64,000 bases of DNA from positions 41,942 through 105,941 of the IMG/VR virus record IMGVR_UViG_3300009365_003824; one strand, 5' to 3'. Made by a program: the position numbers and the translations under genes. The stretch is from a virus. Positions 1 to 64,000 of the stretch are shown here, in pieces. Position 1 is the stretch's first letter; the number at the start of each line of letters is the position of its first letter. The notes beneath the pieces were generated by a model that worked only from the letters and a program-made list of their open reading frames with translations, made no database searches and was not told the DNA's origin.

Positions 1-276
1 GCTGGGTGGCCTGCATTTCACGATGTTGCAGATGTAAACACTCTCTCTTTCCAACCCACAAGCCGACAATATACTGTTCAATAATTCCCCTGCACGACCT
101 ACAAATGGCACCCCTTGTTCGTCTTCATTTTTACCTGGACCTTCACCAATCAAGACGATTTTGGAATTGGGATCGCCATCTCCAAATACTGTTTGTGTTC
201 TATCTACAAGTTTGGGACACTTCTGGCATTCTGCCACTTTTCCAGCCAGGGTTTGCAACATGTCTTGTTTGTTCAT
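1..276 (-). CDS. Uracil-DNA glycosylase, family 4 (partial, C-terminus beyond the window)
   Basis: Removes uracil from DNA to start base-excision repair. Only the first 92 residues are inside the window because the gene runs off the left edge. Visible are the Fe-S ligand pair C17-x2-C20, the active-site stretch GEGPGKNEDEQGVPFVGRAG and, near the edge, a third cysteine in VKCRPP, all typical of family 4 (4Fe-4S) enzymes. The start ATG at 276 overlaps the TGA of the upstream gene as ATGA, so the two are probably translationally coupled. In a phage it may protect the genome from deaminated cytosine. Family assignment is firm; the missing C-terminus cannot be judged. Confidence 0.9.
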   Translation of the reverse strand, partial: MNKQDMLQTLAGKVAECQKCPKLVDRTQTVFGDGDPNSKIVLIGEGPGKNEDEQGVPFVGRAGELLNSILSACGLERESVYICNIVKCRPPS

Positions 277-527
277 ATTTCATATTCCGGTCTGTATTCG
301 CTTCTATCCTCTTGGTAGATATAACCCCACATTAAATCCAGATACCAATTTCGCTCTGGATCAATTAACGCACACGCCGGGTGTTTGCCTGGATAATGAA
401 AGTTTTTAAGACCAAACTCCTCAAGGAGCCAAGTGCCAAACTGTTTTTTTGCCTTACCCACAGGTGTTTGTTTCCACTCGATTATGGAGCCGTCTTTCTG
501 TCTTTCTGTTCTAATCTCGTCAAACAT
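273..527 (-). CDS. Hypothetical small protein upstream of the uracil-DNA glycosylase
   Basis: Eighty-four residues, soluble, no family recognised. ATG at 527 is preferred to a TTG at 545 because it is canonical and gives a plausible first residue (MFDEIR). The product contains a basic central part (TPVGKAKKQF) and a tyrosine/tryptophan-rich C-terminus (WYLDLMWGYIYQ). The stop overlaps the glycosylase start (ATGA), which makes it the first gene of a two-gene minus-strand unit. The composition and the overlap support a real gene; function is unknown. Confidence 0.6.
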   Translation of the reverse strand: MFDEIRTERQKDGSIIEWKQTPVGKAKKQFGTWLLEEFGLKNFHYPGKHPACALIDPERNWYLDLMWGYIYQEDRSEYRPEYEI

Positions 528-593
528 GTTAATATCATAAACCAATTAATTATGAATTACAAGACTAAATAATAGTAAATTCAAGGATGTGAA

Positions 594-1517
594 ATGGCAC
601 AAAAAAGCAACCCTAATCCAAAGAAACCAGTCGTTGAAAAAGAAATCAGCGAGAAGGAAATCATCTTAGATGCCGTCCTACACAGTGCTTCCGAAGGTAT
701 TGTAATTGCCGATCAAGATGGCAAATTTATTTTATGGAATGATGCTGCTAGAGAAATCGTTGGAATGGGTTCCCAAGATGTAGATCCAGATAAATACCCA
801 GCAATATATGGCACTTACAAAGATGAAGAATGCACCAATCTATTCAAAGCGGAAGAGTTGCCATTATTTCGGGCTATTCGAGGCGATGTATTCACCAATG
901 TTGAAATGTTTCTAAAAAACGACCATGTTGACTTTCGTTGCATTCTGTTGAGTGGTCGCCCATATTTTGGCAAAAATGGAAAAAGAGGCGGCGTTTTAAT
1001 GTTCAGAGACGTTACAGATGTATGTAAGGCTAAACAAATTGAACAATATTACAAGAAGTTTTACCATTCTGTTCCTATATCGTTTTTTACTACTTCAATA
1101 AAAGACGGAACATTTATCCGAGCCAATCCTTACTGTGTTCGTATGTTGGGATTTGAAACATTTGAAGAGATGGCCAGGAGGATAAAGTCCACAGATTTAT
1201 ATGTCGATCTTGATGATCGCAAAGTGCTGATTGAAGAGCTTCTAAATAACCATAAAGTGACGGCTCATCCAGTGCATATTAAGTTGTTAAATGGAGAAGA
1301 AAGGTGGGTCGAAGTAACAGCCAGCCTTTGCAGGTGTGGTAAATTCCCTATGTGTGATAAAGGATGCGGTGCGTGTTTTGAGGGTTTGTTGTTTGATATT
1401 ACCAAAAAGAAAAAAATGGAAGATGAGTTGTCGCAATTAAGAGAAGCTCGTGTGCGAGCTATGAAAGATATTAATTTAGCCATTGAAGAAAAATTAAAAA
1501 CTTACCAAGGCAAATAA
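594..1517 (+). CDS. Tandem PAS-domain protein without an output domain
   Basis: Two PAS sensor domains are visible, about residues 26-140 (SASEGIVIADQDGKFILWND) and 155-280 (HSVPISFFTTSIKDGTFIRA), then a charged helix to residue 307. There is no histidine kinase, GGDEF or HTH domain, so it would act by binding a ligand or another protein. The second PAS domain carries a cysteine cluster (CRCGKFPMCDKGCGAC) that could bind metal or sense redox state. It is directly followed by a glycosyltransferase-like gene with no gap. PAS proteins are uncommon in phages, so this may be an acquired host regulator. Domain call is firm; role is inference. Confidence 0.8.
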   Translation: MAQKSNPNPKKPVVEKEISEKEIILDAVLHSASEGIVIADQDGKFILWNDAAREIVGMGSQDVDPDKYPAIYGTYKDEECTNLFKAEELPLFRAIRGDVFTNVEMFLKNDHVDFRCILLSGRPYFGKNGKRGGVLMFRDVTDVCKAKQIEQYYKKFYHSVPISFFTTSIKDGTFIRANPYCVRMLGFETFEEMARRIKSTDLYVDLDDRKVLIEELLNNHKVTAHPVHIKLLNGEERWVEVTASLCRCGKFPMCDKGCGACFEGLLFDITKKKKMEDELSQLREARVRAMKDINLAIEEKLKTYQGK

Positions 1518-2357
1518 ATGCTACACATTTTCCCAAATAATGCCAGGTTAAAGAATGGCAAAATAGCAGTGGTGTTTCATGGAATAGTGGGGGGATTAAC
1601 AGACAGAAATGGTTTGGGAGAACTTATAGATGTCGAAATTTGTGCCAAAACATTCAAACATAATGTGCTATCGCATTACGATTGTGATATTTTTGCTCAT
1701 TCTTGGACGATAGAAGCCAAAGATAAAATAAATGAAATTTACCGACCCACAGCTTCCCTTTTTCAGCCTCAAGAGTTCTTTGGTTTGAACAAAAACAACA
1801 ACGACAAAGGGGTGGGAACTCTTCGATTTAGAACCATTAGCAGGTATGAAAGTTTACGTCGGGCCATGAAGTTAAAACAGGACCACGAGAAAAAACACAA
1901 CTTTAAATATCAACTGGTTTTAATGGTAAGATACGATCTTGTGTTTTTTAAAAGGGTTTATTTAGAAAGATTTCTTCCTAGTAGGTTTTACATCTGTGGA
2001 GAACCGTATTGGTATGATAATCCTGGTTATACACCTCGGAAAATTAACCCAAATAGACGAAACATCTGTCTCCACGATATTATTTTTGTATCTGGGTCAA
2101 AAAATGCAGATCGATTTGTCACAATGGTAGATGATATAGATTCAAAATATACACCAAACCCCCACAGAATGCTATTTTATAAATTGCACGATATGTTTCC
2201 CAATTACCCAGATGCAGTTCATATAGGCTTTGATAGGTATATAGACATGGAAATTTATCGCATGGTTATGAATCCATCACAGAGCAAGCATGGATTTAAA
2301 TTTGGCGGGAATGAAACCAAACAGAGATTGGAAGAACTGCTAAAGGAAATTAAATAA
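1518..2357 (+). CDS. Putative glycosyltransferase-like protein of the glycan operon
   Basis: A 279-residue soluble protein starting one base after the PAS gene stop and overlapping the next gene by one base (TAATG). It has the style of capsule or polysaccharide-associated putative glycosyltransferases: an early hydrophobic strand (KIAVVFHGIVGG), then DCDIFAHSW, then LVLMVRYDLVFFK, where RYD could be a metal or nucleotide-sugar site, and a histidine-aspartate pair LHDIIFVSG. No classic DxD motif is certain. Position in a run of sugar enzymes supports a glycan role. Family assignment is tentative. Confidence 0.5.
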   Translation: MLHIFPNNARLKNGKIAVVFHGIVGGLTDRNGLGELIDVEICAKTFKHNVLSHYDCDIFAHSWTIEAKDKINEIYRPTASLFQPQEFFGLNKNNNDKGVGTLRFRTISRYESLRRAMKLKQDHEKKHNFKYQLVLMVRYDLVFFKRVYLERFLPSRFYICGEPYWYDNPGYTPRKINPNRRNICLHDIIFVSGSKNADRFVTMVDDIDSKYTPNPHRMLFYKLHDMFPNYPDAVHIGFDRYIDMEIYRMVMNPSQSKHGFKFGGNETKQRLEELLKEIK

Positions 2358-3115
2358 TGAGGATAGAAATTGATTTTTTGGCATCCTTAGCACGATTTAC
2401 CGAAGCTAAGACCATAGTTGAAGTGGGCGTCATGCATGGAGATGTGGCCGTTCATCTTTGCAAGGCCGCAAACCAAAATAATGGAAAATATTGCGGATTT
2501 GATGTCTGGCACAGGCATGGGTTAAAGTCACAATTCAAACAACTGGGTAGCAAAGAAGCTGTTAATAAAAGGTTGCTTCAAACAGGGTGTAAAGGCTTCA
2601 CTTTAACAAAAATAGATACATTGAAAAATAGGAATGTATTTATCGATCACTTGAAACAACAGTGTCCAAATGGAATTGATTTTGCATTCATAGATGCTTG
2701 TCATTCGTATTATGGTATAGCAAATGATTTTTTCGCAGTATATCCATTGTTGACACCCGCAGGTGTAGTTGCCTTTCACGATACTGCCAAAATAGATGGT
2801 TGTAGGGAGTTTGTCTTAGATTTAAGAACTAAATACAACGACGGAACCTTTGATGTTTCAGACTACCCATTTGGTTTGGGTAATCGTAGGTGTGGAGTCT
2901 CTATCCTGACTAAAAGATCGTATCCTGTATTAGATTTGGGCATTGATGAAGTCTGTGGTAGTGTCTCGTCCGCTGAAGAAATAGAGGCCAGAGAAATATC
3001 TTGGCATCAGCAAGAAATTAAAGATAAGCCCATTATGCCGACTAAATATGATGGTCAAATGTTGCTTGATAAAATAGGCACATATAAACGAAGAAAATTA
3101 GGGGCGACAAAATGA
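2357..3115 (+). CDS. Class I SAM-dependent methyltransferase
   Basis: Probable small-molecule or sugar O-methyltransferase. Motif I is at about residues 20-30 (IVEVGVMHGDVAVHL), followed by the acidic end of strand 2 (YCGFDVW) and a later IDFAFIDACHSYYGIANDF segment of the kind found in Methyltransf_24 proteins, where the substrate oxygen and metal sit. Length of 252 residues is usual for the fold. Start overlaps the upstream stop by one base and the stop overlaps the cupin gene as ATGA, so it is inside a tightly packed operon. Substrate is unknown; a capsule or LPS sugar is likely from context. Confidence 0.75.
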   Translation: MRIEIDFLASLARFTEAKTIVEVGVMHGDVAVHLCKAANQNNGKYCGFDVWHRHGLKSQFKQLGSKEAVNKRLLQTGCKGFTLTKIDTLKNRNVFIDHLKQQCPNGIDFAFIDACHSYYGIANDFFAVYPLLTPAGVVAFHDTAKIDGCREFVLDLRTKYNDGTFDVSDYPFGLGNRRCGVSILTKRSYPVLDLGIDEVCGSVSSAEEIEAREISWHQQEIKDKPIMPTKYDGQMLLDKIGTYKRRKLGATK

Positions 3116-3456
3116 TAAGTCACACTGATAAACCTTGGGGATACGAAGAGCTTTTAGAGCACAATGATCACTATGTCCTCAAAAGAATTTTTATGAAAGA
3201 GGGCCACTGTTGCAGTTTGCAGTATCACAAGGAAAAACATGAAACGATATATATTGTATCAGGAGAAATGAAGTTTGTTCATGGAGATGCTGAGGATGCA
3301 TTGCAAACTGATGTTTTAGTCGAAGGTCAATTTCGTGCGGTGCCACCCAACAAAATACACAGGATGTGCGGAAAAACGGATTGTCTTTATTTGGAGGCAT
3401 CCACCCCGCAATTAGAAGATTTAGTTAGGGTAGAGGATTTTTACAATAGAAAATGA
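3112..3456 (+). CDS. Cupin protein (mannose-6-phosphate isomerase type II-like)
   Basis: A 114-residue single-domain cupin. DKPWGYEELL at the N-terminus and a metal site resembling the family (QYHKEKHETIYIVSGEMKF, with the two histidines and the glutamate), then RAVPPNKIHRM with the second-motif histidine, match the cupin half of bifunctional mannose-1-phosphate guanylyltransferase/isomerases. It probably isomerises or modifies a sugar phosphate. It overlaps both neighbours by four bases and precedes a nucleotidyltransferase, so the pair would act on successive steps of an activated-sugar pathway. The exact sugar cannot be told. Confidence 0.75.
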   Translation: MISHTDKPWGYEELLEHNDHYVLKRIFMKEGHCCSLQYHKEKHETIYIVSGEMKFVHGDAEDALQTDVLVEGQFRAVPPNKIHRMCGKTDCLYLEASTPQLEDLVRVEDFYNRK

Positions 3457-5000
3457 AGGTATTAATTACTACAAGCGGCCTGGGCACTAGACTAGGCGAC
3501 CTCACCAAATATACCAACAAGGCTTTAATTAAACTGGGCGATAAAGCTGTAATATCTCACATAATTGACACATATCCTTATGCTGATTTTGTGATAACTT
3601 TGGGGTATTTGGGCGATTATGTAAAACAATATTTAGAAATAGCACATCCAGACAGGAATTTTGAGTTTGTTTATGTCGATCCATATAGCGGCCCCGGAAG
3701 CGGTCTTATCAAGTCTCTGTCTTTTGCTAGAAATCTGCTTCAAACACCATTCATATTCCACGCTTGCGACACCATAGTTAATTACAAGCCCAACCTCACT
3801 TCAAATTGGATGGCTTGCGTTGAATCAGAACAATCAGATGCTTTTAGAACCGTTCGCACAACAAATAACAAGATTACCAGAATAAATGAAAAGGGTGAAA
3901 TTGATTACGACTTTGCTTACATAGGTGTTGCTGGAATAATAGATTACCGCCTATTCTGGGAGATTGTGGATTCTCTGTTGACTGGCTACATTGAGGATTC
4001 TAGTGATTGTCATATTTTGATGGAAATGTTAAATACCGTTTCCATTAATTTAGTAAAAATTGATGATTGGGATGATACGGGTGGTGTCGAAAGATTAAAT
4101 AAAGCCAAACAAAAACACCCCAATAAATACAATGTGTTGGACAAACCCGAAGAGGCCATATATTTCGTAAACAATACAGTAATTAAGTTTTTCCGAAATT
4201 CCACTATTTGCAAAAACAGGGTAACGAGAGCATCTGCATTAAGAACACTGGTTCCAGAAATAACATCCTCTACAGAAAACTTTTACAAATACCCCTTAGC
4301 TAATGGTGTTTTGTTAGCCAGCGACATCACACAAGAAAGGATTTCTAACTTAGTGGAGTGGGCCAAACAAAACCTTTGGCACCCGGTTTCTGTAGATTCT
4401 AAGACTTTCAAAGGCAAGTGTTATGAATTTTACAAAGAAAAAACAAAGGGCAGAATAGCCAAATTTATAAAAAACTCTAACATGCCAGATAGAGAGTGTG
4501 TGATCAATAATCATACAGTGCCTAGCTGTGAATCGCTATTAAGCCAAGTAGATTGGGAGTTACTATGTGAAACAGAACCAACTTGTTTTCATGGTGATTT
4601 CATATTAGACAACATCCTCTTCACACTGGATTCATTTGTTTTATTAGATTGGAGGCAGGATTTTGCAGGAGACGTTGTAGCGGGAGATAAATATTATGAT
4701 TTGTCTAAATTAAACCATAATTTAACGCTTAATCACGATATTTTGACACAGGGGTTGTTTACAATTGATATAACTGATAAAGCAATCAAATGCGATGTGC
4801 TTAGAAGCCACAACATGGTGCAATGCCAACAGTTTTATCTTGATGCACTGGCAGCAAATGGTTTTAACCTCAACAAGATTGAGGTTCTTACGCCTCTAAT
4901 TTGGTTGAACATGTCACCACTACACACCTATCCATTGAATAATTTCCTGTTTTATTTCGGCAGATATAATTTGTGGAGAGCATTATGCGGGAACAAATAG
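3453..5000 (+). CDS. Bifunctional sugar nucleotidyltransferase / APH-choline-kinase-like protein
   Basis: The N-terminal part (about 1-230) begins KVLITTSGLGTRLGDLTKYT, the nucleotide-binding signature of sugar-1-phosphate nucleotidyltransferases. The C-terminal part carries the kinase motifs CFHGDFILDNIL (Brenner-type catalytic Asp and Asn) and LLDWRQDFAGD, as in aminoglycoside/choline kinases. The two activities in one chain would phosphorylate a substrate and then activate it with a nucleotide. At 515 residues the length fits a true fusion. It overlaps the cupin by four bases and the next gene start by sixteen. Activities are inferred from motifs; substrate is unknown. Confidence 0.8.
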   Translation: MKVLITTSGLGTRLGDLTKYTNKALIKLGDKAVISHIIDTYPYADFVITLGYLGDYVKQYLEIAHPDRNFEFVYVDPYSGPGSGLIKSLSFARNLLQTPFIFHACDTIVNYKPNLTSNWMACVESEQSDAFRTVRTTNNKITRINEKGEIDYDFAYIGVAGIIDYRLFWEIVDSLLTGYIEDSSDCHILMEMLNTVSINLVKIDDWDDTGGVERLNKAKQKHPNKYNVLDKPEEAIYFVNNTVIKFFRNSTICKNRVTRASALRTLVPEITSSTENFYKYPLANGVLLASDITQERISNLVEWAKQNLWHPVSVDSKTFKGKCYEFYKEKTKGRIAKFIKNSNMPDRECVINNHTVPSCESLLSQVDWELLCETEPTCFHGDFILDNILFTLDSFVLLDWRQDFAGDVVAGDKYYDLSKLNHNLTLNHDILTQGLFTIDITDKAIKCDVLRSHNMVQCQQFYLDALAANGFNLNKIEVLTPLIWLNMSPLHTYPLNNFLFYFGRYNLWRALCGNK

Positions 5001-5973
5001 AAAAAACCAAATTGTTTTTAGGCCCAATGACAAAAAACATTGTTGATGGAGTTGTGGTTTGTAAAAACGTGGGCCTCATACCTTCAAGAAGACAGGTAGA
5101 TCATACAGGTGGTTATGTAAACAACTGGACTACAGAAACTTTTAGTTCTTATGTTAGAATTACGAATAAATCTACATTGATATGCAGGGATCACGGTGGA
5201 ATAGGACAAGGTTCCGCAGGGATCACGGTGGAATAGGACAAGGTTCCGTTCCAGATTCGGGTGTAGATTCATTGTTATGTGATGCCAAAATGTTGGATAT
5301 AATCCATATTGACCCGTGGAAATCACTAGGTTTTGAAGATAGCATTCAATATACCGTGGATTTGATGGAAAGATGCAGCAACATAAATAATAGATGTCTG
5401 TTTGAAATAGGCACAGAGGAGGCCATCTTCCCAATGACAACTGAGATGCTTGAAGAACTTATCCGAAAAGTAAAAGAGTTGTCTTCTCATTATCCAAAAA
5501 TAATTTATGCTGTTATTCAGTCGGGAACATCGCTGAAAAGTGGAATCAATACTGGCAATTACGACAGGAATAGATTGATTAAAATGATCAAAATATGTTC
5601 TGATAATGGCCTGTTGTCCAAGGAGCATAATGGAGATTATTTAGAACCTAAGCAGATGAAAGAAAAATTTGAATTAGGATTGTCAGCCATTAACATAGCG
5701 CCTGAAGTTGCACACATAGAAACCGAGCTTATTCTCGATAGACTTTCTCCTAAAAAGAAACAGATGTGGTTCGCCCTGTGTTTAGAACAAGGCAGTTGGA
5801 AAAAATGGTTTCCTGAAAATTACGATCCTGATGCCAATAAATATGAAGTGATAAGACTTTGCGGGCACTATGTTTTGAGTCGCCCCGAATTTAAAAAAAT
5901 TTACGATATATCACAAGTTTCTGAAGATGTGATAAAAGATGTGAAAAACTTCATTAAAAAGAGGGTTCCATGA
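4985..5973 (+). pseudogene. GatZ/KbaZ-like aldolase-family protein, frameshifted by a tandem duplication
   Basis: Two frames together encode one protein: an N-terminal part ending in RITNKSTLICRDHGGIGQG and a C-terminal part continuing VPDSGVDSLLCDAKMLDII. The break falls exactly at a 32-bp direct tandem duplication (5184-5247). Removing one copy restores a single frame of about 318 codons. DHTGGYVNN, LICRDHGG and DIIHIDPWK resemble the TIM-barrel GatZ/KbaZ tagatose-bisphosphate aldolase family. ATG at 4985 is the likely start, inside the upstream gene. As written it is broken; a replication slip, contingency switch or assembly error are all possible. The family call is moderate. Confidence 0.7.
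5184..5247. repeat. Perfect 32-bp direct tandem duplication
   Basis: The 32-base unit at 5184-5215 is repeated without change at 5216-5247, with one further matching base after each copy. Since 32 is not a multiple of three, the second copy shifts the reading frame of the aldolase-like gene. Confidence 0.95.
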
Positions 5974-6329
5974 TAGAAAGACCCAAGACTTTATTCGTTG
6001 ACATTGACGGAACCTTGTTATTCCACCACGGTTGCGGCAATCTTCAAGCTAATACGCAACCAGTGCTCTTAGCAGGAGTGCATAAAAAATTTGATGAGTG
6101 GGATAGAAAAGGCTATAGGATATTTTTAGTAACTGGACGTAGAGAAAGCGAACGCAAAAAGACAGAAGAACAACTGCAATCTGTAGGTATTGTGTATGAT
6201 GGTCTAATTATGGGCATTGGTGGTGGAGTTAGAGTGTTAATTAATGATTTAAAAGAAGAATCAAAAGACCCTACTGCGTTGGCAATTTGCATTGAACGCA
6301 ACGAAGGCATAGAGAATATAAATGTTTAA
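5970..6329 (+). CDS. Short HAD-superfamily phosphatase
   Basis: Hydrolyses a phosphate ester, probably of a sugar intermediate. Motif I is LFVDIDGTLL near the N-terminus (catalytic DxDGT), motif II is the FLVTGR segment at about residue 55, and a short C-terminal part includes LINDL. It has only 119 residues, near the lower limit for the fold, and resembles polynucleotide-kinase-phosphatase-type or capsule-phosphatase HAD domains. It overlaps the aldolase-like gene by four bases and ends tail-to-tail with the glycosyltransferase on the other strand (overlap four bases). Confidence 0.8.
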   Translation: MIERPKTLFVDIDGTLLFHHGCGNLQANTQPVLLAGVHKKFDEWDRKGYRIFLVTGRRESERKKTEEQLQSVGIVYDGLIMGIGGGVRVLINDLKEESKDPTALAICIERNEGIENINV

Positions 6330-6892
6330 TTATGGACAAATAGAACCCTGTTAATTTTTCCCACTCTAACATTTTCTTCTAAGACTTTATTAGCAAGCAA
6401 CCAATCAGCGGCCACATCACCTGGGTCCAAACCACCAGCCCTTAAAACCAACTCTCTGCGTATAGCAAAAGCCCCCATGTCTATTCGTCCTATGGCCAAT
6501 TCAGTGGTTAATTTTTTATATAGAAAATAACTATGCACCATGTCCCAATAGATAAAATCTAATTCGTGTTTAATCTTGTTGACTTCTGCTACGAAAGTAG
6601 GGCAATAATAATTGTCATGGCCTGAAAACACAATGAAGTCACCAGAGGCTTTTTCTAGTCCAAAATTTCTAGCATGATGTCCCCATTGTCCTTTGTAGGG
6701 TATGTGAAAATATTTAATTTTCTCCCGGTTGTCAGCCACATACCCATAAATTATATCATCTGCTCTTTTGTCTGGCCCATCACATACCAAAATCAACTCC
6801 CAGTTTGGATCATTTTGGCATAACATGCAATTCACAATTATGTGAATACAGTTAATCCTTTTGTACACGGGGACGATTAAAGAAATCGGCAT
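6326..6892 (-). CDS. GT2-family glycosyltransferase
   Basis: Transfers a sugar from a nucleotide donor, presumably to a surface glycan. The N-terminus (ISLIVPVYKRINCI) and the following LILVCDGPDKR are characteristic of the GT-A fold, with ARNFGLEKASGDFIVFSGHD in place of the usual DxD segment, so the metal site is unusual. ATG at 6892 (MPISLIVP) is chosen because it starts just before the first strand; this start lies inside the upstream gene. About 188 residues is short and suggests a minimal catalytic domain. Confidence 0.75.
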   Translation of the reverse strand: MPISLIVPVYKRINCIHIIVNCMLCQNDPNWELILVCDGPDKRADDIIYGYVADNREKIKYFHIPYKGQWGHHARNFGLEKASGDFIVFSGHDNYYCPTFVAEVNKIKHELDFIYWDMVHSYFLYKKLTTELAIGRIDMGAFAIRRELVLRAGGLDPGDVAADWLLANKVLEENVRVGKINRVLFVHN

Positions 6893-7898
6893 TGCCTCTA
6901 CCTGTTCCATTCTTTCTTAATTGTTTACTTTTGTCGCTGATTTTACTAACTGATCTAGATACTAACTTAGCGTCACTGCCAAAATACCTTTTGTAAAACG
7001 CATGAACGTGTGGGAGCTTTTCTTCCATTTTTTGCTCAATCTGAGTCAGATGGTATGCACCCAAACGAAGTCGTTCCATTCTAGCGTGTCGGTTAGGAGA
7101 CTGTGTGAACACCCCGTAATGATATACACATTCTTCTTTGGTAACTTGACTTAATTTAACAATTTTTTTATCTTGCTCTTCTAGTCTGCGTTTTAAGAAA
7201 GACCCTATTTCATAAGTAACAATATCAATCTGCCTAGCTTCTTCTCCTGCTACATGTTGGTCGCCACCGTTATATTCTAAATCTGCAAAACCCTCAACAA
7301 ATGGACCTTCCATCCAGTAACCAGACCATCTATGTGATTCTTCTTTTTTTACTATCGTAAATTCGGTGCCCAATTTAGGAAATGTCAAATAGGTTTTATC
7401 TTTTATCTTAGACACCCTTAGCCTGTTTGTGTCTTCAAATCTAGGATCTTCATAAAAGACCGCACCAACTGATGGCATATTAATTTCTTCTTTTACAGCA
7501 CACCAGCTTGGATCTAGAATTAATACATCATCATGCATAACCAAATAGTCTTTTGTAAAAACCCAAGGATATGCTGAATCTAAGGCTTGACCTTGACCAA
7601 TACGAGACCATGTTCTTTGAACGGTAATGGGAATATATTCTCTAATTTTTTCTAAGAAAATCTGCTTCCTATCTTGGTTTACAAGATTTCCAGTCCTTTT
7701 ATCAGGACCATTGATAGACACGATGATGTGTTTTAGATAATCTGTTGAATTTAAGAATAGACTCACAATGCTAAGAGCCAGCATTTGAGGCGGGCAATTA
7801 TAAGTAGGAACAATGGCTGTAATGCCATCATTGGCATCTTCACTTATTGCCTTTTGCTCATCAAAAAAGTGCAGTTTTTTACCATTTTGCTTTAGCAT
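6852..7898 (-). CDS. GT2-like glycosyltransferase with C-terminal extension
   Basis: A 348-residue protein with a GT-A type N-terminal half: ITAIVPTYNCPPQML, HIIVSINGPDKRTG, then DYLVMHDDVLILDPSW, where HDD is the likely metal-binding motif. The C-terminal half has no recognised domain and ends in a basic stretch (SKISDKSKQLRKNG). It precedes the shorter GT2 gene, overlapping it by about forty bases. Both share the INGPDKR/CDGPDKR signature, so they may be related by duplication. Confidence 0.7.
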   Translation of the reverse strand: MLKQNGKKLHFFDEQKAISEDANDGITAIVPTYNCPPQMLALSIVSLFLNSTDYLKHIIVSINGPDKRTGNLVNQDRKQIFLEKIREYIPITVQRTWSRIGQGQALDSAYPWVFTKDYLVMHDDVLILDPSWCAVKEEINMPSVGAVFYEDPRFEDTNRLRVSKIKDKTYLTFPKLGTEFTIVKKEESHRWSGYWMEGPFVEGFADLEYNGGDQHVAGEEARQIDIVTYEIGSFLKRRLEEQDKKIVKLSQVTKEECVYHYGVFTQSPNRHARMERLRLGAYHLTQIEQKMEEKLPHVHAFYKRYFGSDAKLVSRSVSKISDKSKQLRKNGTGRGNADFFNRPRVQKD

Positions 7899-7911
7899 AT
7901 CTTAAATAAGA

Positions 7912-7940
7912 AAGTCGCCCCTAAAAATTAGGGGCGACTT
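7912..7940 (-). terminator. Hairpin terminator after the nucleotidylyltransferase gene
   Basis: A 12-bp perfect stem (AAGTCGCCCCTA with its complement) and a five-base loop lie ten bases downstream of the minus-strand stop at 7950. The following minus-strand bases are T-rich but not a pure T run. Confidence 0.7.
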
Positions 7941-7949
7941 CACCGTTCC

Positions 7950-8681
7950 TCAACTCTGACGCTTCCAGTTAAAGACCTCGCAACATGTTTCCATATACAC
8001 TTCTAGGCTTTCACCAGCATCTCGCCACCAACCATCAAGGAGATTAGCTTTTAACAAGCCATCTTTTAAATAAAGATTATTCAAATCAGTTATTTCCAGT
8101 TCCCCCCTGGCCGAAGGGCTTAAAGAATTGATATACTCCCAAACCCTACTGTCATACATGTAAATCCCGGTGGCAATGAGATTAGACTTGGGGTTTTTGG
8201 GCTTCTCTATAATTGATAGAACATTTCCATCGTCATCTGTTTCTACTACACCATACCATTCTGGATGTTCTACTTTAGTTAGAAAAATTCTAGCACCATT
8301 GGGATTGGTTGTAAATTCTTCTACAGCTTTTGGGAATGGATTTTCAACTAAATTATCTGCCAAAACAACACACATGGGATCATCTCCCACGAAACTTTCA
8401 GCATAAGATAGTGCGTCCGCAATCCCTCTGGGTTCATCTTGATAGGTGTAGTGGAGGCGTTTTAATCCAAACTCCTCCCCGTTTCCTAATATTCTAAGAA
8501 ATTCTCCTGCTGCGTTGCCTCCGCAAACCAAGAGAATGTCGGTCACTCCACTTTCGACAAGTGACCTGATTGGATAATAAATCATTGGTTGATCACAAAC
8601 AGGCAAAAGACATTTGTTTGTGACTTTTGTAAGCGGTTTAAGGCGTGTACCTAGACCACCAGCCAGAATAATACCTTTCAT
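7950..8681 (-). CDS. Glucose-1-phosphate nucleotidylyltransferase (RmlA-like)
   Basis: Condenses a sugar-1-phosphate with an NTP to give an activated sugar. The signature GIILAGGLGTRLKPLTKVTNK opens the protein, followed by LPVCDQPMIYYPI and YTYQDEPRGIADAL, all diagnostic of RmlA-type thymidylyltransferases, and VVLADNL, which is the metal-binding aspartate segment. At 243 residues it lacks the C-terminal dimer extension of full-length RmlA and matches the short class. It has its own terminator. It would supply donor for the glycosyltransferases nearby. Confidence 0.9.
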   Translation of the reverse strand: MKGIILAGGLGTRLKPLTKVTNKCLLPVCDQPMIYYPIRSLVESGVTDILLVCGGNAAGEFLRILGNGEEFGLKRLHYTYQDEPRGIADALSYAESFVGDDPMCVVLADNLVENPFPKAVEEFTTNPNGARIFLTKVEHPEWYGVVETDDDGNVLSIIEKPKNPKSNLIATGIYMYDSRVWEYINSLSPSARGELEITDLNNLYLKDGLLKANLLDGWWRDAGESLEVYMETCCEVFNWKRQS

Positions 8682-8744
8682 TATTTTATCTCCGATTGCC
8701 TTTCAAAGCTCGAAGATAATATAGTTAGTAGTACATAAAAAAAA

Positions 8745-8781
8745 CCCACTCTACCCCGACAGATGCAAGGGGCAGAGTGGG
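8745..8781 (-). terminator. Strong rho-independent terminator, minus strand
   Basis: Thirteen-base arms (CCCACTCTACCCC and GGGGCAGAGTGGG) with one mismatch and an eleven-base loop. They are followed on the minus strand by a run of eight T (8737-8744 read as A on plus). It ends the small-gene unit at 8801-9263. Confidence 0.85.
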
Positions 8782-8800
8782 CCGACCATGAAAAGGTCTT

Positions 8801-8992
8801 CTATACGGCTACGGCGGCGTCTGTTGATGACCAGCCACGAGATACATCAATGACATATTCGCCCGATTCTAATTCATCTTGGGCCATTTCTTCCGCATCA
8901 GACGAAGAAGGGCAGCTAAACTGCAACTTTCTCCGTTTCGGCCTCTTGGTGTCCAGATTCTTCCTCTCCACGATCACTTGGTAGTTCGGCAT
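8801..8992 (-). CDS. Hypothetical small protein
   Basis: Sixty-three residues beginning MPNYQVIVERKNLDTKR, with an acidic middle (SSSDAEEMAQDELESGEY). The start lies 77 bases inside the preceding minus-strand gene in another frame, and a plausible GA-rich site precedes the ATG. It is directly followed by a strong terminator. No family recognised. The N-terminal alternating pattern suggests a small beta-rich fold. Confidence 0.55.
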   Translation of the reverse strand: MPNYQVIVERKNLDTKRPKRRKLQFSCPSSSDAEEMAQDELESGEYVIDVSRGWSSTDAAVAV

Positions 8993-9263
8993 CTTCCTTT
9001 TTTTCCTCCTCTATCACGTTATTTTGAGTTAGGAACTCCAAAATAACGCTTTCCACGAACTCTAATTGGGCAACTGCCAATGCCTTGCTGAAGGGCATCT
9101 TCTTGCCTAGTTTCTCGCACCGCTCCCAGATTTGTTCACGATCTTCGCAGGCTAACACAGCAGCATCGGTAGTGTAAGAGTAGTCTCCTACCATGCCTCT
9201 ACGGATAGCGTGCTCAATACGAACAGTAAGCGGGCGCACGTCGGAAGGTTTTATCTTATCCAT
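8916..9263 (-). CDS. Hypothetical protein with acidic tail
   Basis: A 115-residue protein with an N-terminal helical region (KPSDVRPLTVRIEHAIRRGM) and a central segment KMPFSKALAVAQLEFVESVI. The last 35 residues are strongly acidic and Glu-rich. The tail coding region overlaps the next small gene in another frame. No known family; a protein-protein interaction role is a guess. Confidence 0.6.
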   Translation of the reverse strand: MDKIKPSDVRPLTVRIEHAIRRGMVGDYSYTTDAAVLACEDREQIWERCEKLGKKMPFSKALAVAQLEFVESVILEFLTQNNVIEEEKKEDAELPSDRGEEESGHQEAETEKVAV

Positions 9264-9347
9264 TTGCGCAGACTCGCTATAAACACATTATTGGACATTA
9301 CCAACATGTTAGCATAAATAGCGATAAAGTGAAGGAAAGAGCTTGAT

Positions 9348-9788
9348 TTAACCTAGAAAATCCACACCATCAACGGGTTCTTCGTTCAACAGTACGTCCT
9401 CAGAAGATTCATTGCACTTATCATCACAGCAAGGAGTCTCATTGAGAGGCTTGGTTTCTGGTTTTACTACTACTTGCTCAACTTTGCCTTCTGTAGTCAC
9501 AGTATCAGGTTGATCTAAGATTAATTTCTCTTCTTGCATTTTTTGTTGCTCCTCAGTGATCAATGCTCTCACCAATCGAATTTCGTTCGTTTTTACCATT
9601 TCCATAAAGTAGGAATCACCTTGAAATTCTGCCCCTGGTGCTACTGTCTTGGTGCCATCGTCCAATGGCTTAGGTAGCATCAAGGTGGCATCATTGTGGT
9701 TCCTGTAGACATACACGCCAGTTCCTCTTCTGGCTTGTTCAATCTTTTTATGCCTGTATTCTCTGGCTTCATACTTGTTTAGCTTCAT
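9348..9788 (-). CDS. Hypothetical protein, possible structural
   Basis: A 146-residue protein. The first 85 residues look folded (GTGVYVYRNHNDATLMLPKP, then GAEFQGDSYFMEMV), in the style of small phage capsid-associated proteins. The rest is Glu/Val/Pro-rich and probably disordered, with a CCDDKC cluster. A clear AGGAG-type site precedes ATG 9788 (the plus strand reads tctcctt). It is divergent from the gene at 9876, with a TATATA element at 9831 between them. Confidence 0.6.
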   Translation of the reverse strand: MKLNKYEAREYRHKKIEQARRGTGVYVYRNHNDATLMLPKPLDDGTKTVAPGAEFQGDSYFMEMVKTNEIRLVRALITEEQQKMQEEKLILDQPDTVTTEGKVEQVVVKPETKPLNETPCCDDKCNESSEDVLLNEEPVDGVDFLG

Positions 9789-9875
9789 GTTTTCTCCTTT
9801 TTGGTTTAGATTTTTAAACCAATCGTCTTAGTATATAGTAGTAGCTCGGCTAAATTATTAAGAAAGGATGTTAGT

Positions 9876-10196
9876 ATGAATAAGCCCCCTAAATGGTCGC
9901 AAATCTACCCACAGGGAACTGCGAAAGGAGACGAAGAGCAACACTTCTTTGTTGTTCTATCAAGAGGCAAATACGACTTTCTGAGTATTGCCCAAATTGC
10001 TCAAGAATCTAAATTGAGCAAGAAGCGAGTGGAAGAAATCATAGAAAAATACTACACCTTAAATGTGGTGCTACAAAATCCAGAAAACGAAGATCAATGG
10101 GGATATTGGGAAAGATGTGAAAGTCTGCTGCCCGAAGAAAAGCCCAGTATCTCCCGAACCGATAAAGAATCGAGAATCAAAAAGGCACGATTATAA
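9876..10196 (+). CDS. Winged-helix-type small DNA-binding protein
   Basis: A 106-residue protein with a helix-turn-helix-like region at about residues 37-65 (SIAQIAQESKLSKKRVEEII), then a strand pair (LNVVLQNPENEDQWGYWE) that could be the wing, and a basic C-terminus (ESRIKKARL). It probably binds DNA as a regulator. It ends just before a strong terminator. No specific family recognised. Confidence 0.65.
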   Translation: MNKPPKWSQIYPQGTAKGDEEQHFFVVLSRGKYDFLSIAQIAQESKLSKKRVEEIIEKYYTLNVVLQNPENEDQWGYWERCESLLPEEKPSISRTDKESRIKKARL

Positions 10197-10204
10197 AGAA
10201 AAAA

Positions 10205-10234
10205 AGCAAGCCCGCGCAAGCGGGCTTGCTTTTC
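10205..10234 (+). terminator. Rho-independent terminator
   Basis: Perfect 11-bp stem AGCAAGCCCGC / GCGGGCTTGCT with a GCAA tetraloop, followed by TTTT, eight bases after the stop at 10196. A-rich flanking bases allow it to act on the other strand as well. Confidence 0.9.
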
Positions 10235-10257
10235 TCATATTATAAAATCAATATTGC

Positions 10258-10479
10258 TTAGGCGTTCTTGCCGGTTAATTGGCCATCAGCCGTCGCAGAT
10301 GTTGGGTTGAAATACTTGTGCGGATATTGTGCTCTAACATATGCGTCAGGATAGTTCTTGCTCGACCCGGCTCTATGGGTGTTTTCACTAGAATCCTCTG
10401 TGCTTTCTCCACCAGCTATGGTGTTCAGCAAATCTGTTTTAGCATTATCTTCTTCTACCCATTGGCGAAACGTTTTCAT
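10258..10479 (-). CDS. Small protein with capsid-targeting-type leader
   Basis: Seventy-three residues starting MKTFRQWVEEDNAK. The first ten residues match the leader shared by many proteins of this window and resemble the T4 internal-protein capsid-targeting sequence; cleavage would be expected after WVE or VEE. The remainder is polar, low in hydrophobic residues and likely disordered (GGESTEDSSENTHRAGSS). A good site (GAGAGGAT) precedes the ATG, and a TATATA element lies about 40 bases upstream. Proposed role: minor internal head protein. Confidence 0.65.
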   Translation of the reverse strand: MKTFRQWVEEDNAKTDLLNTIAGGESTEDSSENTHRAGSSKNYPDAYVRAQYPHKYFNPTSATADGQLTGKNA

Positions 10480-10624
10480 AATTTATCCTCTCTAAATCAA
10501 CTGGGGATCTCAGTTCATTATATATAGCCCCCAGTTTCATTTTTTATTCGTTATTACCAATCCATTTTTGTGCGCTCATAAGGATAAATATATTGGGGAG
10601 CACAATCAAAGGAGGATATTTATT

Positions 10625-10894
10625 ATGAAATTCGATAAAAACACACTAGCAATTATTGCTTTGGCATTGGGTGCTGTCTGTGCTTATTTCTGGATGCAAG
10701 ACCAAAAAGGAAATACGCCACCGCCACAACAACCTAATGCACAATCTCCATTTGGTCAAAATTGGATGCCGTCGCAGCAACAGGTTCCACCGGGACAGCC
10801 GCCGCAACAACAGGTTCCACCACAGTCACCACCGCAACAGGGGCCTCCGCAGCAAATGCCACCGGAACAGCCTTTTCCACCGAGAGGAGGGTGA
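10625..10894 (+). CDS. Membrane-anchored Pro/Gln-rich protein
   Basis: An 89-residue protein. One transmembrane helix at about residues 7-23 (TLAIIALALGAVCAYFWM) is followed by an extended Pro/Gln linker rich in PPQQ units and no folded domain. ATG 10625 follows a strong AAAGGAGG site. The architecture (N-terminal anchor plus PQ linker) recurs at 24944 and 26184, where domains follow the linker. It may sit in the host inner membrane with the linker outside. Function unknown. Confidence 0.75.
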   Translation: MKFDKNTLAIIALALGAVCAYFWMQDQKGNTPPPQQPNAQSPFGQNWMPSQQQVPPGQPPQQQVPPQSPPQQGPPQQMPPEQPFPPRGG

Positions 10895-10951
10895 AAGCCT
10901 GGGTTTTACACTAATCACGGTAGTTTACTAGATTGGAAGATATATAATTAA

Positions 10952-11110
10952 ATGGCATGTGGAAATTGTGGAAAAAAAGGCACAGTCAGAATGAGAACTT
11001 ATGACTGGGAAAAGAGTCGCAAACGGGCTAAAGCTATCATCAAGCGAAAGCGTGAGATGAGTCATTATCATGCTAAGGCCCGAATGGTTTTCAATAAAAT
11101 GCATTTGTGA
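10952..11110 (+). CDS. Tiny basic zinc-knuckle-like protein
   Basis: Fifty-two residues, MACGNCGKKGTVRMRTYDWE then a very basic helix (KSRKRAKAIIKRKREM). The CxxC near the N-terminus could bind metal as a dimer. It precedes another small Cys-containing basic protein by ten bases. The basic composition suggests nucleic-acid binding. No family recognised. Confidence 0.55.
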   Translation: MACGNCGKKGTVRMRTYDWEKSRKRAKAIIKRKREMSHYHAKARMVFNKMHL

Positions 11111-11120
11111 GGTAAAAATT

Positions 11121-11369
11121 ATGGGATGTGGTTGTAATAAAAGTGTTCGTAGTACTGGTAGTAGAACCAAAATGACTGTAGCCAGGGCCAGCAGAGTTGT
11201 GTCATCTTCTAAAAGCACTAGAGCCAGCAGGATGATCCCTCAATCAGTGTTGAAACAACAAGCTGCCAAGCAGGCTGAATTAGAACAAGGAACTTCCGCA
11301 CTAGAAAAACAACGCAAGTTGAGAGACATAAGAAGAAGAATTATTGCTCAAAAACTAGGACACCATTAG
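11121..11369 (+). CDS. Small basic Ser/Arg-rich protein
   Basis: Eighty-two residues beginning MGCGCNKSVRSTGSRTK, with a Ser/Arg/Lys-rich first half and a charged helix at the C-terminus (ALEKQRKLRDIRRRI). ATG 11121 is chosen over an upstream extension because it follows a GTGAGG site and gives the Cys-rich start parallel to the gene before it. Probably nucleic-acid binding. It overlaps the opposite-strand gene by four bases at the tail. Confidence 0.6.
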   Translation: MGCGCNKSVRSTGSRTKMTVARASRVVSSSKSTRASRMIPQSVLKQQAAKQAELEQGTSALEKQRKLRDIRRRIIAQKLGHH

Positions 11370-12196
11370 TTTTCTGCCATGTTTACGGTGTCTTTCATAT
11401 ATGGCATTACCCAGTTGTTTGGATCAACCACAAGGTTGACTGAGGTATTGCTAAAGGACCAGTAGAGCGTTTTGTTTTCCTCATACCAACAAATCTTCAT
11501 CTCTTTTGGAACCAAAAATCCGTTCACTGATTGAAAGCTCAAGACTTCTGAACTTGCTATTCCATTATCAGATAAGTCCAACAAATAGTGTCCTATTATT
11601 GCTTTTTTCTCTGCATCAATGAGAGTTATTTTCTTAACCCAATTGCCCGTTGAAGCACTCACTTTTCTTTCTTCAACTAGGATATATTTCTCATTTCTCT
11701 TGATTTTATCTGGCAGTTCTATTACCCCAACATTTAGACATTCTATCATCCACAAAGGGTGAAACGGGGTTTTAAGGCGTGTCTTGTGAAGACTTGCGTG
11801 TTCTGAATAATACAGCGCAGGAGGCTTCATACGCCTTGACCAGAACCAAAATATGTTATTAGTTGAGCCGACATCTAATTCTCTTCCAGTGATAGAATTA
11901 GCAAGCATCCTAAAATTAAGATCCTTTTCGTAGGCAATGGAACCTCTAAGATTGAAGGGGCTATCAACTATGTCTATGGCAACATCTGTTTTCATTGTCC
12001 TCAGCAGTTTATTGTGAGCATTTATTTCGTGAAATAATTGCAACACCTTTTGCTTCTCTGAGGTTTCTTGTGGCTCTAAATTGGCAACACCACCAGCACT
12101 CAAATAATGAGAAGAAGGTGGTGATCCCTGGAAATTAATATACCAGAAAAACACAATTGCCAAAATCATTATGGTTATTACTAAAATCTTCTGCAA
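11366..12196 (-). CDS. Membrane-anchored LolA-like protein of planctomycete style
   Basis: A 276-residue protein with an N-terminal signal-anchor (ILVITIMILAIVFFWYI, residues 4-20). It continues with a beta-rich region containing FRMLANSITGRELDVGSTNN and IFWFWSRRMKPPALYYSE. A segment of this form, a strand pair followed by a glycine-serine-asparagine turn and FWFW with PPALYY, is one I associate with LolA-like outer-membrane lipoprotein carriers of Planctomycetota. It would act in the periplasm or envelope. Unusual for a phage and a possible pointer to the host. Fold assignment is tentative. Confidence 0.55.
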   Translation of the reverse strand: MQKILVITIMILAIVFFWYINFQGSPPSSHYLSAGGVANLEPQETSEKQKVLQLFHEINAHNKLLRTMKTDVAIDIVDSPFNLRGSIAYEKDLNFRMLANSITGRELDVGSTNNIFWFWSRRMKPPALYYSEHASLHKTRLKTPFHPLWMIECLNVGVIELPDKIKRNEKYILVEERKVSASTGNWVKKITLIDAEKKAIIGHYLLDLSDNGIASSEVLSFQSVNGFLVPKEMKICWYEENKTLYWSFSNTSVNLVVDPNNWVMPYMKDTVNMAEN

Positions 12197-12606
12197 CGGT
12201 AGTACCTCACACCAAAACAGCCCAACAACCTTCGCAAGGGTCGTCTATGACGTATATACTTAAATGGTCTACATCTATGACGAGTAACGCATGGTTTTTT
12301 AACACAAGTGGGCGTTTCCACGAAGGTATTACAAATTAACAACCCTTCTCCGTTTGAAGGGGTGAATTCCTGATAAGGGACATATTCGATGTATTCATCT
12401 TCATATTCCCTTAGTTCCAATCCAATTAAAGGTTCTTCATTAGGTTTCCTTGAAGAAAAATCACATAATTCCAAACCCACGATTTGATGATTGGTGTTTG
12501 CCACAACCGCTCTTTTTGGCGGTATATTCAAAATATGTTCTGTAATATAAGGCAGGTTCATCAATGCGGCCAGAAATACCGCAATTCCTGCGAGCGTGTT
12601 TTTCAT
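12181..12606 (-). CDS. Secreted Cys/Arg-rich hypothetical protein
   Basis: A 141-residue protein with a signal-peptide-like N-terminus (MKNTLAGIAVFLAALMNLPY), an acidic middle (ELREYEDEYIEYVPYQEF) and a Cys/Arg-rich tail (CVKKPCVTRHRCRPFKYIRH). The start follows a GGGAGGG site. It overlaps the LolA-like gene by 16 bases, so the two may be made together and act in the envelope. No family recognised. Confidence 0.6.
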   Translation of the reverse strand: MKNTLAGIAVFLAALMNLPYITEHILNIPPKRAVVANTNHQIVGLELCDFSSRKPNEEPLIGLELREYEDEYIEYVPYQEFTPSNGEGLLICNTFVETPTCVKKPCVTRHRCRPFKYIRHRRPLRRLLGCFGVRYYRCRRF

Positions 12607-12682
12607 AGAGTCCCTCCCAAAAAATACGTTCGTTATTATATATATCCTTACTGAGCTTGGTTTTTACGTTGGAGAAAAAAAC

Positions 12683-13450
12683 ATGTTATCATACGAAAAA
12701 TGGAAAGTGATTAGTGAGTCTATGGGTGGAGCAATTCCTCTTGGTATTAAAACTCCCGAAACTATCGGAGTGGTTGGAAATATCACAGAGCCAGTTGAGC
12801 CTCTTGACTTTGAAGCTGAACTTGAGGAAGCTAAGAAATGCCTTAAGAAAAAAATGGACGGCGACGTTCCATCTCCTGATGATGAAGGTGGAGATAAGCC
12901 TCCTTTCCTTAAGAAAAAAGGAAGTCCAGATGATGCCGAAGCCGATGATGGCGGCGAAGAACCGGGCGGCGATGAAGATGAAAGCGGCGATGAGCCTTCA
13001 GGTGATGCTGATGCTGGTTCCGATGACTCTTCTGATTCCGATTCCGATTCCAGTGGTGACGATGAAAAAGTAGATCCAAAAGCAAAACCCACTTTATTCC
13101 AAAAGAAAAAGCAAAAGAAGGGCATGAAGAAGAATATGAAAAAGGAAGACAACGAATTCCTTAGTCGCTTCAAAAGCCTGCATAAGCAATTGGGATATGA
13201 TCCTAACCAAAGACATTGGGATGGACTTAGTGAAGATGCTGTATATCCCGAATCAGACCCGAATCAAGGTCTGGCTGATATACAACCGGAAGTACCAGAC
13301 AATCCGCAGCCCGGTGAAGTAGGATTTTCTCCTTACAGTAAAGTGGCAGGTTTGGGTGCTGAATATGAAGAGTCTACAAAAAATCTTGTAGATGCCATAC
13401 TCAACGACTCAAGAGTGCCAGAAGAAGTTAAAAATGATTTGCGTGGTTAA
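12683..13450 (+). CDS. Acidic linker protein, candidate internal head protein
   Basis: A 255-residue protein from ATG 12683 after TTGGAGAA. It starts MLSYEKWKVISESMGG, a variant of the shared leader with an ISE cleavage-type motif. A strongly acidic Asp/Ser/Gly tract follows (about residues 70-135), then a basic patch (KKKQKKGMKKNMKKED) and a folded-looking C-terminus (LSRFKSLHKQLGYDPNQ). The acid-then-base design is that of disordered, nucleic-acid or scaffold interacting proteins. Packaging is an inference from the leader. Confidence 0.6.
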   Translation: MLSYEKWKVISESMGGAIPLGIKTPETIGVVGNITEPVEPLDFEAELEEAKKCLKKKMDGDVPSPDDEGGDKPPFLKKKGSPDDAEADDGGEEPGGDEDESGDEPSGDADAGSDDSSDSDSDSSGDDEKVDPKAKPTLFQKKKQKKGMKKNMKKEDNEFLSRFKSLHKQLGYDPNQRHWDGLSEDAVYPESDPNQGLADIQPEVPDNPQPGEVGFSPYSKVAGLGAEYEESTKNLVDAILNDSRVPEEVKNDLRG

Positions 13451-14364
13451 ATATAATCGCGTATTCCGTCCATAAGACTATACTCAGGGGAAAAGCCCAA
13501 GATTTCTTGGGCTTTTTTCATGTCTGTATGAACATTGTCTTGGTAGGTCTTTGGATCGGGATTTTCAACATATTCAATTTTCTTAAATGGCTCTCTGGGT
13601 CGTGGCATCTTCGTCTTTAAATGCAGTTGTAATGCCCCTACAACCTCATTGAAGCTAATAGGATCGCCAGTTGCACAATTAAATATAGCAGTTCCATTGA
13701 ATTCAGCAGCAAGCAGGTTGGCTCTTACCGCATCTTTCACATAAAGCCACTCTCTTTTTTCTTCCCCATTTCCGAACAATACAGGGGCTTCGCCTCGTTT
13801 TATTTTATTGGCCAGCTTTGTAATCATGCTCATTCTAGGCCCTTTGTGCTCTTCTCCTGGGCCATACACATTGCAGTATCTCAAACCTACAATTGAAATG
13901 TCGGGATGTCTTGAGGCAAATGATATTGCGTATTGATCTAGCCTATATTTGGACATTCCATAGACATTCAGTGGATTACATTCGTCTGTTTCTTTGAATG
14001 GGTCGTGATCTTTGGTGAATCCTCTACCATAGACAGCAGTTGATGAGGCATAAACGAATTTACAACAATTGCTGTTTAGTTTGAGTGCGTTAAAAAGATC
14101 CGTAGTTGCATATAGATTTGAACGCAACATTAAGTTATGATCGGTCTCTGTTGTCTTGTTGTTGGCGGCTTGGTGGAAACAAACATCCACCCCCTCGACA
14201 CGTCGCCAATCTATGCCATTCAAATCGTGTGGCAAAAATTCGGTTCCTTCAGGAACTCTTTCAGGACAACTCCCAGTAACTAGAACCTCATGGCCTTGTT
14301 TTACAAGTTCTGAAGCTAAGTGGTGTCCAACGAAGCCCGTTCCGCCAGTAACTAATGCTTTCAT
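13447..14364 (-). CDS. NAD-dependent sugar epimerase/dehydratase (SDR family)
   Basis: Extended short-chain dehydrogenase acting on a nucleotide sugar. The Rossmann motif VTGGTGFVGHHLA is at the N-terminus (GxxGxxG), the active-site serine/threonine region is VYASSTAVYGRG and the YxxxK pair is YGMSKYRLDQ. GLRYCNVYGPG and REWLYVKDAVRA are the usual downstream epimerase motifs. A length of 305 residues is normal. It is probably a UDP-glucose or UDP-glucuronate 4-epimerase; the substrate is not fixed by sequence alone. It overlaps the previous gene tail-to-tail by four bases. Confidence 0.9.
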   Translation of the reverse strand: MKALVTGGTGFVGHHLASELVKQGHEVLVTGSCPERVPEGTEFLPHDLNGIDWRRVEGVDVCFHQAANNKTTETDHNLMLRSNLYATTDLFNALKLNSNCCKFVYASSTAVYGRGFTKDHDPFKETDECNPLNVYGMSKYRLDQYAISFASRHPDISIVGLRYCNVYGPGEEHKGPRMSMITKLANKIKRGEAPVLFGNGEEKREWLYVKDAVRANLLAAEFNGTAIFNCATGDPISFNEVVGALQLHLKTKMPRPREPFKKIEYVENPDPKTYQDNVHTDMKKAQEILGFSPEYSLMDGIRDYI

Positions 14365-14400
14365 GATCGCCTCTATTTATGTTGGTTTAATAGAGGGAAG

Positions 14401-14553
14401 TTATTGTTTTTTTGAATGAAATACTTCGGGACGGGGTGCCCATTGGGGGCCTTTTCGCTCTTTTCCACCAACTCTGAGACGATCCATCTTGTCAGTTATT
14501 TCTTTTTTATTTATACTCTGTTCTTGGAGAGCTAACCATTGCTTAAAAGTCAT
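14401..14553 (-). CDS. Fifty-residue protein with capsid-targeting-type leader
   Basis: A small gene of 50 codons beginning MTFKQWLALQEQSINKK and ending in a basic, Pro-rich tail (GKERKGPQWAPRPEVFHSKK). The first eight residues match the leader family of this window. The start ATG at 14553 lies ten bases from the divergent PrimPol-like gene. TATAAATA on the minus strand (14508-14515) lies inside the gene. Confidence 0.6.
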   Translation of the reverse strand: MTFKQWLALQEQSINKKEITDKMDRLRVGGKERKGPQWAPRPEVFHSKKQ

Positions 14554-14563
14554 ATGAGTATCT

Positions 14564-15256
14564 ATGGACACAATCAAGCATTTTGAAAATTACATCAAAG
14601 CAGGGTTTCAAGTTATCCCTTTGCATCCCAATACTAAAATTCCAATTGGCAAGAAGTGGAATGAAAATTGGAGTGAAAGAGGCGCACGTAGTCTCTTTCA
14701 ATTTCACGTTGGAGCCAATTTAGGAATTTTACTGGGAACTGTTGTTGATGTTGAAGGCGATACCATTGAAGCTAATGAATTGATTGATGAACTGATCGGT
14801 GATTATCCTCACCCTTCATATCGGGGTTCCAAGTCAACTCACCACTTATTTCAGAATCCAGATAAGGGTTTGACTAGAATATCCAAAAATGGAATTGAAT
14901 TCAGGGCTTTCAAGCACCAATCTGTCCTTCCTCCTAGCATCCACCCAGATGGCTCTCAATACAAGTGGTTGACTGACTTTTTTCCTATACCACCAATGCC
15001 TCCCGCTCTATTGGAGCTATATGGTGAATTTCAAGCAGTACCAAAAACGTGTCCTCCGAGGAAGCCGAGACATGATTTAATCATAATCCAGTGTCCTTGT
15101 TGTCATAAGAAAATAAAGATGAATCGCACGCGGTATAAACGAGAAAAGGCCGCTTTTAGGGAGAGGCGGGAAGAGTGGTGTTGCTCTAAGTGTAGAAGAT
15201 TTGATATTCGTCCTTCATGTAGAAGGATCAAAAAACAGATGCGACTTAATAAATAA
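14564..15256 (+). CDS. PrimPol-like protein (bifunctional primase/polymerase N-terminal domain) with zinc finger
   Basis: A 230-residue protein. Residues 1-150 fit the primase-polymerase domain: YIKAGFQVIPLHPNTKIPIG, then GANLGILLGTVVDVEGD with the metal-binding acidic pair, then RGSKSTHHLF with the catalytic histidine region. The C-terminal 60 residues hold a CPCCHKK and a CCSKC pair, a probable zinc ribbon, in a basic context. It would make primers or short DNA during replication. It is stand-alone, without a helicase fused. Divergent from the leader gene at 14553. Confidence 0.75.
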   Translation: MDTIKHFENYIKAGFQVIPLHPNTKIPIGKKWNENWSERGARSLFQFHVGANLGILLGTVVDVEGDTIEANELIDELIGDYPHPSYRGSKSTHHLFQNPDKGLTRISKNGIEFRAFKHQSVLPPSIHPDGSQYKWLTDFFPIPPMPPALLELYGEFQAVPKTCPPRKPRHDLIIIQCPCCHKKIKMNRTRYKREKAAFRERREEWCCSKCRRFDIRPSCRRIKKQMRLNK

Positions 15257-15260
15257 CATC

Positions 15261-15557
15261 ATGGATTTCAAGACATTTTTTTATAAAATAGCCCCTTCTG
15301 AAAAAGAGAGGGCAGCGATACAGAAGTATCAACAAGGCACTCCAGTAATGGATATTGTTCAGGAGTTTGGATTTACTTCTATGGGTAAATTCTATGAGAT
15401 GCTAAAGGAAAATGGCATTGGAGCTAATCGTTTAAAACAAAAACATGAGTTAATTGGCTATTTCCACAATGGTGGCTATAACACGCACCAGATAGCTGAT
15501 TTGGTTGATATGTCAGAACGAGCCGTTCGAGATTTTGTTCGCAAATTAAGAGACTAA
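15261..15557 (+). CDS. Helix-turn-helix protein
   Basis: A 98-residue protein from ATG 15261, five bases after the PrimPol stop. Two consecutive HTH-like units can be seen: KYQQGTPVMDIVQEFGFTSM and YNTHQIADLVDMSERAVRDF. The N-terminus MDFKTFFYKI distantly resembles the shared leader but lacks a clear cleavage motif. It probably binds DNA as a regulator; it might also be a recognition module of a mobile element. Confidence 0.65.
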   Translation: MDFKTFFYKIAPSEKERAAIQKYQQGTPVMDIVQEFGFTSMGKFYEMLKENGIGANRLKQKHELIGYFHNGGYNTHQIADLVDMSERAVRDFVRKLRD

Positions 15558-15558
15558 C

Positions 15559-16413
15559 ATGCCAATAAAAGAAGAGATAGTTTGGGTATTATCTGGTGGC
15601 CGCTCCAATCGTAATGTAAATGATTCCTTGGGCGGTGAGCCTTCTACTACAATCATAATGGATGGATTAAATAATCTTTTTGATGATGTAACCCGCTTAG
15701 AGATGAAACGAGGTAATGTAGACTATCGTTGTTTTTATGTTAAAAATGGCTCTAAACAAACTTGGCAAAACATCCAGGTTTACATCAAAAGTCAAGTAGA
15801 AGATGGGGCTTTTGGGTATTTGGGAGTAGGTTTAGCAGATGAAGAACAACAATTCAGCGTAATCGCTGATGCTGATGTTACAGGTGGTTATTTTACTTTT
15901 GATTTTGACACTGATCTTAATGTTCGAGTTGATCACGATAGTGATTTAGATACATGGGCTGCTAACTTTGAAACAGCCCTTAAAGGAATCAGGCAGTTAA
16001 GAGATGTTCAGGTTACTGGCCATTATTTCCCAGATCATTCTACTCCATATTATCAAAACAAAACATTTTACACTTTTAGAATTTTATTTTTAGGTCGTGA
16101 CGGCAAGAGAAATCAATCTCTAATTGAACCAAATCAAAACAATATCACTGGAATTAACGTTAATTTATCTTCAGATAAAGTCATTTCTGGTGCCCCTTGT
16201 AATTCTGTAGCAGTCCAAGTAGCGGCAGAAAACCAACGCCCTGATAATGTGGTTTTTAACCTGACCAGTAGGGATGCACCTATCCAGTTAGGAGATTTAA
16301 AACCTGATGAATATGTGCCAATTTGGTTGATGCGTGAGAATTTTCCTGATGACACTGAAAAAAGAAATGATAAAATTACAGTTGCTATTCGAGGCGCATC
16401 GACTGTAATATAA
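15559..16413 (+). CDS. Putative virion structural protein
   Basis: A 284-residue beta-rich protein without signal peptide. The N-terminus IVWVLSGGRSNRNVNDSLGG has the style of phage fibre or baseplate-associated proteins. The rest contains repeated short strands (VDYRCFYVKNGSKQTWQNIQ; VPIWLMRENFPDDTEKRN) resembling an Ig-like or jelly-roll domain. It starts one base after the HTH gene stop. Structural role is inferred from composition only. Confidence 0.45.
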   Translation: MPIKEEIVWVLSGGRSNRNVNDSLGGEPSTTIIMDGLNNLFDDVTRLEMKRGNVDYRCFYVKNGSKQTWQNIQVYIKSQVEDGAFGYLGVGLADEEQQFSVIADADVTGGYFTFDFDTDLNVRVDHDSDLDTWAANFETALKGIRQLRDVQVTGHYFPDHSTPYYQNKTFYTFRILFLGRDGKRNQSLIEPNQNNITGINVNLSSDKVISGAPCNSVAVQVAAENQRPDNVVFNLTSRDAPIQLGDLKPDEYVPIWLMRENFPDDTEKRNDKITVAIRGASTVI

Positions 16414-16438
16414 CTCTTTTAGTGTAGGAGAAATATAA

Positions 16439-17053
16439 ATGAAATGTCCAGTCACAGGGAAAATGTGTCCCAAGCCTAGAGTTTATCACGTTACTGAAAT
16501 AGAAGATGGGACGGCATCTAAGCAATTAGATTTATGCCCTGATTGCTTTGCAGCCTATGTAAAGAAAGAACCAGTAGAGAAAGAACCAGAGCCACAACTT
16601 CCTGATTTGCCAAATTTAAAAAATCTCACTCCTCAAGTAGCAGATGAATTTGTGCAAGACATGATGACGTTTGTAGAGAAAATCGTACAAAAACACCAAC
16701 CTTTGGTTGTTCCACAAGATTTAAAAACATGCAAGTGCGGTTCAACGACCCTTGATATAGCTAAAACTGGAAAAATGGGATGTCCAGAGTGTTATAAAAC
16801 ATTTGAGGAAGAAATGCAGCCTGTGATATTCAATGCGCATTCTGGCCCTAATTCATCGGAACAAATTGAACACGTAGGGAAAAAACCCAAAAACTGGACC
16901 CCACCAGCACCACCACCTGAATCTCCAAAAATGAAAATGGTGAAACTGAACTATAAAATGAAAATGGCCATTCAAGAAGAAGATTATGAATATGCTGCTA
17001 GGCTTAGAGATGAAATTAAAAAAATAACAGATGGACTAAAATCGGAAGATTAA
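16439..17053 (+). CDS. McsA-like protein (arginine-kinase activator family)
   Basis: A 204-residue protein with the architecture of McsA. It has an N-terminal zinc site (CPVTGKMCPKP with LCPDCF), a helical middle, a second zinc site (CKCGSTTLDIAKTGKMGCPECY) leading into FEEEMQPVI, and a C-terminal UvrB/UvrC motif (MAIQEEDYEYAARLRDEIKK). In Firmicutes McsA activates the protein-arginine kinase McsB, which marks proteins for ClpCP. A phage copy could redirect host proteolysis. A GGAG site precedes the ATG. Family match is strong; role in the phage is inference. Confidence 0.8.
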   Translation: MKCPVTGKMCPKPRVYHVTEIEDGTASKQLDLCPDCFAAYVKKEPVEKEPEPQLPDLPNLKNLTPQVADEFVQDMMTFVEKIVQKHQPLVVPQDLKTCKCGSTTLDIAKTGKMGCPECYKTFEEEMQPVIFNAHSGPNSSEQIEHVGKKPKNWTPPAPPPESPKMKMVKLNYKMKMAIQEEDYEYAARLRDEIKKITDGLKSED

Positions 17054-18099
17054 CCTTCTGGCAGTTCTTCTTTTAACTCCTCATCTTTGTGGGTCTCAAT
17101 ATATTTTAAAAACTCTCTTGGATCAATAATTCCAAATCCTTGGAAGAACTTTTTGCCAGCTTGATGTTTGTTGGCAATGTGAACTGTGTGTTCTTTCAGC
17201 AAAGCCCTGATGCCATCTACAGATTGTAACGCGCACTCTCCCTTAGCAATTAATTGACAATCATCTCCACATATTTTGCAATCTAATTTTTGCTCTTTAG
17301 CATAAGACAACAATAATGCTGTGCATCCTACAGCAAAAGGAGCAGACTGTGAAGTGCCAGACATGACACCATACCAATCATCGGGAATACAACTTTGAAT
17401 CTTACCACCTGGAGCCATGAAATCCAACATCTTACCAGTGTTGCTGAAATTAGAACGGGTGAAGTTTTTGTTAATTGAGCCTATGGCTATAGTTTCAGGA
17501 TAGCGTGCTGGGTAATAAATCTCCTTGATTTTCCCAGCATTGCCTGCTGCGCAGAATACGGGCACTCCTTTTTTTGTAGCATATTGAATAGCTTTTCTTA
17601 CTTGTTGTAAGGGAAATGGTGCCCCTAGAGACATAGAAATAATATCTGCCCCATTATCTACAGCAAACCTGATTCCTTTCGCTACATTAACAAGATCACC
17701 ATCGCCAAATGAATCTAAAATCTTGACAGGCATTCCTTTAGCTTCTGGTGCGACACCTATAATACCCACACCATTCTCGCCTGCGCACACAACCCCCATA
17801 CAGTGCGTGCCGTGTCCGTTATCATCATGCGGCGGCTTTTTGGGATTAAGAATGTTGGCCCCTTTGGGCACGATTAAATTATCAACTAAATCAGGGTGAT
17901 CTAGATCACAACCACTGTCTAAGATAGCAACGGTCACGCCTTTGCCTCTTGAATACTTCCATGCATTGGGAAGATCAAAGGCGGTTATTTGCCACCCTGG
18001 CCTATCCCCAGCTTGTTGTGCAGAAAGCGTCTCTACTATTTCAAAGGGAGGTAAAGAACAGTGTCTTTTATTCGCCATCTCCTGCTTCTTCTTGTTCAT
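17050..18099 (-). CDS. Intracellular-type subtilisin-like serine protease (S8)
   Basis: A 349-residue protease from ATG 18099, chosen for the GGAGGGAA site before it. The catalytic triad is complete: D61 in VAILDSGCDLDHPDL, H96 in DDNGHGTHC and S250 in MSGTSQSAP, with the oxyanion N187 in AAGN. There is no signal peptide. A short N-terminal segment with LPPF before the catalytic domain recalls the LIPY-type propeptide of intracellular subtilisins. A cysteine pair-rich insert (CKICGDDCQ) sits near the C-terminus. Possible roles are host-protein degradation or virion maturation. Confidence 0.9.
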   Translation of the reverse strand: MNKKKQEMANKRHCSLPPFEIVETLSAQQAGDRPGWQITAFDLPNAWKYSRGKGVTVAILDSGCDLDHPDLVDNLIVPKGANILNPKKPPHDDNGHGTHCMGVVCAGENGVGIIGVAPEAKGMPVKILDSFGDGDLVNVAKGIRFAVDNGADIISMSLGAPFPLQQVRKAIQYATKKGVPVFCAAGNAGKIKEIYYPARYPETIAIGSINKNFTRSNFSNTGKMLDFMAPGGKIQSCIPDDWYGVMSGTSQSAPFAVGCTALLLSYAKEQKLDCKICGDDCQLIAKGECALQSVDGIRALLKEHTVHIANKHQAGKKFFQGFGIIDPREFLKYIETHKDEELKEELPEG

Positions 18100-18511
18100 C
18101 TTCCCTCCATAGACCATCTCGGTATTTTTGAACCATAAAATCTATCACATAGGAGATCCACACGTAAATTATTAGATGCTTAACTCTCCCTGCTATTGGC
18201 TTTAGCCAAATTGGCAATACTTCTTTTATGACATGATCATATAGTATTTCTATTGCCCTTAACACCGTTGCTTTTTTATCTGGACTGTCTAAATCTACAA
18301 ATTTATCAACTCTTAGAATTAATTCATCCACACAGTTGATTAAGAAAGAAACGGCCACCATTAAACCATTGCGGCCCTTCTTCCAGAATTCCCACCATCT
18401 TTTTTGTGGTACGGGATTCTCCTCATTCCATTGCTCTGCTAACTTGAGAATCTCAGGTTCCAGCGCTGTAGTTGCCCTTCCAATAGGATTGGCTTGTGCT
18501 ACTGCTTTCAT
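18068..18511 (-). CDS. Hypothetical protein with C-terminal membrane-associated helix
   Basis: A 147-residue protein starting at ATG 18511 after a strong CAGGAGGATA site. It has a Trp-rich amphipathic segment (QKRWWEFWKKGRNGLMVAVS) and a hydrophobic C-terminal helix (HLIIYVWISYVIDFM), then an acidic tail. It overlaps the protease start by about 30 bases, so the two are likely translated together. No family recognised; membrane or envelope association is likely. Confidence 0.6.
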   Translation of the reverse strand: MKAVAQANPIGRATTALEPEILKLAEQWNEENPVPQKRWWEFWKKGRNGLMVAVSFLINCVDELILRVDKFVDLDSPDKKATVLRAIEILYDHVIKEVLPIWLKPIAGRVKHLIIYVWISYVIDFMVQKYRDGLWREDEQEEAGDGE

Positions 18512-18554
18512 AATGGTATCCTCCTGTGTGTATATATTATTATGAGGTTGTGAA

Positions 18555-19460
18555 ATGAAAATATTATTCGTTACAGGTGGGGGCATTGGCAACATCATTC
18601 AAGCCACCCCAACCATCAAAGCCCTTGCTATTGAAGGACATAAGGTGGATCTTCGGCTTCACTGTAATAGTGGCGCAGACATTCGAGAGGTTTTCAATAT
18701 CCCCAGTGTTCGACAGGTTTTTATAGATAAAGAACCCAAAGGCAATTATGATTGTGAGATGCGAGGGCTTTTCATTCCAAGCAGCCTTCATGGTGCTAAA
18801 AAAACAGTTAAATGCAAAATAAGCTACGCTCAACATATCCCAGAATCAGAAGTTTATTACAGCCTTGCAAAACAAATCGGAATCAAAGCCCCTATGGGAG
18901 ATTGCGAAATAAATGTAGGTCAAAATGGGCCTATCCCAGAACACAAACACACAGTTGCTATTTATCCTGGTTCAAAATACAACTGGGCAATGAAAAGATG
19001 GGATAAATACGATGAATTAGCCAAAAAATTCAAACATGTAGCAGTGGTTGGAACAGATAAAGACATTAACACGCATGGGAATCCCACATGGATTACTCGT
19101 TCTTGGAAATGGCCTAAGCATGTGAGATTTGCAAAAGACCCTCAACTTGTGAATGTGGCTCATTTTATTTCTAAATGCGACATGTTTATTGGCAATGATG
19201 GCGGGTTGGCTCATGTAGCAGCCGCTACTGGGATACCCACCTTTGTCCTGTTCGGTCCATCATCGGATGTTAAAAATAAACCTAAAGCCCACAAGGCACA
19301 TGTGGTAGCCATCAACTTGCCTTGTCGCCCATGTCAGTTTAAGAAAAAAAATGGAAAGTCTATTTTTGATGGCAATATAGGCAATTGCTATTTAAACATG
19401 AAGTGCATGAATGATATGTCCGTTGATTTTGTATTGAAACAAATGCGTGCTCAAATGTAA
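18555..19460 (+). CDS. GT9-family (heptosyltransferase-like) glycosyltransferase
   Basis: A GT-B fold transferase related to LPS heptosyltransferases. The N-terminus KILFVTGGGIGNIIQATPTI is the GT9 signature. The C-terminal donor site shows YPGSKYNWAMKRWDKYDELA and FIGNDGGLAHVAAATGIPTF, the nearly invariant GNDGG/PLHxA region, and LFGPSS. A length of 301 residues is usual. It is divergent from the gene at 18511 and tail-to-tail with a sulfotransferase. It probably modifies a host or virion surface glycan. Confidence 0.88.
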   Translation: MKILFVTGGGIGNIIQATPTIKALAIEGHKVDLRLHCNSGADIREVFNIPSVRQVFIDKEPKGNYDCEMRGLFIPSSLHGAKKTVKCKISYAQHIPESEVYYSLAKQIGIKAPMGDCEINVGQNGPIPEHKHTVAIYPGSKYNWAMKRWDKYDELAKKFKHVAVVGTDKDINTHGNPTWITRSWKWPKHVRFAKDPQLVNVAHFISKCDMFIGNDGGLAHVAAATGIPTFVLFGPSSDVKNKPKAHKAHVVAINLPCRPCQFKKKNGKSIFDGNIGNCYLNMKCMNDMSVDFVLKQMRAQM

Positions 19461-20074
19461 TTGTGTTTTTCTAGCCACCAACCAAATTCATCTTCTATTA
19501 AGTTTATAGATTCCTCGGAAAGCACATTTTTGTAACTGCTTGGCCTACCATTAGTTCCTTTGGTAATATGGTTGGGGTGCAACTGAGTGATTTGACTCAT
19601 TTGTTTTTTAGGAATAATTAATCCTTCAACTTTCTTATGAACTTTTTTTGGATCAACAATTAGGTCTAATTTTCTAAGAATTGAAGTGAGGGTTCTGACT
19701 TTATTGAAATACATCTTCTCGTATCTAATTTCTAAATGAGAGTATTTCTTCCAAGGAGTGTGTTCTCTATTAACTACTCGTTTTACATACTTAACAACTT
19801 CTTCAGGTGTGTTTTCGATTAATTTTCTACGAACTGCTGAAGCTGCTATGTCTCGTAAATCTCTTGTTGTAGTGAAAATGCGATAGGCGTGTTTGTGTTG
19901 TTTTAAAAAGTTGTGAGTTTTAATGACATGGTATTCTTCTCTTCTTGTGGAATCATACTCATTGTGAAAGCAAGAATAGAAAGGGATTTGAGCTTCCCGC
20001 AAAGAAAGCCTCAATGCATTAAATAGCCAAGTGCTTCCCGAACGATGACACCCAGCACAGATTATTTTTCGCAT
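19451..20074 (-). CDS. Sulfotransferase-family protein
   Basis: A 207-residue P-loop sulfotransferase. The 5'-phosphosulfate loop is IICAGCHRSGSTWLFNAL at the N-terminus, and the 3'-phosphate segment is IFTTTRDLRDIAASAVRR. It would transfer sulfate from PAPS to a hydroxyl, probably on a glycan. The stop of the upstream GT2 gene meets its start, so the two are co-translated. It is one of five such genes in this window. Confidence 0.8.
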   Translation of the reverse strand: MRKIICAGCHRSGSTWLFNALRLSLREAQIPFYSCFHNEYDSTRREEYHVIKTHNFLKQHKHAYRIFTTTRDLRDIAASAVRRKLIENTPEEVVKYVKRVVNREHTPWKKYSHLEIRYEKMYFNKVRTLTSILRKLDLIVDPKKVHKKVEGLIIPKKQMSQITQLHPNHITKGTNGRPSSYKNVLSEESINLIEDEFGWWLEKHNYI

Positions 20075-21996
20075 TAGAAATTCAACTTTCCTTCATCAAT
20101 TAATTTCTGAACTTGGGGAGGATGTTGTCCTCCAAATTCAGTCCAGTTTCCACCACCCATTGGGTGTGTTTTCCCATTAACAGCATTCGGGTTTTTTCTC
20201 CATCTTAAAAATACATCATCAACATAACCTCTATTATCAACCCCTGATTGCTGTCTGTAGTATTCCATCTTGTGATAGATTTTCTCAAGTGGCCTTACCC
20301 ATGAATAATGATAAAAGAGGCGCTCATTACCTCTCCATGTTTTGACTTTTTTGTTGACGAGAACACTATCGTGAGCAGAAACGTGCAAGTGGTTTTTTCC
20401 ACGATAACCGTAACCCTCTCGCCATTTAACAACTCGTTCTTGGGGGTAATTGTCCCATTTGCCTGTCCCAATTGTGTTGACGTTATTCCAAAACAACCAG
20501 AACTGCATTATAAGCACTTCGTATTGCGTCATTAATTGCGTAACCCGCCACAGTTGATCCTCTGTATAGACCTCATCTCCATCGAGCATAAACATCCAGT
20601 CACCCGGTTTTAGTTTTGTGGCATAAGCATTTCTCATCTCTACTTTGTCTTTCCACAATCTTCCCGGTGGTCCTATGACGGTGCCGTTGTGTGTGTTCGC
20701 TAATTCATGGGCTATTTCTAAAGTTTTGTCTATGGGGGTGCCATCTGGATTACACATGCCTGCTTTTTGGGCATACTCGTTTCCACCAATCACAAATATC
20801 CATTCATCTATTAATGGAGCAACACTATCCACAGACGCCTCTAAAAACTCTTCTTCATTTAGAGCAATTACACATCCTACGGTTTTACCTTTTTTAGCAT
20901 CTTTAAGTCCATTTGGGATATGTAGCAACCCTGGTCTAGCACTGCAATGTTTATCTACTTTGTAATTGTTGACCCATCTTTCCATGAAAATCTTTTTGTT
21001 GTTGGACCTGTATTTGTGACCTCCTCCTTTTGATTGGCCTACTTTGTGGTATATCATAGATTGAGGTTCATACCATATTTCCAACCCTGCATCCTTCACC
21101 TTCATACACAAGTCTGAATCTTCCCAGTAGCCAATTCTATAATCAAGATCGAATCCACCTATCCGATTAAACAGTTCTTTCCTAATTATAAAACATGCCC
21201 CAGTAACCATGTCTCTAGGTGCTGCTCGAAGTAAATCTCTAGGGGCTTTGTTGTATCTTATTGGTTCTTTTAATTCACGATCTTGATAGATGTTTCGGCC
21301 TATATGGAGAAATGACTTTGATCTCCAACTCCAACGAGATCCAGCAGAATCAATATAACCTTTGGGATTTAATTGTAGGTTGCCGACTAATCCTATTTTA
21401 GGATCAGATTTGAGGCGTTTTACTAAAGGGCTTATCCAGTTGGGTGTGACTACTGTATCTGCATTCAAGAAAATCAGATAATCCCCTGAAGCATGAGCGG
21501 CCCCTGTGTTACAAGTGGGTCCAAATCCGGCATTTTTAGAGTGTTTTACTATTTTGCCTATTTTGAATGTTGGTCTGTTAGCTGCCCAAATGCTGGTGAT
21601 TTGCGTGTATGTCTTATCAGGACAGCAATCATCAACGTAGATTATTTCTGTAGATATGTCTGGTTCTGGTTGAGACCATTTTTTAATTTGTTCTGTTATA
21701 CAGGCTTTACTGCGGAAAAGAGGAACGATGATTGAAACATCAACTTTTTCAGAGGTTCTAAACCAATCAGGCGTGGGCAACTCTTGAGCTTTTGGATAAA
21801 TAAATGGATCGAGAACAAAGACTTTATCTGCGGGCCGCTCTGGTGAGACTTTTAATTTTTTTCTCTTTTTTGAAGACTTACTATATATCTTGCCCTTGCG
21901 GTTAGGGTCATTTACAAGCTGTTGGATCTTCTTGTTATTTTCGGGATGCGAGCGCGTATTTCTCTGTACCAGAATGTTTTTAAATTTAGATGCCAT
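20074..21996 (-). CDS. Two-domain GT2 glycosyltransferase
   Basis: A 640-residue protein with a basic Lys-rich N-terminus and two GT-A domains. Domain one, about 85-345: VDVSIIVPLFRSKACI, IIYVDDCCPD, YLIFLNADTVVTP (the DxD) and FDLDYRIGYWEDSDLC. Domain two, about 365-600: CVIALNEEEFLEASVDSVAP and WMFMLDGDEVYTEDQ (DGDE). Such double enzymes often act as polymerases or add two different sugars. It is followed immediately by the sulfotransferase. Domain assignment is firm; sugars are unknown. Confidence 0.88.
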   Translation of the reverse strand: MASKFKNILVQRNTRSHPENNKKIQQLVNDPNRKGKIYSKSSKKRKKLKVSPERPADKVFVLDPFIYPKAQELPTPDWFRTSEKVDVSIIVPLFRSKACITEQIKKWSQPEPDISTEIIYVDDCCPDKTYTQITSIWAANRPTFKIGKIVKHSKNAGFGPTCNTGAAHASGDYLIFLNADTVVTPNWISPLVKRLKSDPKIGLVGNLQLNPKGYIDSAGSRWSWRSKSFLHIGRNIYQDRELKEPIRYNKAPRDLLRAAPRDMVTGACFIIRKELFNRIGGFDLDYRIGYWEDSDLCMKVKDAGLEIWYEPQSMIYHKVGQSKGGGHKYRSNNKKIFMERWVNNYKVDKHCSARPGLLHIPNGLKDAKKGKTVGCVIALNEEEFLEASVDSVAPLIDEWIFVIGGNEYAQKAGMCNPDGTPIDKTLEIAHELANTHNGTVIGPPGRLWKDKVEMRNAYATKLKPGDWMFMLDGDEVYTEDQLWRVTQLMTQYEVLIMQFWLFWNNVNTIGTGKWDNYPQERVVKWREGYGYRGKNHLHVSAHDSVLVNKKVKTWRGNERLFYHYSWVRPLEKIYHKMEYYRQQSGVDNRGYVDDVFLRWRKNPNAVNGKTHPMGGGNWTEFGGQHPPQVQKLIDEGKLNF

Positions 21997-22358
21997 TACC
22001 TACCTGTTAAACTTGCAACGCCCTTATTGGCTCTGCCTTGTTGCCCTATAGTCATGCTGCCTAGAATTTGCAAGAAACTGGTCATTTCTTGTGGTGCAAT
22101 AGCAATAACTCGTCTCAAGGCTTGAACTAACTTAGGGTCATATACCTGTTCCCCTGTTATTCTTTGTATCAACCTTAAATAAGAAGCCACATCGCCTTTT
22201 TCAAGAGCATCACTAGGAGTTTCCAAACCAGCACTAGCAGTTACATTTGTATTTCCCACCCCAGCTACATTTGTATTAACTGCATTACTGTTTCCCACCG
22301 CAGTAAGCTCAGTTTGAACTGCTTCAACTGTTTCTAACCACTCATTAAACTTCTTCAT
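21996..22358 (-). CDS. Capsid-targeting-leader protein A (21996-23311 cluster)
   Basis: A 120-residue protein beginning MKKFNEWLETVEAVQTE, the shared leader with WLE as the expected cleavage point. An Asn/Val/Ala-rich low-complexity stretch with two copies of GN(S/T)N follows, then a helical C-terminal domain (LRLIQRITGEQVYDPKLVQA). It meets the GT2 start at one base and overlaps the previous gene by 14 bases. Proposed internal head protein; no other domain recognised. Confidence 0.65.
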   Translation of the reverse strand: MKKFNEWLETVEAVQTELTAVGNSNAVNTNVAGVGNTNVTASAGLETPSDALEKGDVASYLRLIQRITGEQVYDPKLVQALRRVIAIAPQEMTSFLQILGSMTIGQQGRANKGVASLTGR

Positions 22359-22656
22359 TGTCTCCCCCTACTCCTCTTTTGAATCTTCCGGGGAATCCCA
22401 TTGTTGAACCAGATCGAGAACCAATTTCAGGGCCTCTAACCGCCATATTAACAGCATCTATCATTGCAGCGATAAGTTCATCATCGCTCTCAAAATCTTT
22501 CCTAAACCTCTTGGCTAAGGGTTTGAGTGCAGCTTCTATATCAGGCAGAGAGTCGTATGAAGTGCCTCGAAATTGATAAAATTTACTCCAATCAAGATCA
22601 CTGCCATCTGCCGCTATTTCATCAATTTCTTCTTGCCACTCTTTAAACGTTTTCAT
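22345..22656 (-). CDS. Capsid-targeting-leader protein B
   Basis: A 103-residue protein beginning MKTFKEWQEEIDEIAAD, which holds both the leader and an IDE motif of the [LI]-x-E type. A helical region follows (LKPLAKRFRKDFESDDELIA) and a Gly/Arg-rich tail (GFPGRFKRGVGGDNEEV). A GGAGA site lies upstream. Second member of a run of four consecutive leader genes on this strand. Confidence 0.65.
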   Translation of the reverse strand: MKTFKEWQEEIDEIAADGSDLDWSKFYQFRGTSYDSLPDIEAALKPLAKRFRKDFESDDELIAAMIDAVNMAVRGPEIGSRSGSTMGFPGRFKRGVGGDNEEV

Positions 22657-22665
22657 TTTAATCTC

Positions 22666-23103
22666 CTATGGGGTGGGTCTGGTATCATTTGGATAACTTA
22701 ATTGGGACTTCTCTTGATCGGGATCAGCAGCAGGCTCTTCTCCCTCACCATCCCCTGTTTGAAGCATTTTGTTTCTTCTGTCCTCGCCGTCTGTTTTTTG
22801 AACTTTAGCAAGGGCGTCCCTTATGCGGCTTGCCCAGTTGGAAATATCACTTGTAGAAATATTCAACAAGTCAGCTAAGCCCTCAGAGTTGTTACAGATT
22901 TTCATAAAATGTTCCCAGAAATTAGGGTCCATACTCTCTCCAACACGAATCAACTCCATAGCTTTAGAGTCTTCACCACTGTCTAATAATGGGCCATCGC
23001 CATCACTATCAACTGTGTGGGTGAATTTCTTGTCCGCATCTGCCGGAAGCATTTCACGGTTCTCCGTGATCATCCTGTCGTAAATCTTCCAAAATGTACT
23101 CAT
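22666..23103 (-). CDS. Capsid-targeting-leader protein C
   Basis: A 145-residue protein beginning MSTFWKIYDRMITENRE, with an ITE cleavage-type motif at residues 12-14. An acidic Asp/Gly stretch (TVDSDGDGPLLDSGED) is followed by a compact helical region (NFWEHFMKICNNSEGLADLL) and a disordered Pro-rich tail. Ten bases separate it from the next gene. No other domain recognised. Confidence 0.6.
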   Translation of the reverse strand: MSTFWKIYDRMITENREMLPADADKKFTHTVDSDGDGPLLDSGEDSKAMELIRVGESMDPNFWEHFMKICNNSEGLADLLNISTSDISNWASRIRDALAKVQKTDGEDRRNKMLQTGDGEGEEPAADPDQEKSQLSYPNDTRPTP

Positions 23104-23113
23104 GCTTTATTTA

Positions 23114-23311
23114 TCACCTAGTCTTCATTTTGCGTTTCATTTTGCGTTTCATAAAACCCATCTTCGGGTCCATTTCTTCGTCCTCTGGTGAATCTTCGTG
23201 TGCAGGCGCACCATGTTTGTGCCTTTTTAGTTTAGCACAGTATCCCGCATCTTCACTATTAGGGCCACCGTGAACTTCACCCGCATCTTCTAGCCATTTT
23301 TTAAATTCCAT
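23114..23311 (-). CDS. Capsid-targeting-leader protein D
   Basis: Sixty-five residues from ATG 23311 (MEFKKWLEDAGEVHGG), chosen because it gives the leader; a longer upstream extension is hydrophobic and crosses the TATATA element. The body is polar with an acidic patch, and the C-terminus is a Met/Lys repeat (FMKRKMKRKMK) reflecting a short repeated coding stretch at 23120-23150. Possibly DNA-contacting internal head protein. Confidence 0.6.
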   Translation of the reverse strand: MEFKKWLEDAGEVHGGPNSEDAGYCAKLKRHKHGAPAHEDSPEDEEMDPKMGFMKRKMKRKMKTR

Positions 23312-23343
23312 AACGTAGATATATAGGTAAAAGAGACATAACA

Positions 23344-23757
23344 ATGAAAAGTTTTTTGCAGTGGCTAGAAGCAGTCCAAAGCGACTACAGGTTGGGTAAA
23401 GACATCGAAGGGCTTGGAACACTTAATGTTATCAAGCATCGAGGGGCGAAAGTCCCTTGCGCTCGTGATCGCAATAATGGCATCTGGTATAGCTTAGATT
23501 TAGAGAAATGCGGGGGATCGCTAGAAAAATTAGCAAAGCACAGAAAAGAGACCTATTGGTGTCGCCTTGCAAATGGTGCTGGAGCCGACCAAATTAAAGC
23601 CAGCGAACTAGACCAATACAGAATTCAACAGCCCACATCCTATAATTATGAAGAAGTAGAGGGGGCTTTAGATATAGCCGCTCGTAATATAGCCACAGGA
23701 AAAAAACAAGCTGTTGTTCAAACGACTACAGTAATGGCTGTGATTCCAACCCATTAA
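23344..23757 (+). CDS. Capsid-targeting-leader protein E
   Basis: A 137-residue protein beginning MKSFLQWLEAVQSDYRLG, with the WLE-A form closest to the T4 style. It continues with a small mixed alpha/beta domain (LGTLNVIKHRGAKVPCARDR; YWCRLANGAGADQIKASELD). It is divergent from leader protein D across a TATATA element at 23312-23320 and ends at a strong terminator. Function beyond packaging is unknown. Confidence 0.65.
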   Translation: MKSFLQWLEAVQSDYRLGKDIEGLGTLNVIKHRGAKVPCARDRNNGIWYSLDLEKCGGSLEKLAKHRKETYWCRLANGAGADQIKASELDQYRIQQPTSYNYEEVEGALDIAARNIATGKKQAVVQTTTVMAVIPTH

Positions 23758-23762
23758 AAAAT

Positions 23763-23790
23763 AAAGCCCGCCGAAGCGGGCTTTTTCATT
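23763..23790 (+). terminator. Rho-independent terminator
   Basis: Nine-base stem AAAGCCCGC / GCGGGCTTT with a CGAA tetraloop, followed by TT and T-rich sequence, six bases after the stop at 23757. Confidence 0.9.
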
Positions 23791-23894
23791 TCATTTAGAG
23801 ATTTCTCTAATCCCCAGTCGTTCCTTCAACTTTCATTCTTTTAGTGGGCAACACACGCTCACCGCGAGCATCGCAATTATGTAGGCAGCACTGT

Positions 23895-24710
23895 TTAAAA
23901 ATTCATCCAAATACACTCTGTCTTGTATTTTTTGGACTTTTGTTGTGATGAATGATTGGCAATTGCCTTCCTTTTGCAAGTCCAATTTTCATACAATCTG
24001 TTGTAAAGTTTTGAGGGATAACCACTTAGGATAACTTTGCCTTTAAAAGCAGACAAGGTTGCAGACAGCTTTATGTGGTCATCAGTGTTCATTTCGCTTT
24101 CATATACACTTGGCGTAGTCCTGGTTTCCGGTAGATATGGCGGGTCTAAATACAACAGGACTTCTTCATTGTTGAAAGCCTTAATTACATCTAAAGCCGG
24201 TTTTTGCATGATGTAAACGCTTTCGATCCTGTTAGAGATAACAGGCAGTTCTTCAATTATAGTTTTCCATGCATTCACATCACCGGGTTGCCCGCCTCGT
24301 TGTCTTGTAGACCAAGCTAGGTGCTTTTTGAGTCCCCCACGACTCATTCTCCTTAGTGAGAATTCATTTATGGCATGATTGATATAATCTGCGAATTCTC
24401 CCTCTTCAGCTTCTCGTTTCAAACGATCAAAGGTTCTTTGAGAGTATGTTAGCCTTTTGATTCGTCTTATGAATTCCCCAGGCTCGTCTCTCAATGCACG
24501 GAAAATCTGGATGATTCCGAGATTTATGTCATTGATGCATTCTTCCCTGGATGGCTCTTTATTTAAAAGCACATTAGCACCACCACAATATGGTTCAACA
24601 TATACCATATCTTGGTAGTTTTGAGGAAAATGTTCAATAATCCAATTACAGAGATAGTATTTGCCACCGTGAGTTTTAATTGGTGGTCTGGTTTTTCTTT
24701 TTCGTGGCAT
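23895..24710 (-). CDS. Dam-type N6-adenine DNA methyltransferase (D12 class)
   Basis: Methylates adenine in a short target, by family. The N-terminal SAM motif is IKTHGGKYYLCNWIIEHF (GGK form), the central YCGGANVLLNKEPS follows and the catalytic motif IV is LLYLDPPYLPE (DPPY). A length of 271 residues is typical. It starts inside the upstream zinc-ribbon gene (overlap 35 bases). No restriction partner lies beside it, so it is probably an orphan methylase protecting phage DNA or mimicking host methylation. Confidence 0.9.
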   Translation of the reverse strand: MPRKRKTRPPIKTHGGKYYLCNWIIEHFPQNYQDMVYVEPYCGGANVLLNKEPSREECINDINLGIIQIFRALRDEPGEFIRRIKRLTYSQRTFDRLKREAEEGEFADYINHAINEFSLRRMSRGGLKKHLAWSTRQRGGQPGDVNAWKTIIEELPVISNRIESVYIMQKPALDVIKAFNNEEVLLYLDPPYLPETRTTPSVYESEMNTDDHIKLSATLSAFKGKVILSGYPSKLYNRLYENWTCKRKAIANHSSQQKSKKYKTECIWMNF

Positions 24711-24900
24711 CTTTTTTCTTATGAATCATGTGACCGCAATTATAGCACTCTACGTCCCAGTTCCCATATGTGCCTTCTCGCCATTCCCAGCCTTTACCAG
24801 ATTCCTTTCCACACTTTAAACAGAGTGCTCTCATGTATTTTTCTTCATCAATATAAAAATAACACGGTTCGCCTTGATGGATTTCCATATTTTTTTGCAT
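24676..24900 (-). CDS. Small zinc-ribbon protein
   Basis: Seventy-four residues with two CxxC pairs (CLKCGKESG and CYNCGHMIHKK) that form a zinc ribbon, and a basic tail (KKKDATKKKNQ). The start has a GGA-rich upstream site. It overlaps the Dam-type gene and may be its small partner or a nucleic-acid-binding protein. No specific family recognised. Confidence 0.65.
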   Translation of the reverse strand: MQKNMEIHQGEPCYFYIDEEKYMRALCLKCGKESGKGWEWREGTYGNWDVECYNCGHMIHKKKDATKKKNQTTN

Positions 24901-24943
24901 CCTTCCTTTATTGATAATATAGTTTAAACAAGGAGGAAGTCAT

Positions 24944-25498
24944 ATGAACGATAGAATTATTTTAGTAGCACTTATCATAGTAATCGGGCTTGGGATTATG
25001 TATTATACTCAAAACAAGCCCCAACAACAACCTGTTCAGCAACAAAGTTTTACAAATCCTTACCCTCAAACACCGCAACAACCGCAACAACCGCAGCAGC
25101 AGCAACCGCAGCAGCCAGAATTTGAAGAATTTACGAGCTACACTGGCCCGTGGAATACGGTAAAAAATAGAAAATTAGATGGAATTCAAACTGCTGATGT
25201 TCATTATTTGGGGAATCATCAATGGGAAGGTAGGTTTCATGGAACGTGGCGCGGAGTTAGTTATTCTTACGATGTGACATGGGAAGGTCCACCCGATAAT
25301 TTAAGAGGCGTAGCAACGATTGATGGTGCAAACTACACATGGGTAGGAAAAATTACGCCTGAAGTGTTTGTAGGTCAGTTTGAGAGTGGTAGATATACTG
25401 GGGACTTTAATCAGAAGAGAGACAGAAAAAGTGAAGAATCAAATAGAACGCAGGCGATGCTCCCAAAGGGCTGGCATAACCCAAGCATATCTCCTTAA
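24944..25498 (+). CDS. Membrane-anchored protein with PQ linker and beta domain
   Basis: A 184-residue protein: N-terminal transmembrane helix (IILVALIIVIGLGIMYY), Pro/Gln linker (residues 25-60) and a beta-rich domain (SYTGPWNTVKNRKLDG to FVGQFESGRYTGDF). The domain looks like a small all-beta binding module with repeated aromatic-Gly strands. ATG 24944 follows a strong AAGGAGG site. It has the same design as 10625 and 26184. The domain would lie outside the host inner membrane. The last 22 codons overlap the next gene in another frame. Confidence 0.7.
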   Translation: MNDRIILVALIIVIGLGIMYYTQNKPQQQPVQQQSFTNPYPQTPQQPQQPQQQQPQQPEFEEFTSYTGPWNTVKNRKLDGIQTADVHYLGNHQWEGRFHGTWRGVSYSYDVTWEGPPDNLRGVATIDGANYTWVGKITPEVFVGQFESGRYTGDFNQKRDRKSEESNRTQAMLPKGWHNPSISP

Positions 25499-26000
25499 TG
25501 TATTAGGAACGGAAACATCATCGGAGGTTCAAACACTTTGGATTCAAGCGAAAGAAGGGCTTCCTGATGGTGGGTCATTTATATTGTCATTAGATGGTGT
25601 TGAAACTGTCCCTATTTCATACGATCAGAATTACAATTATGTTGAGTCAACAATGAGATTGGCATTATCCCCTCTTGCGGAAGTGGAGATAGTTGGCAGA
25701 AGCGCCACTCAATTTTTGATAAAATTCATAGGGGCTGATGCGGGTAAAAGGAAGTCAATTCTTAAACTAGAAGAAAACAATTTAACACTTTCAGGAAGTC
25801 CTGCTGGTTTATTGCAAATTGCAAGGAAAAATGAAGGTGGTATACCAAGGACGCTGTTTAGTACACTACAAGATATACCACGAGACAAATGGGTTATCAC
25901 AAGTTTTAACCCAAATAATCGAGAATTCTGTATTGCTGTAGAAAACGATGCTACAACTACTTATTTGAGTGGAACCTTGCCAATAACCACTTTTACTTAA
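25431..26000 (+). CDS. Beta-sandwich repeat protein (SEVQTL type)
   Basis: A 189-residue protein in the +1 frame relative to its neighbour. The region SSEVQTLWIQAKEGLPDGGS, then FILSLDGVETVPISYDQNYN and FLIKFIGADAGK fits a repeated beta-sandwich unit of the kind NEVQ-x-GGxFxLxxxG-T-I-Y-V-L that I associate with planctomycete surface proteins and phage fibres. The start is uncertain: GTG 25431 is the first usable start after the open frame begins and lies inside the upstream gene. The gene could be read by reinitiation or frameshift from it. Confidence 0.5.
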   Translation: MKNQIERRRCSQRAGITQAYLLNVLGTETSSEVQTLWIQAKEGLPDGGSFILSLDGVETVPISYDQNYNYVESTMRLALSPLAEVEIVGRSATQFLIKFIGADAGKRKSILKLEENNLTLSGSPAGLLQIARKNEGGIPRTLFSTLQDIPRDKWVITSFNPNNREFCIAVENDATTTYLSGTLPITTFT

Positions 26001-26173
26001 ATATCAATGCCTTTTTTAGCTGCCCACTCTTTAAATACCTTTTCAACATGATTGTCAAGGTACGCATCTATTGCGCCACAATTGAATTCTTTTACATCTT
26101 CCAAAAGCTCTTGGATGTCTTCGACGGTGAATTTCTTTTTTCCCCACCAAAACTCTCTTTTTTGTTCTTCCAT
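25997..26173 (-). CDS. Small acidic-helical protein
   Basis: Fifty-eight residues, MEEQKREFWWGKKKFTVEDI, then ELLEDVKEFNCGAIDAYLDN and a helix to the end. A strong AAGGAGAT site precedes ATG 26173 with good spacing, and coding density is high, so it looks like a real gene. Ends tail-to-tail with the plus gene (three-base overlap). No family recognised. Confidence 0.6.
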   Translation of the reverse strand: MEEQKREFWWGKKKFTVEDIQELLEDVKEFNCGAIDAYLDNHVEKVFKEWAAKKGIDI

Positions 26174-26183
26174 AATAATCTCC

Positions 26184-26702
26184 TTATCGGTCTAGTTTAG
26201 CAGTTTTTAGCCAGAGAATAAAAGCGGCTTCGCCTTTATATCCCTTGCCAGATTTAATTTCTTTCTCGTTACCGTCCACAATCCTGTGTGCCGGAACGCC
26301 AGAGATACCATATTTGCTTGCTACGGCTTTCTCTTTGTCAACATCTACTTTATAAACAATGTAGCTACTCAACTCATTCTGTACCCGTGGTGAAGAAAGT
26401 GTTTCACTCGAAAACTTCTTGCACCAACTACACCAACTAGCTGTAAAATAAAGGTAAACCTGTTTATTTAATGCTCTTGCCGTCTCTATCGCATCCTCGT
26501 AACTATCTATCCTCTCAGGAGGCGCAGGTTGTTGCGGTTGCTGCGGCGGCTCCGGTGTTGTCGGAGGCACAGGTTGGGGTTGCCACTGTTGTTGCGGTAT
26601 TTGTGGCGTGGGTTCTGGATTTACCGGGTTTAGATAGAAGTAAGCTATCGCCAACCCCAAAACTATCACCACCACTGTTAGGAGCGATCTTTTGTCGTCC
26701 AT
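26184..26702 (-). CDS. Membrane-anchored thioredoxin-like protein with PQ linker
   Basis: A 172-residue protein from ATG 26702, chosen for the GGGGGG purine-rich site before it. It has a transmembrane helix (LLTVVVIVLGLAIAYFYL), a Pro/Gln linker and then a thioredoxin-like domain with VYLYFTASWCSWCKKFS (CSWC active site), SSYIVYKVDVDKE and SGVPAHRIVDG with the cis-proline. It would reduce or form disulfides on the outer side of the membrane. Homologous in design to the other PQ-linker proteins here. Confidence 0.8.
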   Translation of the reverse strand: MDDKRSLLTVVVIVLGLAIAYFYLNPVNPEPTPQIPQQQWQPQPVPPTTPEPPQQPQQPAPPERIDSYEDAIETARALNKQVYLYFTASWCSWCKKFSSETLSSPRVQNELSSYIVYKVDVDKEKAVASKYGISGVPAHRIVDGNEKEIKSGKGYKGEAAFILWLKTAKLDR

Positions 26703-26801
26703 TTCCCCCCCTTTCGTAAATAGGGCCAATATTATTTATTCATTAGAGAGGTAAAACTAATCGTGAATTATATATAGTAATAACTTAAGTGAGGGTTACA
26801 A

Positions 26802-27737
26802 ATGAGATCATTTAATAGTTTTGTTGAAGAGAAGCATGTTGGGGTTTTGGTTGAAAGAACTGCCCGGATAATGGAAGAGCAGGGAATTGACCCTAATAAA
26901 TACATGCTTTCTTATATCCAAGAGCATCATCCTGAAGCAATTGATGAAAACTGGTTCAGTAGATTAGGGTCTTCTTTAGGTAATACTTGGCAGACCATGA
27001 AATCGGGTTGGATGGCTAATCCCAAACAAGATTTGGCTACTATTAAAAAGCACTTAGACCACTGGACAAATAATCTGGCCCAATATGATACAACAGGACA
27101 ATTGAGCCAAGCAGCCACAGGGGCCATGAATGCATTAAAGGATCTTCCAATAGATCAAATTTCAAAAGACGTACAAACTAGATATGTGGCTAAAAACCCT
27201 CAAGCTGCAAACCAACAACAAACTAATCCACAAACAGGAAACCAACCGCAGACCCCTGACCAACAATACGGAGATGTAAAACCCGGTCCAGGCCCACGAG
27301 GCGCAGAAACAGGAACCGCAGCAAATCCAATTACGGCTGACGCACTTCCTAACCCGGAAGACGGAACTACACAAACCACAGTTCAAACACCACAATCTAA
27401 TCAAGGTAGTGGTGTAATAGATGCAGCACCGCAAACAGGACAAGGCAATCAAGGTGGCGTGCTCGATGCAGCACCACAAACCCCACAGGGAACACAGGGA
27501 GTTGGCTCGCAGCAAGTCGGAGCACAGAATCCACCACAAGGAGTTACTCAAGCTACAGCCCAAGCCCAACAACCCAAGATGCCGCAATCACCTGAAGAAT
27601 GGGAACAATTAAAGCAACAGAATCCTCAGTGGTATGATTATTTAAGAAACAATCAACCACAAGTTGCCCACAACGAAATTGAAGGCGAAGTCATTCAGGA
27701 ATGGGTAGATACAGCCAAAAGGATAGGTATTGGTTAA
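26802..27737 (+). CDS. Capsid-targeting-leader protein F, Gln/Pro-rich
   Basis: A 311-residue protein beginning MRSFNSFVEEKHVG, a leader with FVE/VEE. The N-terminal 130 residues are helical (VERTARIMEEQGIDPNKYML; ENWFSRLGSSLGNTWQTMKS), then a Gln/Pro/Gly/Thr-rich low-complexity stretch (residues 135-265) including two DAAPQTxQG repeats, and a folded tail. A TATATA element lies at 26773-26780. Proposed internal head protein; the long disordered stretch may space domains or contact DNA. Confidence 0.6.
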   Translation: MRSFNSFVEEKHVGVLVERTARIMEEQGIDPNKYMLSYIQEHHPEAIDENWFSRLGSSLGNTWQTMKSGWMANPKQDLATIKKHLDHWTNNLAQYDTTGQLSQAATGAMNALKDLPIDQISKDVQTRYVAKNPQAANQQQTNPQTGNQPQTPDQQYGDVKPGPGPRGAETGTAANPITADALPNPEDGTTQTTVQTPQSNQGSGVIDAAPQTGQGNQGGVLDAAPQTPQGTQGVGSQQVGAQNPPQGVTQATAQAQQPKMPQSPEEWEQLKQQNPQWYDYLRNNQPQVAHNEIEGEVIQEWVDTAKRIGIG

Positions 27738-28039
27738 ATCCAGCCGATTTTCGTAGCTATAGCAAACTCTTGTATGGTGACTTTTCGCCCCACCATCTCT
27801 GATAGACTATCAATAAAATGTTGGGCAATGTCTCTTTGCGTAGCTGCAAATATCTCAGGGCCTTGTTTCTTAGCCCAATCAAAGGACTCTTCATCAATGC
27901 TCCAATCGAAATACTCACCATCAATGTAGATACACTTCTCAGTTAAATTGTCCTCGTCTGTGATTAAGCGAACCTCGAATTTCTTCTTGCCCGCCTCTCG
28001 CATTCTTGTCTCAATTTGTTCTTTTGTTTCTTCTTCCAT
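27734..28039 (-). CDS. Hypothetical protein
   Basis: A 101-residue protein with a helical, acidic start (MEEETKEQIETRMREAGKKK), a strand segment (EVRLITDEDNLTEKCIYIDG) and a C-terminal helix (AQHFIDSLSEMVGRKVTIQE). The start is followed by a regular fold-like pattern and a TGAGGTATC site upstream. It ends tail-to-tail with the leader protein F. No family recognised. Confidence 0.55.
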   Translation of the reverse strand: MEEETKEQIETRMREAGKKKFEVRLITDEDNLTEKCIYIDGEYFDWSIDEESFDWAKKQGPEIFAATQRDIAQHFIDSLSEMVGRKVTIQEFAIATKIGWI

Positions 28040-28083
28040 TTTGATACCTCACAATAATTGAGTTAGAAAAGATAAATATTCTT

Positions 28084-28608
28084 ATGGAGTTTCAATATTG
28101 GCTAAATGAATCATCTCTGAATGATCTGCATCAAAGTGCGGTTGCTGCCTTCCCAGGTACAACGAGGCGACAGCACGCCACTCACCCTATTGAAATCTCA
28201 AATCTAAGGTGGACTCCATTTCTGGGCATGAGAACCTTAATGGTCAAAGCGGTAGCTAGAAACGAGGATCGAGAATACACTCCATTTATCGTTTTTAAAA
28301 ATGTTCAATACCACAATGTCCGTGATATTTATGGATTGGTGGAAATTACAGCCAGTGATGGTGCCCAATACCTCTTTGAACGCCTCTCAGTCAATGAAAA
28401 TGATGTCCTAGTCAGATGTAATTGTAAGGACTTCTACTGGCGATTTAATTATTATGACCACGTTGATCGCTCTTTGTATGGTCGGAAAAGAAGCCCATAT
28501 GAGGCTATATTCAACCCAGGTTCCGCCAATCCCCAAGAGATGCCAGGGATGTGCAAGCATTTAATGAAATTCGCTGAGGTTTTAGGGCACAGTGGCGTGA
28601 TAAGTTAA
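28084..28608 (+). CDS. SWIM-type zinc-finger protein with capsid-targeting-type leader
   Basis: A 174-residue protein beginning MEFQYWLNESSLND, with an LNE cleavage-type motif. A beta-rich middle (TPFIVFKNVQYHNVRDIYGL) is followed by a SWIM-like zinc site: VLVRCNCKDFYWRF (CxC) and, about 45 residues later, GMCKHLMKF (CxH). SWIM domains bind nucleic acid or protein. Together with the leader this suggests an injected nucleic-acid-binding protein. The GATAAATATT before the start may be a late promoter. Confidence 0.65.
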   Translation: MEFQYWLNESSLNDLHQSAVAAFPGTTRRQHATHPIEISNLRWTPFLGMRTLMVKAVARNEDREYTPFIVFKNVQYHNVRDIYGLVEITASDGAQYLFERLSVNENDVLVRCNCKDFYWRFNYYDHVDRSLYGRKRSPYEAIFNPGSANPQEMPGMCKHLMKFAEVLGHSGVIS

Positions 28609-28676
28609 AAATTCGCTTGATTTTGGATTTAATTTTTAGTAAACTCCATCCTATCAGATTTAACTTAAGGAGAGTG

Positions 28677-29486
28677 ATGATGAATGTTTGTGATGGATTA
28701 CCCGTAATGCACCCGTTGATAAAGCCTAAACTTGTAGTGGATTATGATAAAGAAATGGCGTTTAAGGGTAGGTGTGAATATGCAACTGAACATGAATGGA
28801 TCGAAGACCATTTAAATTTTGTGCTAAATAATCCAAGGCTTGTTGAAGACTCTGGTAAAGTTAGAGAATCGAGCAAACTCGCTGAGAGTTCACTGAAGTT
28901 TGATGAATATGTGTATTGCGACTATTTTAAGCCATTAGCGAGGCTTGAATCGTATCAACATCTGCATAAATATCCCAGCGTTCGGATAGCAGATGATGAT
29001 CGGGACAACAAAGATTTAAACGAAAAGGGGGAGTGGGTCTACACTCTTACAACAAAGCCCTATCAATTGCCAAACTCTGAACGTAGAATTCTAAAAATAG
29101 GACTTACAACTAACGGAATAAAAGAAAGGTGGGGTTCGTATCAATCTGGTGTTTATACGAACAGGTTGCAAGAATTGGAAGCCTCGAAGAACAAGAAGAA
29201 GGGCAAAGCTAACTGTTCTATAACTAATTTTCATGTGTTACACACTGTTTTGCATCTTATACATCACAACAATTTGGTTGAAATATGCGGATATAAATTG
29301 CCAGTCGTACCTGTTATTATACCTATGTATGGAGCTGATCGACGTGTGCTTGCAAGTGTGAGCCGCGAATTTGAATCCGAGGCAATTAGAGCATATGATG
29401 ATCAAATAAGAGATTTAGGCATTACATCTCCTCTTCCAACCAATAGAAAAGATGGAGCGAAAAAGAAAATGAAAGTGGTGGTGTGA
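28677..29486 (+). CDS. GIY-YIG/T5orf172-like nuclease-domain protein
   Basis: A 269-residue protein from ATG 28677 after an AAGGAGA site. The C-terminal half shows the nuclease-like pattern RRILKIGLTTNGIKERWGSY, a GIY-YIG variant of the MUG113/T5orf172 type where the tyrosines are partly replaced. The N-terminal half is acidic with repeated VRESSKLAESSLKFDE. It is in the same frame as the following methyltransferase, separated only by TGA, so it may be one half of a fusion. Probably part of a modification or defence cassette. Confidence 0.55.
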   Translation: MMNVCDGLPVMHPLIKPKLVVDYDKEMAFKGRCEYATEHEWIEDHLNFVLNNPRLVEDSGKVRESSKLAESSLKFDEYVYCDYFKPLARLESYQHLHKYPSVRIADDDRDNKDLNEKGEWVYTLTTKPYQLPNSERRILKIGLTTNGIKERWGSYQSGVYTNRLQELEASKNKKKGKANCSITNFHVLHTVLHLIHHNNLVEICGYKLPVVPVIIPMYGADRRVLASVSREFESEAIRAYDDQIRDLGITSPLPTNRKDGAKKKMKVVV

Positions 29487-30758
29487 ACTATTAATATAAT
29501 TAACAATACCTATAGTGAACTAAAGAAATATTATGACGAAGTTTTAAATGTAGACAAATCTACTTATCAGACTTCCAATGATGAAAACACGCCTATTGGT
29601 TGCGTTGAAGATATTTTATCTAAGATACCACCAAAGTTTTGGATGCGAAAAAATTTGAGAATTTTAGATCCTTGTTGTGGTAATGGAAATTTTCCATTAG
29701 TCGTATGGAATAAACTTCGTCCCCATCATGCTGAAGAAGATATATTTAACACTCTTGTCTTTAGAGACATGAATGAGATACGATTAAGAAATGTTCAAAA
29801 TATCTTTCGAGGCAATTTTGAATTAGATGTTGCACAAGAGGATTTTTTTGAAGCTGAAAATGCAGCTTATGATTTGATTTGTTACAATCCCCCATATGCT
29901 AAAATATTAGAGAATGGAAAAAGAGCAGCTAAAAACCACACTCTTGTGAGAGATTTTACACAGAAAGCACTTAAACTTCTTGCACATAATGGTTATTTAG
30001 CTTTCATTATCCCCGATAATTGGATGTCTCTAGCCGATAGAAACATAATTGTAAAAGAAGTGACAGATCAACAAATAATATGGCTGAACATACATGGAGC
30101 TAAAAAGTGGTTTCCTAAAGTTGGCAGTTCATTTACATGGTTGGTTTTGAAAAAAATCTCACCAGATACGGCAAAGCAACCCTTTGTGGTAGAATGTACG
30201 CTTAGGGGTAAAAAATACACATCTACTTTGGACTCTCAGCAAAGAGATTTTATTCCACTTCTTTATACAAAGGAAGTGCAATCTATCCTGTCTAAAACCA
30301 TAGAGGCAGATAATGAGAAGTTTAAAATACAAACCTCCAGCGATCTTCACAAATACACTAAAGCAAATTTAATTTCAAAAGAGCGCGATGAAAAACACCC
30401 TTACAGACTAATTCACACCCCCAGACAAACAGTGTGGGCTAGTCGGCCTCATAAATTTCAACAGGGTCATAAGGTTTTCATTAGTACTACAGACAAATAT
30501 AAAGTCTTCATAGATGCTGATTGTGGGATGACACAATCAATTGCTTTTATTTTATGTCAAGATAAAGCAGTTGCTCAACAAATAAAAAAACAACTAGATC
30601 ACCCTCTTTATCGTTTTTTAAATAACATATGCCGATGGGGTAACTTCAACAACATTAGAATATTACAAAAATTTCCCATACCAACAAAAGATGACGTATA
30701 TCAATCATTTAATCTTGATAATGAAGAGATTGCGTTTATAGAAAGAAACAACACATGA
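29487..30758 (+). CDS. N6-adenine DNA methyltransferase (Eco57I-like), start unclear
   Basis: A methyltransferase with motif I LRILDPCCGNGNF, motif IV DLICYNPPYAKI (NPPY) and the order I before IV, so gamma class. The frame is open from 29487, right after the TGA of the GIY-YIG gene. These upstream codons encode a motif-X-like TPIGCVEDILSKIPPKF that belongs to the enzyme, yet no ATG, GTG, TTG or CTG occurs there; the first is ATG 29643. Either that ATG makes a trimmed enzyme, an ATT or ATA is used, or the TGA is read through. It is followed by a probable nuclease gene. Confidence 0.8.
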   Translation, partial: TINIINNTYSELKKYYDEVLNVDKSTYQTSNDENTPIGCVEDILSKIPPKFWMRKNLRILDPCCGNGNFPLVVWNKLRPHHAEEDIFNTLVFRDMNEIRLRNVQNIFRGNFELDVAQEDFFEAENAAYDLICYNPPYAKILENGKRAAKNHTLVRDFTQKALKLLAHNGYLAFIIPDNWMSLADRNIIVKEVTDQQIIWLNIHGAKKWFPKVGSSFTWLVLKKISPDTAKQPFVVECTLRGKKYTSTLDSQQRDFIPLLYTKEVQSILSKTIEADNEKFKIQTSSDLHKYTKANLISKERDEKHPYRLIHTPRQTVWASRPHKFQQGHKVFISTTDKYKVFIDADCGMTQSIAFILCQDKAVAQQIKKQLDHPLYRFLNNICRWGNFNNIRILQKFPIPTKDDVYQSFNLDNEEIAFIERNNT

Positions 30759-30796
30759 AAATGAAGACATTCGGCAAAGGGCAGTTATTTAAATAA

Positions 30797-31465
30797 ATGA
30801 AATATCAATCAGGCAAAATAATACTCAATCCAAAAAGCGATTTTTGTAATTATATCTACGCTACTACAATGTATGATATGTGTGAGCAGTTATACAAAAT
30901 ATGTAGACTGTATCCACAAGGACGAGCATTTGAAGTAATGCATGAAAATGCAAGTTTAAAAGATGGTAAAATCGCAGATGCCGATAATGTAATTCAACCA
31001 ATAGATGTAATAGTTGAAAATGTAAGGTATTCTTGCAAAACAGAATGTACAAAGAAAACTAAATTCAACCAGCTTAACATGTCTAAATACATGGAATGCT
31101 GTCACATGAGAGAGCTAAATCCTTTAGAGATTGTTTCCATGTATTTGGAGCATTCTGAAAAATATGATCGTATAATTTTCATGCAAAGCCTAGCTTACAG
31201 AAAAAAATACAACATTCATCAATTGTTTGAAATTCCACTTTCTGTAATAAGACATGTAAAGCATTCAGACTTGACATCCATAAAGAGAAGTGATAAAGGA
31301 TCGTTTGTCATTCATGTTGAAAAAAATAAAAAACAGTTGTATTGTATGAGAGTAGATGGATCTGCTAGGAAAATAATGTTGTTAAAAATGCCTGCCGACA
31401 TTTGTTTTTTACATGCTAGATTTATAATTCCAAAACCAAAAAAACGACCCCTACCAACGAGGTAG
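30797..31465 (+). CDS. Candidate restriction endonuclease partner
   Basis: A 222-residue protein directly after the methyltransferase. The core PIDVIVENVRYSCKTECTKK holds an aspartate, a strand and a Lys-Thr-Glu segment, which could be a permuted PD-(D/E)xK nuclease centre. Preceding AFEVMHENASLKDGKIADAD could supply the first helix acid. No strong match to a named enzyme; proposed as restriction partner from context. Its 3' end overlaps the opposite-strand terminator. Confidence 0.5.
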   Translation: MKYQSGKIILNPKSDFCNYIYATTMYDMCEQLYKICRLYPQGRAFEVMHENASLKDGKIADADNVIQPIDVIVENVRYSCKTECTKKTKFNQLNMSKYMECCHMRELNPLEIVSMYLEHSEKYDRIIFMQSLAYRKKYNIHQLFEIPLSVIRHVKHSDLTSIKRSDKGSFVIHVEKNKKQLYCMRVDGSARKIMLLKMPADICFLHARFIIPKPKKRPLPTR

Positions 31466-31470
31466 GGGTC
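31446..31470 (-). terminator. Minus-strand rho-independent terminator
   Basis: Ten-base perfect stem GACCCCTACC / GGTAGGGGTC with an AACGA loop. The A run at 31439-31444 gives a T run on the minus strand, so it stops transcription of the gene at 31509-31922. It lies within the end of the plus-strand nuclease gene. Confidence 0.85.
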
Positions 31471-31508
31471 TAAGGATTATTGAACATGAAGCTAACTTAG
31501 TTCACAAA

Positions 31509-31922
31509 TTAAACAGCATCACCGACTTTAATTACAACCCAATCAATAACGTCAGTTCCAGTACCAGCAAGAGCAAAGCTCTTCAAGTTGGTATCAGTGT
31601 CATCACCATTGGTGGTTCCATCTGGATCACTATTGATTGTCGTGACTGTTACAGCATTCGCTGCGGTTGTTCGGTCATGCACCAAAATCACGTAATCTAC
31701 TTCCGGTGTCGGAGGAGAAGCTGCGGCTGAAAGCGGAGTAACGCATGGAAGTGGTGTTGGGAAAGTGATGGTTAAAGCACCACCAACTAAAGCATCAACA
31801 CCAGCCATCATAACTCGTGGGCCGATAAGTTTCTCTACGCCAACAAAATTTCTTTCTTTAGGCCCCTTGGCAGAACCTTCAGCAGAACCCGGACCTTTAC
31901 CTGTTACACTTGTTGCACCCAT
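31509..31922 (-). CDS. Putative head decoration or structural protein
   Basis: A 137-residue beta-rich protein. A Gly/Ser/Lys-rich N-terminus is followed by regular strands (VDALVGGALTITFPTPLP; VDYVILVHDRTTAANAVTVT; SFALAGTGTDVIDWVVIKVG). This compact all-beta form, a strong AAGGAGAT site, its own terminator and low-charge composition suit an abundant virion decoration protein. No family recognised with certainty. Confidence 0.5.
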   Translation of the reverse strand: MGATSVTGKGPGSAEGSAKGPKERNFVGVEKLIGPRVMMAGVDALVGGALTITFPTPLPCVTPLSAAASPPTPEVDYVILVHDRTTAANAVTVTTINSDPDGTTNGDDTDTNLKSFALAGTGTDVIDWVVIKVGDAV

Positions 31923-32048
31923 TTATAATCTCCTTTAAAATGTTCTATTTTCCAGGTGTTCATAGATTATGTATGAGTTTGTTAATATTTTTTCCCAAAA
32001 GTGTTCGCATATGAACCACAAAAAGTTCGTATCTGAACTACATAGAAT

Positions 32049-32603
32049 ATGCAATGGACACAACAACAAAGCCAAATCATCATAGGAACGATGCTGGGGA
32101 AAAGCTATATTACCAAACCAAAAGGTAAAACCTGCTTTCTGACCATCCCAGAGCAACATGATTTGAACTGGCTGAAATATAAAGCCTACATCTTAGAGCC
32201 AAACAAAAAGACCTTGATAAAGAACGGTAATCGCACCCTATGGAGATCAAGTAGTGATCCTGTTTGGCATATTGTCAGAAGTCAATTTTATAACAATGAC
32301 AACAAAATGGTTAAAATGGAACTGCTTGATCCCTGCACGGCTGAAGGGTTAGCTGTGTGGTTTCTTGATAAGGGATTTTGGAATAAAGGTAGAATCGGCC
32401 TTAGAACCACAGTTTACGGCGTAGAGGGAAACGCGATAATCCACAGATACTTCAATGAAGTAAATTTGCAGTGTGTAATAAGAAAAGATAGAGGAACAGC
32501 TAGGATTCTATTCACCAAAAAGGGAACAATAGCCTACCTTAAAACAATCGCTAATTATGTCCCTAAATTCATGCGGCCCCGCTTGGAACCAAACCCCATC
32601 TGA
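32049..32603 (+). CDS. LAGLIDADG-like homing endonuclease, probably degenerate
   Basis: A 184-residue protein with two halves of the LAGLIDADG_2 type. First motif: SQIIIGTMLGKSYITKPK; second: AEGLAVWFLDKGFWNKGR. The first has lost the usual aspartate (GKS in place of GDG) and the second has DKG in place of DDG, so DNA cleavage may be weak or absent. It is free-standing, not inside an intron. It overlaps the opposite-strand metalloprotease-like gene at the tail by 49 bases. Confidence 0.7.
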   Translation: MQWTQQQSQIIIGTMLGKSYITKPKGKTCFLTIPEQHDLNWLKYKAYILEPNKKTLIKNGNRTLWRSSSDPVWHIVRSQFYNNDNKMVKMELLDPCTAEGLAVWFLDKGFWNKGRIGLRTTVYGVEGNAIIHRYFNEVNLQCVIRKDRGTARILFTKKGTIAYLKTIANYVPKFMRPRLEPNPI

Positions 32604-32998
32604 GCAGCCATTTTAAAGGTTCCCTTGTATTCTGAATAAGGGGCCAATGACCACAGATCATTCAAACAAGTTCCAAATTCGTTGGCATATAATTTCTCAT
32701 ACTCATCTATGGAAAACATCTCAGCCTCGACTTCCTGCATATACATGAGTCTCGTATCTCGCCTATTTTGAATCAATCTGCCTTCATTAAATTGTTTAAC
32801 ATGACACAGTTCATGTAGTAAAGATAAGAGGCGAAGTTTACAAACATGACGATCTTTGAGCATAACTTCATACAGCAGCCAATTAAATGCAGCTTCCATG
32901 TCTTTTTGCTCTAACACAGACCTGTTAAAGTGTATTCTCAATGCACCCAATTTATAACGTTTTTTGAGTCTTTGGAATTCTCTATCAATTCTATACAT
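32555..32998 (-). CDS. Zinc-metallopeptidase-like protein (HExxH)
   Basis: A 147-residue protein with a clear zincin motif LLSLLHELCHVKQF (HELCH) and a downstream EVEAEMFSIDEYEKL that could give the third ligand. It is smaller than most secreted zincins and has no signal peptide, resembling ImmA/SprT-type cytosolic proteases. The basic N-terminus (DREFQRLKKRYKLG) may bind nucleic acid. A possible anti-defence or regulatory protease. Confidence 0.65.
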   Translation of the reverse strand: MYRIDREFQRLKKRYKLGALRIHFNRSVLEQKDMEAAFNWLLYEVMLKDRHVCKLRLLSLLHELCHVKQFNEGRLIQNRRDTRLMYMQEVEAEMFSIDEYEKLYANEFGTCLNDLWSLAPYSEYKGTFKMAAQMGFGSKRGRMNLGT

Positions 32999-33081
32999 TT
33001 CAATCCCTTTCGGGAGTAAAGTATAACAGAATCGAAGGGCAAATCAATATATAAAATCACTGCTTTCGCGTTTACGGTACT

Positions 33082-33118
33082 AAAAAATTCCCTCTCCTAT
33101 TTTCGGAGGGGGTTTTTT
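33082..33118. terminator. Bidirectional terminator upstream of the restriction-modification cassette
   Basis: Stem 33090-33097 with 33105-33112 (CCCTCTCC / GGAGGGGG, one G-T pair) and a seven-base loop. A six-base A run precedes it and TTTTTT follows it. It isolates the promoter at 33121 from upstream transcription. Confidence 0.85.
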
Positions 33119-33120
33119 AT

Positions 33121-33149
33121 TTGACATATTAATTTGAACCATCTATAAT
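33121..33149 (+). promoter_or_regulatory. Consensus sigma-70 promoter for a leaderless transcript
   Basis: TTGACA at 33121-33126 and TATAAT at 33144-33149 with exactly 17 bases between, a perfect consensus. The expected start site (about seven bases downstream of the -10 box) falls on or next to the ATG at 33156, and there is no Shine-Dalgarno sequence, so the first message is probably leaderless. Confidence 0.85.
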
Positions 33150-33155
33150 CATAAA

Positions 33156-33935
33156 ATGATCGAGTTAAATACCATCTACAATGAAGATTGTAGAGAAACC
33201 ATGTTGAGGATGAATGATGGATTCTTGGATTTAACGGTCACTTCTCCTCCTTACGATGATTTGAGAACTTACAAAGGGATCGCTGTATTCCCTTTTAAAG
33301 CAATTGCTGAGCAATTGTATAGAGTCACTAAACCGGGAGGCGTAGTGGTCTGGGTGGTGGGTGATGCTACACATGAAGGGTCGGAAACAGGAACATCTTT
33401 TACACAAGCCTTGTATTTCAAAGAAATCGGATTCAGGCTACATGACACGATGATCTATGAAAAGAACAATTTCTCCAATCCTTCCAAAAATAGATACCAT
33501 CAAATCTTTGAATACATGTTTGTCTTCTCCAAAGGAACACCTAAAACCTTTGTCCCCATCAAAGATAGAAAAAATAAATGGGGCGGAAAAGTAGGCTCAT
33601 GGGGAAAAAATACCGTCAGACAAAAAGACGGAACCATGAAGGAGAACGCCAGAAAGGTTAATACGGAGTATGGTCAGAGGTATAACATTTGGAAATATAA
33701 AACATCCAAAAATGGGCAAGAAGATGAAATAGCCTACAAACACCCAGCCATATTTCCGTGTCAATTAGCAGTAGATCATATTAAATCATGGACCCATGAA
33801 GGTGACATTGTTTATGATCCTATGATGGGCAGTGGCACCACAGCTAAAGCTGCAATAATCACCAATCGTAATTATGTAGGTTCCGAATTGGTGAAAGAAT
33901 ATTATAAGTTGTGTCTTGAAAGGGTATTGTTATGA
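33156..33935 (+). CDS. DNA methyltransferase, beta class (TSPPY)
   Basis: A 259-residue N4-cytosine or N6-adenine methyltransferase. Motif IV is near the N-terminus (LTVTSPPYDDLRTY) and motif I at the C-terminus (IVYDPMMGSGTTAKAAIITN), the beta-class order. The central part (KPGGVVVWVVGDATHEGS) matches motif V-VI. It is the first gene of a three-gene cassette with its own promoter and overlaps the nuclease gene by four bases (ATGA). Confidence 0.9.
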   Translation: MIELNTIYNEDCRETMLRMNDGFLDLTVTSPPYDDLRTYKGIAVFPFKAIAEQLYRVTKPGGVVVWVVGDATHEGSETGTSFTQALYFKEIGFRLHDTMIYEKNNFSNPSKNRYHQIFEYMFVFSKGTPKTFVPIKDRKNKWGGKVGSWGKNTVRQKDGTMKENARKVNTEYGQRYNIWKYKTSKNGQEDEIAYKHPAIFPCQLAVDHIKSWTHEGDIVYDPMMGSGTTAKAAIITNRNYVGSELVKEYYKLCLERVLL

Positions 33936-34447
33936 GTTGTTTCACTTTTAAAGAACAAAAGAAAGTGGGGGACAGTGGCGAATCATCTTTATTGAACGAA
34001 TTGTTGAAATACGGAATTGAAGGTGAAGTCGTAGATCAAAGCATAAAAGAAAATCGCACTTTAGGAGACGTAAATTTTACTAATCGAAAAGGTGTTGATT
34101 TAAGTGTTGAAGTTAAAAACGATGAAACGAAATACACCAATATTTTCCTAGAAACCGTAAGCGTCAGAAGAAACGGATCAGAAGACACTCCGGGGTGGAT
34201 TCACACATGTAGTTCTAATTTTTTCATGTATCGTTTTAAAAATAAGGTAGAAGGTCGCAAACCTTACTACATGTTTATGACTAAAAAACTCAGAGAATAT
34301 TTTGCATCCAATGAATCGGAGTTTAGACGCAAATATCGAGAGCGACCCGTTCCAAACAAAGGGTATACCACGCTCGGTATCCCCGTTCCTATCGCCAGAA
34401 TGGAAAGAGAATTAAGAATGTATACTCTGAAGGAGTTAGTGGGTTGA
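33932..34447 (+). CDS. PD-(D/E)xK restriction endonuclease-like protein
   Basis: A 171-residue protein between two methyltransferase genes. The nuclease centre appears as KGVDLSVEVKNDET (D, then ExK three residues on), with an N-terminal helix GDSGESSLLNELLKYG providing an acidic residue. This matches small type II or Holliday-junction-resolvase-fold nucleases. Placement and overlaps of four bases on both sides make it the restriction partner. Target site unknown. Confidence 0.75.
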   Translation: MSCFTFKEQKKVGDSGESSLLNELLKYGIEGEVVDQSIKENRTLGDVNFTNRKGVDLSVEVKNDETKYTNIFLETVSVRRNGSEDTPGWIHTCSSNFFMYRFKNKVEGRKPYYMFMTKKLREYFASNESEFRRKYRERPVPNKGYTTLGIPVPIARMERELRMYTLKELVG

Positions 34448-35304
34448 AACCTATATTAAAGTGGTTAGGCGGAAAATCAAAACTCGTGGAAGGAATTTAC
34501 AGTAGGTTCCCCAACGGCTTTAATGATTATTGGGAACCGTTCTTGGGCAGTGGGGCACTTGCTCTACATGTATTCAAAAACACCACCTGTCGCCTCTTTT
34601 TAAGTGATTGCAGTCCTTCTTTAATGAATTTCTACAAGGTTCTTCAAAACGATATAGAGAAAGTGCAGTTGTATGCAAACCTGATCGAGATAGCCAAGAA
34701 ATTCAACGAGAATGAGGACTATTCACGAACCACGCTAGAGGACCAGGAGAAGATTTACTACGATTACAGGTTGGAATACAATACTTTGGAAATGAGCACG
34801 ATTCGCAAGAGTGCCATATTTTACTTTCTCAATAAAACCGCTTTCAATGGGGTAATGAGATACAATTCCAAGGGCGGATATAATGTCCCCTTTGGCAAAC
34901 GAGGTTTTCCCCTTGATCTGAATTTGCTGGACGAATTTGCTACATTCCTTAGCTCGCCCCGCGTCAAGATATATGAAGGCGATTTCCGGCACGCCAACCC
35001 TTGCGAGGGGGATATAGTATACCTAGATCCACCTTACCATCCCCTGACGGAGACGGCGAATTTCGGCAAATACAATAGTGAGGGTTGGTCCGATGAAGAT
35101 GAAAAGGAAATGCGGGAAAAATGCGATCTTTGGAGCCAATCAGGTGCCTTTATCTTGTTGAGCAATCACGATGTCCCCTTCATTAGAGACTTGTTCGCTG
35201 GGTATGATTTCTCTGAAATGGATGTTCGCAGGTCTGTAGGTGCAAACAGCAAGACCAGAAAAAAAGTTCCAGAAGTGCTTATCACTAAAGGACTTACGAC
35301 CTAA
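34444..35304 (+). CDS. Dam-type N6-adenine DNA methyltransferase
   Basis: A 286-residue D12-class methylase starting at TTG 34444, which overlaps the nuclease stop. The SAM motif is ILKWLGGKSKLVEGIYSRFP, the YWEPFLGSGALALHVF segment follows and the catalytic site is IVYLDPPYHPL. Strands near FNGVMRYNSKGGYNVPFG match the family. With a beta-class methylase on the other side of the nuclease this gives a methylase-nuclease-methylase arrangement, typical of systems that need separate enzymes for the two strands of an asymmetric site. Confidence 0.9.
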   Translation: MKPILKWLGGKSKLVEGIYSRFPNGFNDYWEPFLGSGALALHVFKNTTCRLFLSDCSPSLMNFYKVLQNDIEKVQLYANLIEIAKKFNENEDYSRTTLEDQEKIYYDYRLEYNTLEMSTIRKSAIFYFLNKTAFNGVMRYNSKGGYNVPFGKRGFPLDLNLLDEFATFLSSPRVKIYEGDFRHANPCEGDIVYLDPPYHPLTETANFGKYNSEGWSDEDEKEMREKCDLWSQSGAFILLSNHDVPFIRDLFAGYDFSEMDVRRSVGANSKTRKKVPEVLITKGLTT

Positions 35305-35403
35305 CTTGCGAAAACTCGCTTCACAATGGTCATTATCCAGGTAGAATGGGCTTTAGCAGAGAGGGATTCTGGTTTCCTGTTCACCTTCGGAGGGTCATGG
35401 CCC

Positions 35404-36435
35404 ATGAGTAAGTCTTCCAAACCGTTTAGTGTCAAGCAGAGAGAAGCCGCCACAGAGGAAATCGGCCAATCTCGTCTCGCCGCCATTGAGAATTTGGCGA
35501 TGGAGTTAGGAATTGAGTGGGAAAACTTCGTCCGCATTCCCGGCACTTCAATGTATATGGGAATACATGAAATTGACGAAGACTGTGCGCGTCGGTGGCT
35601 CGAATACAATATGGCCAACCGGAAACGCAAGGACCAAGCAATCAATCGTTACGCGAACGATATGATTCGCAAATTCTGGAAACTGACTCACGAAGGTATT
35701 GCCTTTGGAATTGACGGCTACCTGAAGGATGGTCAAAACCGCCTCTTTGCCATCATCCAGTCTGGTGAGGCAATCAAGTTGTTGGTCTGTTTGGGGTTAG
35801 ACCCTGAAGCGCAGGCGGCAATTGACCAAGGCGTGAAGCGGACCACCGCCGACGTGGCCAAGTTGCAGGGTATTGATACCACTGGTAGAAGAAATGCCAC
35901 TGCCAAGATGATTCACGTAGGCATGAAAGGTCAACAATCCCATACTGGCATCACGACCGCCATCAATTTGGAGTTGCTGGAAACCTACGCCGAAGGGTTG
36001 GACTTCGTAGATGAAGCCATTCCTAAGCCCATTCCAGGTATCACCAAGGCACCCGTCTTGGGGGCTATAGCCAGGGCTTATTACGGCTGTCGCCACGACG
36101 AGAGGGCAGTGGATAGGCTCAAGCTGTTCTGCTCTGTTCTGAGAGACGGGCAGTATGGTGCTGACAAGAACATCGCCGCCCACACGCTGCGAGAGAGGTT
36201 GCTGGGAGTTGGAACCCGCAAGGCACCGGGACATGGGGCCAGAGGTTCCATTGAGTGCTACGCTCTGACAGAAGGGGCTATTGTGGCCTTCCTCGATGAG
36301 AAAGTTTACCGTAAGTCCCACGCTGCCAAAGTCGAACAGTTTCCTTTCCCGCACGAGGAAAAGGAATCCATCGCAATGGTCGCCCAGAAAATCCGTGAGA
36401 GCCAAGAGGCACACGGAAAAGGCGAAAAGAAGTAG
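35404..36435 (+). CDS. ParB/DGQHR-like phage protein
   Basis: A 343-residue protein from ATG 35404 after a GGAGGG site nine bases upstream. The core INRYANDMIRKFWKLTHEGI, GYLKDGQNRLFAIIQSGEAI and AAIDQGVKRTTADV is a family I recall from phage and actinobacterial proteins with a DGQ(H/N)R motif, related to ParB/sulfiredoxin-like folds. It may bind nucleotides or DNA. The coding sequence is visibly more GC-rich than most of the window. Last gene before a strong terminator. Confidence 0.65.
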   Translation: MSKSSKPFSVKQREAATEEIGQSRLAAIENLAMELGIEWENFVRIPGTSMYMGIHEIDEDCARRWLEYNMANRKRKDQAINRYANDMIRKFWKLTHEGIAFGIDGYLKDGQNRLFAIIQSGEAIKLLVCLGLDPEAQAAIDQGVKRTTADVAKLQGIDTTGRRNATAKMIHVGMKGQQSHTGITTAINLELLETYAEGLDFVDEAIPKPIPGITKAPVLGAIARAYYGCRHDERAVDRLKLFCSVLRDGQYGADKNIAAHTLRERLLGVGTRKAPGHGARGSIECYALTEGAIVAFLDEKVYRKSHAAKVEQFPFPHEEKESIAMVAQKIRESQEAHGKGEKK

Positions 36436-36466
36436 ACTCAATCGAGTCTAAAATTTGTAAACAAAA

Positions 36467-36489
36467 GCCCACCCCCGGTGGGGGTGGGC
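36467..36489. terminator. Strong terminator closing the restriction-modification cassette
   Basis: Nine-base GC stem GCCCACCCC / GGGGTGGGC with a CGGTG loop, flanked by an A run on the left and TTC on the right. A second small hairpin (AGACTC-AATC-GAGTCT) lies at 36433-36448. It serves both convergent units. Confidence 0.85.
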
Positions 36490-36505
36490 TTCTCGTATGC
36501 GCGGG

Positions 36506-37195
36506 CTATTTGTGTTTAGCCCATCTCACATCTACCTTGTGACGTGCGCATTGTTCTTTCCTTTTTCTTTCATTCTCTTCATCCTCGGCAAGAAGCGCCG
36601 CGTAGAACTCATCGAAGTCTTCTGGGTCGATAGGGAGACCTAGCGATAGGAGGGTATATCGATCCGTGCCCAAAGATTCGTAAAATAAGTCCATTTCAGA
36701 GGGTTTACGCCTCGTTACCTTTCGCTGCCACAGTCCCTTAAACCATGACCATGCAGAAGAAGCCTTCTCGCCTGTATCGGGATGAATTCTGGGCTTGGTA
36801 CCCTTGTTCCTTTTTTCCCACAAGATGCGGTCAAGGCTGATGAAGGTCTTGGGTGAGTCTTCATAGCCAGCTAAGTCGATGAAACCCGAAAAAGAGTAGT
36901 GATGAGAACCATCTTCGTCTATGACGAAAGTGTACGCGATGTGGTTTTCATCACAGTATTTCACGACTTTACGCTCCACATCATCAATGAAAGTGGGTTC
37001 AAAAGTAACATGATAAGAATGAATTCGTCTATTTGTATCCACCAAAGCTGGTGAAAACGCTATCTCGTTCTCTCGACAGTATTTAAGAAACAAACGTTCT
37101 TTGTCGCTGATATACGAGCTAGACCTTATGCTAAAGCGATTGTCCACAAGGAAGTCCGTCTGGCTACCGATCGCATGTTGACGTGTTAGCTTCAT
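36506..37195 (-). CDS. Hypothetical protein with internal duplication
   Basis: A 229-residue protein from ATG 37195, chosen for the GAAAGGG site before it. Residues about 22-55 and 58-95 look duplicated: SDKERLFLKYCRENEIAFSP with IHSYHVTF, and DDVERKVVKYCDENHIAYTF with SHHYSFSG. The C-terminal part is acidic and basic in turn. No family recognised. Its composition is close to the GC-richer genes next door. Confidence 0.6.
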   Translation of the reverse strand: MKLTRQHAIGSQTDFLVDNRFSIRSSSYISDKERLFLKYCRENEIAFSPALVDTNRRIHSYHVTFEPTFIDDVERKVVKYCDENHIAYTFVIDEDGSHHYSFSGFIDLAGYEDSPKTFISLDRILWEKRNKGTKPRIHPDTGEKASSAWSWFKGLWQRKVTRRKPSEMDLFYESLGTDRYTLLSLGLPIDPEDFDEFYAALLAEDEENERKRKEQCARHKVDVRWAKHK

Positions 37196-37255
37196 GTTCA
37201 ATAACCCTTTCTAAGTTAAAGTGTTCAAATAATCCGTTTGTATGTATGAAAGTTA

Positions 37256-37678
37256 TTAACTTTTTTTGCTACCAAATACACAACACCAGTAAATTTTTTT
37301 CCCGTGTTTTGCTGTGCCAATCCCAATGTGGGTGAATTTTGGGTTCAGGATGTTGGCTTTGTGTCCCTTAGATTCCAGCCAGCCACGCATGACAGCCTCG
37401 TTATTGATATAGTAAGCGGCTACGTTCTCTGCCACCATTCGCCACGGTTTCCCTAAAAACGTTTTTAGGTTTTGGTGTTGCACCTTATCGTGCTTAGCCA
37501 TCCAGTCGGCGTGCTTTACAGCCGCCTCTTCCAAGCGATCATTTATGGTCAAAGGTGGGGCTTGGGCCTTTTTTCTGGCTATATTGTGCATCTCGAACAG
37601 GTTTGGTTTAGGCTGAGGTTTGGACTTACCATGAGATGTGATTATAAAATTGGGCTTGATCACGATGTTCTTTATCAT
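37256..37678 (-). CDS. CAP/SCP-superfamily protein
   Basis: A 140-residue CAP-domain protein. The signature parts are EMHNIARKKAQAPPLTIND, AAVKHADWMAKHDKVQHQNL, WRMVAENVAAYYINNEAVMR, GWLESKGHKANILNP and HIGIGTAKHGKKIYWCCVFG, the usual CAP1-CAP2 series with the conserved histidines and glutamate. There is no signal peptide. In bacteria these proteins act in the envelope; in a phage the role is unknown and could be lysis-related or virion-associated. Confidence 0.85.
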   Translation of the reverse strand: MIKNIVIKPNFIITSHGKSKPQPKPNLFEMHNIARKKAQAPPLTINDRLEEAAVKHADWMAKHDKVQHQNLKTFLGKPWRMVAENVAAYYINNEAVMRGWLESKGHKANILNPKFTHIGIGTAKHGKKIYWCCVFGSKKS

Positions 37679-37694
37679 AACTCATATATAGGGT

Positions 37695-38204
37695 ATGTTT
37701 GTGTTGCAATTCTCCGAATGGATGGAAGGTAAAATTCGCCTCGCGTGCGTAGGCGCAAGCGCTGATCCAAACAGCCAGGAGAGACAAACATATTCAGATA
37801 GTGACAGGTGGATGCTAAATGCTATTGCAGACTACATGATGAAGCACCATCCTGATGTGGATTTGGGAAATATAGAACCGGATTTTATTGACCTCAATGA
37901 TGGCAGGGATTTCCTCAAGGAAAGTAAAACTTATGATATGGTGGCTTTGATGCGAGTGTTTCACCCTATGGGTGGAGACTATTCAGTTAGATACCATCAA
38001 AGACAAGGCCCCGGCCTCTTTAGGCTTTCTTCCGATCATACGGCAGAACACTGGAACAGGCGACTCAAAGGAACTGGGGCGAAATTAATTTTCGCATTTG
38101 GGGATTCAACAGATTGTGTTACAGGTGAATATGTTGGACCCATACAAGGTTATCAAGGCCCAATAAAAGGCAGCAGTGTTAGTGTTTGGACTCAAAATTC
38201 ATAA
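37695..38204 (+). CDS. Hypothetical protein with leader-like N-terminus
   Basis: A 169-residue protein beginning MFVLQFSEWMEGKIRLA, which contains the F-x-x-W-M-E pattern of the shared leader a few residues in; a GTG at 37701 would place it closer to the start. The C-terminal part is a mixed fold (GLFRLSSDHTAEHWNRRLKG; LIFAFGDSTDCVTGEYVGPI). It is divergent from the CAP gene across a TATATA element at 37685. No other domain recognised. Confidence 0.55.
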   Translation: MFVLQFSEWMEGKIRLACVGASADPNSQERQTYSDSDRWMLNAIADYMMKHHPDVDLGNIEPDFIDLNDGRDFLKESKTYDMVALMRVFHPMGGDYSVRYHQRQGPGLFRLSSDHTAEHWNRRLKGTGAKLIFAFGDSTDCVTGEYVGPIQGYQGPIKGSSVSVWTQNS

Positions 38205-38764
38205 TTAAACATTTCAATATCTTTATCATAAGCTCTGGCCACAAGGTCTCTTGTGTTTTTGTCGTAATAAGTCTTGTAATGATCGTGTTTGGATTTGTTG
38301 ACATGAGGGAGTTGGCATTTTACGTTTATCTTCTTTTTGATTAATCTGAAGTCTTTATTTATTGTTTCGTATCTCCCTACAAAATCTACAATTATTTCTC
38401 CGCTTTCATCAGTCAGCCATTCTACCTGTTGCCAATTTCCTTTATGGAGATTTACCGAGCACTTTGTTTTGTATTCCAATAAAAACCATTTTGTGTAGCC
38501 TTTAAAATCATTCTTGAGGACAAATGGGTTTTTAAAACTTGGGTTATCTTCGTGTTGTTTTCTCTTAAAATGAAACAAAGAAACCATACGTGACCAAGGA
38601 TTGCGAACATAAGCAAAAGAAAAACATTTTTGAAAATGTTCTAATCCATACTTTTCGATAACCGTTCTAGCTGGAGCGTGCCTTAGAACTGTGGGGTGTA
38701 AAGCCTTTAGGATGCTCGAACCTGCGTTTTTAGGTATGTGTATGAAAATCACATTCTTCATCAT
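38192..38764 (-). CDS. Sulfotransferase (Sulfotransfer_2-like)
   Basis: A 190-residue sulfotransferase. VIFIHIPKNAGSSILKALHP is the PAPS-binding loop of the membrane-glycan sulfotransferase family, and FAYVRNPWSRMVSLFHFKRK is the 3'-phosphate segment. These are the hallmarks of heparan- and chondroitin-type enzymes and of bacterial homologues. ATG 38764 is chosen as the first methionine; the start has no good Shine-Dalgarno site. It ends tail-to-tail with the preceding plus gene (13-base overlap). Confidence 0.85.
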   Translation of the reverse strand: MMKNVIFIHIPKNAGSSILKALHPTVLRHAPARTVIEKYGLEHFQKCFSFAYVRNPWSRMVSLFHFKRKQHEDNPSFKNPFVLKNDFKGYTKWFLLEYKTKCSVNLHKGNWQQVEWLTDESGEIIVDFVGRYETINKDFRLIKKKINVKCQLPHVNKSKHDHYKTYYDKNTRDLVARAYDKDIEMFNYEF

Positions 38765-38782
38765 AATAAATATATATGACAA

Positions 38783-39001
38783 ATGGCTATTGATACATTA
38801 GATTTACATGGGGTGCCTCACGCTCAGGTTGAGGCCAAAGTAGAGAATTTTGTATTGCTCAGTGTTCTACCTTGTAGGATTATCACTGGGAACAGTCCCG
38901 GTATGCAGTCTCTCGTCAATAATATATTAAAAAGGCACCAGCTTACGTCCTGTTACGAAAACGATTATAACCTTGGTGCTCTTATCGTTATAGAGAATTA
39001 A
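38783..39001 (+). CDS. Small Smr-domain protein
   Basis: A 72-residue protein that is a minimal Smr domain: IDTLDLHGVPHAQVEAKVEN (the LDLHG motif), then LPCRIITGNSPGMQSLVNNI, where the usual TGxG is replaced by TGNSPG, and a terminal strand. Smr domains bind or cut nucleic acid, for example at stalled ribosomes. It is stand-alone and very short. It may be an RNase or RNA-binding protein. Confidence 0.8.
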   Translation: MAIDTLDLHGVPHAQVEAKVENFVLLSVLPCRIITGNSPGMQSLVNNILKRHQLTSCYENDYNLGALIVIEN

Positions 39002-39025
39002 TTTTAAAATGAAAGGCAGGGATAA

Positions 39026-39655
39026 ATGGCCCATTTTTTTATCTTTTTTCATGGTCGAAGTGGCTCCACTCATTTGTGCAGCGCATTAAATTCACACCCC
39101 GAAATAATTTGTGAATACGAGTATTTTGGCAGAAACACCAACAATACTTTATATGACTTGCAGCAGCTTTTCAATTGGCACAACTCAGGTATGATTGTGG
39201 GGTTTAAATTAAAATATAGGTTTCAATATTTCGACAACCCTGATGTTTGGGAGTATCTTCTCGAAAACGATGTAAAAGTAATACGTTTGTTTAGGAAAAA
39301 CGCACTTAAAACAGTAATCTCCCGAATTCGACACCACGATGGTGATAAAGGAGGAAAAAAAACAACAATACCTGTTGAAAATTTAATCAAAAAGATTAAA
39401 AAATGGGAACGAAAAAAAGCATTAGTAAGTCTGTCTGAATCGTTCACAAACAAACTGGTTATTTGCTATGAAGATATTTTATATGATGAACAGGCCACTT
39501 TTGCAAAAATCTTAGACTTTTTAGAAGTCGATTCCAATATCACCTTGACCAGTAGATGGAATAAAGTGACCTCTGATAACATTGAAGAAGCGGTTACAAA
39601 TTATGATGAGATTGTTGATACATTGAAAGGCACTGAGTATGAAAGATTTTTGTGA
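39026..39655 (+). CDS. Sulfotransferase-family protein
   Basis: A 209-residue P-loop sulfotransferase: MAHFFIFFHGRSGSTHLCSA is the 5'-phosphosulfate loop and VKVIRLFRKNALKTVISRIR the 3' segment. A later KLVICYEDILYDEQATFAKI matches the family's usual ligand strand. It starts 24 bases after the Smr gene with a AAAGGCAGGG site. Probably acts on glycans; substrate unknown. Confidence 0.8.
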   Translation: MAHFFIFFHGRSGSTHLCSALNSHPEIICEYEYFGRNTNNTLYDLQQLFNWHNSGMIVGFKLKYRFQYFDNPDVWEYLLENDVKVIRLFRKNALKTVISRIRHHDGDKGGKKTTIPVENLIKKIKKWERKKALVSLSESFTNKLVICYEDILYDEQATFAKILDFLEVDSNITLTSRWNKVTSDNIEEAVTNYDEIVDTLKGTEYERFL

Positions 39656-39657
39656 TC

Positions 39658-40485
39658 TTACAAATGAGTTATTTTCCTCAATGCAGTCTCTTTGTCTGTT
39701 TCTGGGAAGCTCAAGAGTTTGAATTTCACACCTTTCTTAATACAATCAGGTAGTTCTTCTAAATTGGTTTTTGTAATTATATTGGGTTGCCTAATTCTTT
39801 GTTGACCGACTCTCTCTGTGTTACAAAGAAATCCACATCGTTTACAATAATGTTCAGCTTGTTCGGCTATTTCTTCATCTGTTCTGTTAAATGGGTTTAC
39901 GCCATCTTTTAATGGCCACCCATAACCGATGTCATAAAGCCAATCAAACGCACCAGCATTTTGGCAGAAGTAGACCTTATTGTTGTAAATTATACCGTGA
40001 CAATTGTTGTCATCCCACATCCCACAAAACTTCCTGGCATGTTGCCAGTAATTTTTTATGAAAAACACATCACAAGGAGCCACCAGCGTAGGATGAAACC
40101 ATCTCTGTTGTTTGCTTATGTGTTGCTGTCCTGCTGCATAATAGATGTTATTGTCATACTTATGGACTTTATAACGATCAGTGCTAACTACAAAGCTGAT
40201 GTTTTTTCCTGTGGGGTTGGTGTTGACATTGTAAGAAATCAATAATTTTCTAACTTTTGCCCATTGAGGGTGTTGTACAGGTTCGCCTCCAAATATGTGT
40301 ATTAACTTGTAAAACTTAGCACAGAGATTGATGTTGTGCTCAAGTTGATCTAGAGAAATATCCCAGACTTTTTCTGGAGGTATAACATTGCACAATTGAT
40401 TACAACCAGAACATGCCTTTTTACAACGATTAGTGACCAGAATTTTAGGGCCACGTCTTCTGAGACTGTTGGCGATTCTTCCCAT
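39658..40485 (-). CDS. Radical SAM enzyme
   Basis: A 275-residue protein from ATG 40485 with the CxxxCxxC cluster site C21, C25, C28 (RCKKACSGC) and the following IHIFGGEPVQHPQW, the usual GGEP motif. The C-terminal part has further cysteines (CHGIIYNNKVYFCQNAG; AEHYCKRCGFLC), suggesting a SPASM-like auxiliary cluster. It would generate a 5'-deoxyadenosyl radical for a modification step, perhaps of a peptide or sugar. It is co-oriented with nothing else nearby. Family call is firm; substrate is unknown. Confidence 0.85.
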   Translation of the reverse strand: MGRIANSLRRRGPKILVTNRCKKACSGCNQLCNVIPPEKVWDISLDQLEHNINLCAKFYKLIHIFGGEPVQHPQWAKVRKLLISYNVNTNPTGKNISFVVSTDRYKVHKYDNNIYYAAGQQHISKQQRWFHPTLVAPCDVFFIKNYWQHARKFCGMWDDNNCHGIIYNNKVYFCQNAGAFDWLYDIGYGWPLKDGVNPFNRTDEEIAEQAEHYCKRCGFLCNTERVGQQRIRQPNIITKTNLEELPDCIKKGVKFKLLSFPETDKETALRKITHL

Positions 40486-40544
40486 ATAAGTATTTACGTT
40501 AATAAGGATAAATACAGTAAGCAAGATAATAGAGGCGGGGTACG

Positions 40545-40727
40545 ATGGATTGTTTAGACCCCTACATCAATCCATATGATAAATTGATGGAAATTATCTA
40601 CGGACATGGTTATGCCGAGCGTAGAGCTAAGGAGCGTAGGTTTAAAGATACTATGCACGAACATCACGTTAAAATTGCCATGAACTTCCAAGTAGAGTTT
40701 AAAAAGTCTTCAGCTAAAGCAGCGTAG
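40545..40727 (+). CDS. Small basic protein
   Basis: Sixty residues, MDCLDPYINPYDKLMEIIYG, then a basic helix (YAERRAKERRFKDTMHEHHV) and a tail ending in KSSAKAA. A GGCGGGG site lies upstream. Compact, basic and probably nucleic-acid-binding, no family recognised. A GATAAATACAG element lies 40 bases before the start. Confidence 0.55.
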   Translation: MDCLDPYINPYDKLMEIIYGHGYAERRAKERRFKDTMHEHHVKIAMNFQVEFKKSSAKAA

Positions 40728-40733
40728 AACTTG

Positions 40734-41180
40734 TTACCCTCTTTCAGTGTTGTGTGGTGAATAAACCATTCTTCCACAACGAGAACACCTTTCAGAGCAA
40801 ATCTCGTAACCATCTCTATCCCACGCATTGCCGCACCTACAAGAGTAGTGAGTGTTTTTGTTCACATTACGCAAATCTATAAAATCATTGTCTTCTGTAA
40901 TGCGAATGACATTTTTAGGATCATCCCAGAAACCTTTTCCTTTAACATCTGGGATAGGAGGCGGTCCACTCTCTACTCCAAATTTAATGCAATTATACCA
41001 TATTCTTTCGTGAAGATAGTAAATCACTATTTTGGCAAAGAAGTCTATTCCACAAATTAAACCTCCAACCCCAAGACTGCCAGTTAATGCCCAACCTGCT
41101 ATTCCTGTAATAGTGCTGCCTATGATGCGGTAACTTATTGCTTTAGCTAGATGCCTCTTCCGGCTTATCTTTTTCTTCAT
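40734..41180 (-). CDS. DUF2061-like membrane protein with zinc-ribbon tail
   Basis: A 148-residue protein. RKRHLAKAISYRIIGSTITG, then AGWALTGSLGVGGLICGIDF and IVIYYLHERIWYNCIKFG match the DUF2061 family of two-helix membrane proteins. The C-terminal region adds a cysteine-rich part (CRCGNAWDRDGYEICSERCS), a probable zinc ribbon that is not part of the standard family. It overlaps the capsid paralogue by 38 bases. Confidence 0.75.
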   Translation of the reverse strand: MKKKISRKRHLAKAISYRIIGSTITGIAGWALTGSLGVGGLICGIDFFAKIVIYYLHERIWYNCIKFGVESGPPPIPDVKGKGFWDDPKNVIRITEDNDFIDLRNVNKNTHYSCRCGNAWDRDGYEICSERCSRCGRMVYSPHNTERG

Positions 41181-42114
41181 CTTTTTTAACCTGTATTAAG
41201 CCATAATACTTAGTGCCCATGCGTAATAATTTTTTCCCATAACGAGTTATCAAACCCTTTTTGGGATGAAAGGTGTCAGGATCTAGAATAACAGGAGTAA
41301 AAGTTAGCGGAACATAAGGAGAATATTGGTATCCCGCCTCGTAATACCAGAGGTTATCTTCATCATCTTCTTTTTCTCTGCCCCTTAATCCTATAAGCAC
41401 AGTATCTTCGGGAAATTCCACATCAACATACAGTGGACAACCAATGTGGGATACAAAGAAAATTTCATCATCAGTTTCGGGAAATCTACCACTGTAATAT
41501 TCTGATAGCATTTTTCCTATCTTGGGAGAAGTTAAAATCCAATAATCGCTACTTAACAGTGTTTTTCTGTGGATGACATCTTTTATTTCCTTGATTCTAA
41601 AATACCAACCCTCTCCATCTAACCCAGGATCAACAAGAGCTTTAGTTCCAACATTGTTTCGTAAATCTGTTGTGATTTCACGGGTTATTTCATTTGATAT
41701 TTTGGCGGCTAGGTTTTCATCATCCCATTCTGTTTCTGTTTCTAGTCTTTTGGTCCTGGCAGCTATTTCTTCGCTATCTAAAACTAATTTAATTTCATCA
41801 CCATCTTCTTTGAATGCAAGAAAATAAACAAGTCCTGCTGGGCCTAGAAGAGTTTGAATAGAAACGAAATGCCTAGCCATGAGGTTAGAATAAATATCAA
41901 ATACCAGTTGAAGGTCAATCTTACTATGTCCAGATGAGGTTTCGTTCATCAATCGTTGGTTTTCTAATATGATCGCCAACTGTTTTGCATATTCAGAATC
42001 TACTTTCTCAAAAGGAAAATGATCCTTCCACTTCTCAAGACAAGAGGCAGCTTCTTCATCGTGCCTTTTTTTGGAAATCAAAGGGTCGAAAGGGTTTAGT
42101 TTCTTTTTGGCCAT
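41143..42114 (-). CDS. Capsid paralogue, probable vertex protein (T4 gp24-like)
   Basis: A 323-residue protein paralogous to the major capsid protein. Shared segments include LENQRLMNETSS, SIQTLLGPAGLVYFLAFKE, DSEEIAARTKRLETE, HRKTLLSSDYWILTSPKIGK, YSPYVPLTFTPVILDPDTFH and ITRYGKKLLRMGTKYYG. It lacks the insertion of about 150 residues between residue 105 and 258 of the main protein. In T4 the vertex protein gp24 is such a paralogue and forms pentamers. The AAGGAGAAACAAC site before ATG 42114 is strong. It lies about 9 kb from the head module. Confidence 0.8.
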   Translation of the reverse strand: MAKKKLNPFDPLISKKRHDEEAASCLEKWKDHFPFEKVDSEYAKQLAIILENQRLMNETSSGHSKIDLQLVFDIYSNLMARHFVSIQTLLGPAGLVYFLAFKEDGDEIKLVLDSEEIAARTKRLETETEWDDENLAAKISNEITREITTDLRNNVGTKALVDPGLDGEGWYFRIKEIKDVIHRKTLLSSDYWILTSPKIGKMLSEYYSGRFPETDDEIFFVSHIGCPLYVDVEFPEDTVLIGLRGREKEDDEDNLWYYEAGYQYSPYVPLTFTPVILDPDTFHPKKGLITRYGKKLLRMGTKYYGLIQVKKDEEKDKPEEASS

Positions 42115-42286
42115 GTTGTTTCTCCTTACGTTTTTTTCTCCACACGGTTATTACATAATTGCCAATAAACATGCCTGTCCAACTACCAAACAAACACCAC
42201 GGGTTTCTCTCGGCATAACTATACCAATTCACCATAACATAACCCAAGACTACCGGCTGACCACAAAGCTGTAAGTAATGGATCAC
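42056..42286 (-). CDS. Small two-helix membrane protein
   Basis: About 76 residues from GTG 42286 (start uncertain). Two hydrophobic segments are visible (VIHYLQLCGQPVVLGYVMVN; WCLFGSWTGMFIGNYVITVW), followed by a basic cytoplasmic tail (RKKRKEKQHGQKETKPF). It overlaps the capsid paralogue start by 58 bases and the tail is shared in another frame. Function unknown; a lysis-related or envelope role is possible. Confidence 0.45.
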   Translation of the reverse strand: MIHYLQLCGQPVVLGYVMVNWYSYAERNPWCLFGSWTGMFIGNYVITVWRKKRKEKQHGQKETKPFRPFDFQKKAR

Positions 42287-42304
42287 ATTCAATAAAATGA
42301 TGAG

Positions 42305-43075
42305 ATGCCACACCCGCAATACAACAGATGGCAAACCCCGATAACATTCTCCTCTTATAAAGAGAGAAAGTTGATCAGAAGAATTGACAAAAAATTGGAG
42401 AAGATCGCAAGGTTAGACTATTGCGCAGGCGAGGGTGAAGTGCTTAATCCATTTGACAAACATAGGTTTGCTACTCAGCCCGTATATCATACGAAAGCCC
42501 CAAAAATTAGGGCTAGAGGGCAAATTGTAGTTGCATATCGTGAAATCACTGGGCAATATTCTATCCCATGTGATCGTGGTTATTGGACACTTTGTAACAA
42601 GCAACCTAATGTGGATGGTGCCGAAATCGTACAATTGGTGAAATGTGGGTTGTTGCAAAAAAAGCAGTTTTATGGAATCGACTATGATCTGAATGATGAA
42701 GGCATCATAGAATTCAACCAACAACAACATCCTGAAGCCAATTGGTTCAAAGGCGAGTGGTTAGAAGTCATTGAAGAAAACTACGAGTTGTTCAATCCTG
42801 GTCTAATCTATTTCGATTACACTCGCACAGTTGTTACTCCTGCTTGCCACTTGTATCTAGCTCGCACGATGAATATGTGCCCCCCCAAGACAGTCGTGGC
42901 AGCTAATCTTATGTTGTCGGATGGGCACTCTCGCCGCCGATTCGACCCAGATTTATTGGTCGAAAATCTGGGAATTCATTTAAGATCCCCCAGTAATTGG
43001 GATGTGTATGACAAGTATTATTCGTATAAATCTAGTCATACAGAAATGGCTACTTACATCTTCGTGAGAAAATAA
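42305..43075 (+). CDS. Putative class I methyltransferase-fold protein, helicase partner
   Basis: A 256-residue protein directly before the helicase, with no gap between stop and start. The FNPGLIYFDYTRTVVTPACH region has the shape of a Rossmann strand with an Asp-Tyr end, as in methyltransferase-like phage proteins found beside helicases. The N-terminal region RKLIRRIDKKLEKIARLDYC is helical and basic. No SAM motif is firm; the call is tentative. It shares an operon with the helicase and the repeat array. Confidence 0.4.
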   Translation: MPHPQYNRWQTPITFSSYKERKLIRRIDKKLEKIARLDYCAGEGEVLNPFDKHRFATQPVYHTKAPKIRARGQIVVAYREITGQYSIPCDRGYWTLCNKQPNVDGAEIVQLVKCGLLQKKQFYGIDYDLNDEGIIEFNQQQHPEANWFKGEWLEVIEENYELFNPGLIYFDYTRTVVTPACHLYLARTMNMCPPKTVVAANLMLSDGHSRRRFDPDLLVENLGIHLRSPSNWDVYDKYYSYKSSHTEMATYIFVRK

Positions 43076-44950
43076 ATGCATTTACATCCAGCTAATTTTG
43101 ACTACTACGATCCAAATTGGAAGCCCATTACGGCTAATATTGCGGTCTTAAAAGACACCGACCCCAAGGAGTTGGGATATGGTAATCGTGACTACCAAAT
43201 TAGATGCTACGAAGCGTTTCAAGGAAAAAGAAGAACGATATTTATTTCTCCGACAGGCAGTGGTAAAAGTTTAGTGCAGATTTTTAATGCTGCTAGAGAG
43301 ATTATTGAATCGGACTATGAACAAAAACAAGTGTTTATTGTCCCTCAATTGAATATTGGTGATGGTTTCACGGATTACAAACACAAAAAATTGCGGATCA
43401 ATGGTGAAATTTATGGTTGGGAGGTTACTACAAATTGTTGTTTTGACAATGAGCAGTCTGTTAAAAGAATCAGAGGTTTCCTCCTGAAGGATCATCCATG
43501 TAAATCATATCGAGCAAACAAGGTACTAGGAGGTTGCACCGCTGTAGTGAGTTATTCGGCATTGTTGGCAGCTTTTAATAGTATGACTCCTAGAGAAAAA
43601 ATGCGAGCTATTCAGAATACTTCATTTCGTCCCGATGAGGTTCATCATATCTCTGGCGTGGATGAAGGTGGTGTTGCACCAAACCGCTTAGGAGGATTTT
43701 GTAAATTCGTTTTGGACAATGACGGTTGCTTACACTTAACTACGGCGACATTCTTTCGTGGTGATCGGGGTGTAATTCTTGATGGTCATTATCTGGATGA
43801 TTTTGAGGTTTTCCGTGTCCCATTTCTTGAACACTGGGCGACGTTAAGATTAAAAGAACTTCATCAGGACTACCTTTGTTATAAAAATAGCAATGATCTT
43901 TTGAGACAAATTCTAACTGCTGTAGCGGCTGAACCAGATAAGCCACCAATCATCATCGTTCCAGCAGATGGACAAAAGTTCTTTAAACGCACAAACAAAT
44001 GGAAGTGGGTTGAAAGACTCGTGGATGGTTTGACTGAGATTTATGGAGATAGAGTTCTTGATCTTGTTACGCCTGAACGTCAACAACGAGACAAAAAACG
44101 ATTAACTGCTGATGTTCAAGATTTTTGTGCTGTTGTCACTTGTGCCATTGGAAGAGAAGGAACTGATTGGCCAGCATGTTCTCGTGTTCATAACACGGTA
44201 TTAGATGCTAATACTCTGCAACCAATTCAGAAACTCGGAAGAGCTTTGCGTCAACACGAAGAAAAAACCGATATTAAAATGTTTAATTATATTGAGCATT
44301 TTAAGAAGTGGGACGATAGCCCTGATACTGTTCGTGAAAAGCTATCAGATCGTTTCAATGCTGTTGTAATGGCCTCTATGTTGGATGATATGTTTTATCC
44401 CATCCTCATGCCAGCAATACCTCAAGATAAAAACCGCGTTTGCAATGTGACGCTTGAAGATGTGTATGGAAGCAAACGAAATGAATTAGTTGAAGATATG
44501 ATGCGACGATTACTGGCAATTCCCGCATCAAATAGAAACGCTGAAGCCATCAATGAACTTGTTGATGAGATCATTGAAGAATATGAAGACGACATGTTGG
44601 AGGATGTTTCACATGACACCCTCAGAGAACGATTGCGAAAAGAAATTCTCCGTCGCCAAAACCCTAGTAGTCCTAATCTTCGTATGGATGGGATGATTGT
44701 TGATTTTGTTCGTGAGCATGGTTGGGATAAGGTTATACGAAAATATATCGCCAAAAAATCCCCCTTTGTAGGCGTTGCAGCAACTAAAGACCTTGAAAAA
44801 TTGCAAAAGTTTTTAAACAAAGGCGATTGGCTAGAGAATGTTGAACAAATTAAAAAGATAGGACTTGAAAACATACAAAAAGGAAGTCGGCTTTATCATT
44901 TCCTTTTAAAACAACGCCGAGATTTCAGAAAGGCAACGCACAGTGCTTAA
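43076..44950 (+). CDS. Superfamily 2 helicase with truncated helicase-associated domain
   Basis: A 624-residue DEAD/DEAH-type helicase. The Walker A is SPTGSGKS (residues 58-65), motif II is a DEGG variant (199-202) in place of DEAH, and motif VI lies in LQPIQKLGRALRQHEEK. The C-terminal end GSRLYHFLLKQRRDFRK resembles the first part of a helicase-associated (HA) domain. It stops there, while the next ORF starts with LKKWQISALESIEGW, which would be the rest of that domain. The helicase and array thus look like one system split by a stop-start overlap. Confidence 0.8.
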   Translation: MHLHPANFDYYDPNWKPITANIAVLKDTDPKELGYGNRDYQIRCYEAFQGKRRTIFISPTGSGKSLVQIFNAAREIIESDYEQKQVFIVPQLNIGDGFTDYKHKKLRINGEIYGWEVTTNCCFDNEQSVKRIRGFLLKDHPCKSYRANKVLGGCTAVVSYSALLAAFNSMTPREKMRAIQNTSFRPDEVHHISGVDEGGVAPNRLGGFCKFVLDNDGCLHLTTATFFRGDRGVILDGHYLDDFEVFRVPFLEHWATLRLKELHQDYLCYKNSNDLLRQILTAVAAEPDKPPIIIVPADGQKFFKRTNKWKWVERLVDGLTEIYGDRVLDLVTPERQQRDKKRLTADVQDFCAVVTCAIGREGTDWPACSRVHNTVLDANTLQPIQKLGRALRQHEEKTDIKMFNYIEHFKKWDDSPDTVREKLSDRFNAVVMASMLDDMFYPILMPAIPQDKNRVCNVTLEDVYGSKRNELVEDMMRRLLAIPASNRNAEAINELVDEIIEEYEDDMLEDVSHDTLRERLRKEILRRQNPSSPNLRMDGMIVDFVREHGWDKVIRKYIAKKSPFVGVAATKDLEKLQKFLNKGDWLENVEQIKKIGLENIQKGSRLYHFLLKQRRDFRKATHSA

Positions 44951-45902
44951 AAAATGGCAAATATCGGCACTAGAAAGTATTGAAGGATGGGATGAATTCC
45001 TTGCTAATGCTAATAATGCTGCTGAAAAGAAGCAACTATTATTGGAAATGGCTAGGAATGGAGAGCCAAGGCCACGATCACAAAAACATTATCTTGCGGG
45101 AGCACTAAATTCTTACATCGGTAAGTCAAATAATAGTTACGACCCAGAGTTTGATAAAAAGATTAGAAAATTAGCACCACACTGGTTCGTTAGTACTGCT
45201 GCTAAAAATAAAAAACTGCTGCTAGAAATGGCGAGGAATGGAAAACCACGACCAGTTCAAACAACACAATTGGGATCAGCATTAAACTCTTATACTAAGG
45301 GTTGTTGTGATCTTGTTTTCGACAAAAAAATTAGAGAACTGGCTCCACATTGGTTTGATACTACTGCTAGGAACAAAGAAGCCCTTCTCGAAATGGCAAG
45401 AAGTGGAGAACCACGACCAAATTGTAAAAAGAATCCATTGGGAAAAAGACTTGTGCGTTATATCGGTAAGTCAAGTGGTTCTTATGATCCTGCTTTTGAC
45501 AAAGAAATTAGAAAACTAGCCCCACATTGGTTTGTTGACACTGCTGCTGAAAAAAAACAACTATTGTTGGAAATGGCCAGGAATGGAGAACCACGACCAA
45601 CAAAAAACCCGCTAAAATCAGCATTAAATAATTATCTTTGCGAGGCAAGCGGCTGTTGCGACCCTGTTTTCGACAAAAAAATTAGAAAACTAGCCCCACA
45701 TTGGTTTGTTGATACTGCTGCTGAAAATAAGAAACTATTGTTAGAGATGGCACGCAATGGTGAACCCAGGCCAAATAGCAAAAATGGATCTCTGGGGAAT
45801 TGTCTTGTGCGATATACGAATAATACTAGCTCCTATGATAAAGAGTTTGACAAAAAAATTAGAAAACTAGCTCCGCACTGGTTCAGGAAGAATCATGCTT
45901 AA
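44943..45902 (+). CDS. Helicase-associated-type repeat protein 1 (five repeats)
   Basis: A 319-residue protein from GTG 44943, overlapping the helicase stop by eight bases. After a head of 27 residues (LKKWQISALESIEGWDEFL) come five repeats of about 55-65 residues with the consensus LLLEMARNGEPRP-x-PLG-x-L-x-Y-x-SYDPxFDKKIRKLAPHWF. The pattern resembles helicase-associated (HA) domains, which bind nucleic acid. The segments between GEPRP and LG are variable in length and charge. The order of three such genes after a helicase suggests a modular DNA-recognition array. Confidence 0.8.
   Translation: MLKKWQISALESIEGWDEFLANANNAAEKKQLLLEMARNGEPRPRSQKHYLAGALNSYIGKSNNSYDPEFDKKIRKLAPHWFVSTAAKNKKLLLEMARNGKPRPVQTTQLGSALNSYTKGCCDLVFDKKIRELAPHWFDTTARNKEALLEMARSGEPRPNCKKNPLGKRLVRYIGKSSGSYDPAFDKEIRKLAPHWFVDTAAEKKQLLLEMARNGEPRPTKNPLKSALNNYLCEASGCCDPVFDKKIRKLAPHWFVDTAAENKKLLLEMARNGEPRPNSKNGSLGNCLVRYTNNTSSYDKEFDKKIRKLAPHWFRKNHA
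44944..45001 (+). repeat. Direct repeat DR1 (58 bp), copy 1
   Basis: This 58-base element (TGCTTAAAAAATGG through GAATTCCT) occurs three times, at 44944, 45896 and 46869, with only one or two differences. It spans the overlap start codon and the first 19 codons of each repeat gene. Such conservation at synonymous positions, far above that of the repeats, points to recent duplication, gene conversion or a cis-acting signal. Confidence 0.9.
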
Positions 45903-46875
45903 AAAATGGCAAATATCGGCACTAGAAAGCATTGAAGGATGGGATGAATTCCTCAATGAGGAATCGTCTTCTGCCAAAAATAAAAAACTGTTGTTGGAAA
46001 TGGCAAGAAATGGAGAGCCAAGACCAAAAAAAAATAAACACCCATTGGGATCTGTACTGACTGCTTATACAGGAAAAATGAGAGATTGTTACGATCCTGT
46101 ATTTGACAAACAAATTAGAGAATTAGCTCCACATTGGTTCATTGCTGTTGTAGAAGAAAATAAAAGACTATTATTGGAAATGGCAAAGAAGGGAAAACCA
46201 AGACCAAAACAAGGCAAACATCCGTTAGGAGGCAAATTGAGTGATTACACCAATGGAATCCATCGTGGTTCTAAATTTGACAAGCAAATTAGAAGATTGG
46301 CACCACATTGGTTTGTCGAACAAACTATCGAACAGAAAAAACAACAACTCCTTGAAATGGCAAGAAATGGCGAGCCAAGACCATCTCAAAGGAAATATCC
46401 TTCACTGGGGTCTGCATTAAGTCGTTATACTGACAAAAACAAATCTTATGATCCTGACTTTGATAGAGAAATTAGAAAATTAGCACCGCATTGGTTTGTT
46501 GATGCTGCTGAAAATAAAAAATTGCTTCTTGAAATGGCTAGGAACGGAGAGCCAAGACCATCTAAGGAAATCCCATTAGGAAGAATAATAAATTATTACT
46601 TTAGGTGCGATCCTGATTTTTACAAGAAGATCAAAGAATTAGCTCCACATTGGTTCGATAGGAAAAGTCATAAGCAATCTAAAATTGCCAAGCAGAAAAA
46701 ACAACAACTTCTTGAAATGGCTCGCAATGGAGAGCCACGACCAAAAAGAAAAAAACACAAATTAGGAATATCATTGGGTTGTTATACCAGTAAAAACAAT
46801 AGTTCTTATGATCCTGCCTTCGACAAGCAGATTAGAAAACTAGCTCCGCACTGGTTCAGGAAGAATCATGCTTAA
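45895..46875 (+). CDS. Helicase-associated-type repeat protein 2 (five repeats)
   Basis: A 326-residue protein with the same head and five repeats of the same consensus. The start ATG at 45895 overlaps the previous stop as ATGCTTAA, the same stop-start form as the first junction. Its fourth repeat is shortened (GRIINYYFRCDPDFYKKIKE). The C-terminal RKNHA before the overlap echoes RKATHSA of the helicase, so the junctions themselves are homologous. Expected to be translated by reinitiation. Confidence 0.8.
   Translation: MLKKWQISALESIEGWDEFLNEESSSAKNKKLLLEMARNGEPRPKKNKHPLGSVLTAYTGKMRDCYDPVFDKQIRELAPHWFIAVVEENKRLLLEMAKKGKPRPKQGKHPLGGKLSDYTNGIHRGSKFDKQIRRLAPHWFVEQTIEQKKQQLLEMARNGEPRPSQRKYPSLGSALSRYTDKNKSYDPDFDREIRKLAPHWFVDAAENKKLLLEMARNGEPRPSKEIPLGRIINYYFRCDPDFYKKIKELAPHWFDRKSHKQSKIAKQKKQQLLEMARNGEPRPKRKKHKLGISLGCYTSKNNSSYDPAFDKQIRKLAPHWFRKNHA
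45896..45953 (+). repeat. Direct repeat DR1, copy 2
   Basis: Second copy of the 58-base element; it differs from copy 1 by a C for T at base 36 inside the head coding region and is otherwise the same through GAATTCCT. Confidence 0.9.
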
Positions 46876-47308
46876 AAAATGGCAAATATCGGCACTAGAA
46901 AGTATTGAAGGATGGGATGAATTCCTTAATGAAGAATCTTCTTCTGACAAAAAGAAAAAACTGCTTCTTGAAATGGCACGGAATGGAGAACCACGACCAA
47001 AGAGTAAAAAACATCCGGGTGTAGCATTGAGTAATTACATCAGTAAGTCAAGTAATGCTTACGATTCAGACTTCGATAAGAAAATTAGAAAACTGGCACC
47101 ACACTGGTTTGTTGATGCTGTTGCTGAAAAGAAAAAACTGCTTCTTGAAATGGCAAAGAATGGTGAACCACGACCGAAGTGCGTCTTCGGCCAGAAAAGC
47201 AATCCATTGGGAAGGGCGTTAAGGGATTACATCAGTAAGTCAAGTGGCTCTTACGATCCTACTTTCGACAAGCAGATTAGAAAACTAGCACCGCACTGGT
47301 TCAATTAG
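46868..47308 (+). CDS. Helicase-associated-type repeat protein 3 (two repeats)
   Basis: A 146-residue protein with the shared head and two repeats; the first lacks the L of the LG pair and the second carries an insert (KCVFGQKSNPLG). It starts at ATG 46868 by the same eight-base overlap and ends the array. The short size suggests a truncated copy or a recent partial duplication. It ends tail-to-tail with the methyltransferase gene (24-base overlap). Confidence 0.8.
   Translation: MLKKWQISALESIEGWDEFLNEESSSDKKKKLLLEMARNGEPRPKSKKHPGVALSNYISKSSNAYDSDFDKKIRKLAPHWFVDAVAEKKKLLLEMAKNGEPRPKCVFGQKSNPLGRALRDYISKSSGSYDPTFDKQIRKLAPHWFN
46869..46926 (+). repeat. Direct repeat DR1, copy 3
   Basis: Third copy of the 58-base element, identical to copy 1 through the head coding region. 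Confidence 0.9.
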
Positions 47309-47896
47309 TGCCTGAGAATCCTTAGAGAGCTTTTTTAAAATTTTCCACTTGGTATCGGTTGCACACTCAATAAGCTGAATAGGCTTCCATATCATGTGAT
47401 GTGGGCTTTTTAAATAACGCTGCTCAGCCTCTCCCTCTGTCATGTAGTCCAGACATGCCTCTTGAGCTAATAGCCTCTTAGTGTGCTTCTTAGCGTTTTT
47501 AATTAAATCTATGGCTTGAGGCATAGTCAAATGCTGAATTACATGCACACAACAAGCTAAATCAAACTGTCCTATGTCCCAATTATCCTCGACCAAATGG
47601 AATTTCACATTATCTGAGGCGTAATTTTTAGAGGCGTAATCCACCCTAGCAGCAGTGATGTCAATTCCAACGTAGGATTTAAAAGGCAAGATGGCTGAAT
47701 ATCTGCCATATCCACACCCTATTTCCAGAATCCTTTTCCCTGCTGTCTCTTTTTTAAGCCATTCCACAGCGTCAGAATTGACCCCATCAAGGTGAGCATC
47801 ATTATTAAAGAGGCGAACCACCCCATTCAGAGCTTTTTCAGTTCTTGCATTGAAGTCTTCAACTATGTCGTAGTCTCGACCTGTCCAAATACTCAT
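47285..47896 (-). CDS. Class I SAM-dependent methyltransferase
   Basis: A 203-residue methyltransferase with motif I GKRILEIGCGYGRYSAILPF, the acid at the end of strand two (VGIDITAARVDYASKN) and a motif-IV-like DLACCVHVIQHL. It matches Methyltransf_11/25-type small-molecule enzymes. It overlaps the sulfotransferase-like gene by four bases (ATGA), so it may methylate a glycan or sulfated product. Substrate unknown. Confidence 0.85.
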   Translation of the reverse strand: MSIWTGRDYDIVEDFNARTEKALNGVVRLFNNDAHLDGVNSDAVEWLKKETAGKRILEIGCGYGRYSAILPFKSYVGIDITAARVDYASKNYASDNVKFHLVEDNWDIGQFDLACCVHVIQHLTMPQAIDLIKNAKKHTKRLLAQEACLDYMTEGEAEQRYLKSPHHMIWKPIQLIECATDTKWKILKKLSKDSQALIEPVRC

Positions 47897-48369
47897 TGTT
47901 TAACCCACTTTTTATTGCCATCCCTTAAAAAAGGGAAATAGTCCGATTTGATGCCCAAAAATTCATACAATAATTGCAAGTATGGTTCTCTTAAAAAAAG
48001 GAATGTTTCGTAAGACCATATGAAACAATTTCTGGTTTCCATGAGTTTGTGCATCATTTGTCTTGCTGTTTCGTTGTGCTTTTGAATATCTTCAATAAGC
48101 TCAGAATGCTTTTTTTCTTTTGAAAGTGAAACGCAATTCATATCCCTAGTGCATAAAATGAATTTGCAAGGCTCTTTAAATTCATCTAATGGGGGGTAGT
48201 GCTTCTCTTTTCCACCATACGGCAAAGAACGATGACAAACCTTGTCGCCCCTTTTATTTGATTTACTCCAGAAACGACCATTGTAATCTTTGACCCCTAT
48301 CGCTGTGGCGATTGTCTTGGCAATTAAAGTACTGCCACTACTCTCTGGACCTAAAACTACGAAATTCAT
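47893..48369 (-). CDS. Sulfotransferase-like P-loop protein
   Basis: A 158-residue protein: FVVLGPESSGSTLIAKTIAT is a P-loop resembling the PAPS loop of sulfotransferases (GSSST-like), with FILCTRDMNCVSLSKEKK in place of the 3' motif. Shorter than the other family members here, and it could be a kinase-like P-loop protein. It is co-translated with the methyltransferase and meets the upstream leader gene at one base. Confidence 0.6.
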   Translation of the reverse strand: MNFVVLGPESSGSTLIAKTIATAIGVKDYNGRFWSKSNKRGDKVCHRSLPYGGKEKHYPPLDEFKEPCKFILCTRDMNCVSLSKEKKHSELIEDIQKHNETARQMMHKLMETRNCFIWSYETFLFLREPYLQLLYEFLGIKSDYFPFLRDGNKKWVKQ

Positions 48370-48689
48370 TAAAATAAATTGCCTTGAACAAATTTAGGGG
48401 CGGGAGGAGCTTCTGGTTGTTCTGCGGGTGGGGGCGATCCTGCTGGTTCGGGTTCATCTCTTGGTCCTTCAAGTAAATACGTGCCACTCATTTTTCTCAT
48501 TTTGGCAAGTGCTCTACCAGGAGCACGTTCCGCCCATGCCCTGAATCTGTGATTTGCGTATGTAAAAGCAGCATCAGTGGCGTAGACGTATCTTTCTCCA
48601 CGGATATAAACTGTCACCCGACCATCACTAGACCATGATGCAAAGACTATTGGTGCCCGCGCCTCTAAAAACTGCTTGAATGTTCGCAT
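48369..48689 (-). CDS. Capsid-targeting-leader protein G
   Basis: A 106-residue protein beginning MRTFKQFLEARAPIVFA, a leader with FLE-A. The body has a small beta part (VFASWSSDGRVTVYIRGERY) and a helix (FRAWAERAPGRALAKMRKMS), then a Pro/Glu-rich tail. The start is one base from the next gene's stop. Proposed internal head protein. Confidence 0.6.
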   Translation of the reverse strand: MRTFKQFLEARAPIVFASWSSDGRVTVYIRGERYVYATDAAFTYANHRFRAWAERAPGRALAKMRKMSGTYLLEGPRDEPEPAGSPPPAEQPEAPPAPKFVQGNLF

Positions 48690-48908
48690 TTATTTCTTCA
48701 ACAACCTCAATAGTCGCTTTAACAACCTGTTGTTTTCTTTCAATAATTTGTTGTGTTCTTCTAGTAGCTCTAATAATTCTGATTTAAGATTTGGCATTTT
48801 AAATTCAGTTTCGGTTGGCTTTGCTGATTCCATTTTTGTAGATTCTAAGAGTTCTAAAGGTGATTTTAATTGCTTCAATGGCGATTGTGTTATATTTGTT
48901 ATATTCAT
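48690..48908 (-). CDS. Small leucine-zipper-like coiled-coil protein
   Basis: Seventy-two residues from ATG 48908. The C-terminal half is a clear heptad coiled coil (LKSELLELLEEHNKLLKENN, then RLLKRLLRLLKK) with leucines at regular spacing. It probably dimerises and could bind DNA through the basic end. TATATA lies just before the start. No family recognised. Confidence 0.6.
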   Translation of the reverse strand: MNITNITQSPLKQLKSPLELLESTKMESAKPTETEFKMPNLKSELLELLEEHNKLLKENNRLLKRLLRLLKK

Positions 48909-50332
48909 GCAGTATATATCAAACCACACAAAACTTCTGACTCCGTAATTTCTAATTTATCACGACATGCCTGCCGTATTGCTTTATACTGATTTACTTC
49001 TTTTGGTGGTTCTGAGAAAGATGGAGTTTGTCCACTGAAAAAACTGTCAAGAATTTCAGGGATGCGTTCCTGATCCCAAAAAGGAATATAAAGGATAGGA
49101 ATATTACGTTGTTTTAGATATTTAAGTTTGCGGTGGTCACGTTTGATATATGAATAAAGGTTTTTGTACTTGGTGTTGTGCTTGCCACCAAAATAAACAG
49201 GAATGTAATGCGGTTCTCCTTGATACTCAATCAATCCTTTTTCGGTAGCAAAATCAAATCGTAAATTTCCAATTGAAGATTTTTTAAATCTGAATTGTGG
49301 TTTGAATATGATTTGGTTTTGTTCAAGGTATTCATAAATTATTTTTTCATTTCGAGATGTTTTACATTTATGACACCTCTTACCTTGTTTAAAATTACTA
49401 AAACGAATCTCTGATTTATTGCCGCACTTACAAATATAAGGCATAGATGTATTATTGCCAATATACTCCGTAGCAAGTAGTTTACACCCCCCATCAGCAA
49501 AATATTGTTTGACATATTCAAAGGAATGTTTCAATGATTTTGCTATTTTATTATTACCACAATTCCTGCACCTATGACCTACCTTAAAACTACCAAAACT
49601 AATTTTTGATTCATTACCACATTCACAAATATAAGGCATTGGAGCATCTTTGCCAGTATATTCTGTGGCAAGTAATTTACATCCATGATCCTCAAAATAT
49701 TGTTTGACACACTCAAAGGAATGTTTATTTAATTGGCTTAGCCTCCTATTGCTGCATTTTTTACACCTTTGACCTTGTTGCAAATTATAGAATCTAATTT
49801 TTGATTCATTACCACATTCACAAATATAAGGCATGGAAGTACCACTGTTTTTATATTCCGTAGCAAGAAGTGTACATCCACGATCTTCAAAGTATTTTTT
49901 TACATATTCAAGGGAGTGTTTTTGTGATTTGACCATCTTTTTAGTGCCGCACTCTCTGCACCTATGACCTGCCTTAAAATTACTAAAACGAATTTTTGAT
50001 TCATTACCACACTCACAAATATAAGGCATTGGTGTACTCGTGTCGATATATTCGTGTTTCTCAACAAGAAGTGTACACCCTTGGTTTATGAAATGTTGTC
50101 TCATTTCTTCAAAAGATGTTCTGCGTGCAAGACCACTCTTTTCAATTCCACAGAGTTTACACCTTTTCCCATGTTGAAAATTGTTGAAATTGATTTCTGA
50201 TTTATTGCCACATTCACAAATGTAAGGCATTGAAACATTAGCATTAATATATTCCACAGCAAGAAGTTCACATCCATGATTCTCAAAATATTTTTTTACA
50301 TATTCAAAAGTTAATTTTTTCAAAATCCACAC
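48905..50332 (-). CDS. Zinc-ribbon-array homing endonuclease-like protein (EDxHD type)
   Basis: A 475-residue protein. Five repeats of about 65 residues, consensus F-x-YVKxYFExxGCxLLATEY-x-MPYICECGNxSKIxFxNF-x-GxRCxxC, each with four cysteines as a zinc ribbon, resemble DUF723-type repeats. They are followed by a C-terminal nuclease domain: NEKIIYEYLEQ (E), NLRFDFATEKG (D), IEYQGEPHYIP (H) and YIKRDHRKLKYL (D), the EDxHD arrangement of Vsr-like homing enzymes. GTG 50332 is a likely start with GAGG close upstream. Divergent from the next endonuclease gene. Confidence 0.75.
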   Translation of the reverse strand: MWILKKLTFEYVKKYFENHGCELLAVEYINANVSMPYICECGNKSEINFNNFQHGKRCKLCGIEKSGLARRTSFEEMRQHFINQGCTLLVEKHEYIDTSTPMPYICECGNESKIRFSNFKAGHRCRECGTKKMVKSQKHSLEYVKKYFEDRGCTLLATEYKNSGTSMPYICECGNESKIRFYNLQQGQRCKKCSNRRLSQLNKHSFECVKQYFEDHGCKLLATEYTGKDAPMPYICECGNESKISFGSFKVGHRCRNCGNNKIAKSLKHSFEYVKQYFADGGCKLLATEYIGNNTSMPYICKCGNKSEIRFSNFKQGKRCHKCKTSRNEKIIYEYLEQNQIIFKPQFRFKKSSIGNLRFDFATEKGLIEYQGEPHYIPVYFGGKHNTKYKNLYSYIKRDHRKLKYLKQRNIPILYIPFWDQERIPEILDSFFSGQTPSFSEPPKEVNQYKAIRQACRDKLEITESEVLCGLIYTA

Positions 50333-50382
50333 TTGCCTCACTATATAAATTATGGTAAAATACGCCAAAAGGAGAAATTACC

Positions 50383-51543
50383 ATGTATTTACAAGAACTG
50401 AACGGTATTCTACCCGCTCAAAAAGTAAAAATCAAGTATGACTGCAATGGTGGATTTGAACGTTGTGGTCAAGAGTGGGAGCTTAAATTAAAGGATGCTC
50501 AAAAGAATTTTAAGAAGAATGAAGGAAAACACATTTGTCGAAAGTGTACGCTACGACAAAAAAATCCGATGTTCGACAAAAAGAACGTTGAAAAGATCAA
50601 AAAGACTAATTTAGAAAGGTATGGAACTGAACACCCGCTAAATTCTGAAGAACACATCCAAGAACGCCGGGAACAACTCAAAGATCCAGAATTCAAGAAG
50701 AAATGGTTGGCAAAACACCGGCAAACATCACTTGAGAAGTATGGTGTCGAACACCATATGAAGAGTGAAGTCTCAAAAGAAAATCAAAGAAAATCAATGA
50801 GAGAGAAGTATGGTGTAGATTACCCATATCAATCCGAAGAGATTATGGCCAAAATGAAAAAACGTAATTTGGAAAAGTATGGAGTAGAAAATGCAGCATC
50901 TCGACCAGAAGTTCAAATTAAAATGGCAAAGACGAGATTAGAAAAATATGGAGTAGAGCATTATAATCAATTACCAGAAATGAGAGAATATTTAAGAGAA
51001 CACTGTACAGAATGGCTGGCTGAAAGTTATAAAAATCCGTGGGCCAAAGGAATTACGAGGCCAGAGGAATGGAATCAGAAACAGAGGGAAACGGTTGCTA
51101 AACTTATTACCGAAGGCAATTGGCCAGGAGGATTTGTGTCTAATTGTCGAGGAAGATATAAAGCAAAAAAATGTAAAAAAGAAAACCCTCGGTTTCTATC
51201 TGGTTTAGAATTGCAAATGCACTTTTTTTTAGACAATCATCCAGATGTAGAATGGTATAATTATGAGTCTTTTGCTATTCCCTATTTAGATCAAGATGGC
51301 AAACAGCATCTATACTTTCCTGACTTTTTAGTTAAATATAAAAATGATCCATTAGAACACATTATTGAGACTAAAACATGGAAAGATAAGGATTCAATTA
51401 CTGTGAAGTTAAAACATGACGCAGCAGTTGATTATGCAAATGAACGGAGCATGACATATACAATTTTATTTGATGAAGATGTGCAAGAATTGGGAATAGA
51501 TTTAGAAAGTGTTAAAAATTTACCAGTAGTTGAATTATATTAA
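50383..51543 (+). CDS. Second homing-endonuclease-like protein with YG-repeat and PD-(D/E)xK domain
   Basis: A 386-residue protein. An N-terminal zinc-like part (CNGGFERCGQEW; HICRKCTLRQ) is followed by repeats of the type LEKYGVEHxxxS (TNLERYGTEHPLNSEE; TSLEKYGVEHHMKSEV; RNLEKYGVENAASRPE; TRLEKYGVEHYNQLPE), common in phage homing enzymes. The C-terminus has a nuclease centre: YFPDFLVKYKNDP and HIIETKTWKDKD (D and ExK). AAGGAGAAAT precedes the ATG. It is adjacent to the other nuclease gene and to the capsid gene. Confidence 0.75.
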   Translation: MYLQELNGILPAQKVKIKYDCNGGFERCGQEWELKLKDAQKNFKKNEGKHICRKCTLRQKNPMFDKKNVEKIKKTNLERYGTEHPLNSEEHIQERREQLKDPEFKKKWLAKHRQTSLEKYGVEHHMKSEVSKENQRKSMREKYGVDYPYQSEEIMAKMKKRNLEKYGVENAASRPEVQIKMAKTRLEKYGVEHYNQLPEMREYLREHCTEWLAESYKNPWAKGITRPEEWNQKQRETVAKLITEGNWPGGFVSNCRGRYKAKKCKKENPRFLSGLELQMHFFLDNHPDVEWYNYESFAIPYLDQDGKQHLYFPDFLVKYKNDPLEHIIETKTWKDKDSITVKLKHDAAVDYANERSMTYTILFDEDVQELGIDLESVKNLPVVELY

Positions 51544-51546
51544 AAA

Positions 51547-51575
51547 AAGAACCCCAGCATTTTGCTGAGGTTCTT
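51547..51575. terminator. Terminator between the endonuclease and the capsid gene
   Basis: Stem AAGAACC-C-CAGCA / TGCTG-A-GGTTCTT with one mismatch and a short loop, preceded by a run of A and followed by T-rich bases. It can stop transcription from both sides. Confidence 0.8.
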
Positions 51576-51616
51576 ATTATTTATCGTCGTAAGTCCTTGT
51601 CTAGCAAGGAGTTCCG

Positions 51617-53092
51617 TCAAATCACAAAATTGGCAATCGAGAGGCGTGCGTAGAATTTAGCACCTTCTCTCAAAAGTTTTTTACCATATCTCGTTAAAAT
51701 ACCTTTTCTTGGGCAAAAATTCTCTGGGTCCAGAACCACTGGGGTCTGTGTCAGGGGGACGTATGGTAGGTAAAAATACCCAGCATCCATATAACTGTCG
51801 CCCTTGTAACCCATTAAAATCTGCCCTTGCGGGAAGAGCGGATCTTTGTATAATCTCCAGCGAGAATTTACTGTTCCGACGTATTGAATACCCAAGGAAC
51901 TTGTGAATGTCTCGGAAGGAGCGGGTGCGAAACCAGCAGTTGCGGTTTCAAAAATGGAGGCTACTTCAGGAGAAGTTACCAACCAGTTGCAACCACCACG
52001 CAGAGTTTTACGGTGAACAACATTTGAAACTTCTACGACCTTGACATACAAGGATTCGTATTTTTCTTTAATTGTGTCACCAAGCGCGGTATTGAAATCC
52101 CAGGAGGAAATTGTGCCAGCGTTGTTTCTCAGGTCAGTGAGAACTTCACGGTCGATTTCCAAGTTAATTTCCTGAGCCAAGATAGCAGTTAATTCTGCTT
52201 CGGCGTCAAGATTGTGCTGAGATCGCAGGTCTTGCTGAGCTTCGTAGCTCCAAACGGCCTTCAATTTACGAGTCTTGGCTGCAACTTCTTCGGATTCGAT
52301 AACCATGTTGATCTCAGGAAGATCAGGGTTACATTCCATGTTGTACTCATAATTTACAAGCACATAGTTTTCGCCAGGACCAGCCCCGCCACCACCAGTG
52401 TCAGACCACTGGACAACAACTTCACCCGTTGTAAGGTCCATTGAGGAACCTGTAGCAACTGGGGTATAGTCGGGGGAGCCAATTGTTGTAAATGTAAACG
52501 CACCATTTTCACCAACACCAAAAGTAGCGACTGCGGTTGTGCCATCAAAGACGGTACCTGTCATGCTACCAGCGAGGATTGGGGTGTGTTCAAGCGGAGC
52601 ATAAACACTAACCATATCCAAGCCATCATCCTGAGAGCTAGTCTCGTTCTGGATGAACTGGTGGGAGTAGTAAATATCCAAGTTTGCATCACCAGATGCC
52701 AACTGTTGGAGGGTGTTTACATCGTCATCTGGATAGCCAGCGTTATTATCAGCACCACGGGTGGCACCTTTATTGCTGGAGTATCTAAATCTCAGGTAGT
52801 AAACCAAACCAGTTGGGCCAAGTAGCGGTTGAACGGAAACAATTTTATTTGCGATCAACTGCGGATAAATTCTACGGACCAACGGAATAGAAATTCTTTT
52901 GAACTGGGCGATGTCGCCAGTATCAGTAGAGACTTCGTTGAACAATCTCTGGTTTTCCAGAAGAACAGCAGTGCAAGAGCGGGTATAGTCATCATCTAAA
53001 TCGCCTTTGACGCTCTTCAGCAAACCTGTTTTGTTCCAGAAGCCTTCGCATTCTTTTGCTTCGTTAAGAAGCCTTGAATTGCCACTAAACAT
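51617..53092 (-). CDS. gp23: Major capsid protein (T4 gp23-like)
   Basis: A 491-residue HK97-fold capsid protein. The N-terminal RLLNEAKECEGFWNKTGLLK contains LNE-A, the [LI]-x-E cleavage form of T4 prohead protease, at about residue 11, so the removed piece is shorter than in T4. SVQPLLGPTGLVYYLRFRY and LRGGCNWLVTSPEVASIFET are conserved in T4-type capsid proteins, as are YLPYVPLTQTPVVLDPENFC and ILTRYGKKLLREGAKFYARL. Residues about 105-258 form a beta-rich insertion absent from the paralogue. It follows the scaffold gene on the same strand. Confidence 0.9.
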   Translation of the reverse strand: MFSGNSRLLNEAKECEGFWNKTGLLKSVKGDLDDDYTRSCTAVLLENQRLFNEVSTDTGDIAQFKRISIPLVRRIYPQLIANKIVSVQPLLGPTGLVYYLRFRYSSNKGATRGADNNAGYPDDDVNTLQQLASGDANLDIYYSHQFIQNETSSQDDGLDMVSVYAPLEHTPILAGSMTGTVFDGTTAVATFGVGENGAFTFTTIGSPDYTPVATGSSMDLTTGEVVVQWSDTGGGGAGPGENYVLVNYEYNMECNPDLPEINMVIESEEVAAKTRKLKAVWSYEAQQDLRSQHNLDAEAELTAILAQEINLEIDREVLTDLRNNAGTISSWDFNTALGDTIKEKYESLYVKVVEVSNVVHRKTLRGGCNWLVTSPEVASIFETATAGFAPAPSETFTSSLGIQYVGTVNSRWRLYKDPLFPQGQILMGYKGDSYMDAGYFYLPYVPLTQTPVVLDPENFCPRKGILTRYGKKLLREGAKFYARLSIANFVI

Positions 53093-53124
53093 ATTTAATA
53101 TCTCACTTATTTGCTAAGAAGAAA

Positions 53125-54039
53125 TCATTTACTAATGCCAGCCAACTTTTGGGCAAGCTCTAGATCCATGTCAAAGTCTTCATTTAATTTTTGTTGATCA
53201 TCTTCGTTTACGGCAGGTACTTCCGGTTCTCCACCTTCGCTGATAATCTTTTCGTCGTTTTCAAGAACGACCTGTCCTCTCCCCGTTGCATTCGCTGCCT
53301 GTTCAACTCTTTCTTTCTGTTCATTTAGCGTACGTGTATCCCGAAGGAGTCCCGCCGCCTCATTTAACTGTGATTGCATCTTGGTGTTTTCAGTTGAAAG
53401 GCGAATATTTCGACCTTCCATCATCTTCACCTGTGCTTTAAGTTTCTCAGCCTCAGACTGAGATTCTTCTAACTTTTTGCCAGTGGCAAATTGTATGTCT
53501 TCCTCAGATAAGTAATCTGATGTTAAATCTACAATCTTATCGAGAACAACTTTATGCTCGGCCATCAACGGATCGTTGGTAGCGTCTCTGTATGCTTGTT
53601 CGTAAATTTCTCGACCCTTAAGTTGCAGGAATTGATCAACTTTCTCTACGATATAAGTCTTCATATCGTTGAGTTTGCTTTCATATTCCTCATACATTGT
53701 GGATTCTATATCACTGTTTTTACCGCGTTCTTCGAGAATCATCTTGTAGGCTTCTTCATATTGTTCCTCAAGCATACCCTCGAATTCTTCGCGCATAGCT
53801 TCTTGTCTGTTTTGTTGTTCTTGAATGACTGCCCAAGCCTCACGGTAGCCTTCTTCAGCTACTTTTTCAGCTTCAGCAAGTTCTTTCGACAACTGCGTAT
53901 ATGCCTCATCCAAGTTCTTCTGGTATTCTGCCTCAAGTTCTTTTTTGGACTCATCTAGCATTTCTTGGACAGCAGAAGCTACGTCCTTTACTTGATCTTC
54001 CGGTAGAACTTTTTTAAGAGCTTCTTGTATCTTATCCAT
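53125..54039 (-). CDS. gp22: Prohead scaffold protein (T4 gp22-like)
   Basis: A 304-residue protein from ATG 54039 (MDKIQEALKKVLPEDQV), placed inside the end of the protease gene. It is a long charged coiled coil rich in Glu, Lys and Ala (KELEAEYQKNLDEAYTQLSK; EMREEFEGMLEEQYEEAYKM) with no folded core until the short tail. That composition, size and position between prohead protease and capsid protein are those of T4 gp22, which forms the internal core and is degraded by gp21. Identity follows mainly from synteny and coiled coil. Confidence 0.8.
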   Translation of the reverse strand: MDKIQEALKKVLPEDQVKDVASAVQEMLDESKKELEAEYQKNLDEAYTQLSKELAEAEKVAEEGYREAWAVIQEQQNRQEAMREEFEGMLEEQYEEAYKMILEERGKNSDIESTMYEEYESKLNDMKTYIVEKVDQFLQLKGREIYEQAYRDATNDPLMAEHKVVLDKIVDLTSDYLSEEDIQFATGKKLEESQSEAEKLKAQVKMMEGRNIRLSTENTKMQSQLNEAAGLLRDTRTLNEQKERVEQAANATGRGQVVLENDEKIISEGGEPEVPAVNEDDQQKLNEDFDMDLELAQKLAGISK

Positions 54040-54766
54040 CGAATAACCTCGCTTTAAGTTCGGAAGTTTTGTCTTTAATAACGCCACCTAGAACGGCTAC
54101 TAACATATTACTGTTATGTATGCTCGTAGCCTCATTTTTGGCAGTGTTATTATCATAATTTTGTGGCTGGACGGCTTCACGTTTAGGGCCGTTAGTCACT
54201 CGTTGCTGAAACGCGGCATAGGTTGACGGGTCTGCTACAGCATCAAAAGTGATTAATTTATAGCTTTCACCGATAACGAGAATACCTTCCTCGTTGACTT
54301 TGCCGTTTCCAACGCCTCTTGAACTGATACCTACTCTGATACCATCTTCGATGAGACTTTTTAACACTTTACCGCATGGTGTATTCAGGATTAATCCTTC
54401 ACCCATGAGGTTGTTATTGTCCCACCACAAATTAGTAATGGCATGAGCAGCATCTTTAAAGTGAATAATACTATCAGTTGGGTGATCTAACTCGCCAACC
54501 AAACCTTTAGATTTCACCGTCTCATTAAGCCTTTTGATGTTCTCATCCAACACACTAAAAGGGTACATTCGCTTGTTTTTGTTGACCGCCTCGGCTTCTT
54601 GGAATTTACCTTTAAACGTCAGTAAACTCTTTCCGCCTGATGAGGAGGTGGCCTCATTTAACTCACATTCGTTGAGCAAGAAGCCGACATTTTCGACAAG
54701 AAGTGCATCTTTGTACTCCATGCCTGGAACGGAGTCATGCTCAACTAATAGTTGAAAATCGTTCAT
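54032..54766 (-). CDS. gp21: Prohead maturation protease (T4 gp21-like)
   Basis: A 244-residue serine protease with the assemblin fold. The catalytic His is H95 in GLVGELDHPTD and the Ser is S148/S149 in RVGISSRGVG, with VAFDAVADPST further on. The N-terminus MNDFQLLVEHDSVPG carries LVE and ENVGFLLNECELNEATS holds several [LI]-x-E sites, so self-cleavage is likely. It overlaps the scaffold gene by eight bases. By analogy with T4 it cuts capsid, scaffold and the leader proteins at [LI]-x-E. Confidence 0.88.
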   Translation of the reverse strand: MNDFQLLVEHDSVPGMEYKDALLVENVGFLLNECELNEATSSSGGKSLLTFKGKFQEAEAVNKNKRMYPFSVLDENIKRLNETVKSKGLVGELDHPTDSIIHFKDAAHAITNLWWDNNNLMGEGLILNTPCGKVLKSLIEDGIRVGISSRGVGNGKVNEEGILVIGESYKLITFDAVADPSTYAAFQQRVTNGPKREAVQPQNYDNNTAKNEATSIHNSNMLVAVLGGVIKDKTSELKARLFDG

Positions 54767-54777
54767 AAACCGCTCCT

Positions 54778-56592
54778 TTATTTGTCGATTACTAAATCTT
54801 GCTCTTTACCTTTATTCATCTTATATGTTTCAGGCGTTTCCGCTTGTGGAACATACGGATTTTGCAGGCTCGGCCAAGTATCAGAATTCTGAACTTGGGT
54901 CAAACCAGAATCGGAAGTCTTATCAACACCCGGCTCACCCTTCATGGTGAAGTCACCATAAGGTTGTGGAACATAAGGGTTATTCAAGGATGGGAATGTA
55001 TCGGGTCCACCGACATTAGCCCAAGACTTGCTTCGCATTTGGTCAGCAAGACCACCTTTATAATTCTTACCATCACTTACCGGAGCCACGTCGCCCCAAT
55101 CACCTGAGAAATCGCCCTTTGGTGAGTAACCAGTTGCAGCATTTTGTGCCATTCTTGGGTGATCTCCACTTACGGTTTGATGCGTGCTGTTTGAAGGAGA
55201 CCAAGGCTTGGTTTCAAGATTAGTTTCAATTAAAACTTGAACCCATTCTGCGATTTCCTCAGCCAATGCAATATCAGGTGTCATTTGGCCTTCGCAAATA
55301 GCGTGTAGGTCTCGCATGAAACCTTCAGCCTGTTCACCAACGACTTCATCGCCACTACGTCGTGCAGTTTGATAAATCTCGCCAACAGCAGTATAAAGAT
55401 CATAAAATGCTTGCATTTCAAGAGATGTGGCTTCATCAATGTAAGGATAGAAACCTTCGACTGTCTCTTGGAAACAATCAAAACCATCACACTCTGGGTT
55501 CTTAGCGATTTTAAGAATCTTCTCTACTTTGTCCTTATGAACATCAAAGGCGGTCCTAAGAATACCTTCGGCCATAAAAGTGCAAACCTGATCGTCATAA
55601 TTCTTGACGTTTGCGGATTCTAATGCTTCACCAAGCATTGCTGAAAGTTCACTTTGAGACAAGTAAATTACACTCGGCCATTGAGTTACAATGTTTTCCA
55701 GCGTCTCTTGTAGAGCGTTGGAATCATTAAAAGCATTTTGTCTCTTTAAGTGAGCAACTGCGGAGCAGAATTCTGTGTTTTCGCCTAGACTCTTGCTGGC
55801 TGCACGATGATAGGTTAATTCGTGGGTAAGTGTGTTATACTTAAGTTTTAGAATTTTACCTTCATTTCTGACTGATGTTCTGGGAATACGAAGTGCTGAT
55901 ACATTACCGCCGTCATCATAACGAGCATTACACTCATCAAGAGTTGGTCCCAAATGTCGGTAATCGACATAACGAAGGACGTTTTCACTGATGCCCATTA
56001 AAGCATTAGCTGTGTCCTCTTTGACCACGGCTCGATAGCCCTTTGGAAGTTTGTGGCTTTTATTCCACCTTTTAAGGACTGCACCACGTCGTTTTCTCTC
56101 AGGACGATTTTTTCGTCTGTTCGCCGTCCTGTGACCTTTCTTAGAGCGAGACGCTTGACCGGGGCGATGTCGTCCAGGTCTAACTCTCACTTTCATCACC
56201 TTCATTTCATTGAAGGTTCTTCGCACGAAAGGCAGATCAATATATTCTTCAAATATAGCATTTGCCTTTTCTTCTTCGCCTTCTAACAACTCATCAACCA
56301 TTTTCCCAAGGATACCCTTGGCATTGTCTCTTTCTTGGGATTCATCCACCACCAACTCTTCAATATTTTCAAGAGTTAGAGCTTCTTTATCCATTTGATA
56401 AGTTGCGTGAACGTATGTTTCATCTTGTGTTTCGTAGAGAACAGTCGAGTCGCTTAGACAGTGCATCTTTACATCTTTGCCTAGAGCGTGAGAAACGACA
56501 TCCTCAGCCTCAGCAAGTTCATATTCCGCAGTTGTCAGCGAACCCTGTTCCAGTTTGTTAAACACGTCAAAATCAATTAATTTGCGCTTCAT
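54778..56592 (-). CDS. Head-associated protein with Arg/Lys-rich DNA-binding-like segment
   Basis: A 604-residue protein between the kinase-like gene and the protease. The N-terminal 130 residues are acidic (LAEAEDVVSHALGKDVKMHC). Then comes a very basic stretch of about 55 residues (KVRVRPGRHRPGQASRSKKG, RTANRRKNRPERKRRGAVLK), a helical middle (about 205-470) and a tail with two near-repeats of the type W/FPSLxNPYVPQ. Its position is that of T4 gp67/68, head core proteins, though length and sequence differ. Likely packed in the head and touching DNA. Confidence 0.55.
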   Translation of the reverse strand: MKRKLIDFDVFNKLEQGSLTTAEYELAEAEDVVSHALGKDVKMHCLSDSTVLYETQDETYVHATYQMDKEALTLENIEELVVDESQERDNAKGILGKMVDELLEGEEEKANAIFEEYIDLPFVRRTFNEMKVMKVRVRPGRHRPGQASRSKKGHRTANRRKNRPERKRRGAVLKRWNKSHKLPKGYRAVVKEDTANALMGISENVLRYVDYRHLGPTLDECNARYDDGGNVSALRIPRTSVRNEGKILKLKYNTLTHELTYHRAASKSLGENTEFCSAVAHLKRQNAFNDSNALQETLENIVTQWPSVIYLSQSELSAMLGEALESANVKNYDDQVCTFMAEGILRTAFDVHKDKVEKILKIAKNPECDGFDCFQETVEGFYPYIDEATSLEMQAFYDLYTAVGEIYQTARRSGDEVVGEQAEGFMRDLHAICEGQMTPDIALAEEIAEWVQVLIETNLETKPWSPSNSTHQTVSGDHPRMAQNAATGYSPKGDFSGDWGDVAPVSDGKNYKGGLADQMRSKSWANVGGPDTFPSLNNPYVPQPYGDFTMKGEPGVDKTSDSGLTQVQNSDTWPSLQNPYVPQAETPETYKMNKGKEQDLVIDK

Positions 56593-56738
56593 AATTATTT
56601 GACTCCTTAAGCCGATGTAATTTGCTCGCTTGTTCTGTATATATTAGGGTGGCTATTATTTTTGGGCTAAACATTGAAAATAGCGCCACACTTTGGATAC
56701 ATAGCCCATAGTCTATAGTTATCCTCATAGGACCAAAA

Positions 56739-57077
56739 ATGAGAACATTTAAAGAGTTTACAGACGCTAAAGACCAGGCATCAACAGAGATTACACCCCC
56801 AGAAGGTGAAGATAATACCGCAAATGATGCAATGCATCACCTGGACAGAGCAATTAAAAAAGCTGTCCAAATTGATCCAATAAAATTAGCAAGTCTTATC
56901 GAACGAGAGTTCCACGATCAAGAAATTGAAGACGCTATAATGCAATTTAAAAATAACAAAGGATCTATTAAGAGGCCCCGTGATGACGGATTAGGGGATT
57001 TAGGTGATGATTCAGTCAAATTTGGGAATGAACACCCAGATGCATCATCTTCAGGTATGGAGGATGGTGGGGAATAA
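56739..57077 (+). CDS. Capsid-targeting-leader protein H
   Basis: A 112-residue protein on the opposite strand to the head genes. It begins MRTFKEFTDAKDQASTE, a leader variant with F-T-D-A in place of WLE. The rest is helical and acidic (AMHHLDRAIKKAVQIDPIKL; IEREFHDQEIEDAIMQFKNN), then a Gly/Asp-rich end. A TATATA element lies at 56637 and a weak GGA site upstream. The antisense position within the head module suggests a late insertion. Confidence 0.5.
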   Translation: MRTFKEFTDAKDQASTEITPPEGEDNTANDAMHHLDRAIKKAVQIDPIKLASLIEREFHDQEIEDAIMQFKNNKGSIKRPRDDGLGDLGDDSVKFGNEHPDASSSGMEDGGE

Positions 57078-57962
57078 TCAGAAGGGCACTTCGTCGTGGT
57101 CTTCTTGCGCACGTCTTGCTGCCGAAGCGGCCTTTTTGGCTTTGCGCCAAGGTCGCTTTTTAGTTGGCATTTTTCCGCCTACAAGCGTGGGTTCTGGTGG
57201 CTCATAATCTCCCCATCTATCTGTTTCTGAATCCAACATTGCTTGATAATCTGAATATGGGTTACTGCCTTCCCAAACAGGATCAATTAAAACCAAATCC
57301 CCATTATTTCTTTTCATAATATTTTCAGGATGCATGTCTAAAGCACACTCTTTTACACCTTGACACACTAAAGCAAGCCCCTCATAAAGAGTTTTTATCT
57401 TGGGGTTTCTCTTGAATACATCAAATAAATCCTGATACCTTTTTACCTTAACAGTTTGTGGCTGTGCCCCATTTCTTCTTTCTTTAAAACTGGGACGAAT
57501 CACCTGTTCAACTTCAGCATCTCCCACGCCTCTTTTTACAGCGTCAACATATGAAAGACCCTCTGGATACCAGTCTATGATGATTTTTGCCAATTGTGCA
57601 TCAACTGGTTGTAGCAACTCTATTCTGGCGATGTAAGTTGTTGCTTCCTCTGGTGTTCGTTTATAAAATGGAACAACTTTTTGAGGCGGGCCAAAGAGTT
57701 TCGGGAATGCAGAGTGAGATGTCTTGTAAGCAAATCTTGCAAACCTTAAATAGTTCACATCATGGAACATCTTTAATACATACGGCCATCTAGGGTGGCT
57801 AAAAACAGAGGCGTGTCTACCACCGCCAGCGTATTCTCCACCACTTGCCTCAAATTCCTTCATTAATTGATCCCAGGTTTTGTTGCGATGTTCAGGATTT
57901 AACAAAAAATCTGAAACCGTATCAAAATCCTCTGTTATGAAGAATTCGGCAAATCCCTGCAT
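57078..57962 (-). CDS. Protein-kinase-like protein with capsid-targeting-type leader
   Basis: A 294-residue protein directly after the portal stop (one base shared). It begins MQGFAEFFITEDFDTVS, with ITE as the cleavage-type motif. The kinase-like part shows YAGGGRHASVFSHPRWPYVL (Gly-rich loop) with KMF, the helical middle, then ECALDMHPENIMKRNNGDLV (DxHxxN catalytic loop) and VLIDPVWEGSN in the DFG position. No Arg-rich activation segment is seen. The C-terminus is basic (KKRPWRKAKKAASAARRAQE). A kinase packed in the head and injected with DNA is possible; fold call is moderate. Confidence 0.65.
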   Translation of the reverse strand: MQGFAEFFITEDFDTVSDFLLNPEHRNKTWDQLMKEFEASGGEYAGGGRHASVFSHPRWPYVLKMFHDVNYLRFARFAYKTSHSAFPKLFGPPQKVVPFYKRTPEEATTYIARIELLQPVDAQLAKIIIDWYPEGLSYVDAVKRGVGDAEVEQVIRPSFKERRNGAQPQTVKVKRYQDLFDVFKRNPKIKTLYEGLALVCQGVKECALDMHPENIMKRNNGDLVLIDPVWEGSNPYSDYQAMLDSETDRWGDYEPPEPTLVGGKMPTKKRPWRKAKKAASAARRAQEDHDEVPF

Positions 57963-60496
57963 TACATTTCACCCCAGTCAATGTCCTCCACGTCTTGCTC
58001 TCGACCGTAATCCAAGATTTCAAGATCATACTTCTTAATATCATCTTCACCCGCGTCAGCAATTGCTGAAGCAGCAGCACCGCCTTGTGGTTGTTGTGGT
58101 TGTGCTTCGCCTTGCGGTGGGCCACCGCCGCCTTCAGGAGCCGGTAGTCCAGGTGGTTGCTGTTGTTGTTGTTCGTCACCCAACATTGGATTAGGACCAC
58201 CTTCTTTTGCTCCAACTTCTTGTTCGGGAGGCTGTTGTGGTGCAACACCTAGAAGAATTGGATTTTGTGCCAAAACTTGAATCTTTAAATCCTCAAGTTT
58301 CTGAATTTTCAGACGAGCCAATTTCTCTTCAGCTTCTTCTGGCGTCATCTTCATCCAATCCACCATAATGTCGTAATCTGAAAAGAGTTGCGCCCCTTTT
58401 AAGTTGGTGGCATTTGCAATCCTATTAGTCACCACTTCGGCACGACTTAACTCTTTCCAATCAGAGGGCGGGGTTAAATTAATTAGCAAGTCTTCATAAG
58501 TCTCTTCGGGGAAGCCTCGCAGTTTAAGGTGTCTATCACAGATTTCCCAGATACCATCTTCAACAGATTGTTGCAGTCTTTCGATGTGTCGAGCAAATTT
58601 AACATCTTGTGCAGACAGGGTGATTCTGGTTGCGTTTGGGTCTTCATTGCTGAAGTAGTTTTTGGGGAAGTTCATGGCAGTAAACAGTTTGTTGCGGAAG
58701 TAAACTGCGTCGTCAATTTCACCCAAGTTCTGAGCACCCGGCAAGGTCTCAATTCTAGTATTGGATTGCGCACGAATGGGAATCCAGTAATCTTCATCTG
58801 CTGCTGGTGGGTGCCATCTTTCCTCTACTTGAGATGCCCCTGGCAGACCTGTCCTAGTGGATGCTACCTTTTTCTTTCTAAATTGGTCTTTAAGTCTCTC
58901 AATGAACGCTTCAGCTTTGAACGGAGGCAAAGAACCCACATCGACATAAAACACACGTCGCTCAGGAGCGCGTGTAAGTCGATAGACCACCATAGCATCT
59001 TCCATTAACCTCAATTGATGGGCAGGACCACGGGCTGCTTCGACCAAACTAACTCCATACGGGTAATAGGTTTTTCTATCGTCCCCAATTCTGACATGGA
59101 CTATTTGTTCGGGAGCAAAACGAATGGCGGTAGATTGCCTTAATTCTTGCTCAGTAGCCTGCGTTACAGGCGAGCGCGTGAGAGATTCTGTATCAGGACC
59201 ATCTTTAGACTGTTGAAATTCAATGAGGCGTCCTTTTGTCGTTTCAATACGAAATACAGACTCCGGTGGAAGCATGTTTACTTTTAATACTCCGCTTTTA
59301 GGGTCTTCCATATTCGTACAGAGTTCGCCAAACCAATCGCCAAAGATATAGAGGTTTTTAATCCAGTTCCACATACGCCGATCAAGATTAATCATTTTGC
59401 GATGGAACAGAAGAAACTCTAGCTCTTTCAACACTTCTTTGTTTGAGACTCGAATCTCACATACGTGGTCATCGTCATTCTTTTGGCAGTTGTGGAAAAC
59501 AACCGTCTCACCGCAGAAGTTTTCATGGTCTTTTACCGACAAGTCGTAGACCTTCATTTCTTTCCACGGCATCACGCCTACAACACGACGATTGCCACCA
59601 TTGGCCGTTTTTTTAGCCAGTTGATGAATTTCCTTGTAAGAAAGACCATACTTGTGCATCCAAGATTCCAAAGTCTTCCATTGGTGTCCCAGTTCTTTTG
59701 ATATTTGCTGAGTTGTTAGTCCACCACTAATAAGACGAGTGATTTTATTTACGACTTGTTCTTTGTCGTCTACCTTACCAGTTCGCCACTCATTGATGAA
59801 TTGTCGTTCATGTTTCCACCCATCAGTTTTTGTGTGGACTCTGGGGAAATGACCAGTTTTTGTCTTAGTAAGATTGTGATTAGCTGGCACCCTGTAAAAT
59901 GGCATAAGTTCATAGCCATGTCTTATGTCGCCCGCTTCAATCCATTCCCCATCAGCCGTTAATACCCTGTGGTCAAGGGTGGATATGAAATATGTGCCAT
60001 CGTCTAATAAAATCTTAACCGTTTGGTCAGTTTTCACATAACGAGGATCATAAGCCCAACCCAAAGTGTAATCATTTTTCTCGAAATCCCAACAATAAAC
60101 CAAGAACTCTTCGGTCTTGTTTTCTGCCAGCCATTCGATACTTTTAAGTCCATCGAAAAGAGTATTGATAAGAGTATCACCAGCTAAACAGGACTCATCA
60201 GCAAAGACGGTCATTGCCGTCTCAATTTCTGCTACGTTCCTTAGCCTTTCATATTCTTTATATCTACTTTGTCGATTGGTGACGGAAGACAAGTCAATGA
60301 AGTCATTGGTGTCACGCAGTCGAATCATACCTCGACCGCCACCCCAGAAACTTCCGTCTTGTCGTATGTCCGGTATCGCGTCAGGTTGACTGATACCTGC
60401 ACCTGTTAAAGGAGCGTCGTCATCTTTTTGCGATAAAGGATCTTTGGTCCCCAACGCATACTGCCACAGTTTAAAATAATCCCACCAGTTAGCCAT
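57962..60496 (-). CDS. gp20: Portal protein (T4 gp20-like) interrupted by an intein
   Basis: An 844-residue precursor. The first 102 residues (MANWWDYFKLWQYALGTKDP onward) and the part from residue 337 on are portal sequence. ERLRNVAEIETAMTVFADES flanks the insertion, and WNWIKNLYIFGDWFGELC and HVRIGDDRKTYYPYGVSLVE follow. Spliced, it gives about 610 residues, near the size of T4 gp20. The ring of twelve portal subunits would take DNA in during packaging. The C-terminus is Gln/Gly/Pro-rich. It is separated by sulfotransferase and coiled-coil genes from the terminase. Confidence 0.85.
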   Translation of the reverse strand: MANWWDYFKLWQYALGTKDPLSQKDDDAPLTGAGISQPDAIPDIRQDGSFWGGGRGMIRLRDTNDFIDLSSVTNRQSRYKEYERLRNVAEIETAMTVFADESCLAGDTLINTLFDGLKSIEWLAENKTEEFLVYCWDFEKNDYTLGWAYDPRYVKTDQTVKILLDDGTYFISTLDHRVLTADGEWIEAGDIRHGYELMPFYRVPANHNLTKTKTGHFPRVHTKTDGWKHERQFINEWRTGKVDDKEQVVNKITRLISGGLTTQQISKELGHQWKTLESWMHKYGLSYKEIHQLAKKTANGGNRRVVGVMPWKEMKVYDLSVKDHENFCGETVVFHNCQKNDDDHVCEIRVSNKEVLKELEFLLFHRKMINLDRRMWNWIKNLYIFGDWFGELCTNMEDPKSGVLKVNMLPPESVFRIETTKGRLIEFQQSKDGPDTESLTRSPVTQATEQELRQSTAIRFAPEQIVHVRIGDDRKTYYPYGVSLVEAARGPAHQLRLMEDAMVVYRLTRAPERRVFYVDVGSLPPFKAEAFIERLKDQFRKKKVASTRTGLPGASQVEERWHPPAADEDYWIPIRAQSNTRIETLPGAQNLGEIDDAVYFRNKLFTAMNFPKNYFSNEDPNATRITLSAQDVKFARHIERLQQSVEDGIWEICDRHLKLRGFPEETYEDLLINLTPPSDWKELSRAEVVTNRIANATNLKGAQLFSDYDIMVDWMKMTPEEAEEKLARLKIQKLEDLKIQVLAQNPILLGVAPQQPPEQEVGAKEGGPNPMLGDEQQQQQPPGLPAPEGGGGPPQGEAQPQQPQGGAAASAIADAGEDDIKKYDLEILDYGREQDVEDIDWGEM
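59489..60190 (-). other. Intein in the portal protein (mini-intein type)
   Basis: Residues 103-336 of the portal precursor form an intein of 234 residues. The block A start is CLAGDTLINT, the block B is TLDHRVLTADGEWIEAGDI, the C-terminal part has VYDLSVKDHENFC and the end is VVFHN before the +1 Cys (CQKN). The four standard splicing positions (C1, TxxH, the terminal HN and +1 C) are present. No LAGLIDADG or HNH motif is seen; the middle contains an HTH-like stretch (ISGGLTTQQISKELGHQWKT). The insertion point lies in a conserved portal segment. Confidence 0.85.
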
Positions 60497-60588
60497 TTTT
60501 TACCTCAATAATCCTACACTATACTATTTTGTACAATGTAGCTACTCCTTTATATAGTAATTTTTGGCAATGAATTAGACTGGGATAT

Positions 60589-61170
60589 ATGAAACACGTC
60601 TTGTTTTTAATCAGTCATATTGGGTCCGGTTCCGATTTCTTATTTGACATTTTAAATAATAATCCTCGAATTCAAGGCTACCGAGTGCCTGTAATTTATG
60701 ACAATTACCCAATAGTTGAGCAATTAACAACGCTCCCACATAAAACAAACAACACAGCCTCTATTTGGATGGATGAGTTGTTGTTCAACTATTCGTTGGG
60801 CGATCCGCGCATGTATGACTTGTTTTCTTTCATATTCCTTGTCAGAGAAGCCAAACCTTCATTAAACGCCATCGTATCTGCTGGATATTCTCAACGAGGC
60901 GCAATGTATTATTACAAATATCGACTCAGAAGAATGTGTGAAATAGCCAAGAGAACAGCAAACGCTGTGGCTTTGACGTGGGAAGATATGACATCAGGCA
61001 AGGGCTTGCCATTAATTGAGAACTACTTGAAGTTGAAGGTGCCCCTTAAATTAAAAGAACGAGATTGGGATTACAAAAATATCGTAGAGACTCAATATGT
61101 TGATGAGGCTCAACAATCATACGAAAGACACCTGTGGTTTCTAAAACAGTTTAATCTCGTAAGAGTGTAG
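60589..61170 (+). CDS. Sulfotransferase-like protein within the head module
   Basis: A 193-residue P-loop protein on the opposite strand from its neighbours. VLFLISHIGSGSDFLFDILN is a PAPS-loop variant, and FIFLVREAKPSLNAIVSAGY is in the 3' position. The family core is less certain than in the other four members. It lies between the portal and coiled-coil genes with TATATA at 60552 upstream. Its lone orientation suggests late acquisition. Confidence 0.6.
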   Translation: MKHVLFLISHIGSGSDFLFDILNNNPRIQGYRVPVIYDNYPIVEQLTTLPHKTNNTASIWMDELLFNYSLGDPRMYDLFSFIFLVREAKPSLNAIVSAGYSQRGAMYYYKYRLRRMCEIAKRTANAVALTWEDMTSGKGLPLIENYLKLKVPLKLKERDWDYKNIVETQYVDEAQQSYERHLWFLKQFNLVRV

Positions 61171-61561
61171 GACCATCTGCTTTAAATTGATCAAGCTCAT
61201 CTTTGAGAACGTCCGTTGCTGACTGAGTTGCTGGCTTCACCTTCATGTTCTCAAGTTTTTTCTTTTCATCTGCAATCATGTTGTCGATATTATGCATGGC
61301 CGCACTTAATTGTTCGACCGACATCTGTTGATTCTCTTGAGCCGTTGGTTGACTTATTTGAGCAGCCTCATTTGCTCGACCTTGTATTTTAGCTATGTTT
61401 TCGTTCATCTTCATTCGTCTCACTCTTTTGTTCTCAACCTTTTCCAATGAAGAAAGTGCCCAATTCAAATATGTGCGAGCTTCACTTAAAGCAAAGTCGC
61501 TAGGCATGTTGTTGATTGCCTGGACAATTAAACCTTTTACTTGACCTGTATTATTCTTCAT
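61151..61561 (-). CDS. Coiled-coil hypothetical protein
   Basis: A 136-residue helical protein with LSEARTYLNWALSSLEKVEN and LSAAMHNIDNMIADEKKKLE as the main coiled-coil parts, and a disordered Gln/Thr-rich middle. It sits in the head gene order between the leader protein at 61551 and the portal, overlapping the former by eleven bases. It might be a small head or neck-related protein; no family recognised. Confidence 0.55.
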   Translation of the reverse strand: MKNNTGQVKGLIVQAINNMPSDFALSEARTYLNWALSSLEKVENKRVRRMKMNENIAKIQGRANEAAQISQPTAQENQQMSVEQLSAAMHNIDNMIADEKKKLENMKVKPATQSATDVLKDELDQFKADGPTLLRD

Positions 61562-62081
61562 TCCAAACCTCTGACGATTTTTGTATCATGTCTCTCGTTA
61601 TTAGCAGTTTCTTAGAGCAGCCTATAAACTTCTCAGTTTTGTAAGCGAATACCCAGCCTTCTGGTAATTCCAACCCGGCGTAGAATCTACAGTTTTCGTA
61701 AGGATTAGTTTTATCTATTATTTCTTGTGGTATATTATCGTAGTGTGTTCCGTCATCATAGTGAGTTCTTTGAATGTGTTTTTTGCATTTCAGTGGATAA
61801 GTTATAAAATAGTCGCCATGAGTGGCAGCATATTGGATAGGGTTGTAGTATGAAATAAATTGATGGGTAAACCAAATCAATCCTTGCTCACCTTTGTTGG
61901 GATCAAGAATGAGGCGATCCCCCTCTTGCTGCAATTCATGCCGAGAACCCCGATACAAAGTTAGTGTGTACGGGATAACTTTAGGAGGATCTTGCCTCAA
62001 TTCCTTGGGTCTTGGTTTATTCTTATCGACTCCAAACATGTCTTCAAAGTCGATAGCTTCTAGCCACTGTTTAAATCTCAT
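61551..62081 (-). CDS. Capsid-targeting-leader protein with ADP-ribosyltransferase-like features
   Basis: A 176-residue protein from ATG 62081, which shares the terminase stop (TAATG) and gives MRFKQWLEAIDFEDM, the clearest leader with WLE-A. The body shows TLTLYRGSRHE (R of an R-S-E site), then GLIWFTHQFISYYNPIQYAA (a W-F-T strand and helix), then GDYFITYPLKC and later QEIIDKTNPYENC. This order recalls ADP-ribosyltransferases of the T4 Alt type, which are packaged and injected. The third acidic site is not clear, so the family call is tentative. Confidence 0.5.
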   Translation of the reverse strand: MRFKQWLEAIDFEDMFGVDKNKPRPKELRQDPPKVIPYTLTLYRGSRHELQQEGDRLILDPNKGEQGLIWFTHQFISYYNPIQYAATHGDYFITYPLKCKKHIQRTHYDDGTHYDNIPQEIIDKTNPYENCRFYAGLELPEGWVFAYKTEKFIGCSKKLLITRDMIQKSSEVWNEE

Positions 62082-64000
62082 TACCATCCAAATTCTTTTA
62101 GTAATCTGTCATATCTTCTTTTTACATTAAACACGACACCTGGAGTAACATCTTCCTTGTAGAGTTCAAAGAAATCTTCTTCCTCCTCTACCCAGTTTTC
62201 TGGGGCACCATCCCTGATTTCTTTTTTGATCTCTTCATAAATCTCTGATTTAAACACATCCATTACTTCTTTTGGCACATCTGCACCAACAGGAATATCC
62301 TTCATAATTTGATTTCTTATGTAAATCGCAATTGCAATCGCCATAATGGCATCATCATGTTTCCCTGATGATGCTTCTGCTTTTTTTCTTGAAGCATTAT
62401 AAATGAATGTTTTAAGTTCGTGTACTAATCGAGGGCTGTTGATTTTAATTCCGCCCCGTAATAACTGGTGTTGCAGTGATTCCAATACCATTGGTCTCAA
62501 TATTTGGGTAGTTTTAATGCCTATTGCATTCTTTTTCCCTGGTTCCATATACAGGTTTTCATACATCATAGTGTCTCTCAAACCTGCAATAACAGCGCCA
62601 CCGGAAGGAGCGTTGTTTTCCACTACCACCTTGCAACTATTAAAGTAAATGCCAACTTCGTTAATCACTTGGCAAAAAATATGAGGCGGAATTCGGTTGC
62701 TATAAAACTCAGCAACTTGTTCCATAGTGGCATCATCTAAAATCTGAAAACTACTATTATCACCATCATTGCCAACCCCATCAGCAGAATCAACAGCCAT
62801 TGTGTATTCATGGCCATCAACTGGTTCTTTCCAAATCCACAATGCGCCTCGTTCTGATATAAAATCTTCTATATCTTCATGTTCATTGCACCATTCGGGG
62901 AATTTAACTCTTAGTGGTTCTCTTTTAGACACTTCTTTGTCTAGTTCTGCGATTACTTTACCGGGGATATAAGTTTCACCAGAACCTAGAAAGGAGCGCA
63001 TTACTTCTTGCGCCCACCCTTTCTCTCCTAGCTGGACACGTTGATCTTCTACCCATTTGGGGTCATTATAATCTGGGTGTTCCCAGTAATCTAATTCGAT
63101 AATATGCCATCTGTTTTTGCCAGCTTCGGCTCTATAATAAGTTTCTTGATACCAGTTACCGAGACCATTAACCGTGGAAATAGCGATACAATTACCACCA
63201 GTAGAAAGTGTCGGATACATAGCTTTCCAGTGTTTGTCCATATCTGGAATGTGCGCGGCTTCGTCCAAAATCATATAAGTTAATGCTTTGGAACGAGCAG
63301 CTTCAGGGCCTTGGAATTCAATTTGACCACCAGTAGTAACGAATTGTTTTACGTGGTCATTATCTTTGCCCATTTCAGGCTTCATCCATGTGGGAAGCCA
63401 ATCAATAGCACGACCAATCATACCAGCAGAAGTCATAGCTTCACGGTCAGTTTTCGACATAACCATCAGAGCTTGATCTCTGCGGTACATGCATCTCCAT
63501 AAACCCCAAATAGCAGTTACGGTTGTCAATCCAGCTTGACGCATTTTGGAGATGATATTAAATCGGTGATTGTCATACTCATCAATAACTCGCCTTTGAT
63601 AATTATAAAGAATGAATGGCACTAAACCACGTTTCGGGTGGAAAATCTTAACGTATCGGTGGGTAAAATATGGGAAACTGTGAATACATTTCACGATTTC
63701 CTCTTGTTGCCTTGCTAATTTCCACTGTTGCACTTCTAGCGAATCCTTTTGACGATCCACCGTCCATTCTTCCGGTTCTTCATCAGGATCTATCGTTAGT
63801 TCTTCTTTTGTAAATGTAAAATATGGGAATTCTTTGCCTGCGTAAGGTCCAGCAGTGATTGGCCTTAAGGTCACAGGGTCAAGAATCTTATACATTTTAG
63901 AAGAATACACATCTTGGTAGTATTCTTCTAAAGAAGCATAGCTCCCCCTCCATAGAGAATTTTCCACGTCATATTCCTTGTTTAAATAATAATTTCTCAT
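62081..64000 (-). CDS. terL: Large terminase subunit (T4 gp17-like)
   Basis: A 639-residue packaging motor starting at ATG 64000, the very edge of the window (an upstream start cannot be excluded). The ATPase part has a deviant Walker A, SKMRQAGLTT (151-160), where the usual Lys is replaced by Leu and a Lys is shifted to 152, and Walker B TYMILDEAAH (241-250). The nuclease part has D404 in MAVDSADG, E461 in VVVENNAPSG and D549/D550 in GKHDDAIMA. It cuts and packs the genome concatemer. It is the first gene of the head block in this window. Confidence 0.92.
   Translation of the reverse strand: MRNYYLNKEYDVENSLWRGSYASLEEYYQDVYSSKMYKILDPVTLRPITAGPYAGKEFPYFTFTKEELTIDPDEEPEEWTVDRQKDSLEVQQWKLARQQEEIVKCIHSFPYFTHRYVKIFHPKRGLVPFILYNYQRRVIDEYDNHRFNIISKMRQAGLTTVTAIWGLWRCMYRRDQALMVMSKTDREAMTSAGMIGRAIDWLPTWMKPEMGKDNDHVKQFVTTGGQIEFQGPEAARSKALTYMILDEAAHIPDMDKHWKAMYPTLSTGGNCIAISTVNGLGNWYQETYYRAEAGKNRWHIIELDYWEHPDYNDPKWVEDQRVQLGEKGWAQEVMRSFLGSGETYIPGKVIAELDKEVSKREPLRVKFPEWCNEHEDIEDFISERGALWIWKEPVDGHEYTMAVDSADGVGNDGDNSSFQILDDATMEQVAEFYSNRIPPHIFCQVINEVGIYFNSCKVVVENNAPSGGAVIAGLRDTMMYENLYMEPGKKNAIGIKTTQILRPMVLESLQHQLLRGGIKINSPRLVHELKTFIYNASRKKAEASSGKHDDAIMAIAIAIYIRNQIMKDIPVGADVPKEVMDVFKSEIYEEIKKEIRDGAPENWVEEEEDFFELYKEDVTPGVVFNVKRRYDRLLKEFGW

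Follow-up and report, generated by a model that had tools for sequence, protein, structure and literature searches.

Why should a phage helicase be followed by a row of separately translated repeat genes? The question is raised by a stretch of viral DNA of 64,000 nucleotides (hereafter the window), which corresponds to bases 41942–105941 of the 105,941-base IMG/VR virus record IMGVR_UViG_3300009365_003824. The window carries a T4-type head module. Between two head genes on the minus strand, encoding a Gp23-like protein (41143–42114) and the major capsid protein (51617–53092), five genes lie on the opposite strand in the order protein X, a DExH SF2 helicase, and the array genes A, B, and C (44943–47308 for A–C). 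The first-pass annotation had described the helicase as followed by three open reading frames (ORFs) with five, five, and two repeats, all joined by the same eight-base overlap, [AG]TGCTTAA; the ORF coordinates and the three overlaps proved to be as claimed. Its interpretation was incomplete, however, having overlooked protein X as well as the fact that repeat families are exchanged. An assembly error, which would have explained the overlaps away, is ruled out in practice by the same layout in divergent phages and by a matching second contig (IMGVR 3300007510_000039), which differs from the window by one mismatch in 19.9 kb, is otherwise identical, and may not be an independent sample.

The helicase (43076–44950, plus strand; 624 residues) is an SF2 DExH helicase/translocase: it possesses a Walker A motif, a DExH box, and motifs III and VI (GSGKS, DEVHH, TAT, and QKLGRALR, all kept in relatives), and its match to Pfam ResIII (2e-7) is over the cut-off. 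The gene begins directly after the stop codon of X. Pfam and PADLOC scans found no nuclease domain in this protein, nor did the cassette yield a nuclease; restriction is therefore not claimed.

The array genes, all on the plus strand, encode proteins of 319 residues (A, 44943–45902, with a GTG start), 326 residues (B, 45895–46875), and 146 residues (C, 46868–47308). One leader, [MV]LKKWQISALESIEGWDEFL, which resembles the tail of a helicase-associated (HA) domain, heads each of them (44943–45035, 45895–45987, and 46868–46960, respectively). Five units follow in A (45036–45188, 45216–45356, 45381–45533, 45561–45707, and 45735–45884), five in B (45988–46140, 46168–46314, 46345–46497, 46522–46656, and 46705–46857), and two in C (46961–47110 and 47138–47302). 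The helicase/A overlap, GTGCTTAA (44943–44950), has AAAGG at 44929–44933, and the A/B and B/C overlaps, both ATGCTTAA (45895–45902 and 46868–46875), have the Shine-Dalgarno-like AGGAAG at 45885–45890 and 46858–46863; all three are probably ordinary coupled starts. No family in Pfam or PADLOC covers the repeat ORFs, and their few PHROG matches are short and partial, almost all of them involving families without a known function. Weak Pfam, PHROG, and PADLOC matches (for example, HNOB, Cmr5, and APP_Cu_bd) were treated as chance hits of repetitive sequence.

Each unit comprises 45–55 residues plus a linker of 8–16. The 12 copies had been called near-identical, which holds for their framework (18 invariant alignment columns) but not for a middle segment that varies in length and sequence. 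LLEMA..G.PRP and F...I..LAPHWF are kept in 12 of 12 copies despite saturated synonymous sites, and dN/dS between copies is 0.07 in the first framework block, about 0 in the last, and 0.29 in the middle. Conservation of the framework is thus far beyond chance, and since synonymous sites are saturated and framework dN/dS is low, the units are old and each is under purifying selection. The same pattern speaks against an assembly artefact, and the saturation led to recent duplication of units being rejected. Positive selection on the variable segment is not shown by a dN/dS of 0.29 at saturated dS.

An AF2 model of array protein C, built with 32 two-unit sequences (mean pLDDT 94.3), predicts three helices per unit (residues 25–38, 51–58, and 67–76 in ORF C), followed by a brief helical turn at PHWF. 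Among the most variable columns are the position two residues past the PRP motif and, in helix 2, the x positions of LG-x-x-L-x-x-Y, which alternate with conserved L/Y. Variable columns cluster at exposed sites of helix 2 in the model, as would be expected if this helix presented a variable surface. The arrays carry a basic net charge of +7 to +10 per 100 residues; X and the helicase are near neutral. A Foldseek search of the PDB returned no solved structure resembling the repeat protein, and DNA binding is hence unsupported by fold; the sequence profile of the unit matched nothing meaningful in the PDB either.

How the array proteins might attach to the motor is suggested by the ends of both. 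It had been proposed that the helicase stops within an HA domain and that the next ORF supplies the missing half. The helicase C-terminal tail, GSRLYHFLLKQRRDFRKATHSA (44882–44947), is like the middle of an HA domain, and when tail and leader are joined by hand, their best Pfam match is HA (PF03457), at E = 0.018 and 15.8 bits, which is below the cut-off of 28.4. Against a home-made HA profile built from plasmid helicases, the joined sequence scores 16.6 bits, the top value among some 560 scored shuffles being 7.9. Tail and leader thus weakly resemble one split HA domain, and the proposal is a tentative one. In a relative, L050, the helicase ends in a partial unit of that phage's own repeat family e (21.8 bits), and the leaders resemble the second half of such a unit. 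The tail/leader pattern may thus be read as docking through domain completion. HA was found in the repeat ORFs neither by hmmscan nor in a PF03457 search of G000, and when the unit was aligned to 48 HA domains with hhalign, the probability stayed below 1%; judged in this way, it cannot be shown to be an HA domain.

Protein X (42305–43075, plus strand; 256 residues) was modelled with 11 relatives (AF2 mean pLDDT 81.6) and has a seven-stranded Rossmann-like topology. All 50 PDB matches listed by Foldseek are class I methyltransferase folds (probability 1.00, best E 7e-7, TM 0.36–0.49), so that the predicted class I SAM-methyltransferase fold is a sound call, although the modest TM values indicate a loose superposition. 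The glycine-rich SAM motif GxGxG is absent from 15 of 15 members, and X may be inactive; in most of the 15, strand 2 is still followed by an acidic residue and strand 4 by an aspartate. X matched no Pfam or PHROG family and no DNA methylase family, and its sequence profile found nothing meaningful in the PDB. In relatives, an X homologue adjoins the helicase and arrays, and X belongs to the cassette as a conserved partner.

Profile scans with the unit, the helicase, and X recovered about fourteen other viral lineages and one cultured phage; the pairing of X with the helicase is repeated in about 14 other viral lineages, with one to five coupled or fused array genes. If [n] denotes an array gene with n units, H the helicase, and d, e, and f repeat families, the window reads X-H-[5][5][2]. 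Related layouts are X-[6][1][5][5][3]-H (L009/L014), X-H-[7][7][1] (L011/L016), [6]-X-H-[5][4][5][5] (L012/L023), X-H-[2][3] (L013/L018), X-H-[2] (L033), and X-H-[about 3, degenerate] (L044). L021 encodes the helicase, three units, and two canonical HA domains in a single protein followed by X; L017 has the C-terminal part of the helicase with seven units, also followed by X, the motor part being lost; and L031 is H-X with no recognised repeats. L022, L019, and L051 are orphan or truncated, L022 consisting of arrays alone. An apparent recent array recombination between L016 and L019 was discarded, as the 126-nt identical block lies at the start of the L019 contig and may be an assembly k-mer overlap.

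Gene order thus varies, as do the number of array genes (one to five) and of units per gene (one to eight). These counts, together with the L021 fusion of helicase, units, and HA, bear out the idea of a modular array attached to a helicase. The first-pass annotation also took the array to be expandable; the window array is not a recent expansion, its synonymous sites being saturated. Where enough flank is available, X and the helicase occur together, the exceptions being L017 and the cultured phage Tunturi_5, which has no X. Neither of the two can therefore be strictly necessary, given that Tunturi_5 lacks X and that L022 consists solely of arrays. A tblastn search of 50,697 phage records gave no match to the repeat ORFs or to X, and pattern-limited scans of limited sensitivity found no relative of the repeat unit or X in 84,980 prokaryote genomes.

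The slot behind the helicase is not reserved for one kind of repeat. At least six families occur in the arrays: family a (that of the window), canonical HA, INT_rpt, and the unnamed d, e, and f. An all-versus-all hhalign comparison detected no similarity between families, and the iterative repeat models matched no shuffled decoys. Unrelated families occupy the same slot in L032, H-[d5][d3][d3]-X; in L050, H-[e7][e7][e6]-X, where counts include the half-unit leader; in L024, X-H-[3]-[INT_rpt 8][INT_rpt 6], where INT_rpt (PF14882) is over the cut-off in one of the two array genes; and in Tunturi_5, H-[e5][e3]. In L052, five f units are fused to the helicase and X follows. The X and helicase trees concur on the main clades, and families a and e are each present in both deep clades. 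Within a locus, all array genes begin with one and the same N-terminal leader, including those whose repeat families differ: in L024, the leader MI..I...Y..LC.LF.F is common to one family-a array and two INT_rpt arrays. Because this leader spans two families, the leader is best regarded as a property of the locus and the array as an interchangeable part. Arrays have, then, been swapped for ones of unrelated repeat families.

What could such an arrangement do? The reading that we consider to stand at about even chances is that of a translocase aimed by interchangeable, leader-docked nucleic-acid-recognition adaptors, with X as a modifying or SAM-sensing partner. The core would consist of the SF2 translocase and the methyltransferase-fold X, and the adaptors would be separately translated proteins, each with the short leader shared at its locus and, in tandem, a series of small, basic units of three helices. 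The leader would dock on the helicase, possibly by supplying the second half of an HA-like domain that the helicase tail begins; the arrays would bind nucleic acid via the exposed, variable side of helix 2; and every adaptor, through the array it carries, would recognise a target of its own and direct the motor and X there, with coupled starts keeping adaptor levels balanced. In L009, the arrays precede the helicase and must therefore act in trans. The target is somewhat more likely to be DNA than RNA, since the L021 protein combines canonical HA domains with a ResIII-type motor, and a likely role would be to act on competing phage, host, or own DNA or RNA at chosen sites. In favour of such adaptors are the joint occurrence of X and the helicase, the helicase-unit fusions of L021 and L052, the unrelated families in the same slot, the L024 leader common to two families, the distribution of families a and e over both deep clades, the L009 gene order, the clustering of variable columns at exposed sites of helix 2, the basic arrays, and the separate ResIII helicase of L009; against them are the missing solved fold match for the arrays, the sub-threshold split-HA matches, the lack of a SAM motif in X, the absence of X from Tunturi_5 and the occurrence of arrays alone in L022, and the failure to identify a nuclease. 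A more specific version—a phage system in which a translocase is redirected by repeat-array subunits that snap on via a split-domain leader, with a unit-wise sequence code and a methyltransferase-fold partner acting at the site—is possible but doubtful.

A rather unlikely alternative is a helicase of recombination, replication, or transcription (UvsW-, RapA-, or Rad25-like) whose arrays are accessory tails that raise affinity for nucleic acid without sequence specificity. The solved sequences nearest to the helicase in a profile search of solved chains are indeed XPB/RAD25-like (XPB/RAD25 and Dicer-related chains were matched at E ≤ 0.001, UvsW not being among them), and Rad25-related and Snf2-like helicases of jumbo phages are thought to serve recombination or transcription (PMC7824862). 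Basic arrays would suit such tails as well, but a generic affinity tail would hardly call for more than one leader-bearing array gene in a phage, for units with variable faces, or for the exchange of families, and X is left unexplained. Furthermore, the L009 genome encodes another, stronger ResIII protein of 513 residues, and the cassette helicase is thus not simply the UvsW of that phage; no second ResIII helicase was found in G000, a possibly incomplete genome.

Less probable still is an RNA-remodelling or RNA-modifying machine, with RNA-binding arrays, the helicase, and a fibrillarin- or 2′-O-methyltransferase-like X engaged in host takeover or in countering defences that target RNA. Fibrillarin and rRNA methyltransferases occur among the many class I Foldseek matches of X, but these matches are not specific to RNA enzymes; the helicase matches Dicer-related helicases with weak E-values, whereas the canonical HA domains in L021 connect the place of the arrays with helicases of bacteria. 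Since binding to proteins is a common function of repeat arrays, the array genes could instead encode adaptors for protein partners, serving to decoy or inhibit various proteins of host or phage. The want of a solved DNA-binding fold among array matches would agree with this, yet the basic arrays, the translocase fusions in L021 and L052, and the canonical HA domains alongside units in one protein make it improbable. Finally, programmed frameshifting at the TGCTTAA junctions, yielding a single large protein with a restored HA domain, would account for the HA match of the joined tail and leader and for the 8-nt overlap recurring in L009 and L012, but is very unlikely given the Shine-Dalgarno-like sequences ahead of the starts, the 4-nt ATGA overlaps, short gaps, or larger overlaps of most relatives, and the L009 arrays upstream of the helicase, which make fusion an unlikely main route.

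Should the translocase with exchangeable adaptors be the correct reading, phages would possess a motor directed to its target by exchangeable modular readers, and both new nucleic-acid-binding repeat families and a new phage way of acting at chosen sequences would follow. Even without that model, a recurrent phage cassette of X, helicase, and arrays is defined, from genes so far without useful annotation or annotated only as 'DNA helicase'. Six unrelated repeat families occupying the same slot make a direct test possible. The cassette is recurrent and, in the literature searched, undescribed, and a role in modular targeting is plausible.

Among known systems, the closest described kind is the HA-domain (PF03457) DEAD/DEAH helicase of bacteria, found mostly on actinobacterial and Pseudomonas plasmids, which likewise joins an SF2 motor to a row of 60–70-residue repeats; the motor-plus-tandem-repeats plan is thus already known. 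These helicases differ in that the window unit has no profile similarity to HA and no X partner is annotated in those plasmid regions, while the phage cassette has its array split into leader-bearing genes and draws on several repeat families. Splitting itself is not unique to phages, since a Tsukamurella plasmid (L055) has, ahead of its helicase gene, separate genes that encode nothing but HA domains and overlap by 4 nt. The integrase repeat unit INT_rpt appears in the L024 arrays after a helicase rather than an integrase, and the window unit neither matches it in Pfam nor gains hhalign support for a relationship.

In outline, the cassette would resemble type I restriction-modification, in which specificity subunits can be exchanged (HsdR motor, HsdM methyltransferase, and exchangeable HsdS), the shared logic being a motor, a methyltransferase fold, and exchangeable putative recognition subunits. 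The likeness is one of logic only: X has no GxGxG or DNA methylase match, no nuclease was found, and the arrays are not HsdS-like. TALE, TALE-like, and other DNA-binding tandem repeats also combine a conserved framework with variable inner residues (PMC4066763, PMC11417379). TALE-like units, however, have 33–35 residues (about 34 in TALEs) and a base-specifying diresidue, whereas those of the window have 45–55 plus a linker and three predicted helices, and belong to a phage helicase cassette; the main text of a 2024 systematic survey names neither phage nor helicase-linked arrays (PMC11417379).

A counterpart in a cultured phage is gp98–gp100 of the Tunturiibacter jumbo phage Tunturi_5 (PP885688), in which a homologous helicase precedes two adjacent repeat genes. 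Both repeat genes are deposited as 'DNA helicase'. Each opens with an HA-tail-like leader, as in the window, but the repeats belong to family e and X is missing. As had been suspected, no published description of the X, helicase, and array layout was found in the literature searched. What appears to be new here, relative to the HA helicases, is the conserved X partner, the splitting of arrays into leader-bearing genes, and the exchange of unrelated repeat families.

The window carries two Gp23-family genes on the minus strand, one short (41143-42114) and one full (51617-53092), which perhaps correspond to gp24 and gp23, respectively. Between them lie the cassette, methyltransferase/sulfotransferase-like genes, and endonucleases. 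One endonuclease (48905-50368, minus strand) comprises five Cys-rich, zinc-ribbon-like repeats and a nuclease-like C-terminal part, and its product matches the HNH endonuclease family phrog_559 (E = 8.6e-73); mobility of this region may be due to this further repeat-bearing protein. The product of 50383-51543 (plus strand) combines repeated motifs of the LEKYGVEH type with a nuclease-like C-terminal part, and a homologue occupies the equivalent position, adjoining the arrays and gp23, in viral loci L010 and L011. In another viral locus, L032, the helicase and arrays are preceded by two genes (L032:7080-8860), one for an N6/N4 DNA methylase and one that is ParB-like.

At L017:7606-9995, adjoining X, an array protein is fused to the C-terminal part of the helicase only, and the motor domain seems to have been lost. 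An orphan array gene of three units is present at L022:8641-9177, and a search with the X profile found no X in that 125-kb record. The first 126 bases of L019 are identical to L016:8334-8459 at an array gene start, against approximately 75% identity elsewhere between the two phages. The leader may have been a site of recombination, or the shared block may be a k-mer overlap produced by assembly at a contig end.

In the cultured phage Tunturi_5 (PP885688.1), gp99 and gp98 (L035:9854-11709) are both deposited as 'DNA helicase', which is likely a misannotation, since each encodes a repeat array headed by a leader that resembles an HA tail. On a Tsukamurella plasmid (NZ_LR134455.1; L055:1-5411), a DEAD/DEAH helicase gene has three genes upstream of it that consist only of helicase-associated domains, and several of the junctions are 4-nt overlaps.
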